Shown piece by piece: positions 1 to 64,000 of a DNA stretch of 64,000 nucleotides (position 1 is the first letter of the stretch; each line of letters starts with the position of its first letter). The translations under genes were made by a program, and so were the position numbers. Source of the stretch: Waterburya agarophytonicola KI4 (GTDB lineage Bacteria; Cyanobacteriota; Cyanobacteriia; Cyanobacteriales; Xenococcaceae); assembly GCF_020640915.1 (NCBI RefSeq), contig NZ_JADWDC010000015.1, positions 1-64,000 on the forward strand, written 5' to 3'. The notes under the pieces were generated by a model that worked only from the letters and a program-made list of their open reading frames with translations, searched no databases and was not told where the DNA came from.

Positions 1-161
1 CCCTCTCAACTTGTAGACCTTAGTTTAAAAGGGCTTTTCAGATGATTGTCACCCCAAAAACTTAGACAGGGTTTTTATCTGTTTCAAAACTTTATAAGTT
101 CCTTTTAAGGATTAGCTGATTATACAGAATTTTGGAGTTCAAAAAAATCTATCAACCCTAA

Positions 162-869
162 CTATCCTTCGTCTTCAAACTTATAACCCACACCAACTAC
201 AGTTTTAATAAAGGTGGGATTTGCCGAATCTGGCTCGATTTTCTTCCGCAACCTTCTAATATGAGTGTCTACGACTCTCTCGTCGCCAAAAAAGTCATTA
301 CCCCAAAGCTTATCAATCAATTGGGTACGACTCCAAACTCGACCAGGATAGCTAAGGAAGGTGGCTAACAAGCTAAATTCCAGAGTAGTTAGATCCAATT
401 CATCACTAGAGTTGTTTATCTCTCTTGTGGCAGTGTGCTGGTCTAAATTAACCGTAAAATGTTTCGTACGATAAGTTTGAGAAGTATCTTGTATCTCGTG
501 GCGCAAACTACGGCGTAACAAAGCTCGAACTCTAGCAACCAACTCCCGGGGGCTAAAGGGTTTGACTAAATAATCGTCAGCCCCCGTAGAAAGCCCAATT
601 ACCCGATCTATTTCTTCTCCTCTAGCGGTAAGCATCAATATATAAGGATCTTTATTATAAGGTTGTTGACGAATACGAGTGCATACCTCTAGACCATCCA
701 AACCAGGAAGCATCAAGTCGAGAATAACTACATCTGGCTGTTGTTGTTGAAAAATTTTTAATGCCTTCAAGCCATTATTAGCGATATCGCATTTAAAGCC
801 TTCCCTGACTAAAGTTTGCTCGATTAATTGAGCTATTTCTTGCTCGTCTTCAACAATTAAAATTTTCAT
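162..869 (-). CDS. OmpR/PhoB-family response regulator
   Basis: A 235-residue DNA-binding response regulator. The N-terminal receiver domain (about residues 1-120) shows the acidic pocket (VEDE), the phosphoacceptor Asp in VVILDLMLPG, the conserved Thr in MLTARGEE and Lys in YLVKPFSPREL. The C-terminal half (about 135-230) is a winged helix with the usual ending RVVDTHIRRLRKKIE and VVGVGYKF. Such proteins bind promoters as dimers after phosphorylation by a histidine kinase. No histidine kinase is adjacent. The gene starts 34 bp after the stop of the GUN4-type Ser/Thr kinase on the same strand, so the two are probably co-transcribed. Its particular regulon (RpaA, RpaB, ManR or other) cannot be told from sequence. 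Confidence 0.93.
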   Translation of the reverse strand: MKILIVEDEQEIAQLIEQTLVREGFKCDIANNGLKALKIFQQQQPDVVILDLMLPGLDGLEVCTRIRQQPYNKDPYILMLTARGEEIDRVIGLSTGADDYLVKPFSPRELVARVRALLRRSLRHEIQDTSQTYRTKHFTVNLDQHTATREINNSSDELDLTTLEFSLLATFLSYPGRVWSRTQLIDKLWGNDFFGDERVVDTHIRRLRKKIEPDSANPTFIKTVVGVGYKFEDEG

Positions 870-903
870 TTAATTAATTTAAAATGGAATAGTCGATGAG
901 CTA

Positions 904-2754
904 CTATTCAGGTATATGAACGATACCGCAATCTGTAAAACGACTAAAAAGATAATTAATACCTTGAATATTACCAGCCCAAAACAATAGTACGCCACGA
1001 CCACCGCCCCAGATCGGAAAATGACCCAAAGGAGCATCGCGAGAAAAAATACATTGGTTATAAGATCCCAGCCATCCAACTGCTTGACTAAAAATAGACC
1101 ATTGGTCACGATCTTTAAGATCCAATCCACTATCGATCCAAATACGGGTTTGCGCGCTGAAGCCAAAGCGATCGCCACTATAATTTGCCCAAAGAGCATC
1201 AATGATTCTTAAATCTTGACAGGGAAGCTTTTGGAGATCGTTTTGAGAGAGGTAAGTATCTGTTTGTTTTTTACCTGCGATCTTTAAAATCAGGTTAGCA
1301 GTTTCCAAATCGGCTGCACGCCATTGTTGATTGACAAGCAAATTATCTAGTTTTTTGTATTCAATACCCGAAGTAGAAGTCAATTGAACGGTTTTTTTAT
1401 TTTTCAATTGTGAATTAAATTGGCATTGTTGAATTCGCCAAAACAAACGACTTCCAATAGATTGAATACAGCAAAAAACCCCAATACGACAGCCCAAAAC
1501 TGCGGGTAAATGTCCTGCGGGGGCAGAATCGCGATCAAAAACAAAATTATTATAGGATACCCATTGCTCGTTAGATCTCCAGCCTACTCGATCGCCAAAG
1601 CGACAATAGACTTTATAATCTGGGCGAAGTTCTCCGCCAACTTCTAACCAGATGTTTCCTTGGACGCTAAAACCAAAAAGATTTTGACTGTAACTCGTCC
1701 AAAGGCGATCGATTGTTACCAAGTCACTCAAAGGAAAACATTCGAGGTCTTCATCTCTTAAAAAACCTGCTTGTTCTCGATTGGCAGCTTTCAACATGAC
1801 CGCAGCAGTTTCGGCATCGGCTTGTTGCCATTCTTGTCGGGCTAATAAATCTTGTAATTTACTATAGTCAACTCCAACCTCTGAATTTAATTGAACTTTA
1901 GGGTTAATAATACGAGTCGGTGGAATAACTGGCGGCAATAAAGATAGCCATTCTTGAATAGACTGGGGACGATCTTCTGGTTCGATTTTCATCCCTTCTA
2001 GAATAGCGGAGTTAAAGCGATCGCTTATATTGCTATTTAGCTGTTTTGGAGGAAGTAAAGGATCTGGTTGAGATTTTAAGATTCGATGACCTCTAGTTGT
2101 GACTGATTCTGGTCTAGTAGCCGTAATTGCTGCATAAGCAGTTGCAGCCAGAGCATAAACATCCGTATATGCACCCCTTTTTGCTTGTAGATCGTATTGT
2201 TCGATGGGTGCAAAACCAGGAGTTAACATCTGAGTATGCGTTTGAGTTAGGTTGGGGATAAACTCGCGGGCTATACCAAAATCGATTAATACTGCTTCGT
2301 CGCGATCGCACCTCAGCATAATATTTTGTGGTTTGATATCTCTATGCAATATATCTCGACCGTGAACTATTTTTAATGCTGCACCGATTTGATATACGTA
2401 CTTTAATATTGCAGATTCTGTTAGAATGCCTTGTTTTTCTAATCTACTGCCTAAGTCTTCTCCTTCAATATATTCCATCACCATCGCCCATAGATTGTCT
2501 TCTTGAATTACTTCATAGACTTCTGGAATATAACGATGGTTGCATTTAGCCAATCGCAAAGCTTCATTCAAAAAGTCTTGTTGTAATTTGGCAAATGAGG
2601 GATGACTGTCGAAACTATCTTTGAGAGTTTTAATAACAACTAGGCGATCGCGATTATCTTTGGCTTGGTAGGTTACTCCAAAGCCACCGACGCCGATTAA
2701 TCTTTGGATAAGATACTTTCCACCCTGTAACTGCTGTCCTGTTAACCACATCAT
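904..2754 (-). CDS. Ser/Thr protein kinase with two C-terminal GUN4 domains
   Basis: A Hanks-type kinase of about 616 residues. Visible kinase motifs are the glycine loop GVGGFGVTY, the ATP-binding Lys in VVIKTLK, the catalytic loop HRDIKPQNIML, DFGIARE and the activation segment TPGFAPIEQY, over about residues 10-275. Two tandem GUN4 folds follow (about 295-445 and 460-616), each beginning with a Lys-Leu-x-x-Leu-Leu helix and the W-x-x-AD-x-ET signature, and ending with a GHLP or GHFP motif. Stand-alone GUN4 binds porphyrins and stimulates magnesium chelatase, so this kinase may sense tetrapyrroles; that is inference. There is no transmembrane segment. The frame is open to 2826, but the Met codons at 2754/2751 sit just before the conserved WLTGQQLQGG start and avoid overlap with the upstream gene. 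It lies between a complex C assembly gene and a response regulator. Confidence 0.92.
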   Translation of the reverse strand: MMWLTGQQLQGGKYLIQRLIGVGGFGVTYQAKDNRDRLVVIKTLKDSFDSHPSFAKLQQDFLNEALRLAKCNHRYIPEVYEVIQEDNLWAMVMEYIEGEDLGSRLEKQGILTESAILKYVYQIGAALKIVHGRDILHRDIKPQNIMLRCDRDEAVLIDFGIAREFIPNLTQTHTQMLTPGFAPIEQYDLQAKRGAYTDVYALAATAYAAITATRPESVTTRGHRILKSQPDPLLPPKQLNSNISDRFNSAILEGMKIEPEDRPQSIQEWLSLLPPVIPPTRIINPKVQLNSEVGVDYSKLQDLLARQEWQQADAETAAVMLKAANREQAGFLRDEDLECFPLSDLVTIDRLWTSYSQNLFGFSVQGNIWLEVGGELRPDYKVYCRFGDRVGWRSNEQWVSYNNFVFDRDSAPAGHLPAVLGCRIGVFCCIQSIGSRLFWRIQQCQFNSQLKNKKTVQLTSTSGIEYKKLDNLLVNQQWRAADLETANLILKIAGKKQTDTYLSQNDLQKLPCQDLRIIDALWANYSGDRFGFSAQTRIWIDSGLDLKDRDQWSIFSQAVGWLGSYNQCIFSRDAPLGHFPIWGGGRGVLLFWAGNIQGINYLFSRFTDCGIVHIPE

Positions 2755-2812
2755 TTTGTGCAATCGTAGACTATGATTTCTAGTTAATCTTACATAGATT
2801 TGAAACGAATAC

Positions 2813-3460
2813 TTATTTATTGGCACTATTTAAGGTGACTGCCAATTTATCCGCAATACCTTCAATCCATTTTTCATCTTGTTTGGTATAGCTGCGGGGT
2901 GCATTTGCGCCTAAAATTAATACTCCTTTGTCCTCAATCGGTTGACAAATAACTCCTTGAGTATTTTCTGGTAAATAATCAAACTCGAATTTACCTGGAT
3001 ATAAATTAAGATTTACCAAATAGACAGGCTGATTTTTAGATAATACTCGTTCGACAATTGCCCCTGGTTTTACTTGAGGATTTTCGCCCAATACACCACG
3101 CCTAAGTATCGTTTTGCCATCATAATAGACAACAAGCGATCGCGTTACGGTATTGGTTAATAGTAAATGGGATGCCCAGGCTAACTCTGTCTTAACTGTA
3201 TCTGTAAGTTCTGGGTCGATTTCTAAACCTGTTTCTCCGACTAAAACAACTGTATCGGGAGTTCTTGCTTGAATTTGTTGCCACAACAAACCGACTAAAA
3301 TTAAGATTGCACCTTCAATTACGCCCAAAGCATCGGATCTAGCCTGAGACTCGGTAATTTGCGCTGTTAATAAGCGATTAACTAACAACAGCGTTCCAGC
3401 TATTCCTCCAGTAAAGAAAGGCAGCAATCTCAATATATAGTTGGTGTCTGGTTTTCGCAT
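2813..3460 (-). CDS. Cofactor assembly of complex C subunit B (CCB-type, DUF2930)
   Basis: About 215 residues. Two hydrophobic segments near the N-terminus (LLPFFTGGIAGTLLLVNRLL and GVIEGAILILVGLLW) are followed by a soluble domain resembling a GAF fold (VVYYDGKTILRRGVLG, QPVYLVNLNLYPGKFEFDYL, GVICQPIEDKGVLILG). The architecture matches the cyanobacterial and plastid CCB2/CCB4 family, which helps attach haem c_i covalently to cytochrome b6 of the b6f complex in the thylakoid membrane. A TTG at 3478 would add six residues; the ATG at 3460 (MRKPDTNY) fits the family better. It is the first gene of a likely three-gene unit with the GUN4 kinase and response regulator, which would link b6f biogenesis with signalling. 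Confidence 0.82.
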   Translation of the reverse strand: MRKPDTNYILRLLPFFTGGIAGTLLLVNRLLTAQITESQARSDALGVIEGAILILVGLLWQQIQARTPDTVVLVGETGLEIDPELTDTVKTELAWASHLLLTNTVTRSLVVYYDGKTILRRGVLGENPQVKPGAIVERVLSKNQPVYLVNLNLYPGKFEFDYLPENTQGVICQPIEDKGVLILGANAPRSYTKQDEKWIEGIADKLAVTLNSANK

Positions 3461-3619
3461 TGTATTAATAATCGACAATAAAGATTTACCGGTTATGTCA
3501 GATTACCAAACTAGGCGCAAAAATTTTACCTAACATCAATACTTAAATACAATAAACAAGTGAGATATAGAGTCTTGGGCTATATCGTTTTACTTGCCTG
3601 TTGATTGATTCTTTTAAAA

Positions 3620-3693
<74 letters not shown>

Positions 3694-3902
3694 TCGACTT
3701 AATTAGAGTAACACGCTTTACAGAAAAAAAGCAACGTCCAACTGATATTACTACAATAATTGATCGATCTATACTCTAAAAAGCCTACATATTAAAGGAT
3801 TTAGCGATCGCCATTGATGCTTGAAATTATGTGATCGCACAACAAAATTAAAACTTTAATTCAAATTAATCTACTAAATTTAATTAATTTGTTTCTTAGA
3901 AG

Positions 3903-4937
3903 TTAATTTGCTGTAATTGCCGATAATAAAGTTTTCCCTCCAAATCTAACCACATCACTACAAGGCAAACCAGTTAATTCTTGTGTAGATTGAATTACTT
4001 GATTAGCAGCATCCTCATCCATACCAAAAGTATTAAGAGCGATCGCTTTTACTTTGACTTCGCCAAAAGTCCCCCCCGCACTAGCCACGGTTTCGTAGAG
4101 TTTGATTACTTCTGGTAAAGGTGGAATTGAAACATCGGGTAGATCGCGAATGTGCTTTGCTCCTGCACGATGAACTAAGATTAAACCTGTTGGTTGGCTT
4201 CCTCTGATTAAAGGCAAGGTAGCTGTTGAACCTGGATGTAGTAAAGAGCCTTGTCCTTCAATAATAATTAGTTCGTTATCTTCTGCTGCATTCATAACCG
4301 TTTTTTCTACTGCACCTGCTGCAAAATCAACCCTAACCGCATCCAAAGCAATACCTTTTCCTGCGATCGCAATACCTGCTTGTCCTGTAGCAACAAAGTT
4401 CGCTTTAATTCCTGCTATTTTTGCTGCGCGGTGTATTTCTAGGCTGGTAGACATCTTGCCAATAGCCATATCCGTACCTACGGTTAAAATTCTTCGAGCC
4501 AAAAGCGATCGCACTTTAGCTGTACCAATACTCAAACCAGGAGGCTCTTGGCGAATATCCCAAATCCATTGTTGGGGTTGCAAATTAGGATATTTTGGCT
4601 CAAGTAAAGTATGCAAACCATTGATAATCGATACTCCTGCATCAACTGCAATTTTAATTTCTTTTTCTAGACTGGCAGGTAATTTTCCTCCTGAGGGGGC
4701 AATGCCAATTAACAACACATCTGGTTGATATACTAAAGCTGCCTTTGTATCGGCGACAATTGGGATATGGCGATCGATTTGAGTTAATTGGGCTAAAGAC
4801 TCTCCCGCACAAGAGCGATCTATTATCGCCACAATATCCGTATCGCTGTAGCGTAAAAAAGCTAATCCAGTTTTACCATGATTGCCTTTGATACCATCTT
4901 CTAATAAAATTGCTACGCGAGTCTTAGCCGTCAGCAT
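3903..4937 (-). CDS. dgcN: DgcN-type DUF1611 P-loop protein (D-glutamate N-acetyltransferase candidate)
   Basis: A 344-residue protein of the DUF1611 family. The N-terminal half is a Rossmann-like domain (VAIIDRSCAG, DVLLIGIAPSGGKLP). The C-terminal half is P-loop NTPase-like, with the Walker A variant GTDMAIGKMSTSLE and the acidic strand LIIIEGQGSLLHPGS. In other bacteria, family members act with DgcA to acetylate D-glutamate before racemisation, routing D-Glu to L-Glu. The partner gene dgcA lies immediately upstream on the same strand and overlaps by 14 bp, so translation is probably coupled. The family assignment is firm; the acetyltransferase role is transferred from distant relatives. 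Confidence 0.82.
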   Translation of the reverse strand: MLTAKTRVAILLEDGIKGNHGKTGLAFLRYSDTDIVAIIDRSCAGESLAQLTQIDRHIPIVADTKAALVYQPDVLLIGIAPSGGKLPASLEKEIKIAVDAGVSIINGLHTLLEPKYPNLQPQQWIWDIRQEPPGLSIGTAKVRSLLARRILTVGTDMAIGKMSTSLEIHRAAKIAGIKANFVATGQAGIAIAGKGIALDAVRVDFAAGAVEKTVMNAAEDNELIIIEGQGSLLHPGSTATLPLIRGSQPTGLILVHRAGAKHIRDLPDVSIPPLPEVIKLYETVASAGGTFGEVKVKAIALNTFGMDEDAANQVIQSTQELTGLPCSDVVRFGGKTLLSAITAN

Positions 4938-5979
4938 GATGTTTTACTCCTAGTCCCGATCTATTATTGGGTAACAAACGTCCTCCTTCTATAGCTGCGC
5001 CCGTGAAAGGATCGTCAATCAGATTCAAATGACTATCTAGATCTAAATAATCCGCATAGGCTGCAAGATGAGCCATAGCAGTATTAGCCAAACTACTATC
5101 AGAATAGCAACCAAACATAATTTTTAAGTTACAGGCTCTAGCAATTTTAATTGCTTGCATGACTTCTGTTAATCCCCCTGTCTTCATGATTTTCAGGTTA
5201 ACTCCCGCCACAGAAGTTGCCAATCGGAGAACATCAGCACTATTAAAACAACTTTCATCAACAAATATAGGTAAAGGCGACCGCTCTGACAAAGCTTTAA
5301 GTTTGCCATCGTCAGCGACAGCTAGAGGTTGCTCGATATATTCCACTCCTTGTTGGGCCAACCACTCAGCCATAGCTACAGCATCATCAAAATTCCACCC
5401 ACCATTAGCATCTATCATCAGATTGGTTTCGGGTGCAAAGGCGCGAATAGCTTCTAACATGGCTCGATCTGCTGCGATACCCTCTGGGCTACCCAGCTTG
5501 AGTTTGATTGTTTTAACATCCAAAGTATCTTGCCAAGCTTTGAGTCTTTTAATTGCCTCTTCTGGAGAGCTGATTCCAATGGTGACGGAAATAGGTACAA
5601 TGCGATCGCGATTTAATCCCCAGATTTGCCACAGGGGTAAACCTGCTTTTTTGCCCAACCAATCATAAAGAGCCATATCAATTGCTGCTTGTGCTGCGGT
5701 TGATATATTTGCTTGTTGTAATTTTATACCGATTTCCTGTCTTTGTAGGGGGTGATATGGTTCTAACTGGGGAATAATAGCGGTTAACTCTACTAGCAAT
5801 CGATCGGAAATATCTTTTGTTTGACTTTCTATAATCGAAAAAGGTGAAGCTTCTCCCCAACCTTCAACACCTTCTTGCTTTAGACGCAACCAAATATTGG
5901 TACTTTTTGAAGTTGTACCGCGACTAATTTTCAGGGCAAACTTTTTACGCACAGTAAAAGTTTCAACTGTTATTTTCAT
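4924..5979 (-). CDS. dgcA: Enolase-superfamily racemase/epimerase (DgcA or L-Ala-D/L-Glu epimerase type)
   Basis: About 351 residues with the muconate-lactonising fold. The capping domain is N-terminal. The barrel carries the K-x-K base (TIKLKLGS), metal ligands in MIDANGGW, YIEQPLA and VDES, and the opposite-face Lys in KIMKTGG. This arrangement is typical of dipeptide epimerases acting on L-Ala-D/L-Glu and of N-acetyl-D-Glu racemase DgcA. The overlapping dgcN downstream favours the D-glutamate route, although murein-peptide recycling remains possible. The frame opens at 6006; the ATG at 5979 (MKITVETF) fits family N-termini. No Shine-Dalgarno sequence is obvious. Confidence 0.85.
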   Translation of the reverse strand: MKITVETFTVRKKFALKISRGTTSKSTNIWLRLKQEGVEGWGEASPFSIIESQTKDISDRLLVELTAIIPQLEPYHPLQRQEIGIKLQQANISTAAQAAIDMALYDWLGKKAGLPLWQIWGLNRDRIVPISVTIGISSPEEAIKRLKAWQDTLDVKTIKLKLGSPEGIAADRAMLEAIRAFAPETNLMIDANGGWNFDDAVAMAEWLAQQGVEYIEQPLAVADDGKLKALSERSPLPIFVDESCFNSADVLRLATSVAGVNLKIMKTGGLTEVMQAIKIARACNLKIMFGCYSDSSLANTAMAHLAAYADYLDLDSHLNLIDDPFTGAAIEGGRLLPNNRSGLGVKHHADG

Positions 5980-6181
5980 AGAACTTATAGATTGAAAAAA
6001 TAGCAAACTCTCAATAAGCTAATAGTTGTTCTTCCTACAGATTAATTTGTATTTTTGATTACCAATTAAAAGAGACTATCATTTTAAACTAGCTTTATAT
6101 CCCGGTTGAGTAGAAGAAGTATTCTTCTTAAGACAGCAAGTCTTCTTCCCAAAATAAGACATTTTCCCCAAAAGCGAGGCA

Positions 6182-6349
6182 ATGAATATAACTCAGTGGC
6201 TCATCCTATTGCTACAATTAACCACGACTCTAAGGTTATCAGAGTTATCACGATCTATAACTTTAAAACCGAACCTGGAGTTGGAGACAGTGACAGACTG
6301 GAGGAACATCCCAATTACTGGTGAGACTGGAAAATTGGTAAATAATTGA
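6182..6349 (+). CDS. Candidate 55-residue small protein, unknown function
   Basis: In the otherwise empty 470-bp spacer between dgcA and the next gene, an ATG ORF of 55 codons can be read. It begins MNITQWLILLLQL, which is hydrophobic, and ends TDWRNIPITGETGKLVNN, which looks like a real folded-protein tail. A GAGG lies 3 nt before the ATG. A second overlapping frame (6106-6324) is also open, so an open frame by itself is weak evidence here. I do not recognise the family. Confidence 0.35.
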   Translation: MNITQWLILLLQLTTTLRLSELSRSITLKPNLELETVTDWRNIPITGETGKLVNN

Positions 6350-6452
6350 CAATACGCTCTAGTACAAAAATATCTAAAATCTTATCAAAGAGCTGATTTT
6401 AAATAAAATATAAGTAGTACAATAATATTAAAATTACCAAGTATTTTTCAAA

Positions 6453-7046
6453 ATGGCAAAAACCTCAGCAGTTTCTCATTTTGTTGCCGTCAGCGATCTT
6501 TCCAAGCCAGCAACAGAGCAAGAAGGAATTTTAGTCGAAGTGTCAGCAACAGGAGGTGATAGCAAAAAAAATCGCGCTAAAGCATTAGATATTGTGCAAG
6601 AAATGTGGGAGAAAGAAGAAATTGATGTCAACCGTTTTCCCGATGGTTTAACCCAAGATCATATTTTTTATGTACCATCGGATAGTCCTAAAGTAAAATC
6701 GAACAAAGCAGTGTCAGATAGTCAGGAATTGTTGCCCATTGTCCAAGGCGCGCAAGAAATTATTCAGCTAACTAAGTTGCAGCTAGAAGTCCAAGACGCA
6801 TCGGAACAAGCAGAGCAATATGTACCTATTATTAAGGTTGTTTTAGAGCGATCGCGTCCTCTAACTAGTGAAGAAAAAGAATTAGCCAAAGATAAAAAAT
6901 ATGGCAAAACTATTGAAAAACTAGGCTCGGTAGTAGCAGCACAAGAAGAATTTCAAGAAACTTGTACGGGTAATGGAAGTTTAGTTTTAAACGCGATCGC
7001 CTGGCAATTAGATAAAGGTATCGATTCTCAAGTGGATCGAAACTAG
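6453..7046 (+). CDS. Hypothetical soluble protein, 197 aa
   Basis: I do not recognise this protein. It has 197 residues, is rich in Lys, Glu and Gln, and has no signal peptide or membrane segment. The N-terminus (MAKTSAVSHFVAVSDLS) is followed by a polar region with a predicted long helix around residues 90-140 (IVQGAQEIIQLTKLQLEV). No catalytic motif is evident. It stands alone on the plus strand and converges on the SPOR-domain gene, with a shared hairpin terminator between them. Codon use and HIP1 sites inside the gene match the surrounding chromosome. Confidence 0.75.
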   Translation: MAKTSAVSHFVAVSDLSKPATEQEGILVEVSATGGDSKKNRAKALDIVQEMWEKEEIDVNRFPDGLTQDHIFYVPSDSPKVKSNKAVSDSQELLPIVQGAQEIIQLTKLQLEVQDASEQAEQYVPIIKVVLERSRPLTSEEKELAKDKKYGKTIEKLGSVVAAQEEFQETCTGNGSLVLNAIAWQLDKGIDSQVDRN

Positions 7047-7056
7047 GATTAGGTAT

Positions 7057-7085
7057 ATTAGGGGCGAATGATAACTCGCCCTAAT
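7057..7085. terminator. Bidirectional terminator-like hairpin
   Basis: The arms ATTAGGGGCGA and TCGCCCTAAT form a stem of about 10 bp with one bulged G and an 8-nt loop. It lies exactly between two convergent genes and is flanked by AT-rich tracts on both sides. Confidence 0.7.
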
Positions 7086-7862
7086 TTAATTTAAAGGGTA
7101 AATATGGGCTGAAAAATTGTTTTGTTTTAATTGAGAGACAAATTTGTCGGCATCTTCTCTATTTTTAAACGCACCCAGGTAAACAAAGACTCCTTGGGGA
7201 AAATTCACTAAAGAAACCTGTTTAACTTTTTGTCTTGCTAGAGATAAAGATTGTTCGCCAGTATATTCAGTCAGTACGTAATGATAGGGAGTATTGAAAG
7301 AAGATAAGCTGGCAATGTTATTTAAAGGAGCAAGTGCGGGAGGAATCGGTATAATATCTGGGGTTGATTCGACTAGATCTTCTTCTATCGTTTTGATCGC
7401 CCCTAATGTGCTGAGATTGAGAGGCATAAATTCGCGATCGCCAAAATGATTGTTACCTATTTTAGTAACAGAAGACTCGACTTGAGGAGGGTTACTAGTA
7501 TTACGGAAAATAAACCCCGCAGCAATTAGGTTAACTAAAAACAAAATTGAGATCGCGCTAATACCCCAAGGGCTAAAGATACTGTCTATCCAACTTCTGT
7601 CTCGATATTCTATTTCATCAGGTTCTAGATTTAATTCGGATAATTCTAATTCGGTTTTGCGTTTATCTAGATCTCGTTCTAATTGGGCATTTAAAAATAA
7701 TTTTGACGGACTTAATTTGCTTTTTCCCTTATTTCGATAGGGATTAAATATATTAATTGTTCCCGTGGCAAATGGTTTGTGAACAATACTAGATTTTAAT
7801 TGGGAATTAGCCGATGATTTACTTGATTTATTCTCGCGATCGCTCAACCGTTTAGACGACAT
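7086..7862 (-). CDS. SPOR-domain membrane protein
   Basis: 258 residues. A basic, Ser/Lys-rich cytoplasmic N-terminal region (about 1-105) precedes one transmembrane helix (about 108-130, AISILFLVNLIAAGFIF). After a linker comes a C-terminal SPOR-like domain (about 185-258) with VYLGAFKNREDADKFVSQL, the usual RNP-like helix. SPOR domains bind denuded peptidoglycan glycans at division sites, so a role in envelope or septum biology is likely. The topology is type II with the SPOR domain in the periplasm. Specific function is unknown. Confidence 0.78.
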   Translation of the reverse strand: MSSKRLSDRENKSSKSSANSQLKSSIVHKPFATGTINIFNPYRNKGKSKLSPSKLFLNAQLERDLDKRKTELELSELNLEPDEIEYRDRSWIDSIFSPWGISAISILFLVNLIAAGFIFRNTSNPPQVESSVTKIGNNHFGDREFMPLNLSTLGAIKTIEEDLVESTPDIIPIPPALAPLNNIASLSSFNTPYHYVLTEYTGEQSLSLARQKVKQVSLVNFPQGVFVYLGAFKNREDADKFVSQLKQNNFSAHIYPLN

Positions 7863-8120
7863 ATTGCTATAGGATATAGAGCCTAAATTAAACTTAATTT
7901 AATAATTGAAGTGTCTAGTTTAACTTCTCTCTGAAAAAACCGCTTCATATCTTTCATCCTCTAATTCAAAGATGATTTGCTCAAGGCGATCTACTATTTG
8001 TAGTCATACTTATTTTAGAAGAGCCATAAATAAAAAGCTTTAAGCTCTAGGTTTTCATGAAATTCTGGTAGAATTTCAAACATATATTGCTCTTAACAAA
8101 ACTTAAAGGAGAACCATACT

Positions 8121-10888
8121 TTGTCTCATACTATTGCCACTGATATCTGTGAAGGAGTAGCAGATTGCGTTGATGCTTGTCCCGTTGCTTGTATTCATGA
8201 TGGACCAGGAAAAAACACCAAGGGAACAGAATGGTATTGGATAGGTGCGAACCGTTAGTCTTAAATGGGTCTAAGTACCCAGGGAAAGACTGCTAACTGT
8301 AAAAAAATATTACGAACGTAACAAGAATTAACAGTTAGACAACTTAAGGTTCGTGTTGGTGAGGGTAACACCCAAGTCCAACCCCCTGGATGCAAGGGTG
8401 AAAGCGCATCCCCATTAATTAAGGTGGTATCTCTAATTGATGAAGCGGGATGTTAAAAGGTGGTAACTCAAAACCTGATTGGGAATCCCATCGAAGCAGC
8501 TAACTATGAGTAGAAGACGAACTTTCGTTTGAATCGTCGTAATACCAGACCAGCCAAAACAGGTTGTTAGGCTGGGAACAAAAGTTCACAAGGTTAAAGA
8601 ATAAGTACTCGAACTTACTTATTTTCAAGGGAAACAGATCTATCCTTGTTTCCTGGCATCCATAACAAAACCTTCGGCGAATAGAAAGACTCTAAAGTTA
8701 GAAACCAACGAATCTTAGGAACGGTGTAACCTCTGTAAGGCTCTCATCTTGGTCGAATAAGTTGAGTAGTAACCAGCGCAAGCCTTACAAGGGAAGGATA
8801 GAGTCAGAAGCGAATGTCTGGGGTAATGCCCAGGATATGCTGACAGACTCACGATGAGATGAAAGATAAAGTCTGTAGTAAAAGTAAAAAAGTCATGAAC
8901 ACGGCAAAACCGATGTATGAATGGAATACCCTCCCCTGGCATCAGCTAGACAAGCAGGTATTCAAGCTTCAAAAAAGAATTTATCAAGCTTCTGAACGTG
9001 GAGAAGTCAAAGTAGTACGCAGACTCCAAAAACTTCTGATTAGCTCATGGTCAGCCAAAGCAGTCGCAGTCAGGAAAGTCACACAGGATAACCAAGGAAA
9101 GAAAACTGCTGGAGTTGATGGAATTAAAGCCCTCACTCCTTACAAAAGGATGAAACTGGTCAAAAATCTTCAAATTGAAGATAAATCTAAACCTACCCGT
9201 AGAATTTGGATACCAAAACCAGGAAAAACCGAAAAAGCGGATACGACCCCGTGCCGACGTAAGGCGCAAGACAAAGGCTTTAGCCGCATGTACGCGCACC
9301 AAGCACGCCCTTTAGAAATACCTAGCATTTATGAAAGAGCTAAACAGGCTCTGGTAAAAATGGCTCTAGAACCAGAATGGGAAGCAAAATTTGAGAGCAA
9401 CTCGTATGGATTTAGACCAGGACGTTCCTGTCATGACGCAATTGGAGCAATCCATAAATCACTGGCGCAAAAAGCAAAATATATCTTAGATGCGGATATA
9501 TCTAAATGCTTTGATAAAATTGACCATCAAAAACTATTAGAGAAAATAAACACATCTCCCACGATAACTCGGCAAATTAAAGCTTGGTTCAAGTCGGGAG
9601 TAATCGACAAGGGTACATTATTTCCAACTAAGGAAGGAACGCCCCAAGGTGGCGTAGTTTCCACTTTGTTAGCCAATATAGCATTACACGGAATGGAAGA
9701 CCTCATTAGGAAATCGTTCCCTGATAGAAATGGCTACAAAAATGGAAAGTATTGGAGTATTCCAACACCAAACCTAATACGATATGCGGAAGACTTTGTA
9801 GTCTTACATAAAGACATCGAAGTGGTCAGACAGTGTAAATCTTTAATAGAAACATGGCTAAAAGATATAGGACTAGAGTTAAAACCAGAAAAAACTCGAA
9901 TAAGCCACAGTCTCGAAGAATACGAAGGAAACACAGGATTTGATTTCTTAGGTTTTCACATCCAGCATTACCGTGCAGGAAAGTACAAATCAGGACGTAG
10001 CTCACAAAGGAAACCGCTGGGTCACAAACTTCTAATAAAACCCTCAAAACAAAGTATTAAAAAACACCTAACGAAAATTGAAGATGTAATTGATAAACAT
10101 CGGGCATCTAAGACTGAGAAAGTTATTGGTCTGCTTAATCCGATTATCAGAGGGTGGTGCAATTACTTTAGAGGAGTAATCAGCAGTGAGACATTTAAAC
10201 TTCTAGACCATTTAACATATCTAAAACTCAGAAGATGGGCTAACAAAAGACACCCCAATAAAGGTAAGAAATGGGTTAAGAGTAAATACTGGAAATCCAT
10301 AGAAAATCGAAATTGGGTATTCTCGGAAACCTATAAAAATGAAGTTACCTATACACTAATTAACCACTCGGATACTAAAATTATTCGTCACGTTAAGGTC
10401 AAAGGAAAAAAGTCTCCTTATGACGGTGATTTCGTTTACTGGAGTCAAAGATTAGGCACATATCCAGAAACTTCTACAAGAGTAAGGACATTACTTAAGA
10501 AGGAAAAAGGTATATGTACAATTTGCAAGTTATCATTCACAAGCCAAGACATTCTAGAAGTAGACCATATCAAACCTAGAAGCCAAGGTGGAAATGATAC
10601 TTAAAAAAATCTGCAACTACTACATCAACACTGCCACGACAATAAAAACCGTCGAGATTATCTTGAATGGCATAAACAGAAGTATTCATGATAGGAATCA
10701 TCTCATTGAGGAGCGCAGTGACGAGAAATTGTCATGCTGCGTTCTGTAGTCGAGTTAAGAAGGCGACTTCTTAGCTTAGATAACATTTCTCTACCTGCAT
10801 TGATTGTGGAATTTGTCTACAAGTATGCCCTGTAGAGGGCGCGATCGTTCCCGATGAAAGACCCGATTTACAGAAGACACCGCAGTAG
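8121..10888 (+). CDS. Two-cluster ferredoxin interrupted by a group II intron (exons 8121-8244 and 10785-10888)
   Basis: Exon 1 (124 nt) starts at TTG 8121 behind AAAGGAGA and encodes MSHTIATDICEGVADCVDAC and onward to WYWI plus one base. Exon 2 (104 nt) supplies the rest, beginning with FSTCIDCGICLQVCPVEGAI and ending DLQKTPQ at TAG 10886-10888. Joined exactly at the intron ends, they give an uninterrupted 75-residue ferredoxin with the split codon G|AT for Asp. Cysteines form one C-x5-C-x3-C-x3-C group and one classical C-x2-C-x2-C-x3-CP group, as in 7Fe/8Fe ferredoxins, which carry electrons between soluble partners. Without splicing, translation would run into the intron and lose the second cluster. 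An extended -10-like TGGTAGAAT lies near 8070. The reconstruction is direct from sequence; splicing itself is inferred. Confidence 0.9.
8232..8244 (+). other. Intron-binding sites IBS2 and IBS1 at the exon 1 end
   Basis: TGGTATT (8232-8238, IBS2) and GGATAG (8239-8244, IBS1) abut the 5' splice site. They are exact reverse complements of AATACCA (8541-8547) and CTATCC (8640-8645) inside intron domain I. Confidence 0.85.
8541..8645 (+). other. Exon-binding sites EBS2 (8541-8547) and EBS1 (8640-8645)
   Basis: AATACCA pairs over 7 bp with IBS2, and CTATCC pairs over 6 bp with IBS1. The order (EBS2 before EBS1, about 90 nt apart in domain I) is as expected. No mismatch is present in either helix. 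Confidence 0.82.
8895..10604 (+). pseudogene. ltrA: Group II intron-encoded reverse transcriptase/maturase, degraded
   Basis: 569 codons from the ATG at 8895 (MNTAKPMYEWNTLPW), the usual start of cyanobacterial intron proteins. The RT domain (about 90-350) has YGFRPGRSCHDAI, LDADISKCFDKIDH and GTPQGGVVS. The maturase X domain follows (GLLNPIIRGWCNYFRGV), then the start of an HNH domain (CTICKLSF, VDHIKPRSQGG). Three lesions are visible. The catalytic YADD box reads YAED (Glu299). A 69-nt in-frame insertion splits RT block 1 between GKTEK and RPLEIP. A TAA at 10602 replaces the Tyr expected before KNLQLLHQHCHD, which is still encoded in frame up to 10691. DNA-directed mobility is probably lost; RNA-splicing help by the X domain may remain. 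Confidence 0.88.
9237..9305 (+). repeat. 69-bp in-frame insertion in the maturase RT domain
   Basis: Codons 115-137 (ADTTPC to YAHQA) interrupt the conserved RT-1 string that otherwise runs GKTEK-RPLEIP. The insert is visibly more GC-rich than its surroundings and contains imperfect complementarity between GTGCCGACGTAAGGC and GCCGCATGTACGCGCAC. It keeps the reading frame. It may be a small dispersed palindromic element; no second copy is seen in this window. Confidence 0.55.
10711..10744 (+). ncRNA. Group II intron domain V (domain VI follows to 10784)
   Basis: These 34 nt fold as an 8-bp lower stem (GAGCGCAG with CTGCGTTC), a 2-nt TG bulge, a 6-bp upper stem (TGACGA with TTGTCA) and a GAAA tetraloop, with the AGC triad in place. 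This is the canonical catalytic hairpin. Downstream, GAGTTAAGAAG and CTTCTTAGCTT form domain VI with a GCGA loop. A candidate branch-point A lies at 10778, 7 nt from the 3' splice site. Confidence 0.9.
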
Positions 10889-10984
10889 AGATCGTAGTAA
10901 ATTGATCGGCTAAGATTGGCTTGTTTGCTTGCTTGCTTGTTCGTAAGTAATAAGTAACAAGTAACAAGTTAGGATCTAGTGCAA

Positions 10985-12163
10985 TTAGTTTGCTTCCCAA
11001 TATTTACAGGCTGCGTAAGCCATTGTTACAACTCCAGTAATAATGGCATCTTCATCTATTTCAAATCTGGGATGATGGAGAGGATAGTTAGTTTCACCAC
11101 CGTGTCCTACTCCCAAACGAAACATACAACCAGGAACTTTGTCTAAATAAACTGAAAAATCTTCTGCACCCAAAGAAGGTTCGGGTAATAGTTGGACGCT
11201 TTCATCACCCCATGCTTCGCGGGTAGCTGTTTCGACGATTTTTGTTAGTTTCTCGTCATTATGTACGGAAGGAACGCCACGACGATAGTCTACTTGGCAT
11301 TTTGCCCCAAAAGTCTGACAAGTCCCTCGAACTATATTTTCAATCCATTGCGGTAAGTTAGCATGACTTTCTGGATGAAGCGATCGCACTGTACCAACCA
11401 TACGTACGCGATCGGCAATCACGTTGTGCGCCCTTCCTCCTTCTATTTGACCGATAGACAACACAATCGGATGAAGGGGGTTCTGAGTGCGACTAATAGC
11501 TTGTTGGAGGGTGGTAATAACTTGAGCCGCAATCCAAATGGCATCGATCGCTTGATGGGGACGCGCGCCGTGTCCCGACTCTCCCTGAATAACAATCTCT
11601 AGTTCATCCGCAGCCGAGGTTAATGCACCATAGCGTATGCCCACTCGACGGGCGGGAATAGAAGGAAAGACATGAACGCCATAGATGGCATCTACTCCTT
11701 CCATTGCCCCATCTTTGACCATCCACTTTGCACCCTGAGCGATTTCTTCTGCTGGTTGAAACAAAAAGCGCACATTGCCAGGAAGCTTATCAGAAAGTTG
11801 AGATAGCACCATTGCCGTACCCAATCCTAAAGTTGAGTGAACGTCATGTCCGCAAGCGTGCATGACTCCTGGGTTGCGGGAAACAAAATCCAACTTTGCC
11901 GATTCCTGAATTGGTAAAGCATCCATATCGGTACGAATTGCCAAAGTGCGGGGATCGCTCCCTGAACCCGTTAATTCTCCCAAAACACCTGTTTTTCCAA
12001 CCGCTTCGGTAACACTCAGACCACAAGAAGATAGTACCCCTGCAATATAGGCAGAGGTCTGATATTCTTCTCCACTAAGTTCGGGATGAGCGTGGATATG
12101 ACGACGAATCTCAATTAGTCGCTGAGCAAAATCTAGAGCAATTTTTTTAATTTGAGAGAGCAT
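10985..12163 (-). CDS. M20 family amidohydrolase / N-acyl-amino-acid hydrolase
   Basis: 392 residues of the M20D (IAA-amino-acid hydrolase, HipO/AmaA-like) family. Visible motifs are the metal-site ACGHDVHSTLGLG, the catalytic-Glu region FLFQPAEEIAQGAKWM, a dimerisation domain (HGARPHQAIDAIWIAAQVI) and the late metal ligand in HHPRFEIDEDAI. Members hydrolyse N-acyl or N-acetyl amino acids or amidated aromatics in the cytoplasm; substrate cannot be assigned here. It lies 71 bp downstream of the PP2C phosphatase gene on the same strand and may share its transcript. The short region before it (10889-10984) contains TTGC and AAGTAACA-type tandem repeats. Confidence 0.88.
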   Translation of the reverse strand: MLSQIKKIALDFAQRLIEIRRHIHAHPELSGEEYQTSAYIAGVLSSCGLSVTEAVGKTGVLGELTGSGSDPRTLAIRTDMDALPIQESAKLDFVSRNPGVMHACGHDVHSTLGLGTAMVLSQLSDKLPGNVRFLFQPAEEIAQGAKWMVKDGAMEGVDAIYGVHVFPSIPARRVGIRYGALTSAADELEIVIQGESGHGARPHQAIDAIWIAAQVITTLQQAISRTQNPLHPIVLSIGQIEGGRAHNVIADRVRMVGTVRSLHPESHANLPQWIENIVRGTCQTFGAKCQVDYRRGVPSVHNDEKLTKIVETATREAWGDESVQLLPEPSLGAEDFSVYLDKVPGCMFRLGVGHGGETNYPLHHPRFEIDEDAIITGVVTMAYAACKYWEAN

Positions 12164-12234
12164 TTAGTTTTTGTGACGATAAGCCCACCATGTAGATTCG
12201 CTTACCACCGATCTTCCTTTTCAATTTGAGAAAT

Positions 12235-12960
12235 TTATTCTTGTTCTACTACCACTACAGTAATATTATCAGACCCTCCTGCTATCTTCGCCGTATCAAT
12301 TAATTCTCTTGCGGTTGCATCACAAGAATTCAGATTTATTAGGGCATCTTGAATTTGAGTGTCAGAAACTTCTTCAGTCAAACCATCACTACAAATTAAT
12401 AGGCGATCGCCAGATTGGACGTCAAATTCTTGAATATCTATTTGCTGTAAATCTTCCCTTCCCAAACATTGAGATAAAACATGCCTCCAGGGGTGAAATT
12501 TAGCTTGTTCGGCATCAATTTCTCCTTTTTTAAGTGCCATACCCACCCAAGTATGGTCGCCAGTAATTTGCTCTAAATTAGAGCTACGTAAACGATATAA
12601 ACGAGAATCCCCCACGTGAGCGCACCAAGGTTTTTCGTCTCGAAATATCAGTACTACGACAGTAGTTCCCATATCTCGTCGTTCGGGATGATTTTGTTGG
12701 TCTTCAATAATACCCAGGTTAGCCTTTTCTACTGCTTCTTTAAGCAGTACTTCTGAAGAGAGAGGAAGCTCCCAATGTTGTTCCAAGTAGTTTCGGATAA
12801 CTTCTGTGGCAATCTTGCTAGCTTCCTGTCCGCCAGCATGCCCCCCCATACCATCCGCTACAATGAAAAAACGCCCCAACTCTTCATCGACAAAAAAACT
12901 ATCCTGGTTGGCTGTTCGTACAACCCCTGTATCCGTAAGACCTATAAAGTGACGCTTCAT
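12235..12960 (-). CDS. PP2C-type Ser/Thr protein phosphatase
   Basis: 241 residues, a minimal bacterial PPM phosphatase (Stp/PrpC-like). Metal-coordinating motifs are present: [38 protein letters not shown] and [11 protein letters not shown]. There is no membrane segment. It should dephosphorylate Ser/Thr-phosphorylated proteins, opposing kinases such as the GUN4-type kinase in this window, though no direct link is shown. The length is normal for the family and all catalytic aspartates are retained. Confidence 0.93.
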
Positions 12961-13041
12961 AAACAGTTAGTCGGTAAACTGGAAAAGATCGAAGATTATA
13001 GATGACACCGCCCTTTTGACTTGTGGTCTATGATCTTTCTT

Positions 13042-14832
13042 TTAGAACATGCGGTCAATGCGATCGAGACGTTTTAATATTCGCAACAATGCCCAACCAG
13101 GGATTAAAGCGATAATAGCAGCGATCGCTGCAACAATCTTGTATTCATTGACCAAGAGGAGAGTGGCGCAAATTAATAACGCACTCAACAACACAGTATA
13201 GTTTGTACCAAGCTGAATCGCACTTAAACGACGTATAACCCGTTCTGATTCTATCGAACGGACACGGACTCGCAAGTCTCCTCTTTCTAATTTACCTATT
13301 GTATCGTCGATTCGTCCAGGCAACCCCAAGGCGGTTGTACCTACTTGGGCTGCTTGTCTGCCCAATTCATCGAAAATTGTATTTCCATTAGAACTAGTGT
13401 TAGTCATAAGCTGCATTGCATAAGGTTGAGCGACTTCCATAAAATTGAATTCAGGGTCTAAACCCTTGCCAACTCCTTCTAGAGTAGAAAAAGCTCGCAT
13501 GACAAAAGTAAAGGTGGCAGGGAAACGGAATGGTTGACCGTAAGCTATATCGTATAGGTCTTCACTGATTGCATCAACAGACTGTTCCTCAAATGGCTTA
13601 TCCATAAAGTTATCCAGCATAAACTGAATCGAACGACTGACGCTTGTCATATCCCCCGTAGGAACTAATGCTCCCAAATTTATTAGAGATCTGACTACCA
13701 TGTCTCCATTTTTTTGGCTAATACCCATCAAAGTATCCATCAAACCTTCGCGGATATTATTTTCAATTTGACCCATCATGCCAAAATCATAGAAGATTAA
13801 TGCTCCATCGGTATTGACTGCAAGATTACCTGGATGGGGATCGGCATGAAAAAAGCCACCATTAAGGATTTGTTGTAAATAGGCTTTCGCTCCCAATCTT
13901 GCTAATAATTTGCGGTCTAAACCAGCAGCTTCAATAGCTTCATAGTGGCTGATTTTGATTCCTGGCATATATTCCAAAGTCAATACTCTAGGAGAAGCAT
14001 ATTTCCAATAGACGCGGGGAACGCACACCCAGTCTTCATCTCTAAAATTGCGACGAAAGGTATCTGCATTGCGACCTTCATTGAGATAATCGGTTTCTTC
14101 CCATAAAATTCGACAGCATTCTTCATATATTCCCATCCAATCCCTATTTTTACCCCATTTAGGATGATTTTGGAAATAGCGAGCAATCTGACGCAAAATT
14201 ACTAAATCTACGGTGAATAGCTGTTTTAATCCCGGTCGCTGTACTTTGACGACTACTTCTTCTCCACCGTGTAGTTTGGCCCTGTGTACCTGACCCAAGC
14301 TAGCAGCAGCCAGAGGAATGGGATCTAGAGTAGAAAAGAGCTTGTTTGCGGGTTTCCCAAAGTCGGATTCGATAATTTCTTCGATTTGGTCGTAGGAAAA
14401 AGCAGGAACTCTATCCTGTAGCTTGGAAAGTTCCTCAACATATTCGGTGGGAAACAAGTCCGCACGAGTAGAAAATAGCTGCCCTAATTTGATGAAAGTA
14501 GGTCCTAATTCTAAAAAGTTTTCCCTAATCCAAATGGCTTGTCCTCTGCGTCTGACTGCTTGTTTTTCTGGGGTCAAACCACCCCTATAAGTCCATTTCC
14601 GATTATTTAGCCAGTTTTTGAAGAGGAAAGAAAATACAAACAGCCAAATATCTATTCGGCGACGATTCCGAGAATATTTGGGACGATTCCAACGATAAGA
14701 TTTATTTGATACTGTCATTCCAACTTCTGGTTGTTTAGAGGTTGAATTAACAACTTCTAAAGCAGTCTGGGATGGGTCAGACTTACTAGACTCGTAATCG
14801 ATTGAGTTTTTATGAGGAAAAGCAGGAGACAC
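13042..14832 (-). CDS. ABC1/UbiB (AarF) family atypical kinase
   Basis: 596 residues. The ADCK/UbiB kinase-like core has the diagnostic KxGQ helix (FIKLGQLFSTRADLFP), the A-rich loop (AAASLGQVHRAKL), VVVKVQRPG, the catalytic region GGFFHADPHPGNL and YDFGMMGQI. Two hydrophobic helices close the C-terminus (LLSALLICATLLLVNEY and IVAAIAAIIALIPGW). Family members act as ATPases supporting prenylquinone biosynthesis or lipid transport; cyanobacteria carry several copies and the exact role of this one is unknown. A Met at 14718 is an alternative start that removes a low-complexity leader. No quinone gene is adjacent. Confidence 0.9.
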   Translation of the reverse strand: MSPAFPHKNSIDYESSKSDPSQTALEVVNSTSKQPEVGMTVSNKSYRWNRPKYSRNRRRIDIWLFVFSFLFKNWLNNRKWTYRGGLTPEKQAVRRRGQAIWIRENFLELGPTFIKLGQLFSTRADLFPTEYVEELSKLQDRVPAFSYDQIEEIIESDFGKPANKLFSTLDPIPLAAASLGQVHRAKLHGGEEVVVKVQRPGLKQLFTVDLVILRQIARYFQNHPKWGKNRDWMGIYEECCRILWEETDYLNEGRNADTFRRNFRDEDWVCVPRVYWKYASPRVLTLEYMPGIKISHYEAIEAAGLDRKLLARLGAKAYLQQILNGGFFHADPHPGNLAVNTDGALIFYDFGMMGQIENNIREGLMDTLMGISQKNGDMVVRSLINLGALVPTGDMTSVSRSIQFMLDNFMDKPFEEQSVDAISEDLYDIAYGQPFRFPATFTFVMRAFSTLEGVGKGLDPEFNFMEVAQPYAMQLMTNTSSNGNTIFDELGRQAAQVGTTALGLPGRIDDTIGKLERGDLRVRVRSIESERVIRRLSAIQLGTNYTVLLSALLICATLLLVNEYKIVAAIAAIIALIPGWALLRILKRLDRIDRMF

Positions 14833-14996
14833 AGAGTTTATTAACAGATATTAAAGTGTGATGATATTTGGTTAAGTTAAATTAACTAATCTAAATCTTA
14901 GCGACTTATTGTCAAAAAAACTTGGTAGAAAAAATCTTGTTGTATTAACTTTGGCTTACTTCCAAAGAAGTTAACTGTGACCAAACAACAGAGCAA

Positions 14997-15023
14997 AGCA
15001 GATTGGCGGTGTTTCAATCTGCT
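14997..15023 (-). terminator. Hairpin downstream of the DUF6825 gene
   Basis: Perfect 8-bp arms AGCAGATT and AATCTGCT surround an 11-nt loop, just past the stop of the minus-strand DUF6825 gene. No long U-tract follows on the minus strand, so termination is only probable. Confidence 0.45.
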
Positions 15024-15041
15024 AAATTTTAAGATTTATCT

Positions 15042-15377
15042 TCAGTCTTGATATTTTTTCAATTCTGCTCTTAAGGTGGCAATTTCGGCTCTCAGTTGAT
15101 CTAACATTGCTTGTAAATCGTCTGAGTGAATATCTATGTTGATATTTACACTATCTGAAGCACTATTACTAGAAGTTTGGGGGGTAGAAGTGCCTCCAGC
15201 AGCTTTTTCGGCTCGTAACTGCACTTCTTCAACGAACTGTCTGAGGTTTTCTCTCTGCTCTGCATCAAATTTTCCCAAATCGCTCATAGCGTTGGTGAAA
15301 GATTCTTCAAGTTTTTCGCTGAAGACTTCAGCTAATGCTCGACCAAAAAAGAAGGCATCGGTAACGGGATTACTCAT
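15042..15377 (-). CDS. DUF6825 family protein, conserved in cyanobacteria
   Basis: 111 residues beginning MSNPVTDAFFFGRALAEVF. The first half is amphipathic helix (EKLEESFTNAMSDLGKF). A Ser/Thr linker follows, then a C-terminal coiled coil (DDLQAMLDQLRAEIATLRAE). This layout matches a small conserved cyanobacterial and plastid family named only as DUF6825; its biochemical function is not known to me. There is no signal peptide. It stands alone, followed by a hairpin. Confidence 0.75.
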   Translation of the reverse strand: MSNPVTDAFFFGRALAEVFSEKLEESFTNAMSDLGKFDAEQRENLRQFVEEVQLRAEKAAGGTSTPQTSSNSASDSVNINIDIHSDDLQAMLDQLRAEIATLRAELKKYQD

Positions 15378-15446
15378 TGAGACAAAGTTTTAAAAGGGCT
15401 TTCGTTACAAATTATATCCTTAATTATCCTAGCTTTGAGCGTTAAA

Positions 15447-15525
15447 TCAATAGACTAACAGGGCTTTATGATCGAGAGAACCAAGAATTTGAAATAAAAG
15501 TAATATTTCCTGTTTAGTCTATTGA
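15447..15525. repeat. Long foldback (79 nt) in the amt upstream region
   Basis: TCAATAGACTAACAGG (15447-15462) is complementary to CCTGTTTAGTCTATTGA (15509-15525) apart from one bulged A, giving a 16-bp stem around a roughly 45-nt A-rich loop. It lies in the 634-bp gap between the DUF6825 gene and amt. It could be an ncRNA, a MITE remnant or a terminator. A minus-strand 73-codon frame across it looks spurious. Confidence 0.5.
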
Positions 15526-15726
15526 CTAAAAATTTAGTTATTACGATGACAGGCTTAATTTTGCTGATGTGGGCAGTGAAAATGCAGTCTATAAAGCGAT
15601 CGCGAATAAATTTAAAAATCGCGATCACATTTGCATGAGCTTTGATTTGTTTTAGTTTGTCTATTTTCATTTTCACTATTCTTTCTTTTCTCTAAGAATA
15701 GTTCTTGAATACTCACTTTTTACTGA

Positions 15727-15740
15727 GTATTTTTACTTAC
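15727..15740. promoter_or_regulatory. Candidate NtcA box upstream of amt
   Basis: GTATTTTTACTTAC fits the NtcA consensus GTA-N8-TAC exactly. It lies about 270 bp before the amt start. No clear TAN3T box is seen 22 bp downstream, and a chance match in a gap this size is quite possible. Confidence 0.35.
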
Positions 15741-15784
15741 TGCAAAACTGAGATCACTCAGCTCAAAGTTAGTGAAAACTAAAC

Positions 15785-15824
15785 GTAGTATCTAGTAAAT
15801 TAACATTAATTTACTAGATACTAC
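15785..15824. repeat. Perfect 18-bp inverted repeat upstream of amt
   Basis: GTAGTATCTAGTAAATTA and its exact reverse complement are separated by only 4 nt (ACAT). A second hairpin (TTTTTTCT/AGAAAAAA, 15841-15861) follows. Both are upstream of the ammonium transporter and may form leader structure or an operator. Otherwise the 15378-16011 gap holds no convincing gene. Confidence 0.65.
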
Positions 15825-16011
15825 AGAAGCAAACATAGTATTTTTTCTCTACTAGAAAAAATTTTTGTAGGTTAAAACGGACTTGTCAACTTTTGGTGAC
15901 TTTAAAAACTCAAATAAATTACTTAAGCAACTTCAATAAGTAATTTTTAGCACAACTTTGAGTGTGTTTAGTCATCAAATAATTTGAGTAATATCTCAAT
16001 TCTGTTTTTAT

Positions 16012-17493
16012 ATGTTTGCTTCTATCTTTCAATCTAAACCGAATCTCAACAGTAAGAAAAAAAAATCAGCTAGATTGCCTTTTTCTCCATATTGGATTGC
16101 TTGTATACCTTTAGTTGCAATTATTTTAATTACTTGGAATACAGCAGCAATGGCTCAAGATGCTCAACCTTTAACTTTAGAGAGCGTTCAGGGTGCGTTA
16201 AATTCAACCTGGGTGTTGGTGGCAGCAATTCTAGTAATCTTTATGAATGCAGGGTTTGCCATGTTGGAGAGTGGATTTTGTCGTCGTAAAAACGTCGTCA
16301 ACGTCCTCGCCAAAAACTTGCTCGTCTTTGCCCTAGCAACAATGTCATTTTGGTCGATTGGCTTTTCGATCATGTTTAGCGGAGTTGATAGTCCCTTTGC
16401 TGGTAATGAAGGCTTTTTCTTGAGTAGTTCCAATCCTGCTGTCTATGGACTAGAGCCTTATCCCCAAGGATTACCCATAGCAGTTTTCTTTTTATTCCAA
16501 GCTGCTTTTGCGGGTACGGCAGCAACAATTGTATCGGGTGCAGTGGCAGAAAGAATTCAATTTGTTAGTTATGCCATGTTTAGTTTACTACTTACGGCGA
16601 TCGCTTATCCGATTGTCGGACATTGGGTATTCACTGAAAACGGCTGGCTTACCGCTCAAGGTTTTTATGACTTTGCTGGTTCGACGGTAGTTCACTCCGT
16701 TGGGGGTTGGGCAGCTTTAGTGGGGGCAATAATTTTAGGGGCGAGGAAAGGAAAATACCAAGAGGATGGAAGAGTTAACCCCATGCCCGGTCACAATATG
16801 AGTATGGCTACTCTAGGATGCTTTATTCTTTGGATTGGTTGGTTTGGTTTTAATGGTGGTTCGGAATTGGCAGCCAACGAAGCTGTTCCTTATATTGTTT
16901 TAACTAGTAACCTTGCTGCGATGAGCGGGGCTTTAAGTGCGACCATCACTAGTTGGTTGCGAGACGACAAACCCGACTTATCGATGATAATCAACGGTAT
17001 TTTGGCAGGTTTTGTAGCTATTACCGCAAGTTGCTATGTAGTAGATTATTTTGGCGCGGTAATGATTGGTTTGATCTCAGGAATCTTAGTGGTTTTCGCT
17101 ATTAGTTTGTTGGAAAGTCTCAAGGTTGACGACCCTGTAGGGGCAATTTCGGTACATTTGATTTGCGGTATTTGGGGAACTTTAGCGGTAGGACTAATCG
17201 CCAACCCAAAAAACTTACTCCAAAAAAGTTCGGAAAACCCCATATCGGGACTAGTTTATAGCGGCAACTTAGACCAATTAATCGCTCAAATGACAGGGAT
17301 TTTGTCTGTCGGGGCATTCACGCTCATTTTTAGTATTGCTGCTTGGTTTTTCATCAAACTAGTTTTTGGTTTGAGAGTGCCAGAAAAAGCGGAATTAGAT
17401 GGCTTAGATATTAGCGAACATGAAATGGAAGCCTATCATGGTTTTGTCAAAGAGTCTGATATGTTTGGCAGTAGCTTTAACTCAGATACATGA
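16012..17493 (+). CDS. amt: Ammonium transporter (Amt family)
   Basis: 493 residues. A basic leader and hydrophobic segment end at an AMAQDAQP signal-cleavage-like site, followed by about 11 transmembrane helices. Family signatures are [35 protein letters not shown] and [14 protein letters not shown]; the last two contain the twin pore histidines. The protein imports ammonium across the plasma membrane. Transcription is likely under nitrogen control, as a candidate NtcA box and strong inverted repeats lie upstream. No glnB gene is adjacent. A hairpin with a T-run follows the stop codon. Confidence 0.95.
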
Positions 17494-17531
17494 ACTCGAT
17501 TTTAATTTTTTCGAGAATTAAATAAAAATTA

Positions 17532-17572
17532 ACTTGTCTTGCTGCTAATTATCGATTTCAAGGCAAGTTTTT
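17532..17572 (+). terminator. Terminator of amt
   Basis: ACTTGTCTTG and CAAGGCAAGT form a 10-bp stem with one G-T pair, followed by TTTT on the plus strand. It overlaps the 3' end of the convergent SRPBCC gene. Confidence 0.6.
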
Positions 17573-18018
17573 AATGGTTCGCATTTCTCTTGAGTTACTT
17601 GGTGACGATAGCGAAACATATCAGTTAACCTGGCATCTACCCACCAGCCTAAGATCAATTCAGCAAGCATACCCCCAGGAATTTCATAGGCGATCGCATC
17701 TGTCAATCTAGTTCGACCATTTTCGGCGACAAATTCATGACGATGTACCCAAGATTCCATCGGGCCTTCAGTTTGCTTATCCACAAATAAACGGTTAGGT
17801 TCGCATTCAATATGAGTTGCCACCCAGCGGATCGGAATTCCCGCCAAAGAAAGCCTAAATTCACTAATTGCCCCTACACCCAAACCACCTTCGCGACGGA
17901 TTATCTTCACAGGTTGCCAAGGAGGAGTCAGGAGATCGAGGATATCCGATCGCTCGTGAAACTGCCACACTGTTTCTACAGGTGCATCGATTAGACTAGA
18001 GTATTTGAAGTTAAGCAT
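17545..18018 (-). CDS. SRPBCC family protein (polyketide cyclase/START-like)
   Basis: About 157 residues with the helix-grip fold pattern: MLNFKYSSLIDAPVETVWQF at the start, HERSDILDLLTPPW, then beta-strands (GAISEFRLSLAGIPIRWVA, MESWVHRHEFVAENGRTRL) and a C-terminal helix. Such proteins bind lipids or other hydrophobic ligands. Cyanobacterial relatives are often labelled cell-division inhibitor-like, without strong support. The frame is open to 18048, but the ATG at 18018 gives the conserved N-terminus. It converges with amt. Confidence 0.75.
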   Translation of the reverse strand: MLNFKYSSLIDAPVETVWQFHERSDILDLLTPPWQPVKIIRREGGLGVGAISEFRLSLAGIPIRWVATHIECEPNRLFVDKQTEGPMESWVHRHEFVAENGRTRLTDAIAYEIPGGMLAELILGWWVDARLTDMFRYRHQVTQEKCEPLKTCLEIDN

Positions 18019-18159
18019 AGTTTTTCCATGAATTGAATTAATTAACAATTAGCGCGTAAAATTAGATTTGCCTTGTCTCTTCGATTTTTACTTTGCACTT
18101 AACTACTGTTAAAAGCTATACTCCAATCGAATTAGTAGTAGTAACTAACCTTAAAAAGC

Positions 18160-19506
18160 ATGGTAGCGGTAGCAATTTTAGCAGCAGGGCGTGGCACTCG
18201 AATGAAGTCCGATTTACCAAAAGTTCTACATTTGGTTGCAGGGCGATCGCTGGTCGAACGGGTACTGGATAGTTGTAGTTTATTAGATTTAGATAAACAA
18301 ATTGTCATTATTGGCTATCAAGGGGAAAAAGTTAAACAAGCCTTGAGTCATCGTCATGAAGTAAAATTTGTCGAACAAACAGAACAGTTAGGTACGGGTC
18401 ATGCGGTACAGCAAGTAATTCCCAGTCTCCAAGATTATAGGGGAGATTTACTGATATTAAACGGCGATGCACCTTTACTTCGTCCTGAAACCCTCCAAAA
18501 ATTAGTAGAAACCCATCAAACAAACAACAATGCAGCAACCCTTTTGACAGCAAACTTACCTAATCCCCAAGGTTATGGCAGGGTTTTTTGTAATGGAGAT
18601 AATTTAGTCAGTCATATTATTGAGGATCGCGATTGTAATCTAGCCCAAAAACAGAATCGTCGAGTTAATGCAGGAATCTATTGTTTCAATTGGGAAAAAT
18701 TAGCGGGCGCACTACCTCAACTATCAACCAATAACGATCAAAAGGAGTACTATCTAACAGAAGTAGTAGATTATCTCGATCGCGTGATGGCATTTGATGC
18801 GGAAGACTATCGGGAAACTAACGGCATCAACGATCGCCAACAACTATCAGCAGCTTACGATATTTTACAGGCAAGAATTAAAGATAATTGGATGAAAGCA
18901 GGGGTGACTATGGTTAATCCCGACAGCATTACCATTGATGAAACTGTCGAACTAGAACCCGATGTTATTTTAGAACCCCAAACTCACTTGAGAGGCAATA
19001 CTAAAATTGCCACGGGTAGTCGTATTGGTCCTGGTAGTCTGATTGAAGATAGCATTATTGGTAATAATGTCACAGTGGCATATTCTGTGGTCTTAGGTTC
19101 ACGGGTATCTCACAATACTACGGTAGGCCCTTACGCACACTTGCGGGGAGACGTGGTTTTAGGAGAAGGCTGTCGCGTGGGTAACTTTGTCGAGATGAAA
19201 AAAAGCAATATTGGCTCGAATACTAAAGTGGCACACTTATCCTATATTGGTAATGCAACTCTCGAAGAAAACGTTAATATTGGTGCGGGGACGATTACCG
19301 CTAACTATGATGGCAAAAATAAACACTCTACAACCATCAAAGAAGGTACTAAAACAGGCTCGAATAGCGTTTTAGTTGCTCCAGTAACTATAGGTAAAAA
19401 CGTCACCGTTGCTGCGGGTTCAGTGGTGACTCAAGATGTAAAAGATAATGCTTTGGTAGTAGCGCGATCGCGTCAGAAAGAAATTTCTGATTGGCATCAG
19501 GATTAG
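18160..19506 (+). CDS. glmU: Bifunctional GlmU (GlcN-1-P acetyltransferase / GlcNAc-1-P uridylyltransferase)
   Basis: 448 residues, full length. The N-terminal pyrophosphorylase domain has the nucleotide loop [18 protein letters not shown], and the metal region [10 protein letters not shown] is present. The C-terminal left-handed beta-helix consists of hexapeptide repeats (about 250-440) with the acetyltransferase site region [11 protein letters not shown] and [15 protein letters not shown]. It makes UDP-GlcNAc for peptidoglycan and lipid A. It is monocistronic as far as can be seen. nagA, elsewhere in the window, feeds the same amino-sugar pool. Confidence 0.97.
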
Positions 19507-19571
19507 GTAATAAGTAATAAATAAATAATACTGTTATGGGGGCGGACGGTTGTTTGCCCTTAATAAACCTC

Positions 19572-19991
19572 TCAATTCTCAATCTCATATGCTTCTAGCC
19601 AATTGAGTATGGCGGTTGGTAAATCTATTCTGATTCTTTTAGCTGGATCGATGGAAACGTGGTTAGTTTTAGCTTTAACGAGAATTTTATCTGAGTTGGC
19701 GACATGAAATATTTGGTAATTGACGGCAAATTCCCTGCTGTTGATTAGCTTGGTTGTTAGATTGATAGTAATGCGATCGCCACAAAACAACGGACGCAAA
19801 AAGTCTATTTCCCCACGAACAATTGGTAAAGCGATTTTTTTTTCTTCTATAATTTGCTTAAGATTAATTCTCGAACTTGCCAAAGACTCTTCATAGGCTT
19901 CGTGACAGATTTCCATCCCTTTAGCAAAATAGATTACTCCCGCAGCGTCGGTGTCTGCTAAATATATTCGCCGTGAATATTGAAATGGCAT
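19572..19991 (-). CDS. Hotdog-fold acyl-CoA thioesterase, probable 1,4-dihydroxy-2-naphthoyl-CoA hydrolase
   Basis: 139 residues of the 4-hydroxybenzoyl-CoA thioesterase superfamily, with the catalytic-Asp loop YLADTDAAGVIYFAKGMEICHEAYE and the core strand FLRPLFCGDRITI. In cyanobacteria this group is the DHNA-CoA hydrolase that releases DHNA during phylloquinone synthesis. The menC gene about 11 kb away is consistent with the pathway being present. It is divergent from the alpha/beta hydrolase, with start codons only about 45 bp apart, so the promoters overlap. Confidence 0.8.
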   Translation of the reverse strand: MPFQYSRRIYLADTDAAGVIYFAKGMEICHEAYEESLASSRINLKQIIEEKKIALPIVRGEIDFLRPLFCGDRITINLTTKLINSREFAVNYQIFHVANSDKILVKAKTNHVSIDPAKRIRIDLPTAILNWLEAYEIEN

Positions 19992-20035
19992 TTTGCGATA
20001 ACTTGTTTAATGGTTATAAATATTATTTATCATTT

Positions 20036-20920
20036 ATGTTTCCTAGTTATCTTCCTGCCGAAGTCGCTACTCTGACTGAATCTACTTCCATCGCTTTAGC
20101 CCAAGAGATTAAACTCGCATCTATATCTACACCATTAAGTCAATTAGAAATTGCAACCACCTATATTCATCAAGGGGAAGGCAATACGCCAATTTTATTA
20201 ATCCATGGATTTGATAGTTCTCTCCTAGAATTTAGGCGTTTGATTCCTCTCTTAAAAGAAAAACAGTCTACCTGGGCATTAGACTTATTCGGGTTTGGCT
20301 TTTCTCAGCGCAACTTAGATATTCCTCTAAATCCTGAGAATATTAAAACCCACCTTTATCATTTCTGGAAGACTCTAATTAAACAGCCTGTAATTCTAGC
20401 AGGTGCATCCATGGGAGGCGCAGCAGCCATTGATTTTACCCTTACTTATCCCGAAGCGGTAGAAAAGCTAATTCTTTTGGATAGTGCGGGGTTAGTCAAG
20501 CAGCCAAGCATCGGCAAATTTATGTTTCCCCCCATAGATTATTTGGCGACAGAATTTTTACGCAATCCCAAAGTACGTCAAAGTATTAGTGAAACTGCCT
20601 ATTTTGATAAAAGCTTTGCCAGTTTAGACGCTCGAACTTGTGCTGCGTTACACCTTAAATGCTTAAATTGGAACAAATCATTGATTGCTTTCACCAAAAG
20701 TGGCGGTTATGGCTCTTTTGCTAGTCTAATCTCAGATATAAAACAGCAGACTCTAATTATATGGGGAAAACAAGACAATATTGTCGGAACTAAAGGTGCG
20801 GGAAAGTTTGCCAAAGCAATTCCTAACAGTAAGCTAGTTTGGATCGATAATTGCGGTCATGTTCCCCATCTAGAAAAGCCCCAACTCACCGCAGGGATTA
20901 TTTTAGACTTTGTAGGTTAA
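20036..20920 (+). CDS. Alpha/beta-fold hydrolase
   Basis: About 294 residues. The fold is shown by the oxyanion strand ILLIHGFDSS, nucleophile elbow LAGASMGGAAA (Ser), acid region LIIWGKQDNIV and catalytic His in DNCGHVPHLEKP. The substrate is unknown; MenH-like, haloperoxidase-like and chlorophyll-related hydrolases share this layout. The open frame extends upstream to 19973, but the ATG at 20036 (MFPSYLPAEVATL) avoids overlap with the divergent thioesterase. Because that neighbour probably acts in quinone synthesis, a metabolic link is possible but unproven. Confidence 0.85.
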   Translation: MFPSYLPAEVATLTESTSIALAQEIKLASISTPLSQLEIATTYIHQGEGNTPILLIHGFDSSLLEFRRLIPLLKEKQSTWALDLFGFGFSQRNLDIPLNPENIKTHLYHFWKTLIKQPVILAGASMGGAAAIDFTLTYPEAVEKLILLDSAGLVKQPSIGKFMFPPIDYLATEFLRNPKVRQSISETAYFDKSFASLDARTCAALHLKCLNWNKSLIAFTKSGGYGSFASLISDIKQQTLIIWGKQDNIVGTKGAGKFAKAIPNSKLVWIDNCGHVPHLEKPQLTAGIILDFVG

Positions 20921-20946
20921 ACCCTAGGTTTAGATTGAAATTAAGA

Positions 20947-21285
20947 TTAGGCAAATATTTTATTGCGGATTGTTGCTATTAGCATATCTAATATAGGATA
21001 GCCTACGCCAAAGCAGAGGGTAAAAAGGGCAATGATTTGTACTGGGGTAATACTGGCGTTGGGATAGGCATAAACCGCAGAAACATAAAAAATCACGCTT
21101 AACAAGAGTCCCAAGGTAAGACAAGATACCAAAGTTTTGACCAACACTACCTTGAAATCGAATTCTCTGGCTTGACGAATAGATCTGTTTACATAATCGC
21201 CGATAACTGAATTTAATCCAGCACTAATTATCCCTCCCGCGATCGCAGCTTGAGCAATATGATTAGATGATGCAAAAATATCCAT
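20947..21285 (-). CDS. Small integral membrane protein, unknown
   Basis: 112 residues. Three hydrophobic segments are visible: about 12-30 (AAIAGGIISAGLNSVIG), about 47-70 (LVKTLVSCLTLGLLLSVIFY) and about 82-103 (VQIIALFTLCFGVGYPILDM). A basic loop (NRSIRQAREFDFKV) separates the first two. I do not recognise the family. It could be a small channel- or holin-like protein, but no motif supports that. It is an isolated gene, convergent with the alpha/beta hydrolase. Confidence 0.65.
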   Translation of the reverse strand: MDIFASSNHIAQAAIAGGIISAGLNSVIGDYVNRSIRQAREFDFKVVLVKTLVSCLTLGLLLSVIFYVSAVYAYPNASITPVQIIALFTLCFGVGYPILDMLIATIRNKIFA

Positions 21286-21379
21286 TTCTTACCTCAGTAC
21301 ATTAAATTGACATAGTTGTCTTTAGTTAAACAGATCTATCTGCTTAATATTAAGTACCTGGTTCTAATAGTTAGAATAG

Positions 21380-22000
21380 TTAAAGAAACTTAAGGCTTTT
21401 ATCGCCAGATTGCAACAAAATAACTCCCGTATGTCCTGTGATCGTCCATATAATCGACCTCGCACCATCCCGCAGACACTTTTCTAAAGGTTCGGGTGGA
21501 TTTTTAGAAGGTACGGCAATAGGTTTAAAGTCAATACCTTGACTGCCAAAGACAATATCGCCGATAATCTTGGCTCTTGTCATATGATTTTCTGAGGTAA
21601 TTAGATACACGCTGTCTATGCCCTGAGCTTTTAGTTCGTCAACTAAAGTAGTAAAGTTGGTGACAGTATCTCTTGCACGATAATCAAAATGTAAGCGATC
21701 GCTTTCTATGCCTGCTTTGGCAAAGATTTTTTGGGCGTATTCTTGGGGACTTCCCGAGGAAATCCAAATAGGTAAATCGGGATACTCTTGAGCTAGTTTG
21801 GCTGCAAAACGTTCTCTTTCTTCATGTCCGCCTAAAACTAATAAAGCTTCAGGATTATTGTTAACAGAATTATGGATTGGTTTGAATCCAACACAGAGAG
21901 ATGTTGCAACAACAGATAATAGTATTAACCTTCTTAGTTTGCCGATGGGGTTAACTACAACTAGCTTGGATTCATCTCTAGATTGGAAACTTAAAAACAT
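21380..22000 (-). CDS. YdcF/ElyC-family (DUF218) protein
   Basis: 206 residues. One N-terminal hydrophobic segment (LRRLILLSVVATSLCVGF) precedes a DUF218 Rossmann-like domain. Family signatures are EALLVLGGHEERERFAAKLA, PIWISSGSPQEYA and VYLITSENHMTRAK. The ElyC/SanA/YdcF group is linked to envelope integrity and lipid-carrier handling in enterobacteria; the reaction is unclear. The domain should face the periplasm. It reads away from the upstream-divergent aspS with a 250-bp gap in which I see no gene. Confidence 0.82.
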   Translation of the reverse strand: MFLSFQSRDESKLVVVNPIGKLRRLILLSVVATSLCVGFKPIHNSVNNNPEALLVLGGHEERERFAAKLAQEYPDLPIWISSGSPQEYAQKIFAKAGIESDRLHFDYRARDTVTNFTTLVDELKAQGIDSVYLITSENHMTRAKIIGDIVFGSQGIDFKPIAVPSKNPPEPLEKCLRDGARSIIWTITGHTGVILLQSGDKSLKFL

Positions 22001-22250
22001 AGGCTGTCGAGCTTCGGTTAGCTTTAATTTATACCAGCAGATGATGCTCGTAAATTATAAAGATTAAAAAAAGATTTTGCGGTAATTGCGATCGCTCTGA
22101 CACATTTTTTTCAATAAAACTTAACCATATTGTATAACCCGCCATGGGAAACGTCTCTAGGTAAACAAAAAAAGAGTCTACAACAAGGGTACAGATTTTG
22201 TTACTCTTGAAGACGCTGTATTTCAAATCATATTCATTTAGCTAGCAAGC

Positions 22251-24044
22251 ATGAGAACTAATTACTGTGGCGAATTGCGAGCCGAACATATAGACCAAAC
22301 CGTTACTATTTATGGCTGGATCGATCGTCGTCGCGATCATGGAGGAGTTATTTTTATCGACTTACGCGATCGCACGGGAACAGTACAAATTGTTAGCGAT
22401 CCCCAACGCACTCCACAATCTTATGCCGATGCAGAATCTCTCCGCAGTGAATATGTCATTAAAGCCATAGGAAAAGTCAGTCAACGTCCAACCGAATCAT
22501 TAAACGATAAACTACCCACAGGACAAATAGAAATCTATGCCGAATCCATTGAAGTACTAAATGCAGTAAGCAAACAATTGCCGTTTCCAGTTTCTACCGC
22601 CGATACAGAAAATGTCGGGGAAAAGTTACGACTCAAACATCGCTACTTAGATCTAAGACGAGATCGCATGGCGAAGAATTTAAGATTGCGCCATGAAGTC
22701 GTCAAAGCAATGCGGAGATTCCTAGAAGATACAGAAAACTTCATCGAAGTAGAGACTCCGATCTTAACTCGTTCGACTCCCGAAGGAGCAAGGGATTATC
22801 TCGTACCATCGCGGGTTAATCCTGGGGATTGGTATGCTTTGCCCCAATCTCCCCAACTATTCAAACAATTATTAATGGTATCAGGATGCGATCGCTATTA
22901 TCAAATAGCCCGTTGTTTCCGCGATGAAGATTTGCGCGCCGACAGACAGCCAGAATTCACTCAGCTAGATATGGAAATGAGTTTCCTATCTCAAGATGAA
23001 ATTATTGCTCTCAATGAGGCTTTAATCGCTCACATCTTTAAGACTGTAAAAAATATTGATATTTTTCTACCTCTACCTCGTATTACCTATGCTGATGCCA
23101 TGGCGCGCTACGGTACAGATCGACCAGATACCCGTTTCGATCTCCAATTAGTCGATGTATCCGATATCTTTGCAGACTCTGGATTTAAAGTCTTTTCTGG
23201 TGCGATTAAAAACGGCGGACAAGTAAAAGTATTACCCATCCCCAACGGTAATGATGCGATTTCTAATGTTCGGATCAAACCCAAAGGAGATATCTTTAAC
23301 GAAGCTGTCACCGCTGGGGCTAAAGGAATTGCTTACATTCGAGTCCGAGAAAATAACGAAATCGATACTATTGGTGCAATTAAAGAAAATCTCAGCGAAG
23401 AGCAAAAACAAGATCTATTAAGCCGTACTGGAGCAAAACCAGGACACTTACTCTTATTTGGTGCGGGAGACACTGCCACAGTCAATAAATCCCTCGATCG
23501 CTTGCGTTTATTTGTCGCTCAGGAAATGGGATTAATCGACAACGAGAAAGTAAACCTACTTTGGGTGACAGAATTTCCGATGTTTGAGTGGAATGGTGAT
23601 GAGAAACGCTATGAAGCACTCCACCATCCCTTCACCGCACCCTATCCCGAAGATAGAGACGATCTAACCACTGCGAGAGCGCAAGCCTATGACATGATCT
23701 ATAACGGGATCGAAATAGGTGGAGGAAGCCTGAGAATCTATCAAAAAGAACTCCAATCAGAAGTCTTTAAAGAGATCGGACTATCGGAAGCAGAAGCTAA
23801 TGAAAAATTTGGCTTCCTCTTAGAAGCGTTTGAATATGGTACGCCTCCCCACGGTGGGATCGCCTTCGGTTTAGATAGATTAGTAATGTTACTCGCAGGG
23901 GAAGAATCAATTCGCGATGTAATTGCCTTCCCCAAAACCCAACAAGCTAGCTGCTTATTGACCGATGCACCCAGTGCGGTTAATCCCAGACAGCTTAAGG
24001 AATTGGAAATAGCCTCGACTTTTAAACCGAAAAAAGATGCTTAA
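22251..24044 (+). CDS. aspS: Aspartyl-tRNA synthetase
   Basis: 597 residues, bacterial-type class II synthetase with anticodon-binding OB fold ([20 protein letters not shown]), motif 2 region [20 protein letters not shown], an inserted GAD domain (about 290-420) and motif 3 [15 protein letters not shown]. It charges tRNA-Asp, and possibly tRNA-Asn if the organism uses the indirect Asn pathway, which cannot be judged here. Length and motifs are standard. The ATG at 22251 fits the conserved MRTNYCGEL start. Confidence 0.97.
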
Positions 24045-24084
24045 GACTAGGTGACTAGGTGACTAGGTGACTGGGTGACGGGGA
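24045..24084 (+). repeat. Octamer tandem repeat downstream of aspS
   Basis: GACTAGGT is repeated three times exactly, then GACTGGGT and a degenerate fifth copy, starting directly after the aspS stop codon. Confidence 0.85.
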
Positions 24085-24197
24085 GATCGATAAACTCCTC
24101 GTTCCTCAAAAAATGGTATTCTAAAATCTAAATAAAATTCTTTAAAGTCAAAATATAGCAAGATTGATTAATCAAAAATATTTGATAATTTGAAATT

Positions 24198-24761
24198 ATG
24201 CCATCATCTAAATTTAATCCAGATGAACAATATGAAGAGGAAACTCTGACGATTGTTGATGAAAGTGGGCGATCGCTTCCTTGTTATATCGAACAGTCTT
24301 TAGAGATCGACAACATGACCTACTTGTTATTAGTACCAGTAGATATTCCTGTAGTCATTATGAGCATCAATAGCGATAGTGAAGATGAAATGGAAGCATC
24401 TATGCTAGATGATGAAGAAGCGATCGCCCTGATTTTTGATAATGCTAAAGCAGTCTTAGCAGAGCAAAATCTTTTACTACATCACACTGGATATACTTTA
24501 ACCGCTATAGGGGAACTTCCTCCTATTGAAGAGGATCAAATATTAACTCTTGATGCGGATGGAATAGATGATGATATTGAAGAGGAAGAATTACAGTCTT
24601 TAGCGCATTTTTATCATGCAGGGCAAAAATATGGCATCTATACTCCCCTAACTCCTCTATTATTTTTTGCTCGATACGACGCGCAAAATCGCTTAGAATT
24701 GGTATCCCCCGATCAAGACGATTTGATGCCAATTTTAGAAGAGTTATTATCAGAAGATTGA
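24198..24761 (+). CDS. DUF3727 domain protein
   Basis: 187 residues, strongly acidic. An N-terminal DUF1292-like strand region (ETLTIVDESGRSLPCYIEQS) is followed by the DUF3727 part (GYTLTAIGELPPIEED, YGIYTPLTPLLFFARYD) and an Asp/Glu-rich tail. The family is confined to cyanobacteria and plastids and its role is not established. It lies 63 bp upstream of the flavodiiron-type gene on the same strand and may be co-transcribed. Confidence 0.8.
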   Translation: MPSSKFNPDEQYEEETLTIVDESGRSLPCYIEQSLEIDNMTYLLLVPVDIPVVIMSINSDSEDEMEASMLDDEEAIALIFDNAKAVLAEQNLLLHHTGYTLTAIGELPPIEEDQILTLDADGIDDDIEEEELQSLAHFYHAGQKYGIYTPLTPLLFFARYDAQNRLELVSPDQDDLMPILEELLSED

Positions 24762-24824
24762 TAGAGACTGGACAATTATTCAGTAAACTAAAATTAAGAA
24801 TAATAAAGATGCTATAAATCAACT

Positions 24825-26561
24825 ATGTCTCCTGTAAACAAAGCCAAGGATGTTCAGGTATTTCCCGTTGCAGCTAATACTCGCGTATTGCGATCGCGTA
24901 CTTGGGATAGACTCAAGTTTGAAATAGAATATGCCTTGCAAAAAGGAACTACCGCTAATTCTTATTTAATAGAAGGAGATAAAACAGCTTTATTCGATCC
25001 GCCTGGGGAATCTTTCACGGACATCTTTCTCGACGCACTCAAAGAAAGAATAGATCCTCAAACTATTGATTATGTTATTTTGGGACACATTAACCCCAAT
25101 CGAGCAAAAACTCTTCAAGCTCTACTAGAAATTGCACCGAATATCACAATTGTCTGTACTAATCCTGGGGCAATATCTCTGCGTAAAATTTTGGCAGAAA
25201 CAGAATTAAACATCCAGGTAATTAAAGGAGAAGAAACCCTCGATTTGGGACAGGGACATGTATTAGAATTTACCCCGACAGCAAATCCCCGCTATCCCGA
25301 TCATCTTTGCACTTACGATCGCAAAACTGCCGTACTTTATACCGATAAACTGTTTGGCTGTCATGTATGTGGCGATCGCGTTTTTGATGAAGGTTGGACG
25401 ATCGATCTAGAAGATCGTCGCTATTATTTTGATTGTTTGATGGCACCCCATGCGCGCCAAATTATCAATAGTTTAGACAAAATCAAAGATAAACCAGCCC
25501 GTATCTATGGTACGGGACACGGTTCTTTAGTTAGATATAGTTTAATCGAATTAACAGCCGATTATCGTAATTGGGCAAAACAACAAAGCGATCGCGATTT
25601 GAGCGTAGCTTTAATTTATGCTTCTGCTTATGGTAATACTGCAACTATTGCCCAGGCGATCGCGAGGGGAATCACGAAAGCAGGGGTGGCAGTCGAATCG
25701 ATTAATGCGGAATCTGCCAAACCCGAAGAAATAGAAAGTGCGATTAAAAAATCTGCGGGCTTCATCATGGGTTCGCCAACCTTGGGAGGACACGCTCCAA
25801 CCCAGATTCAGGCAGCTTTAGGGATTGTTTTGGCAAATGCAGCCAAAACTCAATTATCGGGGGTATTTGGTTCGTTTGGTTGGAGTGGGGAAGCGGTAGA
25901 CTTGCTAGAAAATAAATTCCGCAATGCAGGATATAAGATGGGTTTTGAACCAATTCGGGTTAAGTTTACTCCTACCGATGCGGTATTAAAAACCTGCGAA
26001 GAAGCAGGAACAGATTTTGCTCAAGAATTGAAAAAAGCCAAACGTAAAAGCAAAAAAGTCAGACAAGCCCAAGGAATTACTTCCAATGTAGATCGCACGG
26101 CGCAAGCTGTAGGAAGATTGGTAGGTTCGATGTGTATTGTCACTACCAAAAAAGAAGAAGTATCGGGGGCGATGTTGGCTTCTTGGGTATCTCAAGCAAC
26201 TTTTAGTCCTCCTGGTTTGACTGTGGCGGTGGCGAAAGAAAGAGCGATCGAATCTTTGTTATATAAAGGCAATAGTTTTGTGTTAAATGTCTTACCCGAA
26301 GGCAATCATCTTGGTATGATGAAGCATTTCTTAAAACCTTTTGCCCCTGGTGAAGATCGTTTTGAAGGGATATCAACCGAAGAAGCGGAAAACGGCTGTC
26401 CTATTTTGACGGATTCTTTAGCTTATGTAGAATGTCAGGTAGCTAACCGTATGGAGTGTGGCGATCATTGGTTATTATATGCCGTTGCTCAACAAGGTAA
26501 GGTATTTGAATCTGATGCAGTTACTGCTATTCATCATCGCAAATCAGGAACTCATTATTGA
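24825..26561 (+). CDS. Diflavin flavoprotein (A-type, Flv1/Flv2-like)
   Basis: 578 residues in three modules: a metallo-beta-lactamase-like domain (about 20-255), a flavodoxin domain (about 265-410; LIYASAYGNTATIAQAIARG, GSPTLGGHAP) and a C-terminal flavin-reductase domain (about 430-578). Cyanobacterial Flv proteins reduce O2 to water using NAD(P)H or ferredoxin and protect photosystem I as heterodimers. The diiron ligands are not canonical: GHINPNRAK stands where H-x-E-x-D-H is expected. This places the protein in the Flv1/Flv2 class, which pairs with Flv3/Flv4. No partner gene is in the window. Its stop overlaps the convergent neighbour by 7 bp. Confidence 0.9.
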   Translation: MSPVNKAKDVQVFPVAANTRVLRSRTWDRLKFEIEYALQKGTTANSYLIEGDKTALFDPPGESFTDIFLDALKERIDPQTIDYVILGHINPNRAKTLQALLEIAPNITIVCTNPGAISLRKILAETELNIQVIKGEETLDLGQGHVLEFTPTANPRYPDHLCTYDRKTAVLYTDKLFGCHVCGDRVFDEGWTIDLEDRRYYFDCLMAPHARQIINSLDKIKDKPARIYGTGHGSLVRYSLIELTADYRNWAKQQSDRDLSVALIYASAYGNTATIAQAIARGITKAGVAVESINAESAKPEEIESAIKKSAGFIMGSPTLGGHAPTQIQAALGIVLANAAKTQLSGVFGSFGWSGEAVDLLENKFRNAGYKMGFEPIRVKFTPTDAVLKTCEEAGTDFAQELKKAKRKSKKVRQAQGITSNVDRTAQAVGRLVGSMCIVTTKKEEVSGAMLASWVSQATFSPPGLTVAVAKERAIESLLYKGNSFVLNVLPEGNHLGMMKHFLKPFAPGEDRFEGISTEEAENGCPILTDSLAYVECQVANRMECGDHWLLYAVAQQGKVFESDAVTAIHHRKSGTHY

Positions 26562-27481
26562 TTTTTTGTTTTTTTAAAGCTGCCTACTGCTGCGATCGCT
26601 TCGGCTAAAATACTGATAAGTCGGTATAAAGCAACCGCAGCGATTTCGGCAGGAAATAAGGCATCGTCCAACAAACTGTATGCAGTGACTTCAAATACGC
26701 CCAAGCCTCCTGGCGCGCCTGGTACAACTAAACCAAGCAACCAAGCGAAACTAAAAGCACCAATTAACTGGGGTATTTGTGGTGCGGAAATAGGCTGTAA
26801 TGCTAGGAAAGTGAGTATAAAACCAATTCCCCGCAAGATAACAAATCCAATCTCTCCCAAAAATGGCATCAGGGGATAAGTTTCTAATTTAATCAGTTGG
26901 GCTGCGGTAGGATCGGCTTTATTTTTACTCTTACTCAGACGGTGCATCAAAGGGTTAAGAATGCGAGGATGTATGCCGATTAATACCGCAACTAAGCTAA
27001 ATAATTGCAATGCAACAATTATCGGGTTAAAGTCAGTTTCTAGCACACCCAAACCACTACTAATTAAGCCAATCAAAAGTGCTGCGGATGCCATTAGTAA
27101 AGGCTCTAATAATACGCTCAAGGTAGCTGCGCCTTTCGATCCTCCTACCCCAGAAACCGCCGTAATTCTGCCGTAAAAATGCCAGATATTGCCAGGAGAA
27201 TATTTAGCAATGTTGGTTATTAAATAAACCCGAATACCTTCTTTGACTCCTAAGGGTTGTTTAAACAGTTGCAAAATCCACGTCCACACCCAACCAGACC
27301 AAATATGAGCGCAAATGGTAATCATTAATGCTCCGCTTAATATTAACCAACCTTGGTGATCGATGCTAATAGTTGCAACTTCTCCCAAGCGATCTTTAAC
27401 AGTTTTAATCAGAAAAAATATAACCCCTCCCCAAATAAACCAGCGTATATAAGGTTTGATTCGAGCCAGAATTTGTTTCAT
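26555..27481 (-). CDS. UPF0104 / lysylphosphatidylglycerol-synthase-type transmembrane protein
   Basis: 308 residues with about eight transmembrane helices. Motifs shared with the YbhN/AglD flippase-like family are visible: the KYSPGNIWHFYGR loop and the GAPGGLGVFEVTAYSLL segment. Members lack the catalytic part of MprF and are thought to move lipids or lipid-linked sugars; the substrate here is unknown. Short loops and a basic C-terminus (SFKKTKNQ) suggest a plasma-membrane protein. The gene converges with the Flv gene with 7 bp overlap. Confidence 0.82.
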   Translation of the reverse strand: MKQILARIKPYIRWFIWGGVIFFLIKTVKDRLGEVATISIDHQGWLILSGALMITICAHIWSGWVWTWILQLFKQPLGVKEGIRVYLITNIAKYSPGNIWHFYGRITAVSGVGGSKGAATLSVLLEPLLMASAALLIGLISSGLGVLETDFNPIIVALQLFSLVAVLIGIHPRILNPLMHRLSKSKNKADPTAAQLIKLETYPLMPFLGEIGFVILRGIGFILTFLALQPISAPQIPQLIGAFSFAWLLGLVVPGAPGGLGVFEVTAYSLLDDALFPAEIAAVALYRLISILAEAIAAVGSFKKTKNQ

Positions 27482-27560
27482 CTAGATGTTTGGTATGAAT
27501 TAGCTTTTGGAATAATTTTATCCCTTGTAGTTCAGTAATTGTGAGTTATTTTTATTCTGC

Positions 27561-28268
27561 TTATGATTGTGGGAGTTGATTCATTAAGGTAATTGCCATT
27601 TCAAAATAGCTAGCTACTTCTGAAGCAAAAGTATTGATATTTTGAGATGAATCTAAAGTAATAGAATAGATGAATTCAATTACCGATGTTTTAATTAAGT
27701 CAATCAAGCAACTTTGTTCGACTGGAAGTTCAAACTCGCTTAGGTCGGCTTGGAATTCTGGTGATTTTGAGTTCTTTAGGATAGATTTATCGGCAATTAA
27801 AATTGCTTGACAAATACATAATAAAATAATTTCACTGTCTTGTAAAAAACTAGCTTTTATCAAGGAACTTGTGGGGATATTTTGAGTTTCTAGCTGGTTT
27901 GGAGCGAATTTTTGACCGAGGGGATAATTTTGGTGATCGGCAAATGTATTCAAGAGAATTATATTAATTTGATTCAAAATAAAACTAACAACTTTCAATC
28001 TTTTTTTATCTTCTTTAAAAAGGAATCTGATGGTCAAGGATCTAGATTTAGCAAGTCGAACAATATTAGAGGTTTGATTTTGATAATTCGTGCGATCTCC
28101 TGAATTTTTGCGATCGCTGAAACTAAGACATTTTTCTGGAATAGCATTAAATTTCGCCAAATCAAAATTAGGCATTTCTTGATGGCATCTAAGACAAAAC
28201 CACAAAATCCTAGTTTTACTAAGGTGACGGAGCAAAATATCAGAACAAATGGGACAAAGAGTTTTCAT
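27561..28268 (-). CDS. Hypothetical protein with N-terminal zinc ribbon
   Basis: 235 residues. The first 33 residues form a four-Cys zinc ribbon (CPICSD at 5-8 and FCLRCHQEMP at 25-28). The rest is helical and hydrophilic-to-mixed, with EIILLCICQAILIADKS near the middle and no recognised enzyme motif. N-terminal ribbons of this type recur in cyanobacterial hypothetical proteins, but I cannot name the function. A 7-bp hairpin lies directly upstream of the start codon and might control translation. Confidence 0.68.
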   Translation of the reverse strand: MKTLCPICSDILLRHLSKTRILWFCLRCHQEMPNFDLAKFNAIPEKCLSFSDRKNSGDRTNYQNQTSNIVRLAKSRSLTIRFLFKEDKKRLKVVSFILNQINIILLNTFADHQNYPLGQKFAPNQLETQNIPTSSLIKASFLQDSEIILLCICQAILIADKSILKNSKSPEFQADLSEFELPVEQSCLIDLIKTSVIEFIYSITLDSSQNINTFASEVASYFEMAITLMNQLPQS

Positions 28269-28274
28269 TTCTCT

Positions 28275-28293
28275 TTGGTCTAGATAAGACCAA
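28275..28293 (-). promoter_or_regulatory. Hairpin just upstream of the zinc-ribbon gene start
   Basis: TTGGTCT and AGACCAA flank a 5-nt loop, ending 7 nt before the ATG at 28268. It may mask the ribosome site or be an operator. The remaining upstream gap to 28635 shows only AT-rich DNA and AGTAATA-type repeats near 28575-28591. Confidence 0.4.
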
Positions 28294-28635
28294 GGCGAGG
28301 ATTTTTACTCTCTCTATAATTAGGATAAATTTCCTATACTTTTATCTATTTAAGGGCAGATTAAAATAATACTTTTCTCCATTACTTTGGATTTATTAAT
28401 TTTTTATTTGCATGAGATAGACAAATCAAGCTAGGATTTGACACTAATTAATAGCAGCAGAGATTCAGTTATTTAAAAGTTTGATTAAGCATTTTTTTCA
28501 TCTAACTCTAAACTTAGATTCTTAAATTAATTATTTCATCAGTAAAATCACTGAATACTACTTGTTAATTGACAAAGTAATAAGTAATAACTAATGAGAG
28601 TTTTATCCTATATAAAAGTTAAATACTTAACAGTA

Positions 28636-29778
28636 TTAGTTAATCCTCGTCCAAGATAAATTGTGTTTTTTTTCGTTCCAATGCCAGCGCAAAAAACTAG
28701 CAGGTTGTCCGATATCAATAGCGGTTAAAGCGATCGCTTTACGAGGAGATTCTGTCGCCATGGCGATCGCTTTTTCTAGATCGCAACCCCACTTAACCAA
28801 ATTCTCTACCCCGACTAATAAAGGCAAAGTTGTACCTGACAATGTACCGTCAGCTAATCTAGCCGTACCTTCTATCACAGTAATTTCTCGATCGTCCCAA
28901 GGATATACTCCATCGGGTAAACCTATAGGAGATAAGGCATCGCTAACTATAAATATTCCCTTGTCGTAATTACTCGCTTTGAGAATAATTTCTAACATAG
29001 TAGGGCAGACATGATTGCCATCGGCAATTAAACCACAACGAACATCAGGATTGACAATGGCTTCTCCCAACAATCCTGGTTGGCGATGGTGCAAGCTAGG
29101 CATAGCATTAAAAGCATGAGTTACCATTGATGCGCCCTGCTTGAAAGCTTCTTTTGCTTCTTTTGCTGTTGCCAGGGAATGTCCCAAACTAACGGTAATA
29201 TTTTGCTCTTTTAAATAACTAACTGCTTGACCACTGCCATCTAATTCTGGGGCAAGAGTGATTACTTTCACTATCTCGCTATAGTTTCCTAATACCCTTT
29301 TAATATTTTCGATAGTTAAAGGTAATAAATGTTGTGGGGGGTGCGCGCCTCTTTTTTGGTAATTTAAGAATGGCCCTTCTAAATGTACTCCTAAAACTTG
29401 GGCTGTTCTTTCTGTCTTCTCTTGAGTTGAAATGAATTGAGCAAGCACAAAAAGCGATCGCTGTATCTTATCGACGGAAGTAGTAACTATTGTGGGCAAA
29501 AAGCCATCTACTCCTCTGGCGTAAAGAAAATCGCCAATTTTTTTCAGTTTGGGTAAGTCTGTTAACTCCAAGTCGGGAAAAGCCAAACCCAAACCGCCAT
29601 TGATTTGTAGATCTATTCCCCCCAAAGAAAGCCAGTCTCCATTCAAGTCAATAGTCGATTTTGCATCTATAACATTCAATTTAGATGAAATTGCTATTAT
29701 TTTGCCCGATGCGATCGCAACTTGCTGTAAACCTTCATACCCCACAACCTTGGCATTAACGATCGATAAATCTACCAT
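28636..29778 (-). CDS. nagA: N-acetylglucosamine-6-phosphate deacetylase
   Basis: 380 residues of the amidohydrolase superfamily. The signature pieces are GGIDLQINGGLGLAFPD, GVHLEGPFLN, LGHSLA, THAFNAMPSLHHRQPG and the catalytic Asp in IVSDALSPIGLPDG. It converts GlcNAc-6-P to GlcN-6-P and acetate, recycling cell-wall amino sugar for GlmU and related steps. It is divergent from purE with a 52-bp shared promoter region. No nagB or transporter is adjacent. Confidence 0.93.
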   Translation of the reverse strand: MVDLSIVNAKVVGYEGLQQVAIASGKIIAISSKLNVIDAKSTIDLNGDWLSLGGIDLQINGGLGLAFPDLELTDLPKLKKIGDFLYARGVDGFLPTIVTTSVDKIQRSLFVLAQFISTQEKTERTAQVLGVHLEGPFLNYQKRGAHPPQHLLPLTIENIKRVLGNYSEIVKVITLAPELDGSGQAVSYLKEQNITVSLGHSLATAKEAKEAFKQGASMVTHAFNAMPSLHHRQPGLLGEAIVNPDVRCGLIADGNHVCPTMLEIILKASNYDKGIFIVSDALSPIGLPDGVYPWDDREITVIEGTARLADGTLSGTTLPLLVGVENLVKWGCDLEKAIAMATESPRKAIALTAIDIGQPASFLRWHWNEKKHNLSWTRIN

Positions 29779-29830
29779 TATGATTACTATATGCTGATAA
29801 AATACAGAATCCCGAATATATGAAAATGCT

Positions 29831-30355
29831 TTGAGTCAAACTAACCCCTTAATTGGAATTATTATGGGCAGCGATTCCGATCTGCCCACTATGGAAAAAG
29901 CGATCGCAGTCTGCGAAGATTTTGATGTCCCCCACGAAGTAGCGATTATTTCTGCCCATCGTACCCCAGAAAGAATGGTCGAGTATGCCCGTAATGCTCA
30001 TCAACAAGGTATTAAAGTAATTATTGCTGGTGCGGGGGGAGCAGCACATTTACCAGGAATGGTAGCTTCCTTGACTCCCTTGCCCGTAATTGGCGTACCC
30101 GTCACGACTCGTCAACTAAATGGAGTAGACTCTCTATATTCAATCGTCCAGATGCCTAGAGGAATTCCTGTGGCTACGGTAGCGATTGGTAACGCCCAAA
30201 ATGCAGGACTATTAGCAGTACAAATCTTAGCTACAAGCGATCGCACTTTACAAAGTAAAGTAGAACAATACAGACAAGATTTATTACAAATGGTACTTGA
30301 CAAACAAGATCGACTTGATAAATTAGGTTATCAATCTTATATAGCTCAAATGTAG
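29831..30355 (+). CDS. purE: N5-CAIR mutase PurE
   Basis: 174 residues, class I PurE. Conserved motifs are IGIIMGSDSDLPTM, ISAHRTPERM, IAGAGGAAHLPGMVAS and GVDSLYSIVQMPRGIPVATV. It rearranges N5-carboxyaminoimidazole ribonucleotide to CAIR in purine synthesis. The start is TTG at 29831: the only ATG downstream (29864) would delete the essential first strand, and no in-frame ATG lies upstream. No purK is nearby. Confidence 0.95.
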   Translation: MSQTNPLIGIIMGSDSDLPTMEKAIAVCEDFDVPHEVAIISAHRTPERMVEYARNAHQQGIKVIIAGAGGAAHLPGMVASLTPLPVIGVPVTTRQLNGVDSLYSIVQMPRGIPVATVAIGNAQNAGLLAVQILATSDRTLQSKVEQYRQDLLQMVLDKQDRLDKLGYQSYIAQM

Positions 30356-30555
30356 AAAATATTGATTCTTAGGGGTGAATCGTCTAGATCGAGCTATAAA
30401 CAACTCTAATAGTTAATAACTAAAACCAATTAATTATTAAATTAGAAAATTCTGGCGATCGCGTTACATTTCTTTACCTCAACTTAAAATTAGTGTAAAC
30501 TAACCGAGGAAACTAGTATATCTATATATCTAAAGTAAGAGGAGCGAACGAAAAG

Positions 30556-31431
30556 ATGCAGTCGGCTCAGACACTGCGAACAGTACCAAGAGAATATTTA
30601 AAAGCTCCTGGCGGAATCAATCCCAATGTGTTGATGACGATCGCAGCGATCTTGTTGCTGACGATATCAACCACTGGCTATTTCCTCTGGGATTTTCCTG
30701 CTTGGTGTTCTTTTACTGCCAATGTTCTGGCATTACATTTGTCAGGAACTGTTATTCATGACGCTTCCCACAATAGCGCCCACAGCAATCGTATTATAAA
30801 TTCTATATTGGGACATTGCAGCGCCTTAATGTTAGGCTTTGCTTTTCCTGTTTTTACGCGAGTTCATTTGCAACATCACGCCCACGTTAACGATCCTGAA
30901 AACGATCCCGACCATTTTGTCTCGACAGGTGGTCCTTTGTGGCTGATTGCAGCTCGTTTTTTCTATCATGAGTATTTTTTCTTCCAACGACGCTTGTGGC
31001 GTAAATATGAGTTGCTAGAATGGTTTCTCAGCAGACTAGTATTAATTTCCATTGTTGTTTTGGGGATTCATTATGACTTTATTGGTTATGTAATGAATTT
31101 TTGGTTTGTCCCCGCTATGGTAGTGGGCATGGCATTAGGATTATTTTTTGATTATTTACCCCATCGTCCTTTTAAAGAACGCGATCGCTGGAAAAGCTCT
31201 AGAGTGTACCCCAGTCCTATTTTGAATTTGCTTATCTTAGGACAAAACTACCATCTAGTGCATCATCTTTGGCCTTCGATTCCTTGGTATAAATATCAAT
31301 CAGCTTATTATGAAACCAAGCCTTTATTAGATGCCAAGGGTTGCGAGCAATCATTAGGTCTTTTAGAGAGTAAAAACTTGATTAATTTCTTATATGATAT
31401 TTTGATAGGCATCCGTTTTCACAAGTCTTAA
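30556..31431 (+). CDS. crtR: Beta-carotene hydroxylase
   Basis: 291 residues, membrane di-iron hydroxylase of the fatty-acid desaturase superfamily. The three histidine clusters are HDASHNSAH, HLQHHAHVNDPENDPDH and HLVHHLWPSIPW, with about four transmembrane helices between them. It adds hydroxyl groups to beta-ionone rings, giving zeaxanthin and related xanthophylls. A good ribosome site (AGAGGAGCG) precedes the ATG. menC and hpnH follow with gaps of 25 and 36 bp, so all three may form one transcript of isoprenoid-related enzymes. Confidence 0.94.
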   Translation: MQSAQTLRTVPREYLKAPGGINPNVLMTIAAILLLTISTTGYFLWDFPAWCSFTANVLALHLSGTVIHDASHNSAHSNRIINSILGHCSALMLGFAFPVFTRVHLQHHAHVNDPENDPDHFVSTGGPLWLIAARFFYHEYFFFQRRLWRKYELLEWFLSRLVLISIVVLGIHYDFIGYVMNFWFVPAMVVGMALGLFFDYLPHRPFKERDRWKSSRVYPSPILNLLILGQNYHLVHHLWPSIPWYKYQSAYYETKPLLDAKGCEQSLGLLESKNLINFLYDILIGIRFHKS

Positions 31432-31456
31432 TTAAAACTTTCCAACCTCAGCTTGC

Positions 31457-32395
31457 TTGAAATTGAAGTTAAAATTAAATTTTGATATTTATCAACGTCG
31501 TTTTAAACAACCCTTACGTACCAGTCATGGAATTTGGCAAATACGTGAGGGTATTATTATTAGTCTGAGTAATGGAATCGATTTTGCTCGGGGAGAAATC
31601 GCTCCTCTATCTTGGTTTGGCTCAGAAACCATGTCTCAAGCGTTAGAATTTTGTCAGCATTGGGGAGACAATATCAGTACAGAAGATATTGCCAAAATTC
31701 CTGATCGCCTTCCTGCCTGTCAATTTGCCTTTGAATCTGCTTGGTTGAATTTAACTCAACCTCAAGTAAATATTGCTTTAGATAATTTAGATTTTTGTTA
31801 TTTATTACCTGCGGGAGCAACAGCCTTAAATGCTTGGCAAAAAATTTATCAACAACAACACAATACTACCTTTAAATGGAAAATTGGCGTTTATCCTTTA
31901 GCCCAAGAGATAGAAATTTTACAACAGTTGGTTGCCACCCTACCAAGCCAAGTTAAATTGAGATTAGATGCTAACGAGGGATTGAATTTAACTCAAGCTC
32001 AACAACTCCTTGCAGTAACGGATAATTTAACGGCGATCGAATTTATCGAGCAACCTTTAGCTAGAGACTGTTTGAGGGAAATGATTCGACTCAGCCAAGA
32101 ATATTCAACCCCTTTAGCTTTAGATGAATCTGTCGCCAGTTTCCTCCAACTACAACAAGCCGATCGGCAAGGATGGCAAGGAATATTTACGATCAAGGCT
32201 GCTATTATGGGTTTTCCCAGTCGGCTGATCGAATATTGTCAACAGCATTCACTAGATATAGTTTTTTCTTCTGTTTTGGAAACAGAAATAGGTCGCGATG
32301 CTGTGTTAAAGTTTGCTCGACAATTAAACCATCCCCGCGCGTTCGGCTTTGGTGTCGAGGGTTTTATTCGGGGAATAAATGGTACAACTAATTAG
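31457..32395 (+). CDS. menC: o-Succinylbenzoate synthase
   Basis: 312 residues, enolase superfamily. The barrel has KWKIGVY (catalytic Lys pair), LRLDANEGLN, EFIEQPLA and ALDESVAS as metal ligands, and TIKAAIMG with the opposite Lys. The N-terminal YQRRFKQPLRTSHG is typical of MenC. It dehydrates SHCHC to OSB in phylloquinone (or menaquinone) synthesis. No ATG is available; a TTG at 31457 or 31463 must start translation. The DHNA-CoA thioesterase at 19572-19991 acts later in the same pathway. Confidence 0.92.
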   Translation: MKLKLKLNFDIYQRRFKQPLRTSHGIWQIREGIIISLSNGIDFARGEIAPLSWFGSETMSQALEFCQHWGDNISTEDIAKIPDRLPACQFAFESAWLNLTQPQVNIALDNLDFCYLLPAGATALNAWQKIYQQQHNTTFKWKIGVYPLAQEIEILQQLVATLPSQVKLRLDANEGLNLTQAQQLLAVTDNLTAIEFIEQPLARDCLREMIRLSQEYSTPLALDESVASFLQLQQADRQGWQGIFTIKAAIMGFPSRLIEYCQQHSLDIVFSSVLETEIGRDAVLKFARQLNHPRAFGFGVEGFIRGINGTTN

Positions 32396-32431
32396 AGAGA
32401 AAGAATATAGGTGTGTTTGAGGAGATACAAC

Positions 32432-33448
32432 ATGGGAATTCAACTTCAACAAGCAGTTACAGTCGGAAAATACTTAGTTACCCAGCGTCTGATGGGACGC
32501 AAGCACGTTCCCCTAGTATTGATGCTAGAGCCTCTATTTCGCTGTAATTTGGCTTGTTCTGGCTGTGGTAAAATTCAGCATCCTACAGAGGTATTAAAGC
32601 AAAATCTTAGTCCCCAACAGTGTTTTGATGCCGTCGAAGAATGTGGCGCGCCCGTGGTTTCTATTCCTGGGGGAGAGCCGTTGTTACATCCTCAAATTGA
32701 TGAAATTGTGCGGGGTTTGGTACAGCGCAAAAAGTTTGTTTATCTTTGCACTAACGGGATTTTATTAGAAAAGAGCCTGAATAAGTTTGAGCCTTCCCCT
32801 TATTTGACTTTTAGCGTACATTTGGATGGCTTGCAGGAACAACACGATAAATGCGTCGATCGCGAGGGAGTATTTGAAAAAGCGATCGCAGCGATTAAGA
32901 CGGCAAAACAGCAAGGCTTTCGGGTTACTACCAATACTACTGTCTTTCAAGATGCCAACCCTCAAGAGATACAAGAATTTTTTGACTATCTAGAAACTTT
33001 GAATTTAGATGGCATGATGGTTTCTCCTGGTTATAGTTATGACTGGGCTCCCGATAAAGATAATTTTCTCAAGCGGGAACAAACCAAAGCTTTATTTAGA
33101 GAAATACTGTCTCCGTGGAAATCTGGCGCAAAAAAATGGAATTTCAACCACAATCCTTTGTTTCTAGAATTTTTGATGGGAGACCAAGATTTTGACTGTA
33201 CTCCTTGGGGTAGTCCCAGCTATAGTGTCTTGGGCTGGCAAAAACCTTGTTATCTCTTAAATGAAGGACATTTTTCTAGCTATCGAGAATTGATTGATCA
33301 GACTCAATGGAGTAACTATGGAAAGAAAAGTGGCAACCCCGAATGTGCTGACTGTATGGTGCATTGCGGCTACGAACCTACCGCAGCTACCGTAGCGATG
33401 CAACCCGAAAATATGGGTAAAGCGATCGGTGCTTTGTTTGGAGGTTAA
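32432..33448 (+). CDS. hpnH: Adenosyl-hopene transferase HpnH (radical SAM)
   Basis: About 338 residues. The radical-SAM cluster motif [10 protein letters not shown] (C-x3-C-x2-C) is followed by [12 protein letters not shown] and [12 protein letters not shown]-terminal extension with cysteines ([14 protein letters not shown]) is as in HpnH. The enzyme joins 5'-deoxyadenosine to diploptene, the first step of extended hopanoid side chains. The ATG at 32432 is preceded by GAGGAG, better placed than the upstream GTG 32411. No other hopanoid gene is in the window, so the set is dispersed. Confidence 0.94.
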
Positions 33449-33469
33449 TATATTGTGAGAATGGGCGTT

Positions 33470-34702
33470 TTATCCCGCGTTCATTCTACTTTTATAATCT
33501 AGTTCCGCAAAAGTAATGCTAATTTCTGTACCATTATTATTGTTCATTTCTATTTTTCCCTCTAGTTGTTCTACTAAAGTAACCACGAGTTCTAATCCTA
33601 ATGATTCGCTATGGTAAAAGTCTTTATCATCGGGGAAACCAATGCCATCATCTTTAAACCATAAATTATAGTTTCCAGGCTTATCTTGGCAAAATTTTAA
33701 AATGATATTTCCTTGCTTTTTTTCAGGAAAAGCGTGTTCTACAGCATTAGAAATAAGTTCGTTGATAATTAATCCACAGGGATGAGCGGTTTCAATGTTT
33801 AGATAAGCCTGTTGAATATCCGCTTTAAAATTAATTTCTTGAGTCAGGTAAGAGTTAGTAATATGCTCGATTAAAGCAGTTAAATATTGCTGAAAATCAA
33901 TTTCACATAATCCAGTACTATAATGAAGCTGTTCGTGAATCAATGCCATGGTCGTAATACGATTTTGGCTATCCGATAGAACTTTAATTATTTCTGGATT
34001 ATCTATATAATCTCCTTGAGATTCTAAAAGACTAGAAACAATAAACAAATTATTTTTAACTCGATGATGAATTTCTTTTAACAGCAAATTTTTCTCTTTC
34101 AAAGATTTTTTTACTTCTTTTTCTGCTTTTTTGCGCTCTAAAATTTCGGCCTGTAAGCGTAATGCCATTAGTTTGCGATTTTCAATTTCAGCTTTAAGAG
34201 ATTGATTGACATCCGCCAAACGTTCATTAATATCTAACAACGAAATTTCTGCTTCATATCTCTGCTCAACTTCATTTTGCAAAACATGGTTACGATATTT
34301 TAAAGTTTTGCTCAAATCAAATACCTGTAAATGAGATTTTACTCTAGCTAACAGTTCTGGTTTATGAAAAGGCTTGGTAATATAATCATTAGCACCCAAC
34401 TCAAAAGCTTTCACTTTTTTTTCTGTGTCTGTCACACTAGTCATAAATATAATTGGAATATCCTGGGTTTTAGGATTTTTTTTGAGTATTTTACAAGCTT
34501 CAAAACCATCAAGATTAGGCATTATCGCATCTAGCAAAATCAGATGAGGAAGTTCAACGTCAGTTATTTTAATAGCATCTATTCCATCTACTGCTGTGAT
34601 AGTTCTAAAATTAGCTTTAGATAAAATTTTACATAGTAAATCTAAATTGAGATTATTATCATCTACTACTAAAATTCTGGCTGACTTGTTCGTTAGCGAC
34701 AT
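33470..34702 (-). CDS. Response regulator fused to HisKA_2-type histidine kinase
   Basis: 410 residues. A receiver domain (about 8-125) has VVDDNNLNLDLL, LPHLILLDAIMPN and NDYITKPFHKPELL. A coiled coil (about 130-210) leads to a HisKA_2 dimer domain with LLLKEIHHRVKNNL (phosphorylatable His) and an HATPase domain with LIINELISNAVEHAFP and LWFKDDGIGFPDD. There is no membrane segment, so it is cytoplasmic. It lies 65 bp downstream of the REC-GGDEF-EAL gene on the same strand. The pair probably forms a phosphorelay to cyclic-di-GMP output; the input signal is unknown. Confidence 0.92.
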   Translation of the reverse strand: MSLTNKSARILVVDDNNLNLDLLCKILSKANFRTITAVDGIDAIKITDVELPHLILLDAIMPNLDGFEACKILKKNPKTQDIPIIFMTSVTDTEKKVKAFELGANDYITKPFHKPELLARVKSHLQVFDLSKTLKYRNHVLQNEVEQRYEAEISLLDINERLADVNQSLKAEIENRKLMALRLQAEILERKKAEKEVKKSLKEKNLLLKEIHHRVKNNLFIVSSLLESQGDYIDNPEIIKVLSDSQNRITTMALIHEQLHYSTGLCEIDFQQYLTALIEHITNSYLTQEINFKADIQQAYLNIETAHPCGLIINELISNAVEHAFPEKKQGNIILKFCQDKPGNYNLWFKDDGIGFPDDKDFYHSESLGLELVVTLVEQLEGKIEMNNNNGTEISITFAELDYKSRMNAG

Positions 34703-34767
34703 GATTTTTTCCTGATAAATTTTTTTTCGACCGAAGCAAAACTACATTCATACCAAAAAATTAGCCA

Positions 34768-36540
34768 TCATTTAATTCTCGCCCTTGATGAATTAGCAAT
34801 TTTATGGACTAAACTTTTGATTTGTGATGCTTCAAGGGGACGACTATACAAAAATCCTTGAACTAAATCGCATTTATGTGTTTGCAGAAATTTTAATTCT
34901 GCTTCTGTTTCCACTCCTTCAGCTACAACTTTCAAATTCAATTGATGTGCCATCCTAATAATATTTTGAGTAATTACAGCATTAATCTCGTTATTATGAA
35001 TGTTATGAATAAAACAAGCATCTATTTTCAATAAATCAAAAGGAAACTGTTGTAGATAACCTAGAGAAGCATATCCAGTCCCAAAATCATCTAATGCTAT
35101 TTGGATTCCCAGTTTTTTGATCAGATGTAGTCTTTGAATATTAGCTTTGATATTATCTACTAATATTGTTTCAGTTAATTCCAACTCTAAAGATTGAGGA
35201 TTTAAAGAGGTATTAAATAAAACTTGAGTTATTTGGTGAAACAGATCTGTTTGCTTAAACTGAAATCCAGATAAATTAATGCCGATTTTAAGAAAATCCA
35301 ATCCTTCATCGTGCCAGATTTGAGCTTGTTGACAAGCTTCTTGTAAAACCCATGCTCCAATTGGTTTCATTAAACCACTTTCTTCGGCGATGGAGATGAA
35401 TTTTTCGGCAGGAATTCTACCTAATGTGGGATGATTCCAACGCAATAGTGCTTCCGTACCCGCTACTAAATTTGTTTGTAGGTCAATTTTTGGTTGATAA
35501 TATAATTCTAGTTCTTTTTTTTCTAAAGCATGGTGTAATTGGGCTTCCATAGTCAAGCTTTCTGTTGCTTGCGAACTTTTAATATTAAAAGCAAATGTAA
35601 ACAACTGACAACGATTTCCACCCTGTTTTTGTGCGTATTGGGTAGCTTTAACGGCTTGTTCTAATAATATTTCGATGTCTTGATGGTCGTTGGGATAAAA
35701 AGAAATTCCAATACTGGCAGACAGAAATATTTCATGGTAGTCAATATAAAAAGCTTGCTGGAGAAGATCCAAGATTTCTTGACCGTAGCGACTAGCTTTT
35801 ATTTGCCTGTCTAAGGGGATCATTACGAAGAAATTATCTTCTTGTAAATGAATAGTAATGCCTTGAAAACTAAGATTGTTAATGTATTGATTTAGTCTTT
35901 CTGCTATTTCTTTAATAAAAATATTTTTTTGAGTTGAATCTAGACAATTATTTATTTTACTAAATCTATCTATGTGAATATTGAAAAATGCTACTAATTT
36001 TAATTCTTGTTCGTCATCATTAGATAGGGATGAAATTAAATAATCGAAAGAATCCCTTAAAAAAAGTTTATTGGGCAAATTAGTCAAGTTATTGACATAA
36101 ATATTATCAAAATTGGATGAATATTCTTTAATAGTATCCTGTAAAGATTTTTGAATAACTGATTGTTCTTTATATTTACTCAGACTCATTTTGATTGTAG
36201 CCTGTAATTCTCTGTCCCGAAATGGTTTAATTAAATAACCATAGCAACCTGTTTGTGAAGCTCTTTCTAAAGTTTCGTCATTAGCATAGGCTGTTAGAAA
36301 AATAATTGGAATATCAGAAATCAATTTGATTTTTGCAGCAGTTTCGATGCCATCAATTTCTCCTTTGATAGCAATGTCCATTAGAATCAAGTCTGGTTGA
36401 TTAGTATTAATATAATCGATCGCAGCTTGCCCTGAAGAGACTATTTTATCAACATGATAACCACTTTTTTCGAGTTTTTTAGCTGTATTTTTGGCAATTA
36501 TCAGTTCATCTTCTACTATTAAAATATTAATTTTACTCAT
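34768..36540 (-). CDS. Response regulator with degenerate GGDEF and intact EAL domain
   Basis: 590 residues. The receiver domain (1-125) has IVEDELIIAKN, DLILMDIAIKG and GYLIKPFRDREL. The GGDEF-like domain (about 150-320) has lost its active loop; QEDNFFVMIP stands where GGDEF is expected. The EAL domain (about 335-580) keeps EALLRW, INLSGFQF, ELTETILV, DDFGTGYASLGYL, LKIDACFI and VAEGVETEAE. It should therefore hydrolyse cyclic-di-GMP, with the dead GGDEF as a possible GTP sensor. Upstream 36541-36853 holds no gene. Confidence 0.93.
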   Translation of the reverse strand: MSKINILIVEDELIIAKNTAKKLEKSGYHVDKIVSSGQAAIDYINTNQPDLILMDIAIKGEIDGIETAAKIKLISDIPIIFLTAYANDETLERASQTGCYGYLIKPFRDRELQATIKMSLSKYKEQSVIQKSLQDTIKEYSSNFDNIYVNNLTNLPNKLFLRDSFDYLISSLSNDDEQELKLVAFFNIHIDRFSKINNCLDSTQKNIFIKEIAERLNQYINNLSFQGITIHLQEDNFFVMIPLDRQIKASRYGQEILDLLQQAFYIDYHEIFLSASIGISFYPNDHQDIEILLEQAVKATQYAQKQGGNRCQLFTFAFNIKSSQATESLTMEAQLHHALEKKELELYYQPKIDLQTNLVAGTEALLRWNHPTLGRIPAEKFISIAEESGLMKPIGAWVLQEACQQAQIWHDEGLDFLKIGINLSGFQFKQTDLFHQITQVLFNTSLNPQSLELELTETILVDNIKANIQRLHLIKKLGIQIALDDFGTGYASLGYLQQFPFDLLKIDACFIHNIHNNEINAVITQNIIRMAHQLNLKVVAEGVETEAELKFLQTHKCDLVQGFLYSRPLEASQIKSLVHKIANSSRARIK

Positions 36541-36853
36541 AATCTTTTATTAGAAAATATTGTACCCAGTTTCAGATAGCTTATTGCCACTTTAAAAAAT
36601 AACTCGCAAAAAATACGTGGCACAACTCCACGGTAGCAATTCTTTTGAATAACGTAAATCATTGCTTTTCCTGTCGTATAATTGCAGATCGCAACATAAA
36701 TCAAGCATAAAATTGCTAAACAATGTCGCTTAAATTACCGAGAAACATAAAAATATTCAAAACGTATTTTAGATTACAGTAAAAACAACTATAACTAACG
36801 ATTTTAGTAATAAGTTAGCTATAGTTAAAAATCAATATTCAAACTAAAAGATA
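36541..36853. other. Gene-free spacer, 313 bp
   Basis: No ORF, tRNA or strong hairpin was found. It should contain the promoter of the EAL-domain gene and the downstream end of nusB. Confidence 0.5.
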
Positions 36854-37678
36854 TTAATCTATGTCTGCAAAAGTTTGTTTAAAAATGCGCAAAGATTTTC
36901 GCTCTGCTTCTCGCTCTATTTGCGATACTTCCTCTATATCGGGGGTTTTTTCTGTTTGAGATGTTGCGATTTCTTCGGGCAATATATCTTCCGTTTCACT
37001 CTTAATCTCTGTTTTCACTTCTTCTTCAATCGTGGTAATTGCTTCTAGTCCCTGTTCTTTAATGCGATCGCTCAATCTCCGTAACACACCATTAATAAAC
37101 CTAAATCCGTCCTCATCAGAATATCTTTTGGCTAATTCTACCGACTCGTTAATCGCAACTCTTTCTGGAACGTCAAGGTATAATATTTCAGCGACGGCAA
37201 TCCGTAAAATATCGCGATCGACCTGGGGTAAACGACTGAGTTGCCAAGCCACTAAGACATTCTCAATCGACTGTTCGATTTCAAGATGGCGATCGTTAAC
37301 CGTTATAATCAATTCCGCAGCATATTCTCTTACTTGCTCTCTACTAGTAAGTTGCAAAAATTCAGGAAATTCTATTGCCATCCCCAAACGATTGACTGCT
37401 GTTTGAGATATTTCTAAAGCTTCTTGCAGCATCACTTTAGCACTATCGAGGTCACTGGCTCTAGTTTCACTGTTTAACAGACGCTCTTCGCCCCTTTTAA
37501 TCTCCGCAGAAGCAGTCTCTAGATTATCTTGGACTTCCATAATCAAAGTACGAATAGCAGCCAAAATCAAACTATCTAAGTCTTCTGGGTTGAGTTGATT
37601 TTTTTTGGTTTTGATTTGACTAATACTTAGTAGTGCAAGTTCGCGAGCAATACTACGAGGTTGTTTCCGAAGAGCCAT
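36854..37678 (-). CDS. nusB: Transcription antitermination factor NusB, long form
   Basis: About 274 residues, roughly twice the usual bacterial NusB length. The N-terminus (RSIARELALLSISQI) and C-terminal NusB core (LPQVDRDILRIAVAEILYL, VAINESVELAKRYSDEDGFRFINGVLRRL) flank a helical middle insertion, and an acidic Glu/Ser-rich tail follows. NusB with NusE binds boxA RNA in rRNA leader transcripts. Long forms are common in cyanobacteria. The ATG at 37678 (MALRKQPRS) is preferred to the 37726 frame start. It follows the DUF502 gene on the same strand, a frequent cyanobacterial arrangement. Confidence 0.9.
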   Translation of the reverse strand: MALRKQPRSIARELALLSISQIKTKKNQLNPEDLDSLILAAIRTLIMEVQDNLETASAEIKRGEERLLNSETRASDLDSAKVMLQEALEISQTAVNRLGMAIEFPEFLQLTSREQVREYAAELIITVNDRHLEIEQSIENVLVAWQLSRLPQVDRDILRIAVAEILYLDVPERVAINESVELAKRYSDEDGFRFINGVLRRLSDRIKEQGLEAITTIEEEVKTEIKSETEDILPEEIATSQTEKTPDIEEVSQIEREAERKSLRIFKQTFADID

Positions 37679-37749
37679 TTTAAAATTAAATGAATAATAG
37701 ATACTCAAAGATAAATTTCCAGCCAAACCATTATACAGCTTAGTTTTGC

Positions 37750-38487
37750 CTAACTTTCTGATTCCTTGGGAATTAGTCCAGATGTGTTGGCAGCTAAACC
37801 CGCGTCTAAGGGAAGTTTTGAAGAAGATTTTGGCACAGCAACGGGTGGTTTGATGCTAGGATTTTCAGGACTAACAATTCCTCCTGAGATCAGAACTTTA
37901 AACGCATCTTCAATGGAAATGTCCACATCGATCGCTTCCGATTGAGGAACAATAGCATACCATCCCGAAGTAGGATTGGGGGTAGTAGGAATAAAAACAT
38001 TAATCATTTCTTCGGGAAGATGCTTTTGCAAAGAAGGACTAGCTTTTCCCGTCACAAATCCCATCGTCCAAATTCCTTTACGGGGATACTCAATCAAAAT
38101 AACCCTTCTAAATTTTGTTTTGGAATCTCCTAATAAGGTTTCTAAAATCTGTTTTAAAGTTTTATATACCGAACCTGCCAAAGGAATCGCTTGAAGGAAT
38201 TGTTCGCCAAAATCGAGCAACCAACGACCGACAATATTACGAGCCATCAAACCTATGGCTAAAATGCTCAACAGAGGTACTGCCAACCCTACTGTAAAAT
38301 TAAGAATATTGGTTAAAAAAGGATCTAACCCATCAAAAGGATTAATTTGTTTGGGTATACGGGTAAATAAATCAATTGTCCATTTAGCAATAGACACCGA
38401 TAGCCAGATAGTTGTCGCCAGGGGAATCACCACCAGCAATCCAGCAATTAAGTCGTTCTTTAAATCTTGTTTTAAACGTTGCAGCAC
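37750..38487 (-). CDS. DUF502 family membrane protein
   Basis: 245 residues. Two transmembrane helices (DLIAGLLVVIPLATTIWLSV and FTVGLAVPLLSILAIGLM) are followed by a conserved soluble part (VILIEYPRKGIWTMGFVTG, VFIPTTPNPTSGWYAIVP) and a Pro/Ser-rich tail. The start codon is GTG at 38487, giving the conserved MLQRLKQDLKNDL. Function is unknown; plant homologues (LCV/COV) affect trafficking. Its position upstream of nusB suggests co-transcription. Confidence 0.88.
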   Translation of the reverse strand: MLQRLKQDLKNDLIAGLLVVIPLATTIWLSVSIAKWTIDLFTRIPKQINPFDGLDPFLTNILNFTVGLAVPLLSILAIGLMARNIVGRWLLDFGEQFLQAIPLAGSVYKTLKQILETLLGDSKTKFRRVILIEYPRKGIWTMGFVTGKASPSLQKHLPEEMINVFIPTTPNPTSGWYAIVPQSEAIDVDISIEDAFKVLISGGIVSPENPSIKPPVAVPKSSSKLPLDAGLAANTSGLIPKESES

Positions 38488-38611
38488 AGAGCTATTACTC
38501 TCCTTACAACTAAAATTTGTATTATATTAATTTGGTTCTAGTATAAGTTTTAAAGCTTATAAATAATTGTTGCAAGTATTGATATTAGGCTATTTTTATG
38601 AGCATAAACAG

Positions 38612-38720
38612 GATTGCGATCGCAACCTCGACAATTTCTACAACGGGGGGAACCCCGGCAATATGCGGAGCGGTATCCTTTAGGACGAACTGTCTCGCAA
38701 ATATCGTACTAATAGCATAT
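38612..38720 (-). pseudogene. Remnant of an IS200/IS605 tnpB 3' end
   Basis: On the minus strand one frame reads FVLKDTAPHIAGVPPVVEIV, resembling the LKDTASHMAVG tail of the TnpB fragment at 62659-63129. At DNA level, 23 of 26 bases around ATATGCGGAGCGGTATCC match 62706-62731. No RuvC or zinc-ribbon part remains. The rest of the 400-bp gap before pgl shows no gene. Confidence 0.5.
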
Positions 38721-38888
38721 TCTACCGCGTAATGCGGTGGGTTCTATCAAGAGAAAAAGCTAGTCTCTCCACAAAATAGGTTTCAAAAATAATAAATATA
38801 CTTAAGTTTGGACGAGCCTCTAACAGGAAGTTTTAAAATTTAGTTGAACCCCGCTCTCATTACCCTGAAAACGGTAATTTAAACCACT

Positions 38889-39620
38889 ATGAACAGAAAT
38901 ATTGAAGTTTTAAGCGATAAACCCGCACTAATTGAGCGATCGCGAGAAATTATTCTGGCTCGCTTACATCAAGCCATAGAATCAAGAGGTAAGTTTACCA
39001 TTGCTTTGTCTGGAGGAAGCACCCCCAAACCACTCTACGAAGCTTTAGGCAAAGAGTCTCTACCATGGTCAAAAGTACATATTTTTTGGGGTGACGAGCG
39101 TTATGTCCCCGCCAGCGATCGAGACAGCAATCAATTGATGGCGCGTCAGGCTTGGCTAGATCGTATAGAAATTCCTGCTGCCAATATTCATCCGATGAGT
39201 ACTAATGCCGAAAATCCCCTCCAAGATGCCCAACAACAGGAACAAGAACTTCACTCCTTTTTCCAGACTCAGCCAGGAGAATTCCCCGCGTTTGACTTAA
39301 TCCTATTGGGTATGGGAGATGATGGACACACTGCTTCTTTGTTTCCTCATACCGAGGCTTTAACAGTTTGCGATCGCTTAATTACCGTGGGTAATAAAGA
39401 CGGTCAACCTAGAATTACTTTTACCGTACCGTTGATTAATCAAGCTCGTTGTGTTTTATTTGTAGTAGCAGGAGCAAATAAGCGTCCTGCTCTTAAAGAA
39501 GTATTTGCTCCTGAAGCTGATGAGATGAATTATCCCTCTCGATTAATTCAACCCCAAGGAGAACTTTTGTGGTTATTGGATCGCAGCGCAGCAGCAGAAT
39601 TATCCCTCGACCGTCAATAA
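38889..39620 (+). CDS. pgl: 6-Phosphogluconolactonase
   Basis: 243 residues, full length for the DevB/Pgl family. Motifs are IALSGGSTPKPLYEAL, VHIFWGDERYVPASDRDSN and LGMGDDGHTASLFPHT. It hydrolyses 6-phosphogluconolactone in the oxidative pentose phosphate pathway, the main dark NADPH source in cyanobacteria. zwf and gnd are not in the window. Confidence 0.95.
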   Translation: MNRNIEVLSDKPALIERSREIILARLHQAIESRGKFTIALSGGSTPKPLYEALGKESLPWSKVHIFWGDERYVPASDRDSNQLMARQAWLDRIEIPAANIHPMSTNAENPLQDAQQQEQELHSFFQTQPGEFPAFDLILLGMGDDGHTASLFPHTEALTVCDRLITVGNKDGQPRITFTVPLINQARCVLFVVAGANKRPALKEVFAPEADEMNYPSRLIQPQGELLWLLDRSAAAELSLDRQ

Positions 39621-39708
39621 TCAATAATAAATAGTATAGTGGGGAAAAAAAACACCTATGTCGGTAGTAGTGTAATAGTTTAGATTTTAGTGAAATTTTA
39701 AAATACCT

Positions 39709-40713
39709 ATGATTACTTGCCCCAGTTGCAATCACCAAAATCCAGAAGGATCTTTGCAATGCGAAAATTGTTATACTCCTCTGCCAGCGAGTACTAGCTG
39801 CCCCAATTGTGGAACATCAGTACAAACCGATGCGACTTTTTGCGGTCAGTGTGGTTTCAATTTACAAGCAGAAAATCCAGTTGTGGAAACTGCTCCTGAA
39901 AAAACTGTCGAAGAGACAGCAATTGGCTCATTGCCTGATCTGCCCCTAGAAGAGTTATCTCCCACCGTTGAAATACCCGAAGTCTCTGTAGCAGAAGTAG
40001 AATCAGATATTTTACCCGAAACTACTATGTCTTCTCCCATTACTAGTCCTTGGGATGAAGAAGAAGATTTGACCATCGGACAGCCAAAAGCTGCATCCAA
40101 TCTTGATAGTACAGAAATTGATTCTTCCCCTGTAGATCTAGAGCTACCTCCAGAATTTATCACATCAAACTCTGATACAAACAATAATATGCCTGTGTCG
40201 ACAGAATCGACTGACCTAGATTTGAATTTCGATGAAGTTCCAATAGAGGAAAAAGCCGAGATTAAACCAGAAGAGTTAGAAGTTCCAGAAGTCCCCGCAA
40301 GCCCCAGTAATAGTAGTTTTAGTTCGACTGCCGACCCCGATCGTGCTGGGATGGGAAATATTAGTGGCATGACCCAATTACAGTTGCAAACAGCAAGTCT
40401 GCTGCATCTGCAAAGCAACACTACTATTGAAATTCCTGCTAACTTAAATGTAGTTCATATTGGCAAACCCAACGGTCAAATACCCCCAGATATTGATGTG
40501 GCGGGTTTTCCCGACTCAGAGGTAGTATCTAGACTTCATGCTGATATTAGAATCGAAGGAGATATTTATTATATTGAGGATGTGGGTAGTTCTAATGGAA
40601 CTTATGTCAACCATACTCCTTTACTCAAAGGAAACCGTCATCGGCTGCGGGCTGGCGATCGCATTGCCTTAGGTAAAGGCGATTTGGTAACTTTTATCTT
40701 CCAACTGGGTTAG
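39709..40713 (+). CDS. FHA-domain protein with N-terminal zinc ribbons
   Basis: 334 residues. Two zinc ribbons open the protein (CPSCNHQNPEGSLQCENC and CPNCGTSVQTDATFCGQCGF). A long acidic, Ser/Pro-rich and probably disordered middle follows (about 50-215). The C-terminal FHA domain (about 240-330) has VVSRLHADIRIEGD and VGSSNGTYVN, which bind phosphothreonine. It is likely an adaptor in Ser/Thr kinase signalling. Several kinases and phosphatases exist in the window, but none is adjacent. There are no membrane segments. Confidence 0.88.
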   Translation: MITCPSCNHQNPEGSLQCENCYTPLPASTSCPNCGTSVQTDATFCGQCGFNLQAENPVVETAPEKTVEETAIGSLPDLPLEELSPTVEIPEVSVAEVESDILPETTMSSPITSPWDEEEDLTIGQPKAASNLDSTEIDSSPVDLELPPEFITSNSDTNNNMPVSTESTDLDLNFDEVPIEEKAEIKPEELEVPEVPASPSNSSFSSTADPDRAGMGNISGMTQLQLQTASLLHLQSNTTIEIPANLNVVHIGKPNGQIPPDIDVAGFPDSEVVSRLHADIRIEGDIYYIEDVGSSNGTYVNHTPLLKGNRHRLRAGDRIALGKGDLVTFIFQLG

Positions 40714-40753
40714 ATAACAAAATGTTACGACCAGCTAAAAAATTTGTAAAATT

Positions 40754-41452
40754 TTAGCGCAAAGCCAAGTTAGTTTGGAGGGTGAGGTGCAGGTCATTGT
40801 TCGGATCGATGGAAACCAATTCTGCTTCGTTGCCTCCCAGAAGCAATCCAGCGATCGCACCAGCACCAGCCCCGCCCAAAACTTCTAAAAATTCGATATC
40901 ACCAAAGATTTCCGACAATACAGTGGCAGCAGCAGCACCAATCGCTGCCCCTTTGATAATTTCTCCTGCATTCGCTCCTTTTTTAATGGTTTCTCTCCGA
41001 GTTACCACATCAGAAATAGCATCAATCGATCGAGTCGTGCCGTTAGGAAAGACTAGTTCTTCGGCTAAGAAAAAAGAACCAGATTGATCTTCATTCGGTC
41101 TAATTTCGCCGATTATTTCACTACCATAGGGGATGAGAATGTTGCGCCGACTATCTTTGACATCTGCTGCGACATAAAGACTTAGGGGAATAGTTTCTTC
41201 TGGAGTAAGGAGAATTTTTTCTTCATCATATTCTACGGGAATGACGAACCCCCGAGGAACGGTATTGGGGAGCAGATCTATAGTGCGTCTGGGTTGTTGG
41301 GGAGGATTGTAGATTCTTTCTCGATTGGGTTGACTGGGAAAAAGCTGCGCTTGGGCAGGGGTTATATTAGCAAATGGTGCGATCGCTGCTGTTAAAGCAG
41401 TCAAAGTTATGGAGATAGAAGTGGTTACTTTAGAGTATTTTGCGTTAAACAT
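40754..41452 (-). CDS. Exported protein with glycine-rich hydrophobic segments, unknown
   Basis: 232 residues. A signal peptide (SITLTALTAAIAPFANITPAQA, given here only as its core) ends at an AQA cleavage-like site. The mature part has a beta-rich domain (GSEIIGEIRPNEDQSGSFFL) and two Gly/Ala zipper-like hydrophobic stretches near the end (IIKGAAIGAAAATVLSEIF and GGAGAGAIAGLLLGG). It may sit in the periplasm or outer membrane. The pattern is loosely like conjugation TrbI/VirB10 tails, but no transfer genes accompany it, so I leave it unnamed. Confidence 0.7.
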   Translation of the reverse strand: MFNAKYSKVTTSISITLTALTAAIAPFANITPAQAQLFPSQPNRERIYNPPQQPRRTIDLLPNTVPRGFVIPVEYDEEKILLTPEETIPLSLYVAADVKDSRRNILIPYGSEIIGEIRPNEDQSGSFFLAEELVFPNGTTRSIDAISDVVTRRETIKKGANAGEIIKGAAIGAAAATVLSEIFGDIEFLEVLGGAGAGAIAGLLLGGNEAELVSIDPNNDLHLTLQTNLALR

Positions 41453-41588
41453 AACTAGACAAAAATTTTTCTCATAGAAATATTAGTTATGACCCATTGA
41501 CGCAGACATTTCGATCCTAGTTCCAAATCCAACTCATTTATCATTCCTAAAATTCCCTATTTTTTGGTAAGACAGAGCAATATTACTC

Positions 41589-43805
41589 ATGCTAGAATCC
41601 CGCGTGCGCCCCAGAAAAACCTTACAAAAAAAACTAAAAGATCGAGCAATAACTTTGTTGGCTAACAACAAAAAGTTAATTTTACTAATGCTGTTAAGTG
41701 GCTTTGGTTGTTTGATTTTACAAAGCCGTAATTTATCTGACCAATCGAACAAAAAATTATCATCAGCCCCCGAATCATCTTCTCTGATAGAATTACGCCA
41801 AATAACGCCTTCTGCTAGGGCATCTCAGTTGAAAGTTATGGCAGAAGGGAATCCTAGAAGAAATGACAAACAAAGAATACTCGATCGCCATCGCGCCCGT
41901 TATTTATTGGGTTCGGATTTGGTGCAACAACAACAAGGCAAGCTGGCTTTAACTTATCTCCAAGGCTTGGGACAAGACTATCCTTTGCTGCGCCCTCAAA
42001 TTCTCTGGAAAATTGCTCAAGCACATCAACAAAACCAACAAACCAACGCTGCCCAAAGAACCTTAAAGTATTTAATTAAAAGCTATCCCGACTCTTCTCT
42101 GACAGCAAATGCACTGTCCCTGCTGGATGAAGATCGAGTCCAAAATGAAGCTCAAATCATTAAAAAGTTCCCCTATCATCCCATCGCTCAAAAAATTGCC
42201 CGCCAACGTCTGAGTAAAAATCCCCAACAATTTCAATTACTATTGTTGCTGGCAAAATACAGTCGAGACTCCGATTTAAACCCAATTCGCGATCGCCTGG
42301 TATTAAAATATCCAGCTAAACTCACTCCTGAAGACTGGCAAGCTATTGCTGATGGCTATTGGCGAGAAGAAGAACACCGCAAAGCTGCGGATGCTTATAC
42401 CTATGCCTCTTCTACCCCTCAAAATTTATATCGTGCTGCCAGAGGTTTTCATCGCAATGGTAATTTAGATACTGCCAAACGAGCCTATCAAAGACTATTA
42501 CAAGAATATCATGACTCTAGAGAAGCAGGTGAAGCTTTAATCTACTTAGCTAACATTTCTAGCGGTGATGAAGCGGTGGTATATCTTGAAAAAGCGATCG
42601 CCAAATTTCCCAACAATGCCCCAGAAGCTTATCGTTCTAAAGCGATCGTTCACGAACGTTTTGATAAAAACGTCGCAGCCGATGAAGCCCGCCAGAACTT
42701 ATTAAATCAATATAATGATTCCTCCGCTGCGGGGGAATATCGTTGGAAAATAGCCCAAAAATTAGCAGCCAGCGGTAGCAAAAAAGATGCTTGGCAGTGG
42801 ATGCAGCCTTTGGTTAAATCCAACTCCACCCTCGAACAAGGTTTTGCGCCTAAAGCTCTTTATTGGACGGGAAAATGGGCAAAAGAGATTGGTAAATTAG
42901 CCGAGGCAGAAACAACGTTCAAAAAAATCATCAAGCAATATCCTCAATCCTACTGGGCATGGCGATCGGCAGTTATGTTAGGTTGGGATGTGGGAGACTT
43001 CGATCGATTGCGCTCTCTCTCTCCGCCCTTAAACTTATCCGCCACCTATAGCCCCTTACCAGTAAGATCTTCAGCCCTCCAAGAACTCTATTTATTAGGG
43101 CAATATTACGATGCAGGGCTAATGTTGCGATCGCAGCTCGAACGACCCCAACAGCTTTCTGTGAACGAGCAGTTTAGCGAAGGTATACTAAGAATTGGGG
43201 TAGGAGAATATAGCGCAGGAATGCAAGAAATTTGGGATTTAACCAAACGAGAAACTCCTCAAGAATTAAAAGAATGGAAAGCCTTGCGCCAAACTACCGC
43301 TTATTGGCGGGGTTTATTTCCTTTTCCCTATCAAACAGAAATTCTTGACTTTGCTCGACAAGATGAGATTAATCCTTTGTTAGTTCTTTCTGTCATGCGT
43401 AAAGAATCTACCTTTAATCCCGAGATCGATTCGGTGGTTGGTGCAGTTGGCTTGATGCAGATTGTTCCTCCTACAGCTAAATGGGTAGCAGAACAACTAG
43501 ATTTAGCAGAATATTCCCTCACAAATCCCGAAGATAATATCAAAATTGGGACTTGGTATCTCAAGCACAATCACGATCGCTATGAGGATAATTCTTTATA
43601 TGCGGTAGCAAGTTATAACGCTGGTACGGGGAATGTTAGTTCTTGGTTAGACAGTTATAATACTAGCGATCCCGATTTGTTTGTCGAGCAAATACCTTTT
43701 CCTGAAACTAAGGATTATGTTGAGGGGGTTTTTGGTAATTACTGGAATTATTTGCGGTTATACAATCCTGCTATACGTCAGAAAGTTAATTCTATTAGTC
43801 ATTAG
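41589..43805 (+). CDS. Lytic murein transglycosylase (SLT family) with TPR-like region
   Basis: 738 residues. A basic N-terminus and one membrane anchor (KLILLMLLSGFGCLIL) precede a long helical TPR-like solenoid (about 100-560). The SLT catalytic domain (about 590-720) has VMRKESTFNPEIDSVVGAVG with the catalytic Glu, GLMQIVPPTAKWV and YAVASYNAGTG. It cleaves peptidoglycan glycan chains in the periplasm, comparable to Slt70. The last codons lie inside a heptamer repeat array. Confidence 0.92.
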   Translation: MLESRVRPRKTLQKKLKDRAITLLANNKKLILLMLLSGFGCLILQSRNLSDQSNKKLSSAPESSSLIELRQITPSARASQLKVMAEGNPRRNDKQRILDRHRARYLLGSDLVQQQQGKLALTYLQGLGQDYPLLRPQILWKIAQAHQQNQQTNAAQRTLKYLIKSYPDSSLTANALSLLDEDRVQNEAQIIKKFPYHPIAQKIARQRLSKNPQQFQLLLLLAKYSRDSDLNPIRDRLVLKYPAKLTPEDWQAIADGYWREEEHRKAADAYTYASSTPQNLYRAARGFHRNGNLDTAKRAYQRLLQEYHDSREAGEALIYLANISSGDEAVVYLEKAIAKFPNNAPEAYRSKAIVHERFDKNVAADEARQNLLNQYNDSSAAGEYRWKIAQKLAASGSKKDAWQWMQPLVKSNSTLEQGFAPKALYWTGKWAKEIGKLAEAETTFKKIIKQYPQSYWAWRSAVMLGWDVGDFDRLRSLSPPLNLSATYSPLPVRSSALQELYLLGQYYDAGLMLRSQLERPQQLSVNEQFSEGILRIGVGEYSAGMQEIWDLTKRETPQELKEWKALRQTTAYWRGLFPFPYQTEILDFARQDEINPLLVLSVMRKESTFNPEIDSVVGAVGLMQIVPPTAKWVAEQLDLAEYSLTNPEDNIKIGTWYLKHNHDRYEDNSLYAVASYNAGTGNVSSWLDSYNTSDPDLFVEQIPFPETKDYVEGVFGNYWNYLRLYNPAIRQKVNSISH

Positions 43806-43836
43806 TTATTAGTTATTAGTCATTGGTGATTGGTCA
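43795..43836 (+). repeat. Six tandem heptamers (TTAGTCA family)
   Basis: TTAGTCA, TTAGTTA, TTAGTTA, TTAGTCA, TTGGTGA and TTGGTCA run without gaps. The first copy and part of the second encode the last residues and stop codon of the transglycosylase. This is a short tandemly repeated repetitive (STRR) sequence typical of cyanobacteria. Confidence 0.85.
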
Positions 43837-43889
43837 TTTCATCTTTTATCGGACAAGCCAAATAAGTTCGATCTGGATATTTTTTGGGG

Positions 43890-46800
43890 CTAAATATCCC
43901 TAATTGGTTCGACATAAAAAGCAATTCCATCATTACCTTCCAATTGATAGTCGGGAAGATTGGTTAAAATGGCATCTCTTTCCACTGCCGAGGGGGTATA
44001 AAAATGGGCGTCGATCGCGGCATTATAAAAACGATATAAGGCAGTTGCCCCTGGGCGATCGCTTTGGTAGCCATAATAAGCTATTCCTTCGTAATTATAA
44101 TTAGCTAAATTGCCATCGATAGTATCTCGTTCGGCTTCGGACATAGTGTATAGATGCGCCCCCGTGGAGGTATTAAAAAAGCGATATACTGGTCTTGCTC
44201 CCGTTAAGGGATCTGCGGTTTCTGATGCAGCAAGATAAGATTCTCCTTCGTAACTATAGTTGGGCAAGTTAGTAATAATTGAATCTCGCTCAAAGTTTGA
44301 CGCAGTATAGAAGTGAGTCCCTATGTCGGGACGGAAAAAACGATAGACAGTCGAACCCGTAACTAGATCGTTACCGCTACTAATACTGAGATTATAATTG
44401 CCTTGGTTTCCTGGTGCAGCACCTTCCCCCGTAACGGGATTGTATTGTTGTCCTTGAGGGCTACTGCCATTAACACCGATATAGTATTGCGTCCCTGCGG
44501 TAACGTCCAACTGAATCAGGCTACCCTGATTGAGATCGTTTTCATTATCATTGGCTGCAATTTCGTTACCTTCCCCGTCAAAAACTCTTAAATAAGTATC
44601 GGCACTAAATTCTTCGTTAGCAATGGTTTTGATATTTACCGTACTGTCAATATTGGGGATAAAACGATAAATATCAATATCCGTATCGCCAACAATAAAA
44701 CCACTATCGTTGCCCACGTTACCAAAGACAGTTTCTCCTGAAGTGAGGTTTTGTACTGCACTGCTGCCGATGGTGTTGTCGACTAAATTTCCTGCTTCTT
44801 CTAGAGGAATGAGATTTCCGTTAATTGTATAGGTCCCTGTATCTCCTCCCGTACCACTACCCAAGGCGAAGGGATTAAAATTTTGATTGCCAAAACCCGT
44901 AACAGCAACATAATAGTCGGTATTGGGGGCAATTTGGTAGCGCAATAAGGAATCAAGACTGTTGTTAGGATCGCTCAAGCCCAAGCGGTTGCCTTCTGCA
45001 TCGAAAATAAGAGCGACGGTGTTAACAGGATCGTCATTACTGGATGTGACGGATATTTCGAGAATTCCCGAACTACCAGAATTGATTTGATAAAAGTCCA
45101 CATCGCGATCGCCTACTTCTTGTTCTCCATCCACGCCAATTACCCCAAGGCGATCGCCAATCGGCAGAGCGATCGCTCCATCGGTTTGGGTAATACTACC
45201 ATCGAGGTCGTTATTAACAAAGGTAGTAATTAATTCGTATTGACCCCCCGCAGTATTTTCAGGACGATTGCTGAGATTATTGGCATTATATTCCTGATTG
45301 AAAAAGTCAGATACCCCAACATAATAAACCTTACCCCGTTCGACTCTAGTATTAATAAAACTGTCGGTAGTATGACCATAATTACCCGATTGATAGTTCC
45401 CTTCTGGATCGAGGCTGCTGTCTACTAAATCAGTTTGTTCGGGATTTTCTAAGACTATGCCCGAATTATTATCTTGAAGAAATTCGATCGCTCTACCATC
45501 TCTGGCGATCGCCAGATTGTCATCGCTGGGAGAAACTATTTCATTGCCGTTTTCATCAAACAATCTGAGATAAGAATTAACAAAATTGTTGGCAAAGGGC
45601 GTATCAATATCAATAAACAAAACCCCGTTGTCAGGAGCGACAATTCGAAACAGATCGACATCAGACACGCCTACCTCTTCCCCATAGTCCGTCCCAATCA
45701 CACCAGGAAAAACTAAGGGTTCGAGTCCGCTACCCAAATTAACTTCGACTGCCCCGCTAATCAAACCATTGGGATCTTGATTCCTCAGACTAAACTGTAG
45801 GGTATAATTCCCCGTATCTGCTGCAATGCCACTCCCAGGAATATTAGGATTGTAGCTAATATTTCTAAAACCACTGACTCCAACATAATACGTTCCAGGC
45901 TCTAAATTCATATCGAGACGAGAAAACAGATTTCCCGTAGCAATATCGTCATTGTTGCCTATTTCATTGCCATTGACATCAAACAATCTGATATAACTAT
46001 CAAAGTCAGCAGGATTGTTGAGATCGGATGCGGTTTCTATTCTCACTGTCCCTGGGGAAACTAGCTCGAAGCGATAAATATCAACATCATTAGGGCGAAT
46101 ATTCTGACCGTCTTGTCCGATATTACCCACAATAGGGGAAACTGGAGAACCATCAATGGTTGGGGCGATAAAAGCTCCTGTGATCGTACCGTTAGAGTCT
46201 CCAGAGACAATATTATCGGGATTATTCTCAGGAGGAGGAGCAAAATTATCTGCTCCTGTTTTTACTTGGGCGATCGCATTGTAAATGTTGATTCGGACAT
46301 AAGAACTTCCAGAATTAATAATATTATCATCTTCGTCATCTCCATCGACGATCCGATCCCCCGTATTAAACAAAATCTCTCGCACTTCTTCAGGAGCTAG
46401 CAAACGCCCGTTAAATTGCAAAGATGCTTGTTGAAGCAAAGCTACCGAACCCGCGACGTGGGGTGAGGCTTGACTAGTCCCCGCCAAAAGGCCCCTACCT
46501 GCCCCTGGAATGGTACTAGTAATTAATGCTCCTGGGGCAAATACAACGTTCGATACATTGAGACGCTGACTAAAACTGGTGATGCGATCTGCCCCCGTGG
46601 TGTAATCAATACTGCCACTCTGCCAAGCGATATTGGATTGCGATCCATCTTGCCAAACTGCTCCCACGGCGATCGTACTAGCAATAGCAGGAAAAGCTAA
46701 ATTTTCTCGATTTGATTCTCCTGAATTGGTAAAATATTCGTTCCCCGCAGCCCCAACTACGGTCACGCCAGCATTTTCTAAACGTCGAATATCGTCTGAG

Positions 46801-47351
46801 ATAATATCTCCCCGCAGTCCCGTTTCTGGAGTAAAAAACCCCAGTCCTAAAGATAAATTAACCGCAGTAATATTGTATTGTTCGCGATGGGCAAAGACCC
46901 ACTCTAGAGCATCTTCTACTTCTAATAAAGATCCGCCATTACCATCTAATACTCGTAGAGAGATCAAACCCACACCAGGAGCGACACCAATACTCTCATC
47001 TGTCGCGCCAATTGTCCCCGCTACATGAGTGCCGTGTCCGTCAGGATCGCTAGGATCGTTATCGTCGTCGAGAAAGTCATAACCAGTCAGATAATTGGGT
47101 GCGAGTAAAGGGTGATTGACATCAATCCCCGTATCGATGGCGACTACGCTAAAACCACTGCCATCTATCCCCGCAAAGTTAGGATCGTTACGCAGTCGAG
47201 TCAAACCAATGAGGTCGAAAGCGGGGTTGTCTCCTGGGTTTGCTTGTTCTATTTGAATCGCGCGATCGCCAATAACTGCGGTTGTTAATAAATCCTGAGT
47301 TAACGATAACGATATAGATGGGCTGACAAACAATGACTTTAACAAACTCAT
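43890..47351 (-). CDS. Large subtilisin-like (S8) protease with PPC-like domains and DUF5648 repeats
   Basis: About 1153 residues. The catalytic domain (about 40-375) contains VVAIDTGIDVNHPL (Asp), DPDGHGTHVAGTIGA (His) and LLAGTSQASPHVAGSVALLQ (Ser). Four beta-rich PPC-like domains follow, each with D-x-D-x-[YF]-R/Q-I and Y-Y-V-G/A-V-[ST]-G repeats. At the C-terminus lie three DUF5648 repeats beginning YRFFRPDIGTHFYT, YRFFNTSTGAHLYT and YRFYNAAIDAHFYT. There is no classical signal peptide; PPC-bearing subtilases are usually secreted, so export is inferred. The ATG at 47351 (MSLLKSLF) is preferred to 47396. It is isolated on the minus strand. Confidence 0.9.
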   Translation of the reverse strand: MSLLKSLFVSPSISLSLTQDLLTTAVIGDRAIQIEQANPGDNPAFDLIGLTRLRNDPNFAGIDGSGFSVVAIDTGIDVNHPLLAPNYLTGYDFLDDDNDPSDPDGHGTHVAGTIGATDESIGVAPGVGLISLRVLDGNGGSLLEVEDALEWVFAHREQYNITAVNLSLGLGFFTPETGLRGDIISDDIRRLENAGVTVVGAAGNEYFTNSGESNRENLAFPAIASTIAVGAVWQDGSQSNIAWQSGSIDYTTGADRITSFSQRLNVSNVVFAPGALITSTIPGAGRGLLAGTSQASPHVAGSVALLQQASLQFNGRLLAPEEVREILFNTGDRIVDGDDEDDNIINSGSSYVRINIYNAIAQVKTGADNFAPPPENNPDNIVSGDSNGTITGAFIAPTIDGSPVSPIVGNIGQDGQNIRPNDVDIYRFELVSPGTVRIETASDLNNPADFDSYIRLFDVNGNEIGNNDDIATGNLFSRLDMNLEPGTYYVGVSGFRNISYNPNIPGSGIAADTGNYTLQFSLRNQDPNGLISGAVEVNLGSGLEPLVFPGVIGTDYGEEVGVSDVDLFRIVAPDNGVLFIDIDTPFANNFVNSYLRLFDENGNEIVSPSDDNLAIARDGRAIEFLQDNNSGIVLENPEQTDLVDSSLDPEGNYQSGNYGHTTDSFINTRVERGKVYYVGVSDFFNQEYNANNLSNRPENTAGGQYELITTFVNNDLDGSITQTDGAIALPIGDRLGVIGVDGEQEVGDRDVDFYQINSGSSGILEISVTSSNDDPVNTVALIFDAEGNRLGLSDPNNSLDSLLRYQIAPNTDYYVAVTGFGNQNFNPFALGSGTGGDTGTYTINGNLIPLEEAGNLVDNTIGSSAVQNLTSGETVFGNVGNDSGFIVGDTDIDIYRFIPNIDSTVNIKTIANEEFSADTYLRVFDGEGNEIAANDNENDLNQGSLIQLDVTAGTQYYIGVNGSSPQGQQYNPVTGEGAAPGNQGNYNLSISSGNDLVTGSTVYRFFRPDIGTHFYTASNFERDSIITNLPNYSYEGESYLAASETADPLTGARPVYRFFNTSTGAHLYTMSEAERDTIDGNLANYNYEGIAYYGYQSDRPGATALYRFYNAAIDAHFYTPSAVERDAILTNLPDYQLEGNDGIAFYVEPIRDI

Positions 47352-47629
47352 GAAATATAGAAAACAACATCTAGTTCCTAACTTCATACATAACACAAAA
47401 CGAGTACTAATCGCCGTGAAATGTCAGTGAATTTACTGAGTTTTTTAAGTGCTTTGGGTAAGATGTAGTGGGTTTTTAATCAGTATTCAACAATCAACTA
47501 CAATTGAAGGAGTTTGAGTTTTCCATCTGCCTGCTAGATATAAAGTTTAACGACTAAAAGAGAAGATCGAATTTTGTTTGTAATAATTACTCATATGGGG
47601 TTCAACCTAGCTTAAAGTTAATCAATAAT

Positions 47630-48838
47630 ATGAAATTTTTATCTAATAAACTGAGTGTCTATTTAAGCATTTTAACCCTTGGCTGTGGTATGGGCTTTTT
47701 AGTCAGTCGCGCCCTCAGACAACCACCAGAGATTAGTCAAGCGCAAGTTTATCCTGCGGTTATTCCTGCCAAGTCCAGTCCGTCTCCCATAGGAGAAGAC
47801 ACTCAGAATATTAACTTTATTGCTACTGCCGTGCAAAAGGTAGGCCCTGCGGTAGTCAGAATTGATGCTTCGCGACAGATTTCTAGCACCTTACCTGAAA
47901 ATTTAAAACATCCTTTATTGAGACGTTTTTTTGGCGATGATGGAGAAAACTCTTTAGACCCCGCACCAGATAAATTCGAGCGGGGTACGGGATCTGGTTT
48001 TATCATTGGCTCGAATGGTCGTCTGATAACCAATGCTCATGTAGTCGATGGAGCGGAAAAAGTCTTAGTAACCCTCAAAGATGGCAAAACCTATGAAGGC
48101 AAGGTATTGGGGACAGATTCTTTTACTGATGTGGCAGTAGTTAAAATCGAGGCAAAAGACTTGCCTACTGCGGATTTAGGCGATGGGGAAAGCTTGACTC
48201 CTGGAGAATGGGCGATCGCCATTGGCAATCCTTTAGGATTAGATAATACTGTTACCGTAGGTATTATCAGTGCTTTGGGTCGTTCTAGCTCTCAAGTTGG
48301 CGTTCCCGATAAACGAGTTCGGTTTATTCAAACTGATGCAGCCATCAACCCAGGAAACTCAGGGGGCCCTTTATTAAACTCTCAAGGACAAGTAATCGGC
48401 ATTAATACAGCAATTCGGGCTGATGCTCAGGGTTTGGGCTTTGCCATTCCCATTGAAACAGCCCAACGCATAGCGAATCAATTATTTGCCAAAGGGGAAG
48501 CAGATCATCCCTATTTAGGGATTCACATGGTTAATATTACCGAACAGACCAGAGAAGAAATTAATCAAAGCGCGGACTTTGATTTTATAATTCCCCAAAA
48601 TGATGGCGTGTTGGTCGTGCGAGTAATTTCTGACTCGCCTGCTGCCAAAAGTGGCTTAAAACCAGGAGACATTATTAATAAGGTCGGTAATAGTCCCGTT
48701 AAAACCTCTCTACAGGTACAAGAGCAAGTAGATCTAAGCGCAATAGGCTCTGGTTTGCAGGTAGAAATTTTGAGAAACGGCAAGCTAAAAACCCTTAAAG
48801 TTGTACCGACACCTTTCCCTAAGAACGAATTTAAGTAA
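47630..48838 (+). CDS. HtrA/Deg-family serine protease (HhoA/HhoB/HtrA type)
   Basis: 402 residues. An N-terminal hydrophobic segment (LSILTLGCGMGFLVSRAL) directs export. The trypsin-like domain (about 65-280) has ITNAHVVDGAE (His), DSFTDVAVVKIE (Asp) and INPGNSGGPLLNSQG (Ser). One PDZ domain follows (about 300-395; GVLVVRVISDSPAAKSGLKPGDII). It handles misfolded proteins in the periplasm or lumen under stress. Which of the three cyanobacterial Deg paralogues it is cannot be decided. The DinG-like gene starts about 40 bp downstream. Confidence 0.93.
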   Translation: MKFLSNKLSVYLSILTLGCGMGFLVSRALRQPPEISQAQVYPAVIPAKSSPSPIGEDTQNINFIATAVQKVGPAVVRIDASRQISSTLPENLKHPLLRRFFGDDGENSLDPAPDKFERGTGSGFIIGSNGRLITNAHVVDGAEKVLVTLKDGKTYEGKVLGTDSFTDVAVVKIEAKDLPTADLGDGESLTPGEWAIAIGNPLGLDNTVTVGIISALGRSSSQVGVPDKRVRFIQTDAAINPGNSGGPLLNSQGQVIGINTAIRADAQGLGFAIPIETAQRIANQLFAKGEADHPYLGIHMVNITEQTREEINQSADFDFIIPQNDGVLVVRVISDSPAAKSGLKPGDIINKVGNSPVKTSLQVQEQVDLSAIGSGLQVEILRNGKLKTLKVVPTPFPKNEFK

Positions 48839-48880
48839 TAGTGGATACTACTACAGTCTTTGTTTTGAGATAGTTTGAAT

Positions 48881-50407
48881 GTGATTGAAGTAGAAGTCCA
48901 CTCATCTTTGAGAGATTTTTTGCGGGAACATGGAGATAGAAGTTTTCCCCACCACTTGACCATGGCACGGCTCATTGCCAGAACTTTGCGTTTGGATCGT
49001 CCTGCTTTGATGCAGACTGGCAGTAGCGTCAGTAAGTATTGTCTTAGTTATTTGATGCCCATACTTTTGGGAGACTGGTCGGTAATTATTGTTGCTCCCT
49101 CCGCAACACAACAGTATTTACTAGTAGAAATAGCTAAATTACAAGAATGGTTGGGTTCGGATAAAAAAGTTCGTAGTGGAAATTGTTGGCAACAAGGCGA
49201 TCGCTTATTACTGACTACTCCTCAAAATTGGTTGAGCGATCGCTTGGAAAGTCAAGCTAAATTTCCCCCCAACATCCCCACAATTATCGAACGAGCGGAT
49301 AATTTAGAAGAATGGACGAGAAACTTACTCACAATTAGACTCGACGCTTCAGATTGGGATAATTTAATTCGGGCAAGTCCCGATTATCAAGATTTGATTG
49401 CCGATACCAGCATCAAATTAACTCAGTCTATCTTAACTCGTCCTCAAAATCCCTACGGCAATCATACTTTGCTCCAATCGGAATTGGGGCTGATTAGCTA
49501 TCTCTGCCAGACTTTAGCAGATAAACAACGATTAACGGGTAAATTTCAAGAATTTTGGCACCAAATATCTCAAAAACATACTATATCTTGGATATCTCGC
49601 CCACCTACGGGATACAAGCAGAGTGCAATAGTTCCCGAATGGTTTGCGATCGATGTTGCTCCAGGAGAGGTGAGAAATTATCTGCAACCTATTTGGAAAG
49701 ACCAACCAGTGGTCATTCTAGGTGGTTTTTTAGATATTGAATCGACTGCTGCAACCTATAAACAAAGATTGGGTTTAGATCGGGATATTTTGAGTCTTAA
49801 GTTTACTCCCCACCGACAAAACAATCATATTCAACTATATCTGCCAGATCGCCTCCCCCTTCCCAATACTCCAGATTTTCAGTCAGCCTTAATCGAACAA
49901 AGTTTGTTATTAGTCAGTCTCAGCAGCAAGATTAAAGAATTAATTGTTTTGATTTCTGATGATGTACCCTTGCAAGGAAAAGTAGGTTCGGCTTTGGCTG
50001 CGGAATTTGGTTCGCGGGTTAAAGTTGAAACAGCAAAGGTAAATGACGACGGGATTCTAATTTGCAGTTGGTCTTTTTGGCAACAACACCAAGAAAATTT
50101 ACCCATTCCTCGATTATTAATTGTGGCGACATTGCCTATACCTTCCTTGGAAAACCCTTTGATAGCTAACCGCGTCGCTTATTATAAAAATCGTCGTAAA
50201 GATTGGTTTAGGCTATATCTGTTACCAACAGCCCTCAAAACTTTGGAACAAACAGTAGTGCCATTGCGAGAGTCTCAAAGCATCATTGCTTTATTAGATA
50301 ATCGCGTCAATTCCCGCAGCTATGGTAAGGCTATTCTCTCTACCCTCGAACCTTTCGCCCGCATCAATTATATCGATCCGACTTGGTTTGGCTATCCTAA
50401 TTCTTAA
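48881..50407 (+). CDS. Degenerate DinG/XPD-like helicase homologue
   Basis: About 508 residues. The order of segments follows DinG-type SF2 helicases (RPALMQTGSSVSKYCLSYLM as the Walker A position, LLLTTPQNWL, a C-terminal RecA-like half with LLIVATLPIPSLENPL and VVPLRESQSIIALLDNRV). The catalytic residues are gone, however: GSSVSKY replaces G-x-G-K-[ST], and IIERADNLEEW stands where DEAH is expected. It is probably a non-hydrolysing pseudohelicase. The GTG at 48881 or the TTG at 48875 starts it. The function is unknown. Confidence 0.7.
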   Translation: MIEVEVHSSLRDFLREHGDRSFPHHLTMARLIARTLRLDRPALMQTGSSVSKYCLSYLMPILLGDWSVIIVAPSATQQYLLVEIAKLQEWLGSDKKVRSGNCWQQGDRLLLTTPQNWLSDRLESQAKFPPNIPTIIERADNLEEWTRNLLTIRLDASDWDNLIRASPDYQDLIADTSIKLTQSILTRPQNPYGNHTLLQSELGLISYLCQTLADKQRLTGKFQEFWHQISQKHTISWISRPPTGYKQSAIVPEWFAIDVAPGEVRNYLQPIWKDQPVVILGGFLDIESTAATYKQRLGLDRDILSLKFTPHRQNNHIQLYLPDRLPLPNTPDFQSALIEQSLLLVSLSSKIKELIVLISDDVPLQGKVGSALAAEFGSRVKVETAKVNDDGILICSWSFWQQHQENLPIPRLLIVATLPIPSLENPLIANRVAYYKNRRKDWFRLYLLPTALKTLEQTVVPLRESQSIIALLDNRVNSRSYGKAILSTLEPFARINYIDPTWFGYPNS

Positions 50408-50418
50408 TTGATTATTTT

Positions 50419-51474
50419 TTATTTGCCATTTGCCCATAAAACATCGGCTAAAGCGATCGCCAGTCGGTCATTGTTTTTCCGCAACCCTTCATAGTGAAAG
50501 AATACTTGTCCGCCAAAAGAGCGATCGCGATTGGTTTCGATACATTTAATTAGATCTTTTGGCGTAATATCTTTGCCATTAGCAGTGAAAGCAATCCCTG
50601 GGGCAAATTTAGAGAGAGAATGGCGATCAAAGGTTTTGATTATTTTTTTGACTTCTTGGTTATAGCTAAAGTGATTCGAGCGATATATCTGGGGGTGAAT
50701 TATGTCTGCCAAACCTTTGGCGATCCATGCAGGAGAATCTTGCAATAGATATTGCAAACAAAAAGGATATACCCCAGGGGATAAGGACACAATAGCATCA
50801 GGCTTAATAGTTTTTACCTGTTGATATAATTCAGCCAAAAAGTCAGTTAAAAGATCGGCGCGCCATTGTATCCAATGTTTATCTTGAGGATTTTGAGGGG
50901 GATGTTTGCTAAAAGTATTTTTATATAGATCGACGGTATCGGGGTCATAACCCGCGCTGTTAGGTAATGCTGGAAGGCGATCGCATCCCTGAATACCATC
51001 TACATCATAATTAGTAACAATTTCAGCAACTAGATCTAACATAAACTGCTGTACTTGGGGATTGAAACCATTCATCCAGGTTAAACTACCGTATCTTACG
51101 CGATCGCCATTTCGATCTACAGCTTGCCAATGGGGATATTGTTTGAGGATATGCCCCCCATTCAAAAGATGAGAAGCAGCAAAACCATATTCTAACCAGG
51201 GAATAACTTTCATATCTCGTTGGTAGGCTGCGGTAATAATTTCCCCAAGAGGATCGCGCTGCTGTTGGGCATAAAATGGATCGATCGCGGGTAAGTAATA
51301 TCGACTCATTACCCCAGAAGGATAAATAGTATAACCCCTCGTCCAAACTACGGGAAAAATATAATTAAACCCATAGGAATCCAAAAAAGCGATCGCCTCG
51401 GAAATATTATCCTGGGACTCTAAAACCTGACTATGGGGGCGATTCGCAATCCAAACTCCACGAATTTCTGACAT
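50419..51474 (-). CDS. GHL10-type family 10 glycosyl hydrolase-like protein
   Basis: 351 residues beginning MSEIRGVWIANRPHSQVL, the GHL10/DUF187 barrel start. Other conserved parts are FNYIFPVVWTRGYTIYPS, MKVIPWLEYGF, VDGIQGCDRLP and DAIVSLSPGVYPF. There is no signal peptide. Family members are proposed to act on bacterial polysaccharides or peptidoglycan. The ATG overlaps the stop of the 28-aa membrane ORF (TGATG), and ppk1 lies just upstream, so the three form one transcription unit. Confidence 0.85.
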   Translation of the reverse strand: MSEIRGVWIANRPHSQVLESQDNISEAIAFLDSYGFNYIFPVVWTRGYTIYPSGVMSRYYLPAIDPFYAQQQRDPLGEIITAAYQRDMKVIPWLEYGFAASHLLNGGHILKQYPHWQAVDRNGDRVRYGSLTWMNGFNPQVQQFMLDLVAEIVTNYDVDGIQGCDRLPALPNSAGYDPDTVDLYKNTFSKHPPQNPQDKHWIQWRADLLTDFLAELYQQVKTIKPDAIVSLSPGVYPFCLQYLLQDSPAWIAKGLADIIHPQIYRSNHFSYNQEVKKIIKTFDRHSLSKFAPGIAFTANGKDITPKDLIKCIETNRDRSFGGQVFFHYEGLRKNNDRLAIALADVLWANGK

Positions 51475-51560
51475 CAAGTTTGCTTAGAAAAAAAAACAGC
51501 AGCTATTACAATTAAACCTAGCAAAAATAACGGCACTAGCAAATTAATCGGCTCAATCAT
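51474..51560 (-). CDS. 28-residue single-transmembrane microprotein (candidate)
   Basis: The minus-strand ATG at 51560 opens a 28-codon ORF reading MIEPINLLVPLFLLGLIVIA, then AVFFSKQT. It is one transmembrane helix with a short basic tail. Its TGA overlaps the ATG of the GHL10 gene by one base (TGATG), and it starts 13 bp after the ppk1 stop, as expected for a coupled operon member. The size and MxEP start recall the tiny subunits of photosynthetic complexes, but I cannot match it to a named one. Confidence 0.55.
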   Translation of the reverse strand: MIEPINLLVPLFLLGLIVIAAVFFSKQT

Positions 51561-51573
51561 TTATTTAGCAAAA

Positions 51574-53733
51574 TTAACTATCAACAATCCCTGCTGATTG
51601 CAAAGCCATTTCCATAAAGGTTTGGTGAGTATTTCTGACTTCTTCATCTTTTCTGGGTTTTCGCTGCACAAATGTACCATCGGACTGCAATTCCCAAGCT
51701 TTACGATTGTCCGCTAACATTACCCCCAAAATCTCTTGTAAATCCCCAAATATTTCAGGAGAGTCAATGGGAGTAACTGCTTCCACGCGACGACTGAGGT
51801 TCCGAGTCATCCAGTCTGCACTACCAATATAAATTTCTTCATCACCATTATTGTGAAAATAGAAAATACGAGAGTGTTCCAGAAAACGACCGATGATACT
51901 AATAACGCGAATTTTATCGCTAAAGTCAGGAATGCCAGGACGCAAGCAACAGATGCCCCGCACAATCAAATCTATTTCCACTCCCGCTTGGGAAGCTAGA
52001 TATATAGTTTGAATTACTTCTTGGTCTACTAGAGAGTTCATTTTAGCCACAATGCGACCAGTTTTACCCTGACGACAATGTTCTATTTCTCGTTTAATCA
52101 TAGCGATAATGCGATCGCGCAAGCTTACAGGAGCAACCAGCAATTTGCGATAAGACTTTTGTTGGGAATAACCAGTCAAAAAATTGAATAAATCGGTTAA
52201 ATCCGCACCCAATTCTGGATTACAGCTTAAAAGACCTAGATCGGTATATATTTTGGCAGTTTTCGGATTGTAGTTCCCCGTACCAATATGAACGTAGCGA
52301 CGTATGCGTTCTTTTTCTTGGCGCACTACCAGAGTAATTTTAGTATGGGTTTTTAACCCCGTAACGCCATAAACTACGTGAACTCCTGACTTTTCCAGTT
52401 TCTTCGCCCAGAGAATATTATTCTCTTCATCAAAACGCGCCTTAAGCTCGACTAATACCACTACCTGCTTGCCATTTTGGGCTGCTGCAATCAAGGATTT
52501 AATAATAGGCGAGTCTCCTGAAGTACGATACAAAGTCATTTTGATCGCCAATACGTGAGGATCGGAGGCTGCTTCGCTGATAAAACGGAGTACGGTGCTG
52601 GTAAAAGAATGATAGGGATGATGGACTAACAAATCTCCATGACGAATTACGTTAAAAAAGCTTTCTCCTTCTCCACTACTGTCTCCATCATTTTCTTGCA
52701 GCCAGCTAAGACGAGGAGGCAGTACGGCATTCCAGGGTTTATCTTTGAGTTCGGCTAGGGGTAGTGCCATAAATGACATTAAATCTCCCAAGCTCAATAA
52801 ACCATCAATATCGTAGACATCACTTTCCTCTAAAGTCATCTCACGAATAATAGTCGAACGAATTTCAGGCGAAACAGAGGCTTCAATTTCTAATCTCACC
52901 GAAGAACCCCCCATGCGTCGTTTTTGGAGTTCTTTTTCGATCGCTAGTAGTAGATCGTCTGCTTCGTCTTCTTCTACCGATAAGTCTGCGTTACGGGTGA
53001 CTCGAAAGGCATAAGACTCTAAAATGCTCATCCCAGGAAATAGATATTCTAAATTGTGAGTCACAATTTGTTCTATAGGTACGCCAGTCCAAACTCCTGG
53101 CTTTTTTTGGTGAGTTTGTCTTAATTCTTCGGGTAGGGCGATAAAACGAGAAAGCACTTGAGGGATTTTAACTCGGGCGAATAGCTCGTTATCAATCTGA
53201 GGATCTTTTAAAACTACTGCTAAATTTAAACTAAGGTTAGAAATATAGGGAAATGGATGGGAAGGATCTACTGCTAAGGGCGTTAAAACAGGAAAAATAT
53301 ATTCTTCAAAAAACTCGTTAAGATAAGCTCTTTGTTCTTGATTCAAATCGACATAATTGAGGATATGAACTCCAGATTGATTTAATTCTTTTTTTAAAAT
53401 CTTTTCAAAATGCTGATGTTGTTTTTTAATTATTGGTGTCAGCATGTTAGCGATCGCTTCTAACTGTTGTTTGGAAGTTCGACCATCTGCCGATAGTTTT
53501 GTTACCCCTGCTGCTACTTGTTTTTTGAGTGCAGCCACCCTAACCATAAAGAATTCATCTAAATTAGAACTAAATATTGCCATAAACTTGAGACGCTCTA
53601 GCAAGGGAGTTCTTTTATCTAATGCTTCTGCTAAAACCCTTCGGTTAAATTCTAACCAGCTTAATTCTCGATTGAAATAATATTGAGGGTCATTTAGGTC
53701 GATCGCATTATCAAGAGATTTGGTACTAGTCAT
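51574..53733 (-). CDS. ppk1: Polyphosphate kinase 1
   Basis: 719 residues, complete four-domain PPK1. The N-terminal domain begins YFNRELSWLEFNRRVLAEAL. Later come the Arg/Lys-rich site KMTLYRTSGDSPI and both catalytic histidine regions (KTHTKITLVVRQE and YVHIGTGNYNPKTAKIYTD). It makes polyphosphate from ATP reversibly at the membrane. It is the first gene of a probable ppk1 / 28-aa ORF / GHL10 unit and is divergent from the CHAT-TPR gene, with 175 bp between them. Confidence 0.97.
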   Translation of the reverse strand: MTSTKSLDNAIDLNDPQYYFNRELSWLEFNRRVLAEALDKRTPLLERLKFMAIFSSNLDEFFMVRVAALKKQVAAGVTKLSADGRTSKQQLEAIANMLTPIIKKQHQHFEKILKKELNQSGVHILNYVDLNQEQRAYLNEFFEEYIFPVLTPLAVDPSHPFPYISNLSLNLAVVLKDPQIDNELFARVKIPQVLSRFIALPEELRQTHQKKPGVWTGVPIEQIVTHNLEYLFPGMSILESYAFRVTRNADLSVEEDEADDLLLAIEKELQKRRMGGSSVRLEIEASVSPEIRSTIIREMTLEESDVYDIDGLLSLGDLMSFMALPLAELKDKPWNAVLPPRLSWLQENDGDSSGEGESFFNVIRHGDLLVHHPYHSFTSTVLRFISEAASDPHVLAIKMTLYRTSGDSPIIKSLIAAAQNGKQVVVLVELKARFDEENNILWAKKLEKSGVHVVYGVTGLKTHTKITLVVRQEKERIRRYVHIGTGNYNPKTAKIYTDLGLLSCNPELGADLTDLFNFLTGYSQQKSYRKLLVAPVSLRDRIIAMIKREIEHCRQGKTGRIVAKMNSLVDQEVIQTIYLASQAGVEIDLIVRGICCLRPGIPDFSDKIRVISIIGRFLEHSRIFYFHNNGDEEIYIGSADWMTRNLSRRVEAVTPIDSPEIFGDLQEILGVMLADNRKAWELQSDGTFVQRKPRKDEEVRNTHQTFMEMALQSAGIVDS

Positions 53734-53908
53734 TGCTTGGTTTGATATCTAGGGCGTTAATTTTAGTCTAATACGCCTGATGTGAATTAGCCTTTCAGAC
53801 GTCTAAAAGTTAAAATAGTTTATCTCGTAAGTAAGACTACTGTTTCGCAATTTCACTCCTAGAGGCTAAGAAAGTATAGTTATTAGTCGGAGTGAAAAAT
53901 AGTTCTTT

Positions 53909-56440
53909 ATGAGATATTTAAAGGGTTTTAGCCTGGGATATTCTGTCTGTCGATCTTTATTATTGTGGTGTCTGTTGATTCCTGCCATAACGATCGCCAT
54001 GGGAGTTAATCCAGAAGTAGTACAAGCTCAAACTGCTAGTAAACAGACAGCAGATCGGGACTATCAAGCAGCTAGAGAAACAATTGCTTCGGGTAGTTTG
54101 TTTGCAGCTAAACCTAAATTGCACAATGCTTTAAAGATATATCAAACTCTAGGAGATCGCACTGGACAGTATAATTGTCTGATCGAACTGGCTCGCATTG
54201 ATTATAAAGAAGCCAATTACCAACAAGCACAAATCAAACAAAGACAAGCCTTACAAGTTGTCAATTACAGTACCAATGATGGTAAAGCCAAAACTTTGGC
54301 GGGTTTAATTGCTTTGGAGTTGGGAGATTATAACGAAGCACTAAGTAAGCTCAGGGTAGGAGTCCACGAACTACAAATAGCTGGATTGAGCGATCGCCTG
54401 GCAAGACAAGAATTGAATGAAGCGAAAATTGGTTTGGGAGAAGTCTTTACTCACCAAGGGCTATATAAACAAGCAGAAAACTATTTAGCCCAGACAGTCA
54501 ATTCCCCCTATAGCGATTCTCATTTGCGACGACGCACCTTTAACGCCTTAGGCTCGATTCAACTAGAAATAGGACAATATGACGAGGCTCTTAAGACATT
54601 CGAGCAAGCTCATTCTGTTTCCAACACTATAGGCGATCGCGTGGGGAAAGCCAAAACCCTGGAAAATCTGGGTAGAGCCTATCAGCTTACGGGGGATAGA
54701 AATAAGGCTCTCAAGCAATATCAAGAGGCATTGGGACAATTGAGGAGTGCGGGGGCGTGGAGCAGACAGGTATACGTTTTGAATAATCTGGGTTTATTGG
54801 CTACCGAACTAGGCTTAAGTAACCGCGCTTTAGAATACCTGCAAAATGCCGAAGGTACGCTGTCTAATTCGGGGGGAGTGGGGCGAGTAATTACCTTGAC
54901 TAATTTAGGTTATTACTACACTCAGAGAAAAAAATACGATTTAGCCAGAGATTATTTAGAACAAGCTTTAAGTTGGGCGAAAAGTAATGGAGATCGCCTA
55001 GGCGAAGCAAAAGCCCTCAGCGGTTTGGGGGCGATCGAGATGGAATTGGCAGACTATCAAGGTGCAAGTCAGACTTTAGAGTCTAGTATTAAAATCTTTG
55101 AATCTCTACGCCCTGGTTTGCGAGACGAACAAAAGATTTCCCTAGCAGAAAGTCAAAGACTGACTTACGACTTGTTGCAAGAGGCTTATATAGCCCAAAA
55201 TAAACCGATGAAAGCTTTAACTATAGCCGAGCGCAGTCGAGCCAGAGCTTTTATTGAATTATTAGCACAAAGATCGTCTGGGAAATCTACTACAGAAATC
55301 GATCTGACTCCTCCCAACATCCAAGCAATCAAAGCCATCGCCAAAAATCGTCGAGCAACTATAGTTAACTATTCCATTATTCAAGATCGAAAGGGAGAGG
55401 AATCACAATTTTATATCTGGGTAGTTAATCCCCAAGGAAAAATTGATTTTCGCGCTCTAGATTTGACAGTTATTAAAGAGCAATTCAACACTTCTGTTGC
55501 TAGGGTATCTCGGGAATCTCGCAATGCTGCATCGGGGGGACGCGATCGCCAAAAGCCCAGACTGCAAGACTACGTGGTTTCATTCCGTGGCGAAAATAGC
55601 TCGGATACGACGGAGAATCATCGCAAGCTTAGTTTTCCTAGAGATGGCTACAAATTACTCATCGAACCAATCAAAGATCTATTACCCGAAGATCCCGAAG
55701 CATTAGTTGTTTTTATTCCCCAAGACTCATTATTTCTCGTTCCTTTTCCCGCCTTACAAAACGATCAGGGAAAATTCTTAATTGAGGAACACACTATGCA
55801 AATTGCTCCTTCGATCCAAACCTTGGCAATAAAACCCAGCAAATCGACTTTAGATTCTTCTCAAGCATTAATTGTGGGCAATCCCGCACCCATGCCCGAA
55901 TCATTGGCAAATTTACCAGGAGCAGAAATCGAGGCAAAAGCAATCGCCGATATTTTAAATGCAGCTCCTATAATTGGTTCAGCAGCCACCGAAACCACTA
56001 TCGTGGAGAAGATGCCACAAGCAGATCTAATTCATTTTGCCACCCACGGTTTATTCGATGAAAATCAAGGCTTACAAAGCTCCCTCGCACTTTCGACTAG
56101 CGATCATACAGAAGGCTTTTTAACCGCCGAAGAAATACTCGATCTCAATCTTGATGCAGAATTAGTTGTACTGAGTGCTTGTAATACTGGGCGGGGAAGA
56201 ATTACAGGGGATGGGGTGGTTGGTTTGTCCCGTTCGTTTCTTTTAGCAGGGGCGCAAAGTACTATCGTTTCCCTGTGGTATGTCCCCGATCTCCCCACCT
56301 CCGCACTAATGACAGATTTTTATCGTCAATTAGCCAAAAACCCCAATCAACCCCAGGCTCTACGTCAGGCAATGTTAAATACCATTAAAGAATATCCTAA
56401 ACCCTACCAATGGGCTGCATTTATGTTGGTTGGGCAATAA
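53909..56440 (+). CDS. TPR protein with C-terminal CHAT protease domain
   Basis: 843 residues. A signal peptide-like N-terminus (SLLLWCLLIPAITIAMGV, then VQAQ) precedes about nine TPR units (about 50-400; GDRVGKAKTLENLGRAYQLT, GDRLGEAKALSGLGAIEM). The CHAT domain (about 540-843) has the His-Cys dyad in LIHFATHGLFDENQGL and LVVLSACNTGRGRI, and ends QWAAFMLVGQ. CHAT proteins are caspase/separase-like; in cyanobacteria many are exported with TPRs and substrates are unknown. An intact dyad suggests an active protease. Confidence 0.92.
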   Translation: MRYLKGFSLGYSVCRSLLLWCLLIPAITIAMGVNPEVVQAQTASKQTADRDYQAARETIASGSLFAAKPKLHNALKIYQTLGDRTGQYNCLIELARIDYKEANYQQAQIKQRQALQVVNYSTNDGKAKTLAGLIALELGDYNEALSKLRVGVHELQIAGLSDRLARQELNEAKIGLGEVFTHQGLYKQAENYLAQTVNSPYSDSHLRRRTFNALGSIQLEIGQYDEALKTFEQAHSVSNTIGDRVGKAKTLENLGRAYQLTGDRNKALKQYQEALGQLRSAGAWSRQVYVLNNLGLLATELGLSNRALEYLQNAEGTLSNSGGVGRVITLTNLGYYYTQRKKYDLARDYLEQALSWAKSNGDRLGEAKALSGLGAIEMELADYQGASQTLESSIKIFESLRPGLRDEQKISLAESQRLTYDLLQEAYIAQNKPMKALTIAERSRARAFIELLAQRSSGKSTTEIDLTPPNIQAIKAIAKNRRATIVNYSIIQDRKGEESQFYIWVVNPQGKIDFRALDLTVIKEQFNTSVARVSRESRNAASGGRDRQKPRLQDYVVSFRGENSSDTTENHRKLSFPRDGYKLLIEPIKDLLPEDPEALVVFIPQDSLFLVPFPALQNDQGKFLIEEHTMQIAPSIQTLAIKPSKSTLDSSQALIVGNPAPMPESLANLPGAEIEAKAIADILNAAPIIGSAATETTIVEKMPQADLIHFATHGLFDENQGLQSSLALSTSDHTEGFLTAEEILDLNLDAELVVLSACNTGRGRITGDGVVGLSRSFLLAGAQSTIVSLWYVPDLPTSALMTDFYRQLAKNPNQPQALRQAMLNTIKEYPKPYQWAAFMLVGQ

Positions 56441-56520
56441 ACAGGTTTATTATTTATTACAATTCATTACAAAAGTTAGAAATATTATAAAGCGATCGCT
56501 TGTAAGCATGAAACAGATAC

Positions 56521-58548
56521 TTAAACAGAAATCGCCCCTCTCGCCATATCTGCGATCGCTTTATCGTTAGCTTTAGGTAAATGATAATAAGTACCCCCTG
56601 CTTGTTTGGCTAGCTCTTTAGCAAAACCAGTAGAGACAAAACGGCTTTCCGTATCGATCATTAGCAGTTTCATGCCTGTGGCCCGCACTTTTCCTGCAAT
56701 ATCGAGCAATTCCTCTTTAATATTGGGTTTTTCTGCTCCTTCTTCGGGCATTTCTCCTAAAGAACGAGATAGGGGAATATTACCTCTACCATCGGTAATG
56801 GCCACAATTACCACTTGTCCTATATCTCCAGACATTTGAGCGTTGATGCCCACATTTACCGCTTGAGTTAAGCCATGAGATAAGGGAGAACCTCCACCAC
56901 AGGGTAAAGTTTCTAATCTACCTTTTGCCATGGTAATCGATCGCGTGGGAGGCAAGAGAACATCTGCTCGTTCGCCTCTAAAAGGAATCAAGGAAATTTG
57001 ATCTCGATTTTCATAGGCTTCGGTTAATAATCGCATTACCGCACCTTTCGCCGACTGCATTCTATTTAATGCCATCGAACCAGAAGCATCTACCACAAAA
57101 ATAATTAACGAACCTGCTTTGCGCGCCATCCGTTTAGAACGGATATCGCTTTGTTCGACAATTACATTACGCCCAGGGTTGCGTTCTCTACGTGCTTTTT
57201 GATAGGGTGCAGCATTTCGTAAAGTTGCATCTACTGCAATTCTTTTTACTTTCCCTTTGGGAATCATGGGCTTAATATATCTTCCCCTATCATCGGAGAA
57301 AATCAGACTGCGCGCCCCAGATTTGCCCTGACGTTGCATGGTTTGAGCAAAGGTTAATACTTCAGGATCTAATATTACCCCTTCAATATCAAAGATAAAC
57401 TCGTCGGGAATAGCAGGAGGCTCTTGTTCTTGTTCTTCTTGTTCTTCTTGTTCTTCTTGTTCGTCTTCGTCTTGTTCTTGGTCTGAATCTGGTTCGTCTT
57501 GCTGCTGCTGTGGTGGTGGTGGGGGTGGTGGGGGTGCGTCTTCTGGAGGTGTTTCGATCGTCGTAGCGCGGGGAATAATTACAAGTTCTACTGCTTTGCG
57601 GAGATCCTCAGCAATTACGTTATCTCTACCATCTAAGGCTGCGCAGGCTTTGGCTACCCGAACCGCAAATAGTTCGGCGCGATGTCCTTCTACTGTTCCC
57701 CGAACAGCTTCTTGTACCAAATATAAAACCTGATCGTGACTTATTTTAACTTCCTTGAGCCATTCCCGCGCCAGAATGATATCTGTCCTCAGGCTGTCGA
57801 TATCTCCTTCATAAGCATTGATAAACTCTTGGGGGGAGTTGGTAAAATCAATTACTTGATTTACTGCTTCTACCCGTTGTTCTAGAGATAATACTCCATC
57901 AGCGGAAAGAGCGATCGCAATACGGTCTAAAAGGTGTTCCCGCAATACCCCCTCTTCGGGGTTATAGGTAGCAATTAAAATTGGTTTGCAAGGATGCTGA
58001 AAACTAATACCTTCCCGTTCGATTACATTTCGTCCATCGGTTAAGACTGTCAGTAACTGGTTGGCAATTTGGTCGTCCAAAAGATTGATCTCATCAATAT
58101 ATAAAACCCCACGGTGGGCTTGCGCCAGTAATCCTGGTTGAAAGATCGGTTCGCCACGCTTAACCGACTCTTCTACATCTACCGAACCGAGTAATCTATC
58201 TTCTGTAACTCCCAATGGTATTTGCACAAAAGGCGCGGGAATAATTTGGGTGGGGATATTTTCCATGGGAATATCTCCATACCGAACAACAGTATCATCA
58301 TCCCAATTTTGGGGCTTATTGGGGTCGCAATTGTAGAGAGAACCCTTGATAATTTCTATAGGTGGCAAAAGATTATAGACTGCCCTTGCCATTACTGATT
58401 TAGCCGTTCCTCGACGACCAGCGATCGCTACTCCGCCTAGTTCTGGATCGATGGCAGCTAAGAGTAAAGCCAGCTTAATTGTCTCCTGTCCGACAATAGC
58501 GGTTAGGGGGAAGTTGATATTTTTGGGTGCAGTAGTTACAGCAGACAT
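56521..58548 (-). CDS. chlD: Magnesium chelatase subunit ChlD
   Basis: 675 residues. The N-terminal AAA+ domain (about 10-330) has [16 protein letters not shown] (Walker A) and [13 protein letters not shown] (Walker B). A Pro-rich stretch and an EEQ-repeat acidic linker (about 335-385) lead to a C-terminal VWA domain with the MIDAS motif [20 protein letters not shown]. With ChlI and ChlH it inserts Mg2+ into protoporphyrin IX, the first committed chlorophyll step. The linker is encoded by a TTCTTG-type microsatellite (about 57420-57480) that may vary in length. GUN4 stimulates this enzyme; the GUN4 kinase is in the same window but not adjacent. Confidence 0.97.
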
Positions 58549-58677
58549 GGCGATCGCTTTTTCTGATTCCTTTGTGGGTTATAAGACCTAGACCTTTTAC
58601 TTTAATCTATTTGGGGGAGACTAGGAAAGCAGTCCAGTCTTAAATTCACCAAAGCGATCGCTTCTGAGGAAATAAAC

Positions 58678-58956
58678 TTATTCTTCTAGTAAACGAGTAA
58701 ATTTATCCCGCATATCCTGTAGCTTTTGCTCGCATTTAGGAACAGCAGCAACTCGAAGATCGATTTCCAAAATATTTTCTAGTCTAGTTGTTTTTTCCCA
58801 TATTCTTGTCTCAACAGCAGACTCATGTTGATAGCGAAAAGACACTGTTTTTGAATCTACATCAAGAATTTCTACATTCTTAACCCAGCCATTACTACTT
58901 TGTATAAAAAGCCATATATCTGATTGACCAATGAGTTCTTTAAGTTTTCTTTCCAT
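58678..58956 (-). CDS. Small conserved cyanobacterial protein (DUF6679-like)
   Basis: 92 residues starting MERKLKELIGQSDIWLFIQ. A small beta-barrel-like N-terminal part (WVKNVEILDVDSKTVSFRYQ) is followed by WEKTTRLENILEIDLRV and a charged helical tail. The spacing of W, F-R-Y and W-E-x-x-x-R-L-E resembles the cyanobacterial DUF6679 proteins, which are Sm-like in look; assignment is tentative. Function is unknown. Confidence 0.65.
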   Translation of the reverse strand: MERKLKELIGQSDIWLFIQSSNGWVKNVEILDVDSKTVSFRYQHESAVETRIWEKTTRLENILEIDLRVAAVPKCEQKLQDMRDKFTRLLEE

Positions 58957-59209
58957 AAATCGATTAACTCTAGATTAAATTTATAGTCGAAAAATATTTC
59001 ATCTACTATAGGACATATTTTTAAAGTTTGCATCTTTTATTTTTTTATATCTTGCAATAGATGACAAAAATAATAATGTTTGAATGACCTCAAGTTGAAA
59101 GATTATTTATTATTTTTCGCTCTTTTGGAAAAAACTATAATTACTTATTACTTATTACTCAAACAGTCCGAAAACTAATCTTTACTACTGTGAATTTCGC
59201 CAAACCCAT

Positions 59210-59908
59210 CTAATATGCACCCCTACCCGCAACCACTACCAAAACAGTTTTAATTACGATCGTAAAATCTAACAATAAAGACCATCTATTGATATAAAAG
59301 CGATCGTATAGATGAAGTTGTTTTGAGCTAGAATCAGATCTACCGTATACTTGCCACATTCCCGTAATTCCTGGCAAGACTTGATAACGAGAAAATTTTT
59401 CTGGGGACAGTTTTGAAGAATCTCTTAAAGTAAGAGGACGAGGCCCTACTAAGCTCATTTCACCTTTAATTACATTAATTAATTGTGGTATCTCGTCAAC
59501 ACTATAACGACGTAAATATTTACCAACTTTAGTGATTCTGGGGTCATCTTTTATTTTGAATAAAACACCACCTTCCACTTCATTATTGCTTTCTAAATCG
59601 ACTTGCATATTAGAAGCATTTTCCACCATAGTTCTTAACTTAAGTAAGTTAAACTCTTTACCTCCAAGCCCAATACGAGGTTGGCTAAAAAAAACCGAAC
59701 CAGTCGAATCTAGTTTAATTGCTGCCATCACAACCAACATTGGTAATGCTAATACTATTAACATTGAGCTTGCTACTACAACATCAAAAATACGCTTGAT
59801 GAGAAAGCTATAATTTTTAGCCGAACGAATATCTTGGACTGGAAATTTTAATTCTAAAACCTTTCTGCTGCTTGAATTTAACCTACTCTTTTTGGAACTG
59901 TGAAGCAT
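59210..59908 (-). CDS. Bacterial sugar transferase (polyisoprenyl-phosphate glycosyl-1-P transferase)
   Basis: 232 residues. A basic N-terminus and one reentrant membrane helix (FDVVVASSMLIVLALPMLVV) precede the catalytic domain with VFFSQPRIGLGGKEFNLLKL, LRRYSVDEIPQLINVIKGEM, LVGPRPLTLRD and LPGITGMWQVYGRSD. It transfers a sugar-1-phosphate onto undecaprenyl phosphate to begin exopolysaccharide or O-antigen synthesis. It lacks the extra N-terminal helices of the WcaJ long form. No other glycan genes are beside it. Confidence 0.92.
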   Translation of the reverse strand: MLHSSKKSRLNSSSRKVLELKFPVQDIRSAKNYSFLIKRIFDVVVASSMLIVLALPMLVVMAAIKLDSTGSVFFSQPRIGLGGKEFNLLKLRTMVENASNMQVDLESNNEVEGGVLFKIKDDPRITKVGKYLRRYSVDEIPQLINVIKGEMSLVGPRPLTLRDSSKLSPEKFSRYQVLPGITGMWQVYGRSDSSSKQLHLYDRFYINRWSLLLDFTIVIKTVLVVVAGRGAY

Positions 59909-60087
59909 CTTAATTAATTGATTTTAAATTTACAAAATAGTGTTTGCTCGTTAAACAGGGTTGCCAGCTTTAGATTTTGACGGCTAAATAAATATTAAAA
60001 TTTATATGTTTACTAAAATAATTAACGTATATATGCTTAGTACATCTACTTAGTAGGTTAAATTACCATAATATCCATCTGTTTTCA

Positions 60088-60180
60088 ATGAGCTTATTTA
60101 CTAGTATTCTCAACACTATTGGTTCGCCCACCAGCACAATCAGTAGAAGTGTAGAAAATAACAGCAAACTGTTTTTTTAA
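60088..60180 (+). CDS. Candidate 30-residue ORF, doubtful
   Basis: ATG 60088 opens a Ser/Thr/Asn-rich ORF (MSLFTSILNTIGSPTSTISR and 10 more residues) that stops 21 bp before the pentapeptide gene. There is no Shine-Dalgarno sequence and no known family. It may be a leader peptide or chance. Confidence 0.25.
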   Translation: MSLFTSILNTIGSPTSTISRSVENNSKLFF

Positions 60181-60201
60181 TCCCCCGCAGGAGAAATCTC
60201 G

Positions 60202-61020
60202 ATGAAAATTGGCAATAAAAAATTACAACGTTCTTTTTATCGTATTTTGTTGGCTGTTGGGGGTACTTCTATGTTAATTGTTTTAATTCTGGCGATCGAA
60301 ACTACATTTGGTGCAGAAAAAACCTGTCAACCAACAGAATCTTGGTTATTTTGCCAGATTAGAGAATCGGTTTTGTTAAATATTGTTGAAGGTTTTAGCA
60401 TCTTAGTGGCAGTATGGCTGTTTTTCTTAGAAGCACCAGAAAGAGATAAGCAAGCCCACTATGAAGCCTGGAAAACCATTGATTCTGCTCATGGTTTGAG
60501 AAATAGTTATGCCAGGTTACAAGCTCTCCAAGATTTAAACGACGATCGCATACCCTTAAGAGGTTTCACAGCCCCTGAAGCAGATTTACGAGGAATCAAC
60601 TTAGAAGGGGCAGATCTCAGCAATGCTTACCTGTCGGGGGCAGATCTCAGCAATGCCAATCTAAGTAATGCTAATCTAAGCCACGCTAATTTAGTAGAAA
60701 CCAAGTTAACCAATGCTAATTTGAGTAATAGTCAGCTAACTGGGGCAAATTTGAGCTATACGGATTTAATTGAAGCCGATTTGCAGGATGTAGACTTTGT
60801 AGGCGCGAATATTTTAGGGACAAACTTTGTCCGCGCAAATTTAACTCGGGCTTATTTTGGCGATGTTGATTTTAATCAGTGCTTGTTAACGAATGCAAAC
60901 CTACACAAAACCAAATTTTTTGGCGTAGAAAATTTAACCGCAGCACAAATAAAAGATGCCAAAAATTGGTCTGAAGGTATTTATGATGCCAAGATGTCGG
61001 CTAAATTAAATTACTCCTAA
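60202..61020 (+). CDS. Membrane-anchored pentapeptide repeat protein
   Basis: 272 residues. Two hydrophobic helices open the protein (ILLAVGGTSMLIVLILAI and LLNIVEGFSILVAVWLFFL). From about 115 a run of A(D/N)LXX repeats forms a right-handed beta-helix (ADLRGINLEGADLSNAYL, ANLSNSQLTGANLSYTDL). Such proteins are very common in cyanobacteria and mostly of unknown function. A ribosome site (CAGGAGAAA) precedes the ATG. Confidence 0.88.
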   Translation: MKIGNKKLQRSFYRILLAVGGTSMLIVLILAIETTFGAEKTCQPTESWLFCQIRESVLLNIVEGFSILVAVWLFFLEAPERDKQAHYEAWKTIDSAHGLRNSYARLQALQDLNDDRIPLRGFTAPEADLRGINLEGADLSNAYLSGADLSNANLSNANLSHANLVETKLTNANLSNSQLTGANLSYTDLIEADLQDVDFVGANILGTNFVRANLTRAYFGDVDFNQCLLTNANLHKTKFFGVENLTAAQIKDAKNWSEGIYDAKMSAKLNYS

Positions 61021-61048
61021 ATTACTCCTAAGAAATAAATTATAAAAA

Positions 61049-61083
61049 TTATAAACAACACTTAATTCTTCTGTTGTTTATAA
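61049..61083. terminator. Perfect 11-bp hairpin between convergent genes
   Basis: TTATAAACAAC and GTTGTTTATAA are exact complements with a 13-nt loop. The loop holds the photolyase stop codon, so the stem uses its last coding bases. No long T-run follows; a bidirectional terminator or stability element is likely. Confidence 0.5.
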
Positions 61084-62492
61084 AGCTCTTTAAACTTACG
61101 CTGCTGCACTTTGTGATCCACAATAGGCTGGGGATAATCGTAACTAGCCCTTTCTAATTCTGGTATTTTGCCTGTAACCAAATACTCCGTATCCATTGAG
61201 CTTATTTCGGGCAACCATTGACGAATATAATCCCCATCCTGGTCAAATTTAGCAGTTTGGGATGCGGGATTAAAAATACGTAAAGGTTTGGGATCCATAC
61301 CGCTAGAAGCACTCCATTGCCAACCGCCGTTATTCGCTGATAAATCACCATCAAAGAGTTTTTGCATGAAGTATTTTTCCCCCCAACGCCAGTCAATAAT
61401 TAAATCTTTGGTTAAAAAACTGGCAACAATCATGCGACAACGATTGTGCATCCATCCGCTTTCATTTAGCTGACGCATGGCTGCATCAACAATGGGATAA
61501 CCTGTTTTTCCTTCGCACCAGGCTTGAAATTTGGTTTTGTCGTTTTCCCAAGGAAAGTCTTTGAATTCATCGCGATATGCCCCTTCAGCTAGTTCGGGAA
61601 AGAAAAATAAACAGTGTTGATAAAATTCGCGCCAAGCTAGTTCTTTTTGCCAAGTCACGACTCCATTTTTGGCTTCATCGCTGCGACAGTTTTCAGCAAG
61701 ATCGACGGTGGCTTGCCAGACTGTACGAATGCCAATTACACCAAATTTTAGGGCGGCACTTAATTGTGATGTACCATCGACATAGGGGAAATTGCGTTCT
61801 TCGTCGTAACTATAAATAGTTCGGTCACAAAATTCTTCTAGTTTCTCTTTGGCAGAGGTTTCTCCAGGGGCAAGAAGCAAAGGATATTCCCATTCATAGC
61901 CTAACTCTTTTGCCGTAGGTAAAGCGATCGCACCTACTTGACTTGCCGTTTCTAGTTCGGTCTTATTTAACCCTGCTAGCTGTTTAATTTCTGGGGTGAC
62001 ACTTTGTTTATCTTGTCCAATCCAGCTACGCCAAAAAGGTGTATACACCTTATAGGGAGAGTCAGAAGATTTGGTCAGGATCTCCCCTGGAGCGTGTAAT
62101 AATTGATCCCAAACAGTGCTAATTTCTATACCCTTTTCGTTTAAAGTTGCGGTAACATTGCGATCGCGATTTTTGCTATAGGGTTCGACGTCTCGATTCC
62201 AATATACTGCTTTGGCTTTTAGTGCTTGAGCTAGTTGAGGAATGGCCTTTTCGGGTTCGCCTTGAATAATAATTAATTGGCTGCCTAGGTTTTGATAACT
62301 TTCCTGTAACTCTTGCAGACAGCCAATCATGTAAGTAACTCTAGCTGGGGCAACATCATCGCGATCTAGGATGTTGGGATCTAAACAAAATAAGCCTACT
62401 ACTTTAGTAGTTTGCTCTGTTGCGGCAGTTAATCCTAAATTATCTAAAATTCGTAGATCGCGACGATGCCAAAAAAGAATTAAATCGGACAT
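61062..62492 (-). CDS. phrA: Deoxyribodipyrimidine photolyase (class I)
   Basis: About 476 residues from the ATG at 62492 (MSDLILFWHRRDLRILDN). The N-terminal antenna domain is Rossmann-like. The FAD domain has ELAWREFYQHCLFFFPEL, TGYPIVDAAMRQLNESGWMH, RMIVASFLTKDLIIDWRWGE and the DNA-binding NNGGWQWSASSGMDPKPLR. It repairs cyclobutane pyrimidine dimers using blue light; the antenna is probably the 8-HDF type, as in other cyanobacteria. It converges with the pentapeptide gene. Confidence 0.93.
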   Translation of the reverse strand: MSDLILFWHRRDLRILDNLGLTAATEQTTKVVGLFCLDPNILDRDDVAPARVTYMIGCLQELQESYQNLGSQLIIIQGEPEKAIPQLAQALKAKAVYWNRDVEPYSKNRDRNVTATLNEKGIEISTVWDQLLHAPGEILTKSSDSPYKVYTPFWRSWIGQDKQSVTPEIKQLAGLNKTELETASQVGAIALPTAKELGYEWEYPLLLAPGETSAKEKLEEFCDRTIYSYDEERNFPYVDGTSQLSAALKFGVIGIRTVWQATVDLAENCRSDEAKNGVVTWQKELAWREFYQHCLFFFPELAEGAYRDEFKDFPWENDKTKFQAWCEGKTGYPIVDAAMRQLNESGWMHNRCRMIVASFLTKDLIIDWRWGEKYFMQKLFDGDLSANNGGWQWSASSGMDPKPLRIFNPASQTAKFDQDGDYIRQWLPEISSMDTEYLVTGKIPELERASYDYPQPIVDHKVQQRKFKELYKQQKN

Positions 62493-62606
62493 TAGTAACT
62501 GGTTAAAATGGGGTAGAACAACTTTGCCGTTGTTCATTCTATCGCTTTTTTAGTTCATAATTACTGACTAAAAATTATTTTTAGCTACATTCTCAGCTGC
62601 ATTTCA

Positions 62607-63130
62607 TTGACGCTCCCCCGCATAAATGACGGGGGATTCCTCCTGCGAGCGGGATCTTCTAAGACCTTTCCCCTTCAGAGGCTTGGACGGTGCGCCCCAC
62701 CGCCATATGCGAAGCTGTATCCTTTAGGGCAGCTTTTAATCCTCGTTGCTCGACTATTTGTGCTGCTGCTACATCTCGATCCGTTGTATACCCGCAGCTA
62801 CCACAAAAATGCACTCTTTCGGATAGTAGTTTTTTTCCTGTTATGGTTTTGCATCTAGGACAAGTTTGACTTGTTAGATTTGAATCCACACCCTCAAAGT
62901 ACACTCCTCGCTTATGACATACAAACTCAAGAATGTTTAAAAATTGCCCAAAACCTGCATCTAAGGTGTGTTTTCTTAACATTCCTCTAGACATAGCCTT
63001 GAGGTTTAAATCTTCAACAAATACCATCCCAGCTTCATCGCACAATTGGTTAGCCAGCTTGTAATGAAAATCTTTTCTGGTATTAGCTATTTGTTCATGC
63101 AGCCGAGATACTTTGGCAATGCTGCTCAAG
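62607..63130 (-). mobile_element. Decayed IS200/IS605-type element (tnpB only)
   Basis: A tnpB fragment is followed, on the minus strand, by a hairpin (CCCCCG at 62615-62620 and CGGGGG at 62630-62635) resembling the right end of IS605-family elements. No tnpA and no 5' half of tnpB are present. The 3' part that would encode the guide RNA scaffold appears retained. Confidence 0.7.
62659..63129 (-). pseudogene. tnpB: TnpB (OrfB) 5'-truncated fragment
   Basis: 156 residues matching the C-terminal half of TnpB: VSRLHEQIANTRKDFHYKL, RuvC-II Glu in VFVEDLNLKAMSR, the zinc ribbon CPRCKT/CGSCGYTT and RuvC-III Asp in TDRDVAAAQIVEQRG. The N-terminal domain and the RuvC-I Asp are missing; an in-frame TAG lies just upstream. 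It cannot be an active nuclease. Confidence 0.9.
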
Positions 63131-63185
63131 ATCTAACAATATAATATGATTTAAACCATAGTCGATACTCCAGGCGATCGCTCTA

Positions 63186-64000
63186 ATGTCAGACAAAGAG
63201 TCCATGGGAAAGTCCGTTTCTCCACAACCAGATTTTTTTGTAGTGGGTATTGGCGCATCTGCGGGTGGGCTAAGGGCTTTAGAAAAGTTTTTCGAGCATA
63301 TACCAACGGATAGCAATGCTGCTTTTGTGGTGATTCAACATCTTTCGCCAGATTTTAAAAGTCTGATGAAAGAGTTGTTAGAAAGACGCACCTCCATGGC
63401 AATTTATCGAGTGACAGAAGGCATGACGCTACAGCCTCATTCTATTTATTTGATTCCTCCTGGTAAAAATTTGGTTTTGGAAGAGAGGCAATTACGTTTG
63501 TTAGAACAAGAAACAAGAACCCGCAATGGTTTAAATTTTCCCATCGATATCTTTTTCAAATCTCTAGCGGGAAATCAATCGGCAAGAGCGATTGGTATCA
63601 TTTTATCGGGGACGGGAAGCGATGGTACAAATGGATTGAGGGCGATTTATGAAGCGGGAGGAATGACAATGGTACAAGAACCCAAAACTGCTGAATTTGA
63701 TGGTATGCCCCAAACGGCGATCGCCACGGGAATAGTGGATCGAGTCCTGCCTCCCGCCCAACTAGCTAGAACAGTCTATCAATTGGTAAACTCCCCTTCA
63801 TCACTAGAGAAAGACAGCACAGACTTGCTGAATTTATCTAATAATAGTAACTTGCAACGTATTATCGAAATTTTAGCCCAACAAGAACAGATAGATTTTT
63901 CTCACTATAAAACGACTACTCTTGCTCGTCGAGTTTATCGCCGTTATCTAATTAGTGGTTGTGAAAATATAGAAGATTTTATTGGGCTTTTAAAAAATTC
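63186..64000 (+). CDS. CheB/CheR-type fusion protein, truncated by window end
   Basis: At least 271 residues from the ATG at 63186 (MSDKESMGKSV). The CheB methylesterase domain (about 18-205) shows VVGIGASAGG (Ser), VVIQHLSPDF (His) and ILSGTGSDGTNG (Asp). A CheR methyltransferase N-terminal domain begins near 240 (TTTLARRVYRRYL). Proteins with this start usually continue into CheR, PAS and histidine kinase domains, acting in chemosensory-like or stress signalling. The 3' end lies outside the window. Confidence 0.92.
   Translation, partial: MSDKESMGKSVSPQPDFFVVGIGASAGGLRALEKFFEHIPTDSNAAFVVIQHLSPDFKSLMKELLERRTSMAIYRVTEGMTLQPHSIYLIPPGKNLVLEERQLRLLEQETRTRNGLNFPIDIFFKSLAGNQSARAIGIILSGTGSDGTNGLRAIYEAGGMTMVQEPKTAEFDGMPQTAIATGIVDRVLPPAQLARTVYQLVNSPSSLEKDSTDLLNLSNNSNLQRIIEILAQQEQIDFSHYKTTTLARRVYRRYLISGCENIEDFIGLLKN

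Follow-up and report, generated by a model that had tools for sequence, protein, structure and literature searches.

Background

Group II introns that reside in housekeeping genes of cyanobacteria are already known (PMC4424553). Tery_4732, a conserved gene of Trichodesmium, carries a twintron whose splicing has been shown in vivo, as described in a section of PMC4649490. Degenerate intron-encoded proteins (IEPs) are known as well: O.i.I2 of Oceanobacillus iheyensis, located in radC, encodes an IEP that lacks the YADD motif and is presumed to act as a maturase only (PMC4424553). The same 2015 review names one bacterial intron with this sort of degenerate IEP, whereas about 30% of 1,949 representative bacterial IEPs are interrupted or lack domains according to a passage of a 2022 survey (PMC8919778), which speaks against rarity. 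For TeI4h, which has a natural YAGD, a passage of PMC2882425 gives a mobility of 0.067% at 48 °C, compared to 100% with YADD.

Here we analyse a cyanobacterial ferredoxin gene which is split by an element of this kind. We consider it likely that this is a horizontally acquired, splicing-dependent and probably immobile group II intron in a single-copy gene.

The interrupted ferredoxin gene

The window, by which we mean the whole stretch of 64 kb that was analysed, comes from a genome of 5.1 Mb (G000; 149 contigs, completeness 99.98%), and the GTDB genus of this host also contains Pleurocapsa sp. MO_192.B19 (G392). The ferredoxin gene and the ribozyme part of the intron comprise the following features:

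8121..8244, + strand: 5' exon of the ferredoxin gene, beginning with the TTG start codon and ending with the first base of the Asp codon that is split
8232..8238, + strand: IBS2 (TGGTATT), 7/7 pairs with EBS2
8239..8244, + strand: IBS1 (GGATAG), 6/6 pairs with EBS1
8245..10784, + strand: group II intron, 2540 nt, GTGCG...AAC, in sense orientation
8541..8547, + strand: EBS2 (AATACCA), pairs with IBS2
8640..8645, + strand: EBS1 (CTATCC), in a predicted terminal loop
10711..10744, + strand: domain V (DV), a 34-nt hairpin with a GAAA loop and a 2-nt bulge
10749..10781, + strand: domain VI (DVI); the A bulged out at 10778 (seventh position counted from the 3' end) is the branch-point candidate
10785..10888, + strand: 3' exon of the ferredoxin gene

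Joining 8121-8244 to 10785-10888 yields a single ferredoxin ORF of 75 amino acids with a TTG start and a TAG stop, in which the Asp codon is split as G/AT. The first-pass annotation had claimed that removal of 8245-10784 restores a 75-residue two-cluster ferredoxin including the split codon, and this turned out to be exact to the base. The first position is TTG/Leu in all eight interrupted ferredoxin loci described below. The product matches Fer4 dicluster families and thus represents a small two-cluster ferredoxin of the bacterial type; a 7-Fe ferredoxin is found among its PDB matches. It is probably Fed8 (Ssr3184 type), an assignment based on size and cluster type. Fed8 is a [3Fe-4S][4Fe-4S] ferredoxin which is stated to be essential for photoautotrophic growth of Synechocystis in a passage of PMC4284462. 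A passage of PMC8887894 describes fx8 as not deletable, yet the same passage names a triple mutant including fx8.

A second copy of the ferredoxin was sought in all 149 contigs of the genome and none was found, the next best match having 44% identity over 27 residues. The electron carrier would therefore depend wholly on splicing, as had been supposed from the locus itself, and the proposed search for an intron-free copy ended negative. In line with Fed8 being widespread in cyanobacteria, 346 out of 388 genomes of the class have a match to this ferredoxin (E 1e-6); since 42 have none at this threshold, the ferredoxin is not universal. Twenty of these 42 genomes were listed, and at most ten of the twenty were searched again at E 0.01: one (G009) has a cut ferredoxin piece at a contig end, and the others gave only distant ferredoxin-like matches. 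Compared with its relative G396, in which the site is empty, the window ferredoxin shows a dN of 0.011 and a dS of 0.64 (dN/dS near 0.02), and it is presumably needed in the window host. In a promoter and terminator scan of the locus the number of sites was not above that of shuffled sequences, and nothing regulatory was seen.

Identification and structure of the intron

By its sequence and predicted fold the insert is a group II intron. It has the 5' GUGYG and 3' AY ends, a DV of about 34 nt with a GNRA loop and a DVI with a bulged A that define this class, and the sense orientation and the GTGCG and AC ends noticed by the first-pass annotation were confirmed along with DV/DVI and an IEP. Rfam at the gathering threshold reported only a tRNA and no group II match in the 64-kb window, and the intron was therefore identified by its IEP, DV/DVI, the EBS/IBS pairing and its relatives.

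Six introns of the same lineage (see below) were compared. In their DV/DVI structure 99.4% of the cells are paired and the covariation score is 0.145, values which were each reached by 0/500 shuffles; two out of five measures were not above the shuffles, namely the pairs changed on both sides (70/500) and the further pair types (460/500). The shuffles ignore relatedness, and this control covers DV/DVI. For DI-DIII a consensus fold of 169 pairs was predicted, in 38 of which one or more sequences have changed at both positions without losing the pairing. Of the consensus pairs the window copy retains 166/169 and the other five introns 160 to 167, gaps being counted as lost. Together with the restored reading frame this suggests that the intron would be excised by splicing in the cell.

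The pairing with the exons is complete in the window, which bears out the 7-bp and 6-bp helices that had been read from the sequence: EBS2/IBS2 forms 7/7 and EBS1/IBS1 6/6 pairs, and both EBS motifs occur only once within the intron. When the loci from all hosts are compared, EBS2/IBS2 is paired at 5 to 7 of 7 positions, and the EBS1 base opposite the third (wobble) base of the Ile codon pairs in seven of eight loci. These pairs (exon:intron) are A:U in the window and in G425, U:A in G398, U:G in G392, G650 and G430, and C:G in G456. The exception is the ferredoxin copy of G395 with a C:A mismatch in EBS1/IBS1; the second intron copy of this genome adjoins a U, and there EBS1 pairs. The fit at the wobble base over the eight loci was equalled by 1344/40320 permutations, which ignore relatedness.

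The intron-encoded protein

8859..10604, + strand: IEP ORF, 581 amino acids when counted from the first ATG; the start common to the sister frames is the ATG at 8895
9237..9305, + strand: 69-nt in-frame insertion (23 amino acids) within the RT domain, immediately ahead of the RPLGIP-type motif
9783..9794, + strand: RT active-site motif YAED, which is YADD in 29 of 31 aligned IEPs
10602..10604, + strand: TAA stop cutting the HNH endonuclease domain, the rest of which continues in the same frame

The IEP matches the profiles RVT_N, RVT_1 (9.4e-39), GIIM (2.2e-24) and part of HNH, and reaches 307.9 bits against the NCBIfam model group_II_RT_mat (cut-off 300). Its best PDB sequence match is 6me0, covering residues 20-580, which we take to be the IEP of TeI4h from Thermosynechococcus elongatus.

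Several changes concern parts of the protein linked to mobility. The first Asp of YADD is replaced by Glu, and conserved residues of two further RT motifs are changed as well; among the 31 aligned IEPs the only other one that departs from YADD is that of G392 (YADH). HNH profile positions 1-29 of 47 are matched before the TAA stop, so the window copy lacks the complete HNH domain present in the sister elements. The 69-nt insertion is absent from the IEPs of G395, G398 and G650. It is related to a small dispersed repeat, which is matched over 55 nt with at most 96% identity in the genus relative G394 and at two shorter places in the window's own genome, and the IEPs of G392 and G425 carry other in-frame insertions in the same loop.

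We counted departures at conserved columns, i.e. those conserved in 24 or more of the 25 IEPs from outside the lineage and in four or more of the lineage's five other members. The window IEP departs at 5/146 RT, 0/16 X, 0/12 D and 1/28 En columns, in addition to the En truncation, and the G392 IEP at 15/147 RT, 0/16 X, 0/12 D and 4/29 En columns; the numbers of X and D columns are too small for a test. The other four IEPs of the lineage depart at one to five RT columns. Because the intact-looking G650 also has five, it is not the count that singles out the window copy but the kind of residue. The intron copy at the ferredoxin locus of G392 is thus the second in this gene to look degenerate, with YADH, altered HNH residues, in-frame insertions and an open frame of 651 codons.

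Between the window and G398 the dN/dS of the IEP is about 0.1 in every domain (RT 0.09, X 0.13), and no clear difference between the domains was found. As the RT value is as low as that of X, relaxed constraint on the RT is not supported, and the uniformly low values mean that the decay is recent or slight. Furthermore, Asp to Glu is a conservative change, by which the RT activity may be reduced and not lost. No other close copy of the intron was found in the window's own genome, the next best match being 74% over 275 nt; further near-identical copies are usual for active mobile introns, although they are not required. The window IEP would presumably work as a maturase, and the window copy probably is trapped, having lost its mobility.

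The same site in other cyanobacteria

The first-pass annotation had proposed a comparison of the locus in related genomes, and this revealed the same junction at the identical nucleotide of this ferredoxin gene in seven other cyanobacterial species, which is more than chance. The exons are intact in all eight interrupted loci, those of G398 being taken from two contigs. Among 60 searched relatives 57 have the ferredoxin (E 1e-6) and six are interrupted at this place (the window genome G000, G392, G395, G398, G425 and G430); within the genus these are four out of 13 genomes. When 388 genomes of the order were scanned for the junction pattern, nine genomes gave a match, which in eight of them lies in this ferredoxin, adding G456 and G650; the ninth match, in a Rhopalodia endosymbiont (G384), is not in this ferredoxin. 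A pattern scan of genome contigs gave 26 stretches, 22 without a ferredoxin match and four with a ferredoxin exon: Pleurocapsa sp. MO_192.B19 (G392), Prochloraceae MO_167.B51 (G425), Crocosphaera sp. MO_188.B44 (G650) and Argonema antarcticum (G456). Since either scan recognises the exact pattern only, a host whose junction letters differ could have escaped. Three further genomes with two ferredoxin pieces are not intron cases: in G230 the pieces lie at contig ends, in G306 they overlap, and in G388 the second piece is a contig end overlapping the intact copy.

In an IEP tree of 34 rows the introns of the window, G392, G395, G398, G425 and G650 form one clade (100/100). The Argonema-type pair (G430, G456) is placed elsewhere, among introns of other sites, and the IEP identity between the two lineages is 53-60%. 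Given the starred branches of this tree, the ferredoxin-site label must have changed two times or more, therefore the site was hit at least twice, and the two lineages rule out that all eight hosts inherited a single ancient intron.

In G395 and G398 the sister elements keep YADD and their HNH region is not interrupted by a stop; in both genomes the element also occurs at additional positions. In G395 the second copy of the same intron (L178, 4376-6825, - strand) lies within a gene that shows a match to a ParE-like toxin-antitoxin domain in its 5' exon, and the reading frames are open on either side of the intron. Of the four intron 5' ends in G398, three lie elsewhere than in this ferredoxin. 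Intron ends stand there beside at least three further ORFs (L179, L180, L181, L182, L183), and the shared contig C86 holds the intron body. To us these adjoining ORFs look like an acyltransferase, a TniB-type AAA-ATPase and a SnoaL-like protein.

Vertical descent or horizontal spread

The divergence of the IEP was compared with that of GlmU, which is one gene only and in whose tree the genus is poorly resolved. Between G000 and G425 the IEPs are 78.5% identical versus 66.3% for GlmU, and between G000 and G398 the dS is 0.62 for the IEP versus 1.58 for GlmU, the ferredoxin dS being saturated. Other pairs show a lower identity for the IEP than for GlmU (G000-G392: 74.6 and 82.8; G000-G395: 80.3 and 83.9; G392-G395: 70.9 and 89.1). 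The closest relative of the window by ferredoxin, G396, has an empty site and shares part of one downstream gene; it has no GlmU match, so its placement rests on the ferredoxin locus. G198, the sister of G398 in the GlmU tree, has an empty site as well. The intron is thus less diverged than its hosts in the key pairs, and for two hosts the site is empty in the nearest relatives sampled, which argues for horizontal retrohoming; for the key pairs G000-G398 and G000-G425 purely vertical descent of the main lineage is ruled out. The extra copies in G395 and G398 and the relatives with empty sites would fit a recent retrohoming.

Evaluation of possible explanations

According to the explanation we prefer, a mobile group II intron would have entered the single-copy, probably Fed8-type ferredoxin gene by horizontal retrohoming, reading through EBS1 and EBS2 base pairing a target which encodes the conserved Trp-Tyr-Trp-Ile-Asp of the ferredoxin. 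The folded ribozyme, assisted by the maturase, would remove 8245-10784 and rejoin the split Asp codon, and the gene would thereby be rescued. Later the window copy would have lost its mobility features (YADD to YAED, the two further RT motifs, the HNH stop), whereas the fold of the ribozyme, its pairing with the exons and the conserved domain X columns would have been retained. An ordinary intron that is spliced and still mobile, in which YAED keeps enough RT activity and mobility is lowered, but not abolished, by the missing end of HNH, appears rather unlikely to us. Such activity would agree with the conservative nature of the Asp-to-Glu change, with an IEP frame that is open and under purifying selection overall, and with the YADD, the uninterrupted HNH region and the extra places of the sisters in G395 and G398, but YADD is kept by all other aligned IEPs except that of G392, the natural YAGD of TeI4h allows hardly any mobility in the passage cited above (PMC2882425), and a second close copy is missing from the genome.

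It is very improbable that the insertion killed the gene, in the sense that the intron is no longer spliced well and that the ferredoxin is either dispensable or decaying as a pseudogene: although the IEP is partly degenerate and 42/388 genomes of the class have no match to the ferredoxin, both exons are intact with a dN/dS near 0.02 versus G396, the exons are intact in the other interrupted loci too, the ribozyme is paired as well as in its relatives, and Fed8 is reported as essential in Synechocystis in the part of PMC4284462 mentioned above. We give hardly more than nominal weight to a regulatory switch, in which the splicing efficiency would set the ferredoxin level according to conditions. 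The total dependence of the gene on splicing and the presence of two intron lineages at the same nucleotide could speak for it; the patchy occurrence (four out of 13 genus genomes) and the close relatives with empty sites fit homing better than selection, and the promoter and terminator scan showed nothing regulatory. Post-transcriptional control through splicing, which the first-pass annotation had suggested, thus found no backing, as nothing points to regulated splicing. Finally, several host records are metagenome bins, and an assembly or binning artefact might have joined the intron to the ferredoxin gene. This is ruled out by the same junction in several assemblies, among them a 4.5-Mb contig of G395 and the record of Argonema antarcticum, which is not marked as a MAG, and the junction sequences differ between the species, as those of separate genomes would.

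Beyond the trapped, horizontally acquired intron preferred here for the window, we tentatively suggest, as a possibility somewhat short of probable, that introns land recurrently at the Asp codon which follows Trp-Tyr-Trp-Ile. Separate lineages would settle there and lose their mobility, the ribozyme and the maturase would be held by the need of the host, and the exon wobble base and EBS1 would co-adapt.

Comparison with known systems

In the open-licence literature on cyanobacterial group II introns we found no report of an intron in this ferredoxin gene, and the word ferredoxin has no occurrence in the main text of PMC8919778 and PMC4649490. Apparently new are this ferredoxin as a host gene, two intron lineages that share one insertion nucleotide, and the variety of states encountered at a single site. 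In the proposed path by which selfish group II introns gave rise to organellar and spliceosomal ones, losing mobility after settling in a needed gene is one step. As one gene position shows empty sites, YADD copies and altered copies (YAED, YADH) in related species, the order of events is open to RNA and mobility assays.

Like the twintron in Tery_4732, described in a section of PMC4649490, the window intron belongs to the group II introns in conserved cyanobacterial genes; unlike this twintron in an RNase HI-associated gene, it is a single intron, predicted from sequence, in a ferredoxin gene. With TeI4h it shares the cyanobacterial host and a natural change of YADD, and the TeI4h IEP (YAGD) still supports splicing according to a passage of PMC2882425, but in contrast to TeI4h and its relatives in Thermosynechococcus elongatus the window intron resides in a conserved single-copy gene. 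O.i.I2 is likewise a bacterial intron in a host gene with an open IEP ORF and a degenerate RT (PMC4424553). However, the O.i.I2 IEP is of the ML class, with YADD and further motifs missing, whereas the window RT is less decayed and has YADD sisters at the same site.

The introns of plastids encoding MatK, or mat1a and mat1b in Porphyridium, also sit in or near a needed gene and have lost RT and endonuclease features while the maturase was kept (PMC4424553 and a passage of PMC4476101). They differ in being organellar and vertically inherited after the loss of mobility, while the hosts of the window lineage are bacteria and the acquisition was apparently recent. If the reading as a recurrent landing site is true, this ferredoxin codon would represent a bacterial replay, with several stages in related species, of organellar introns becoming splicing-only.
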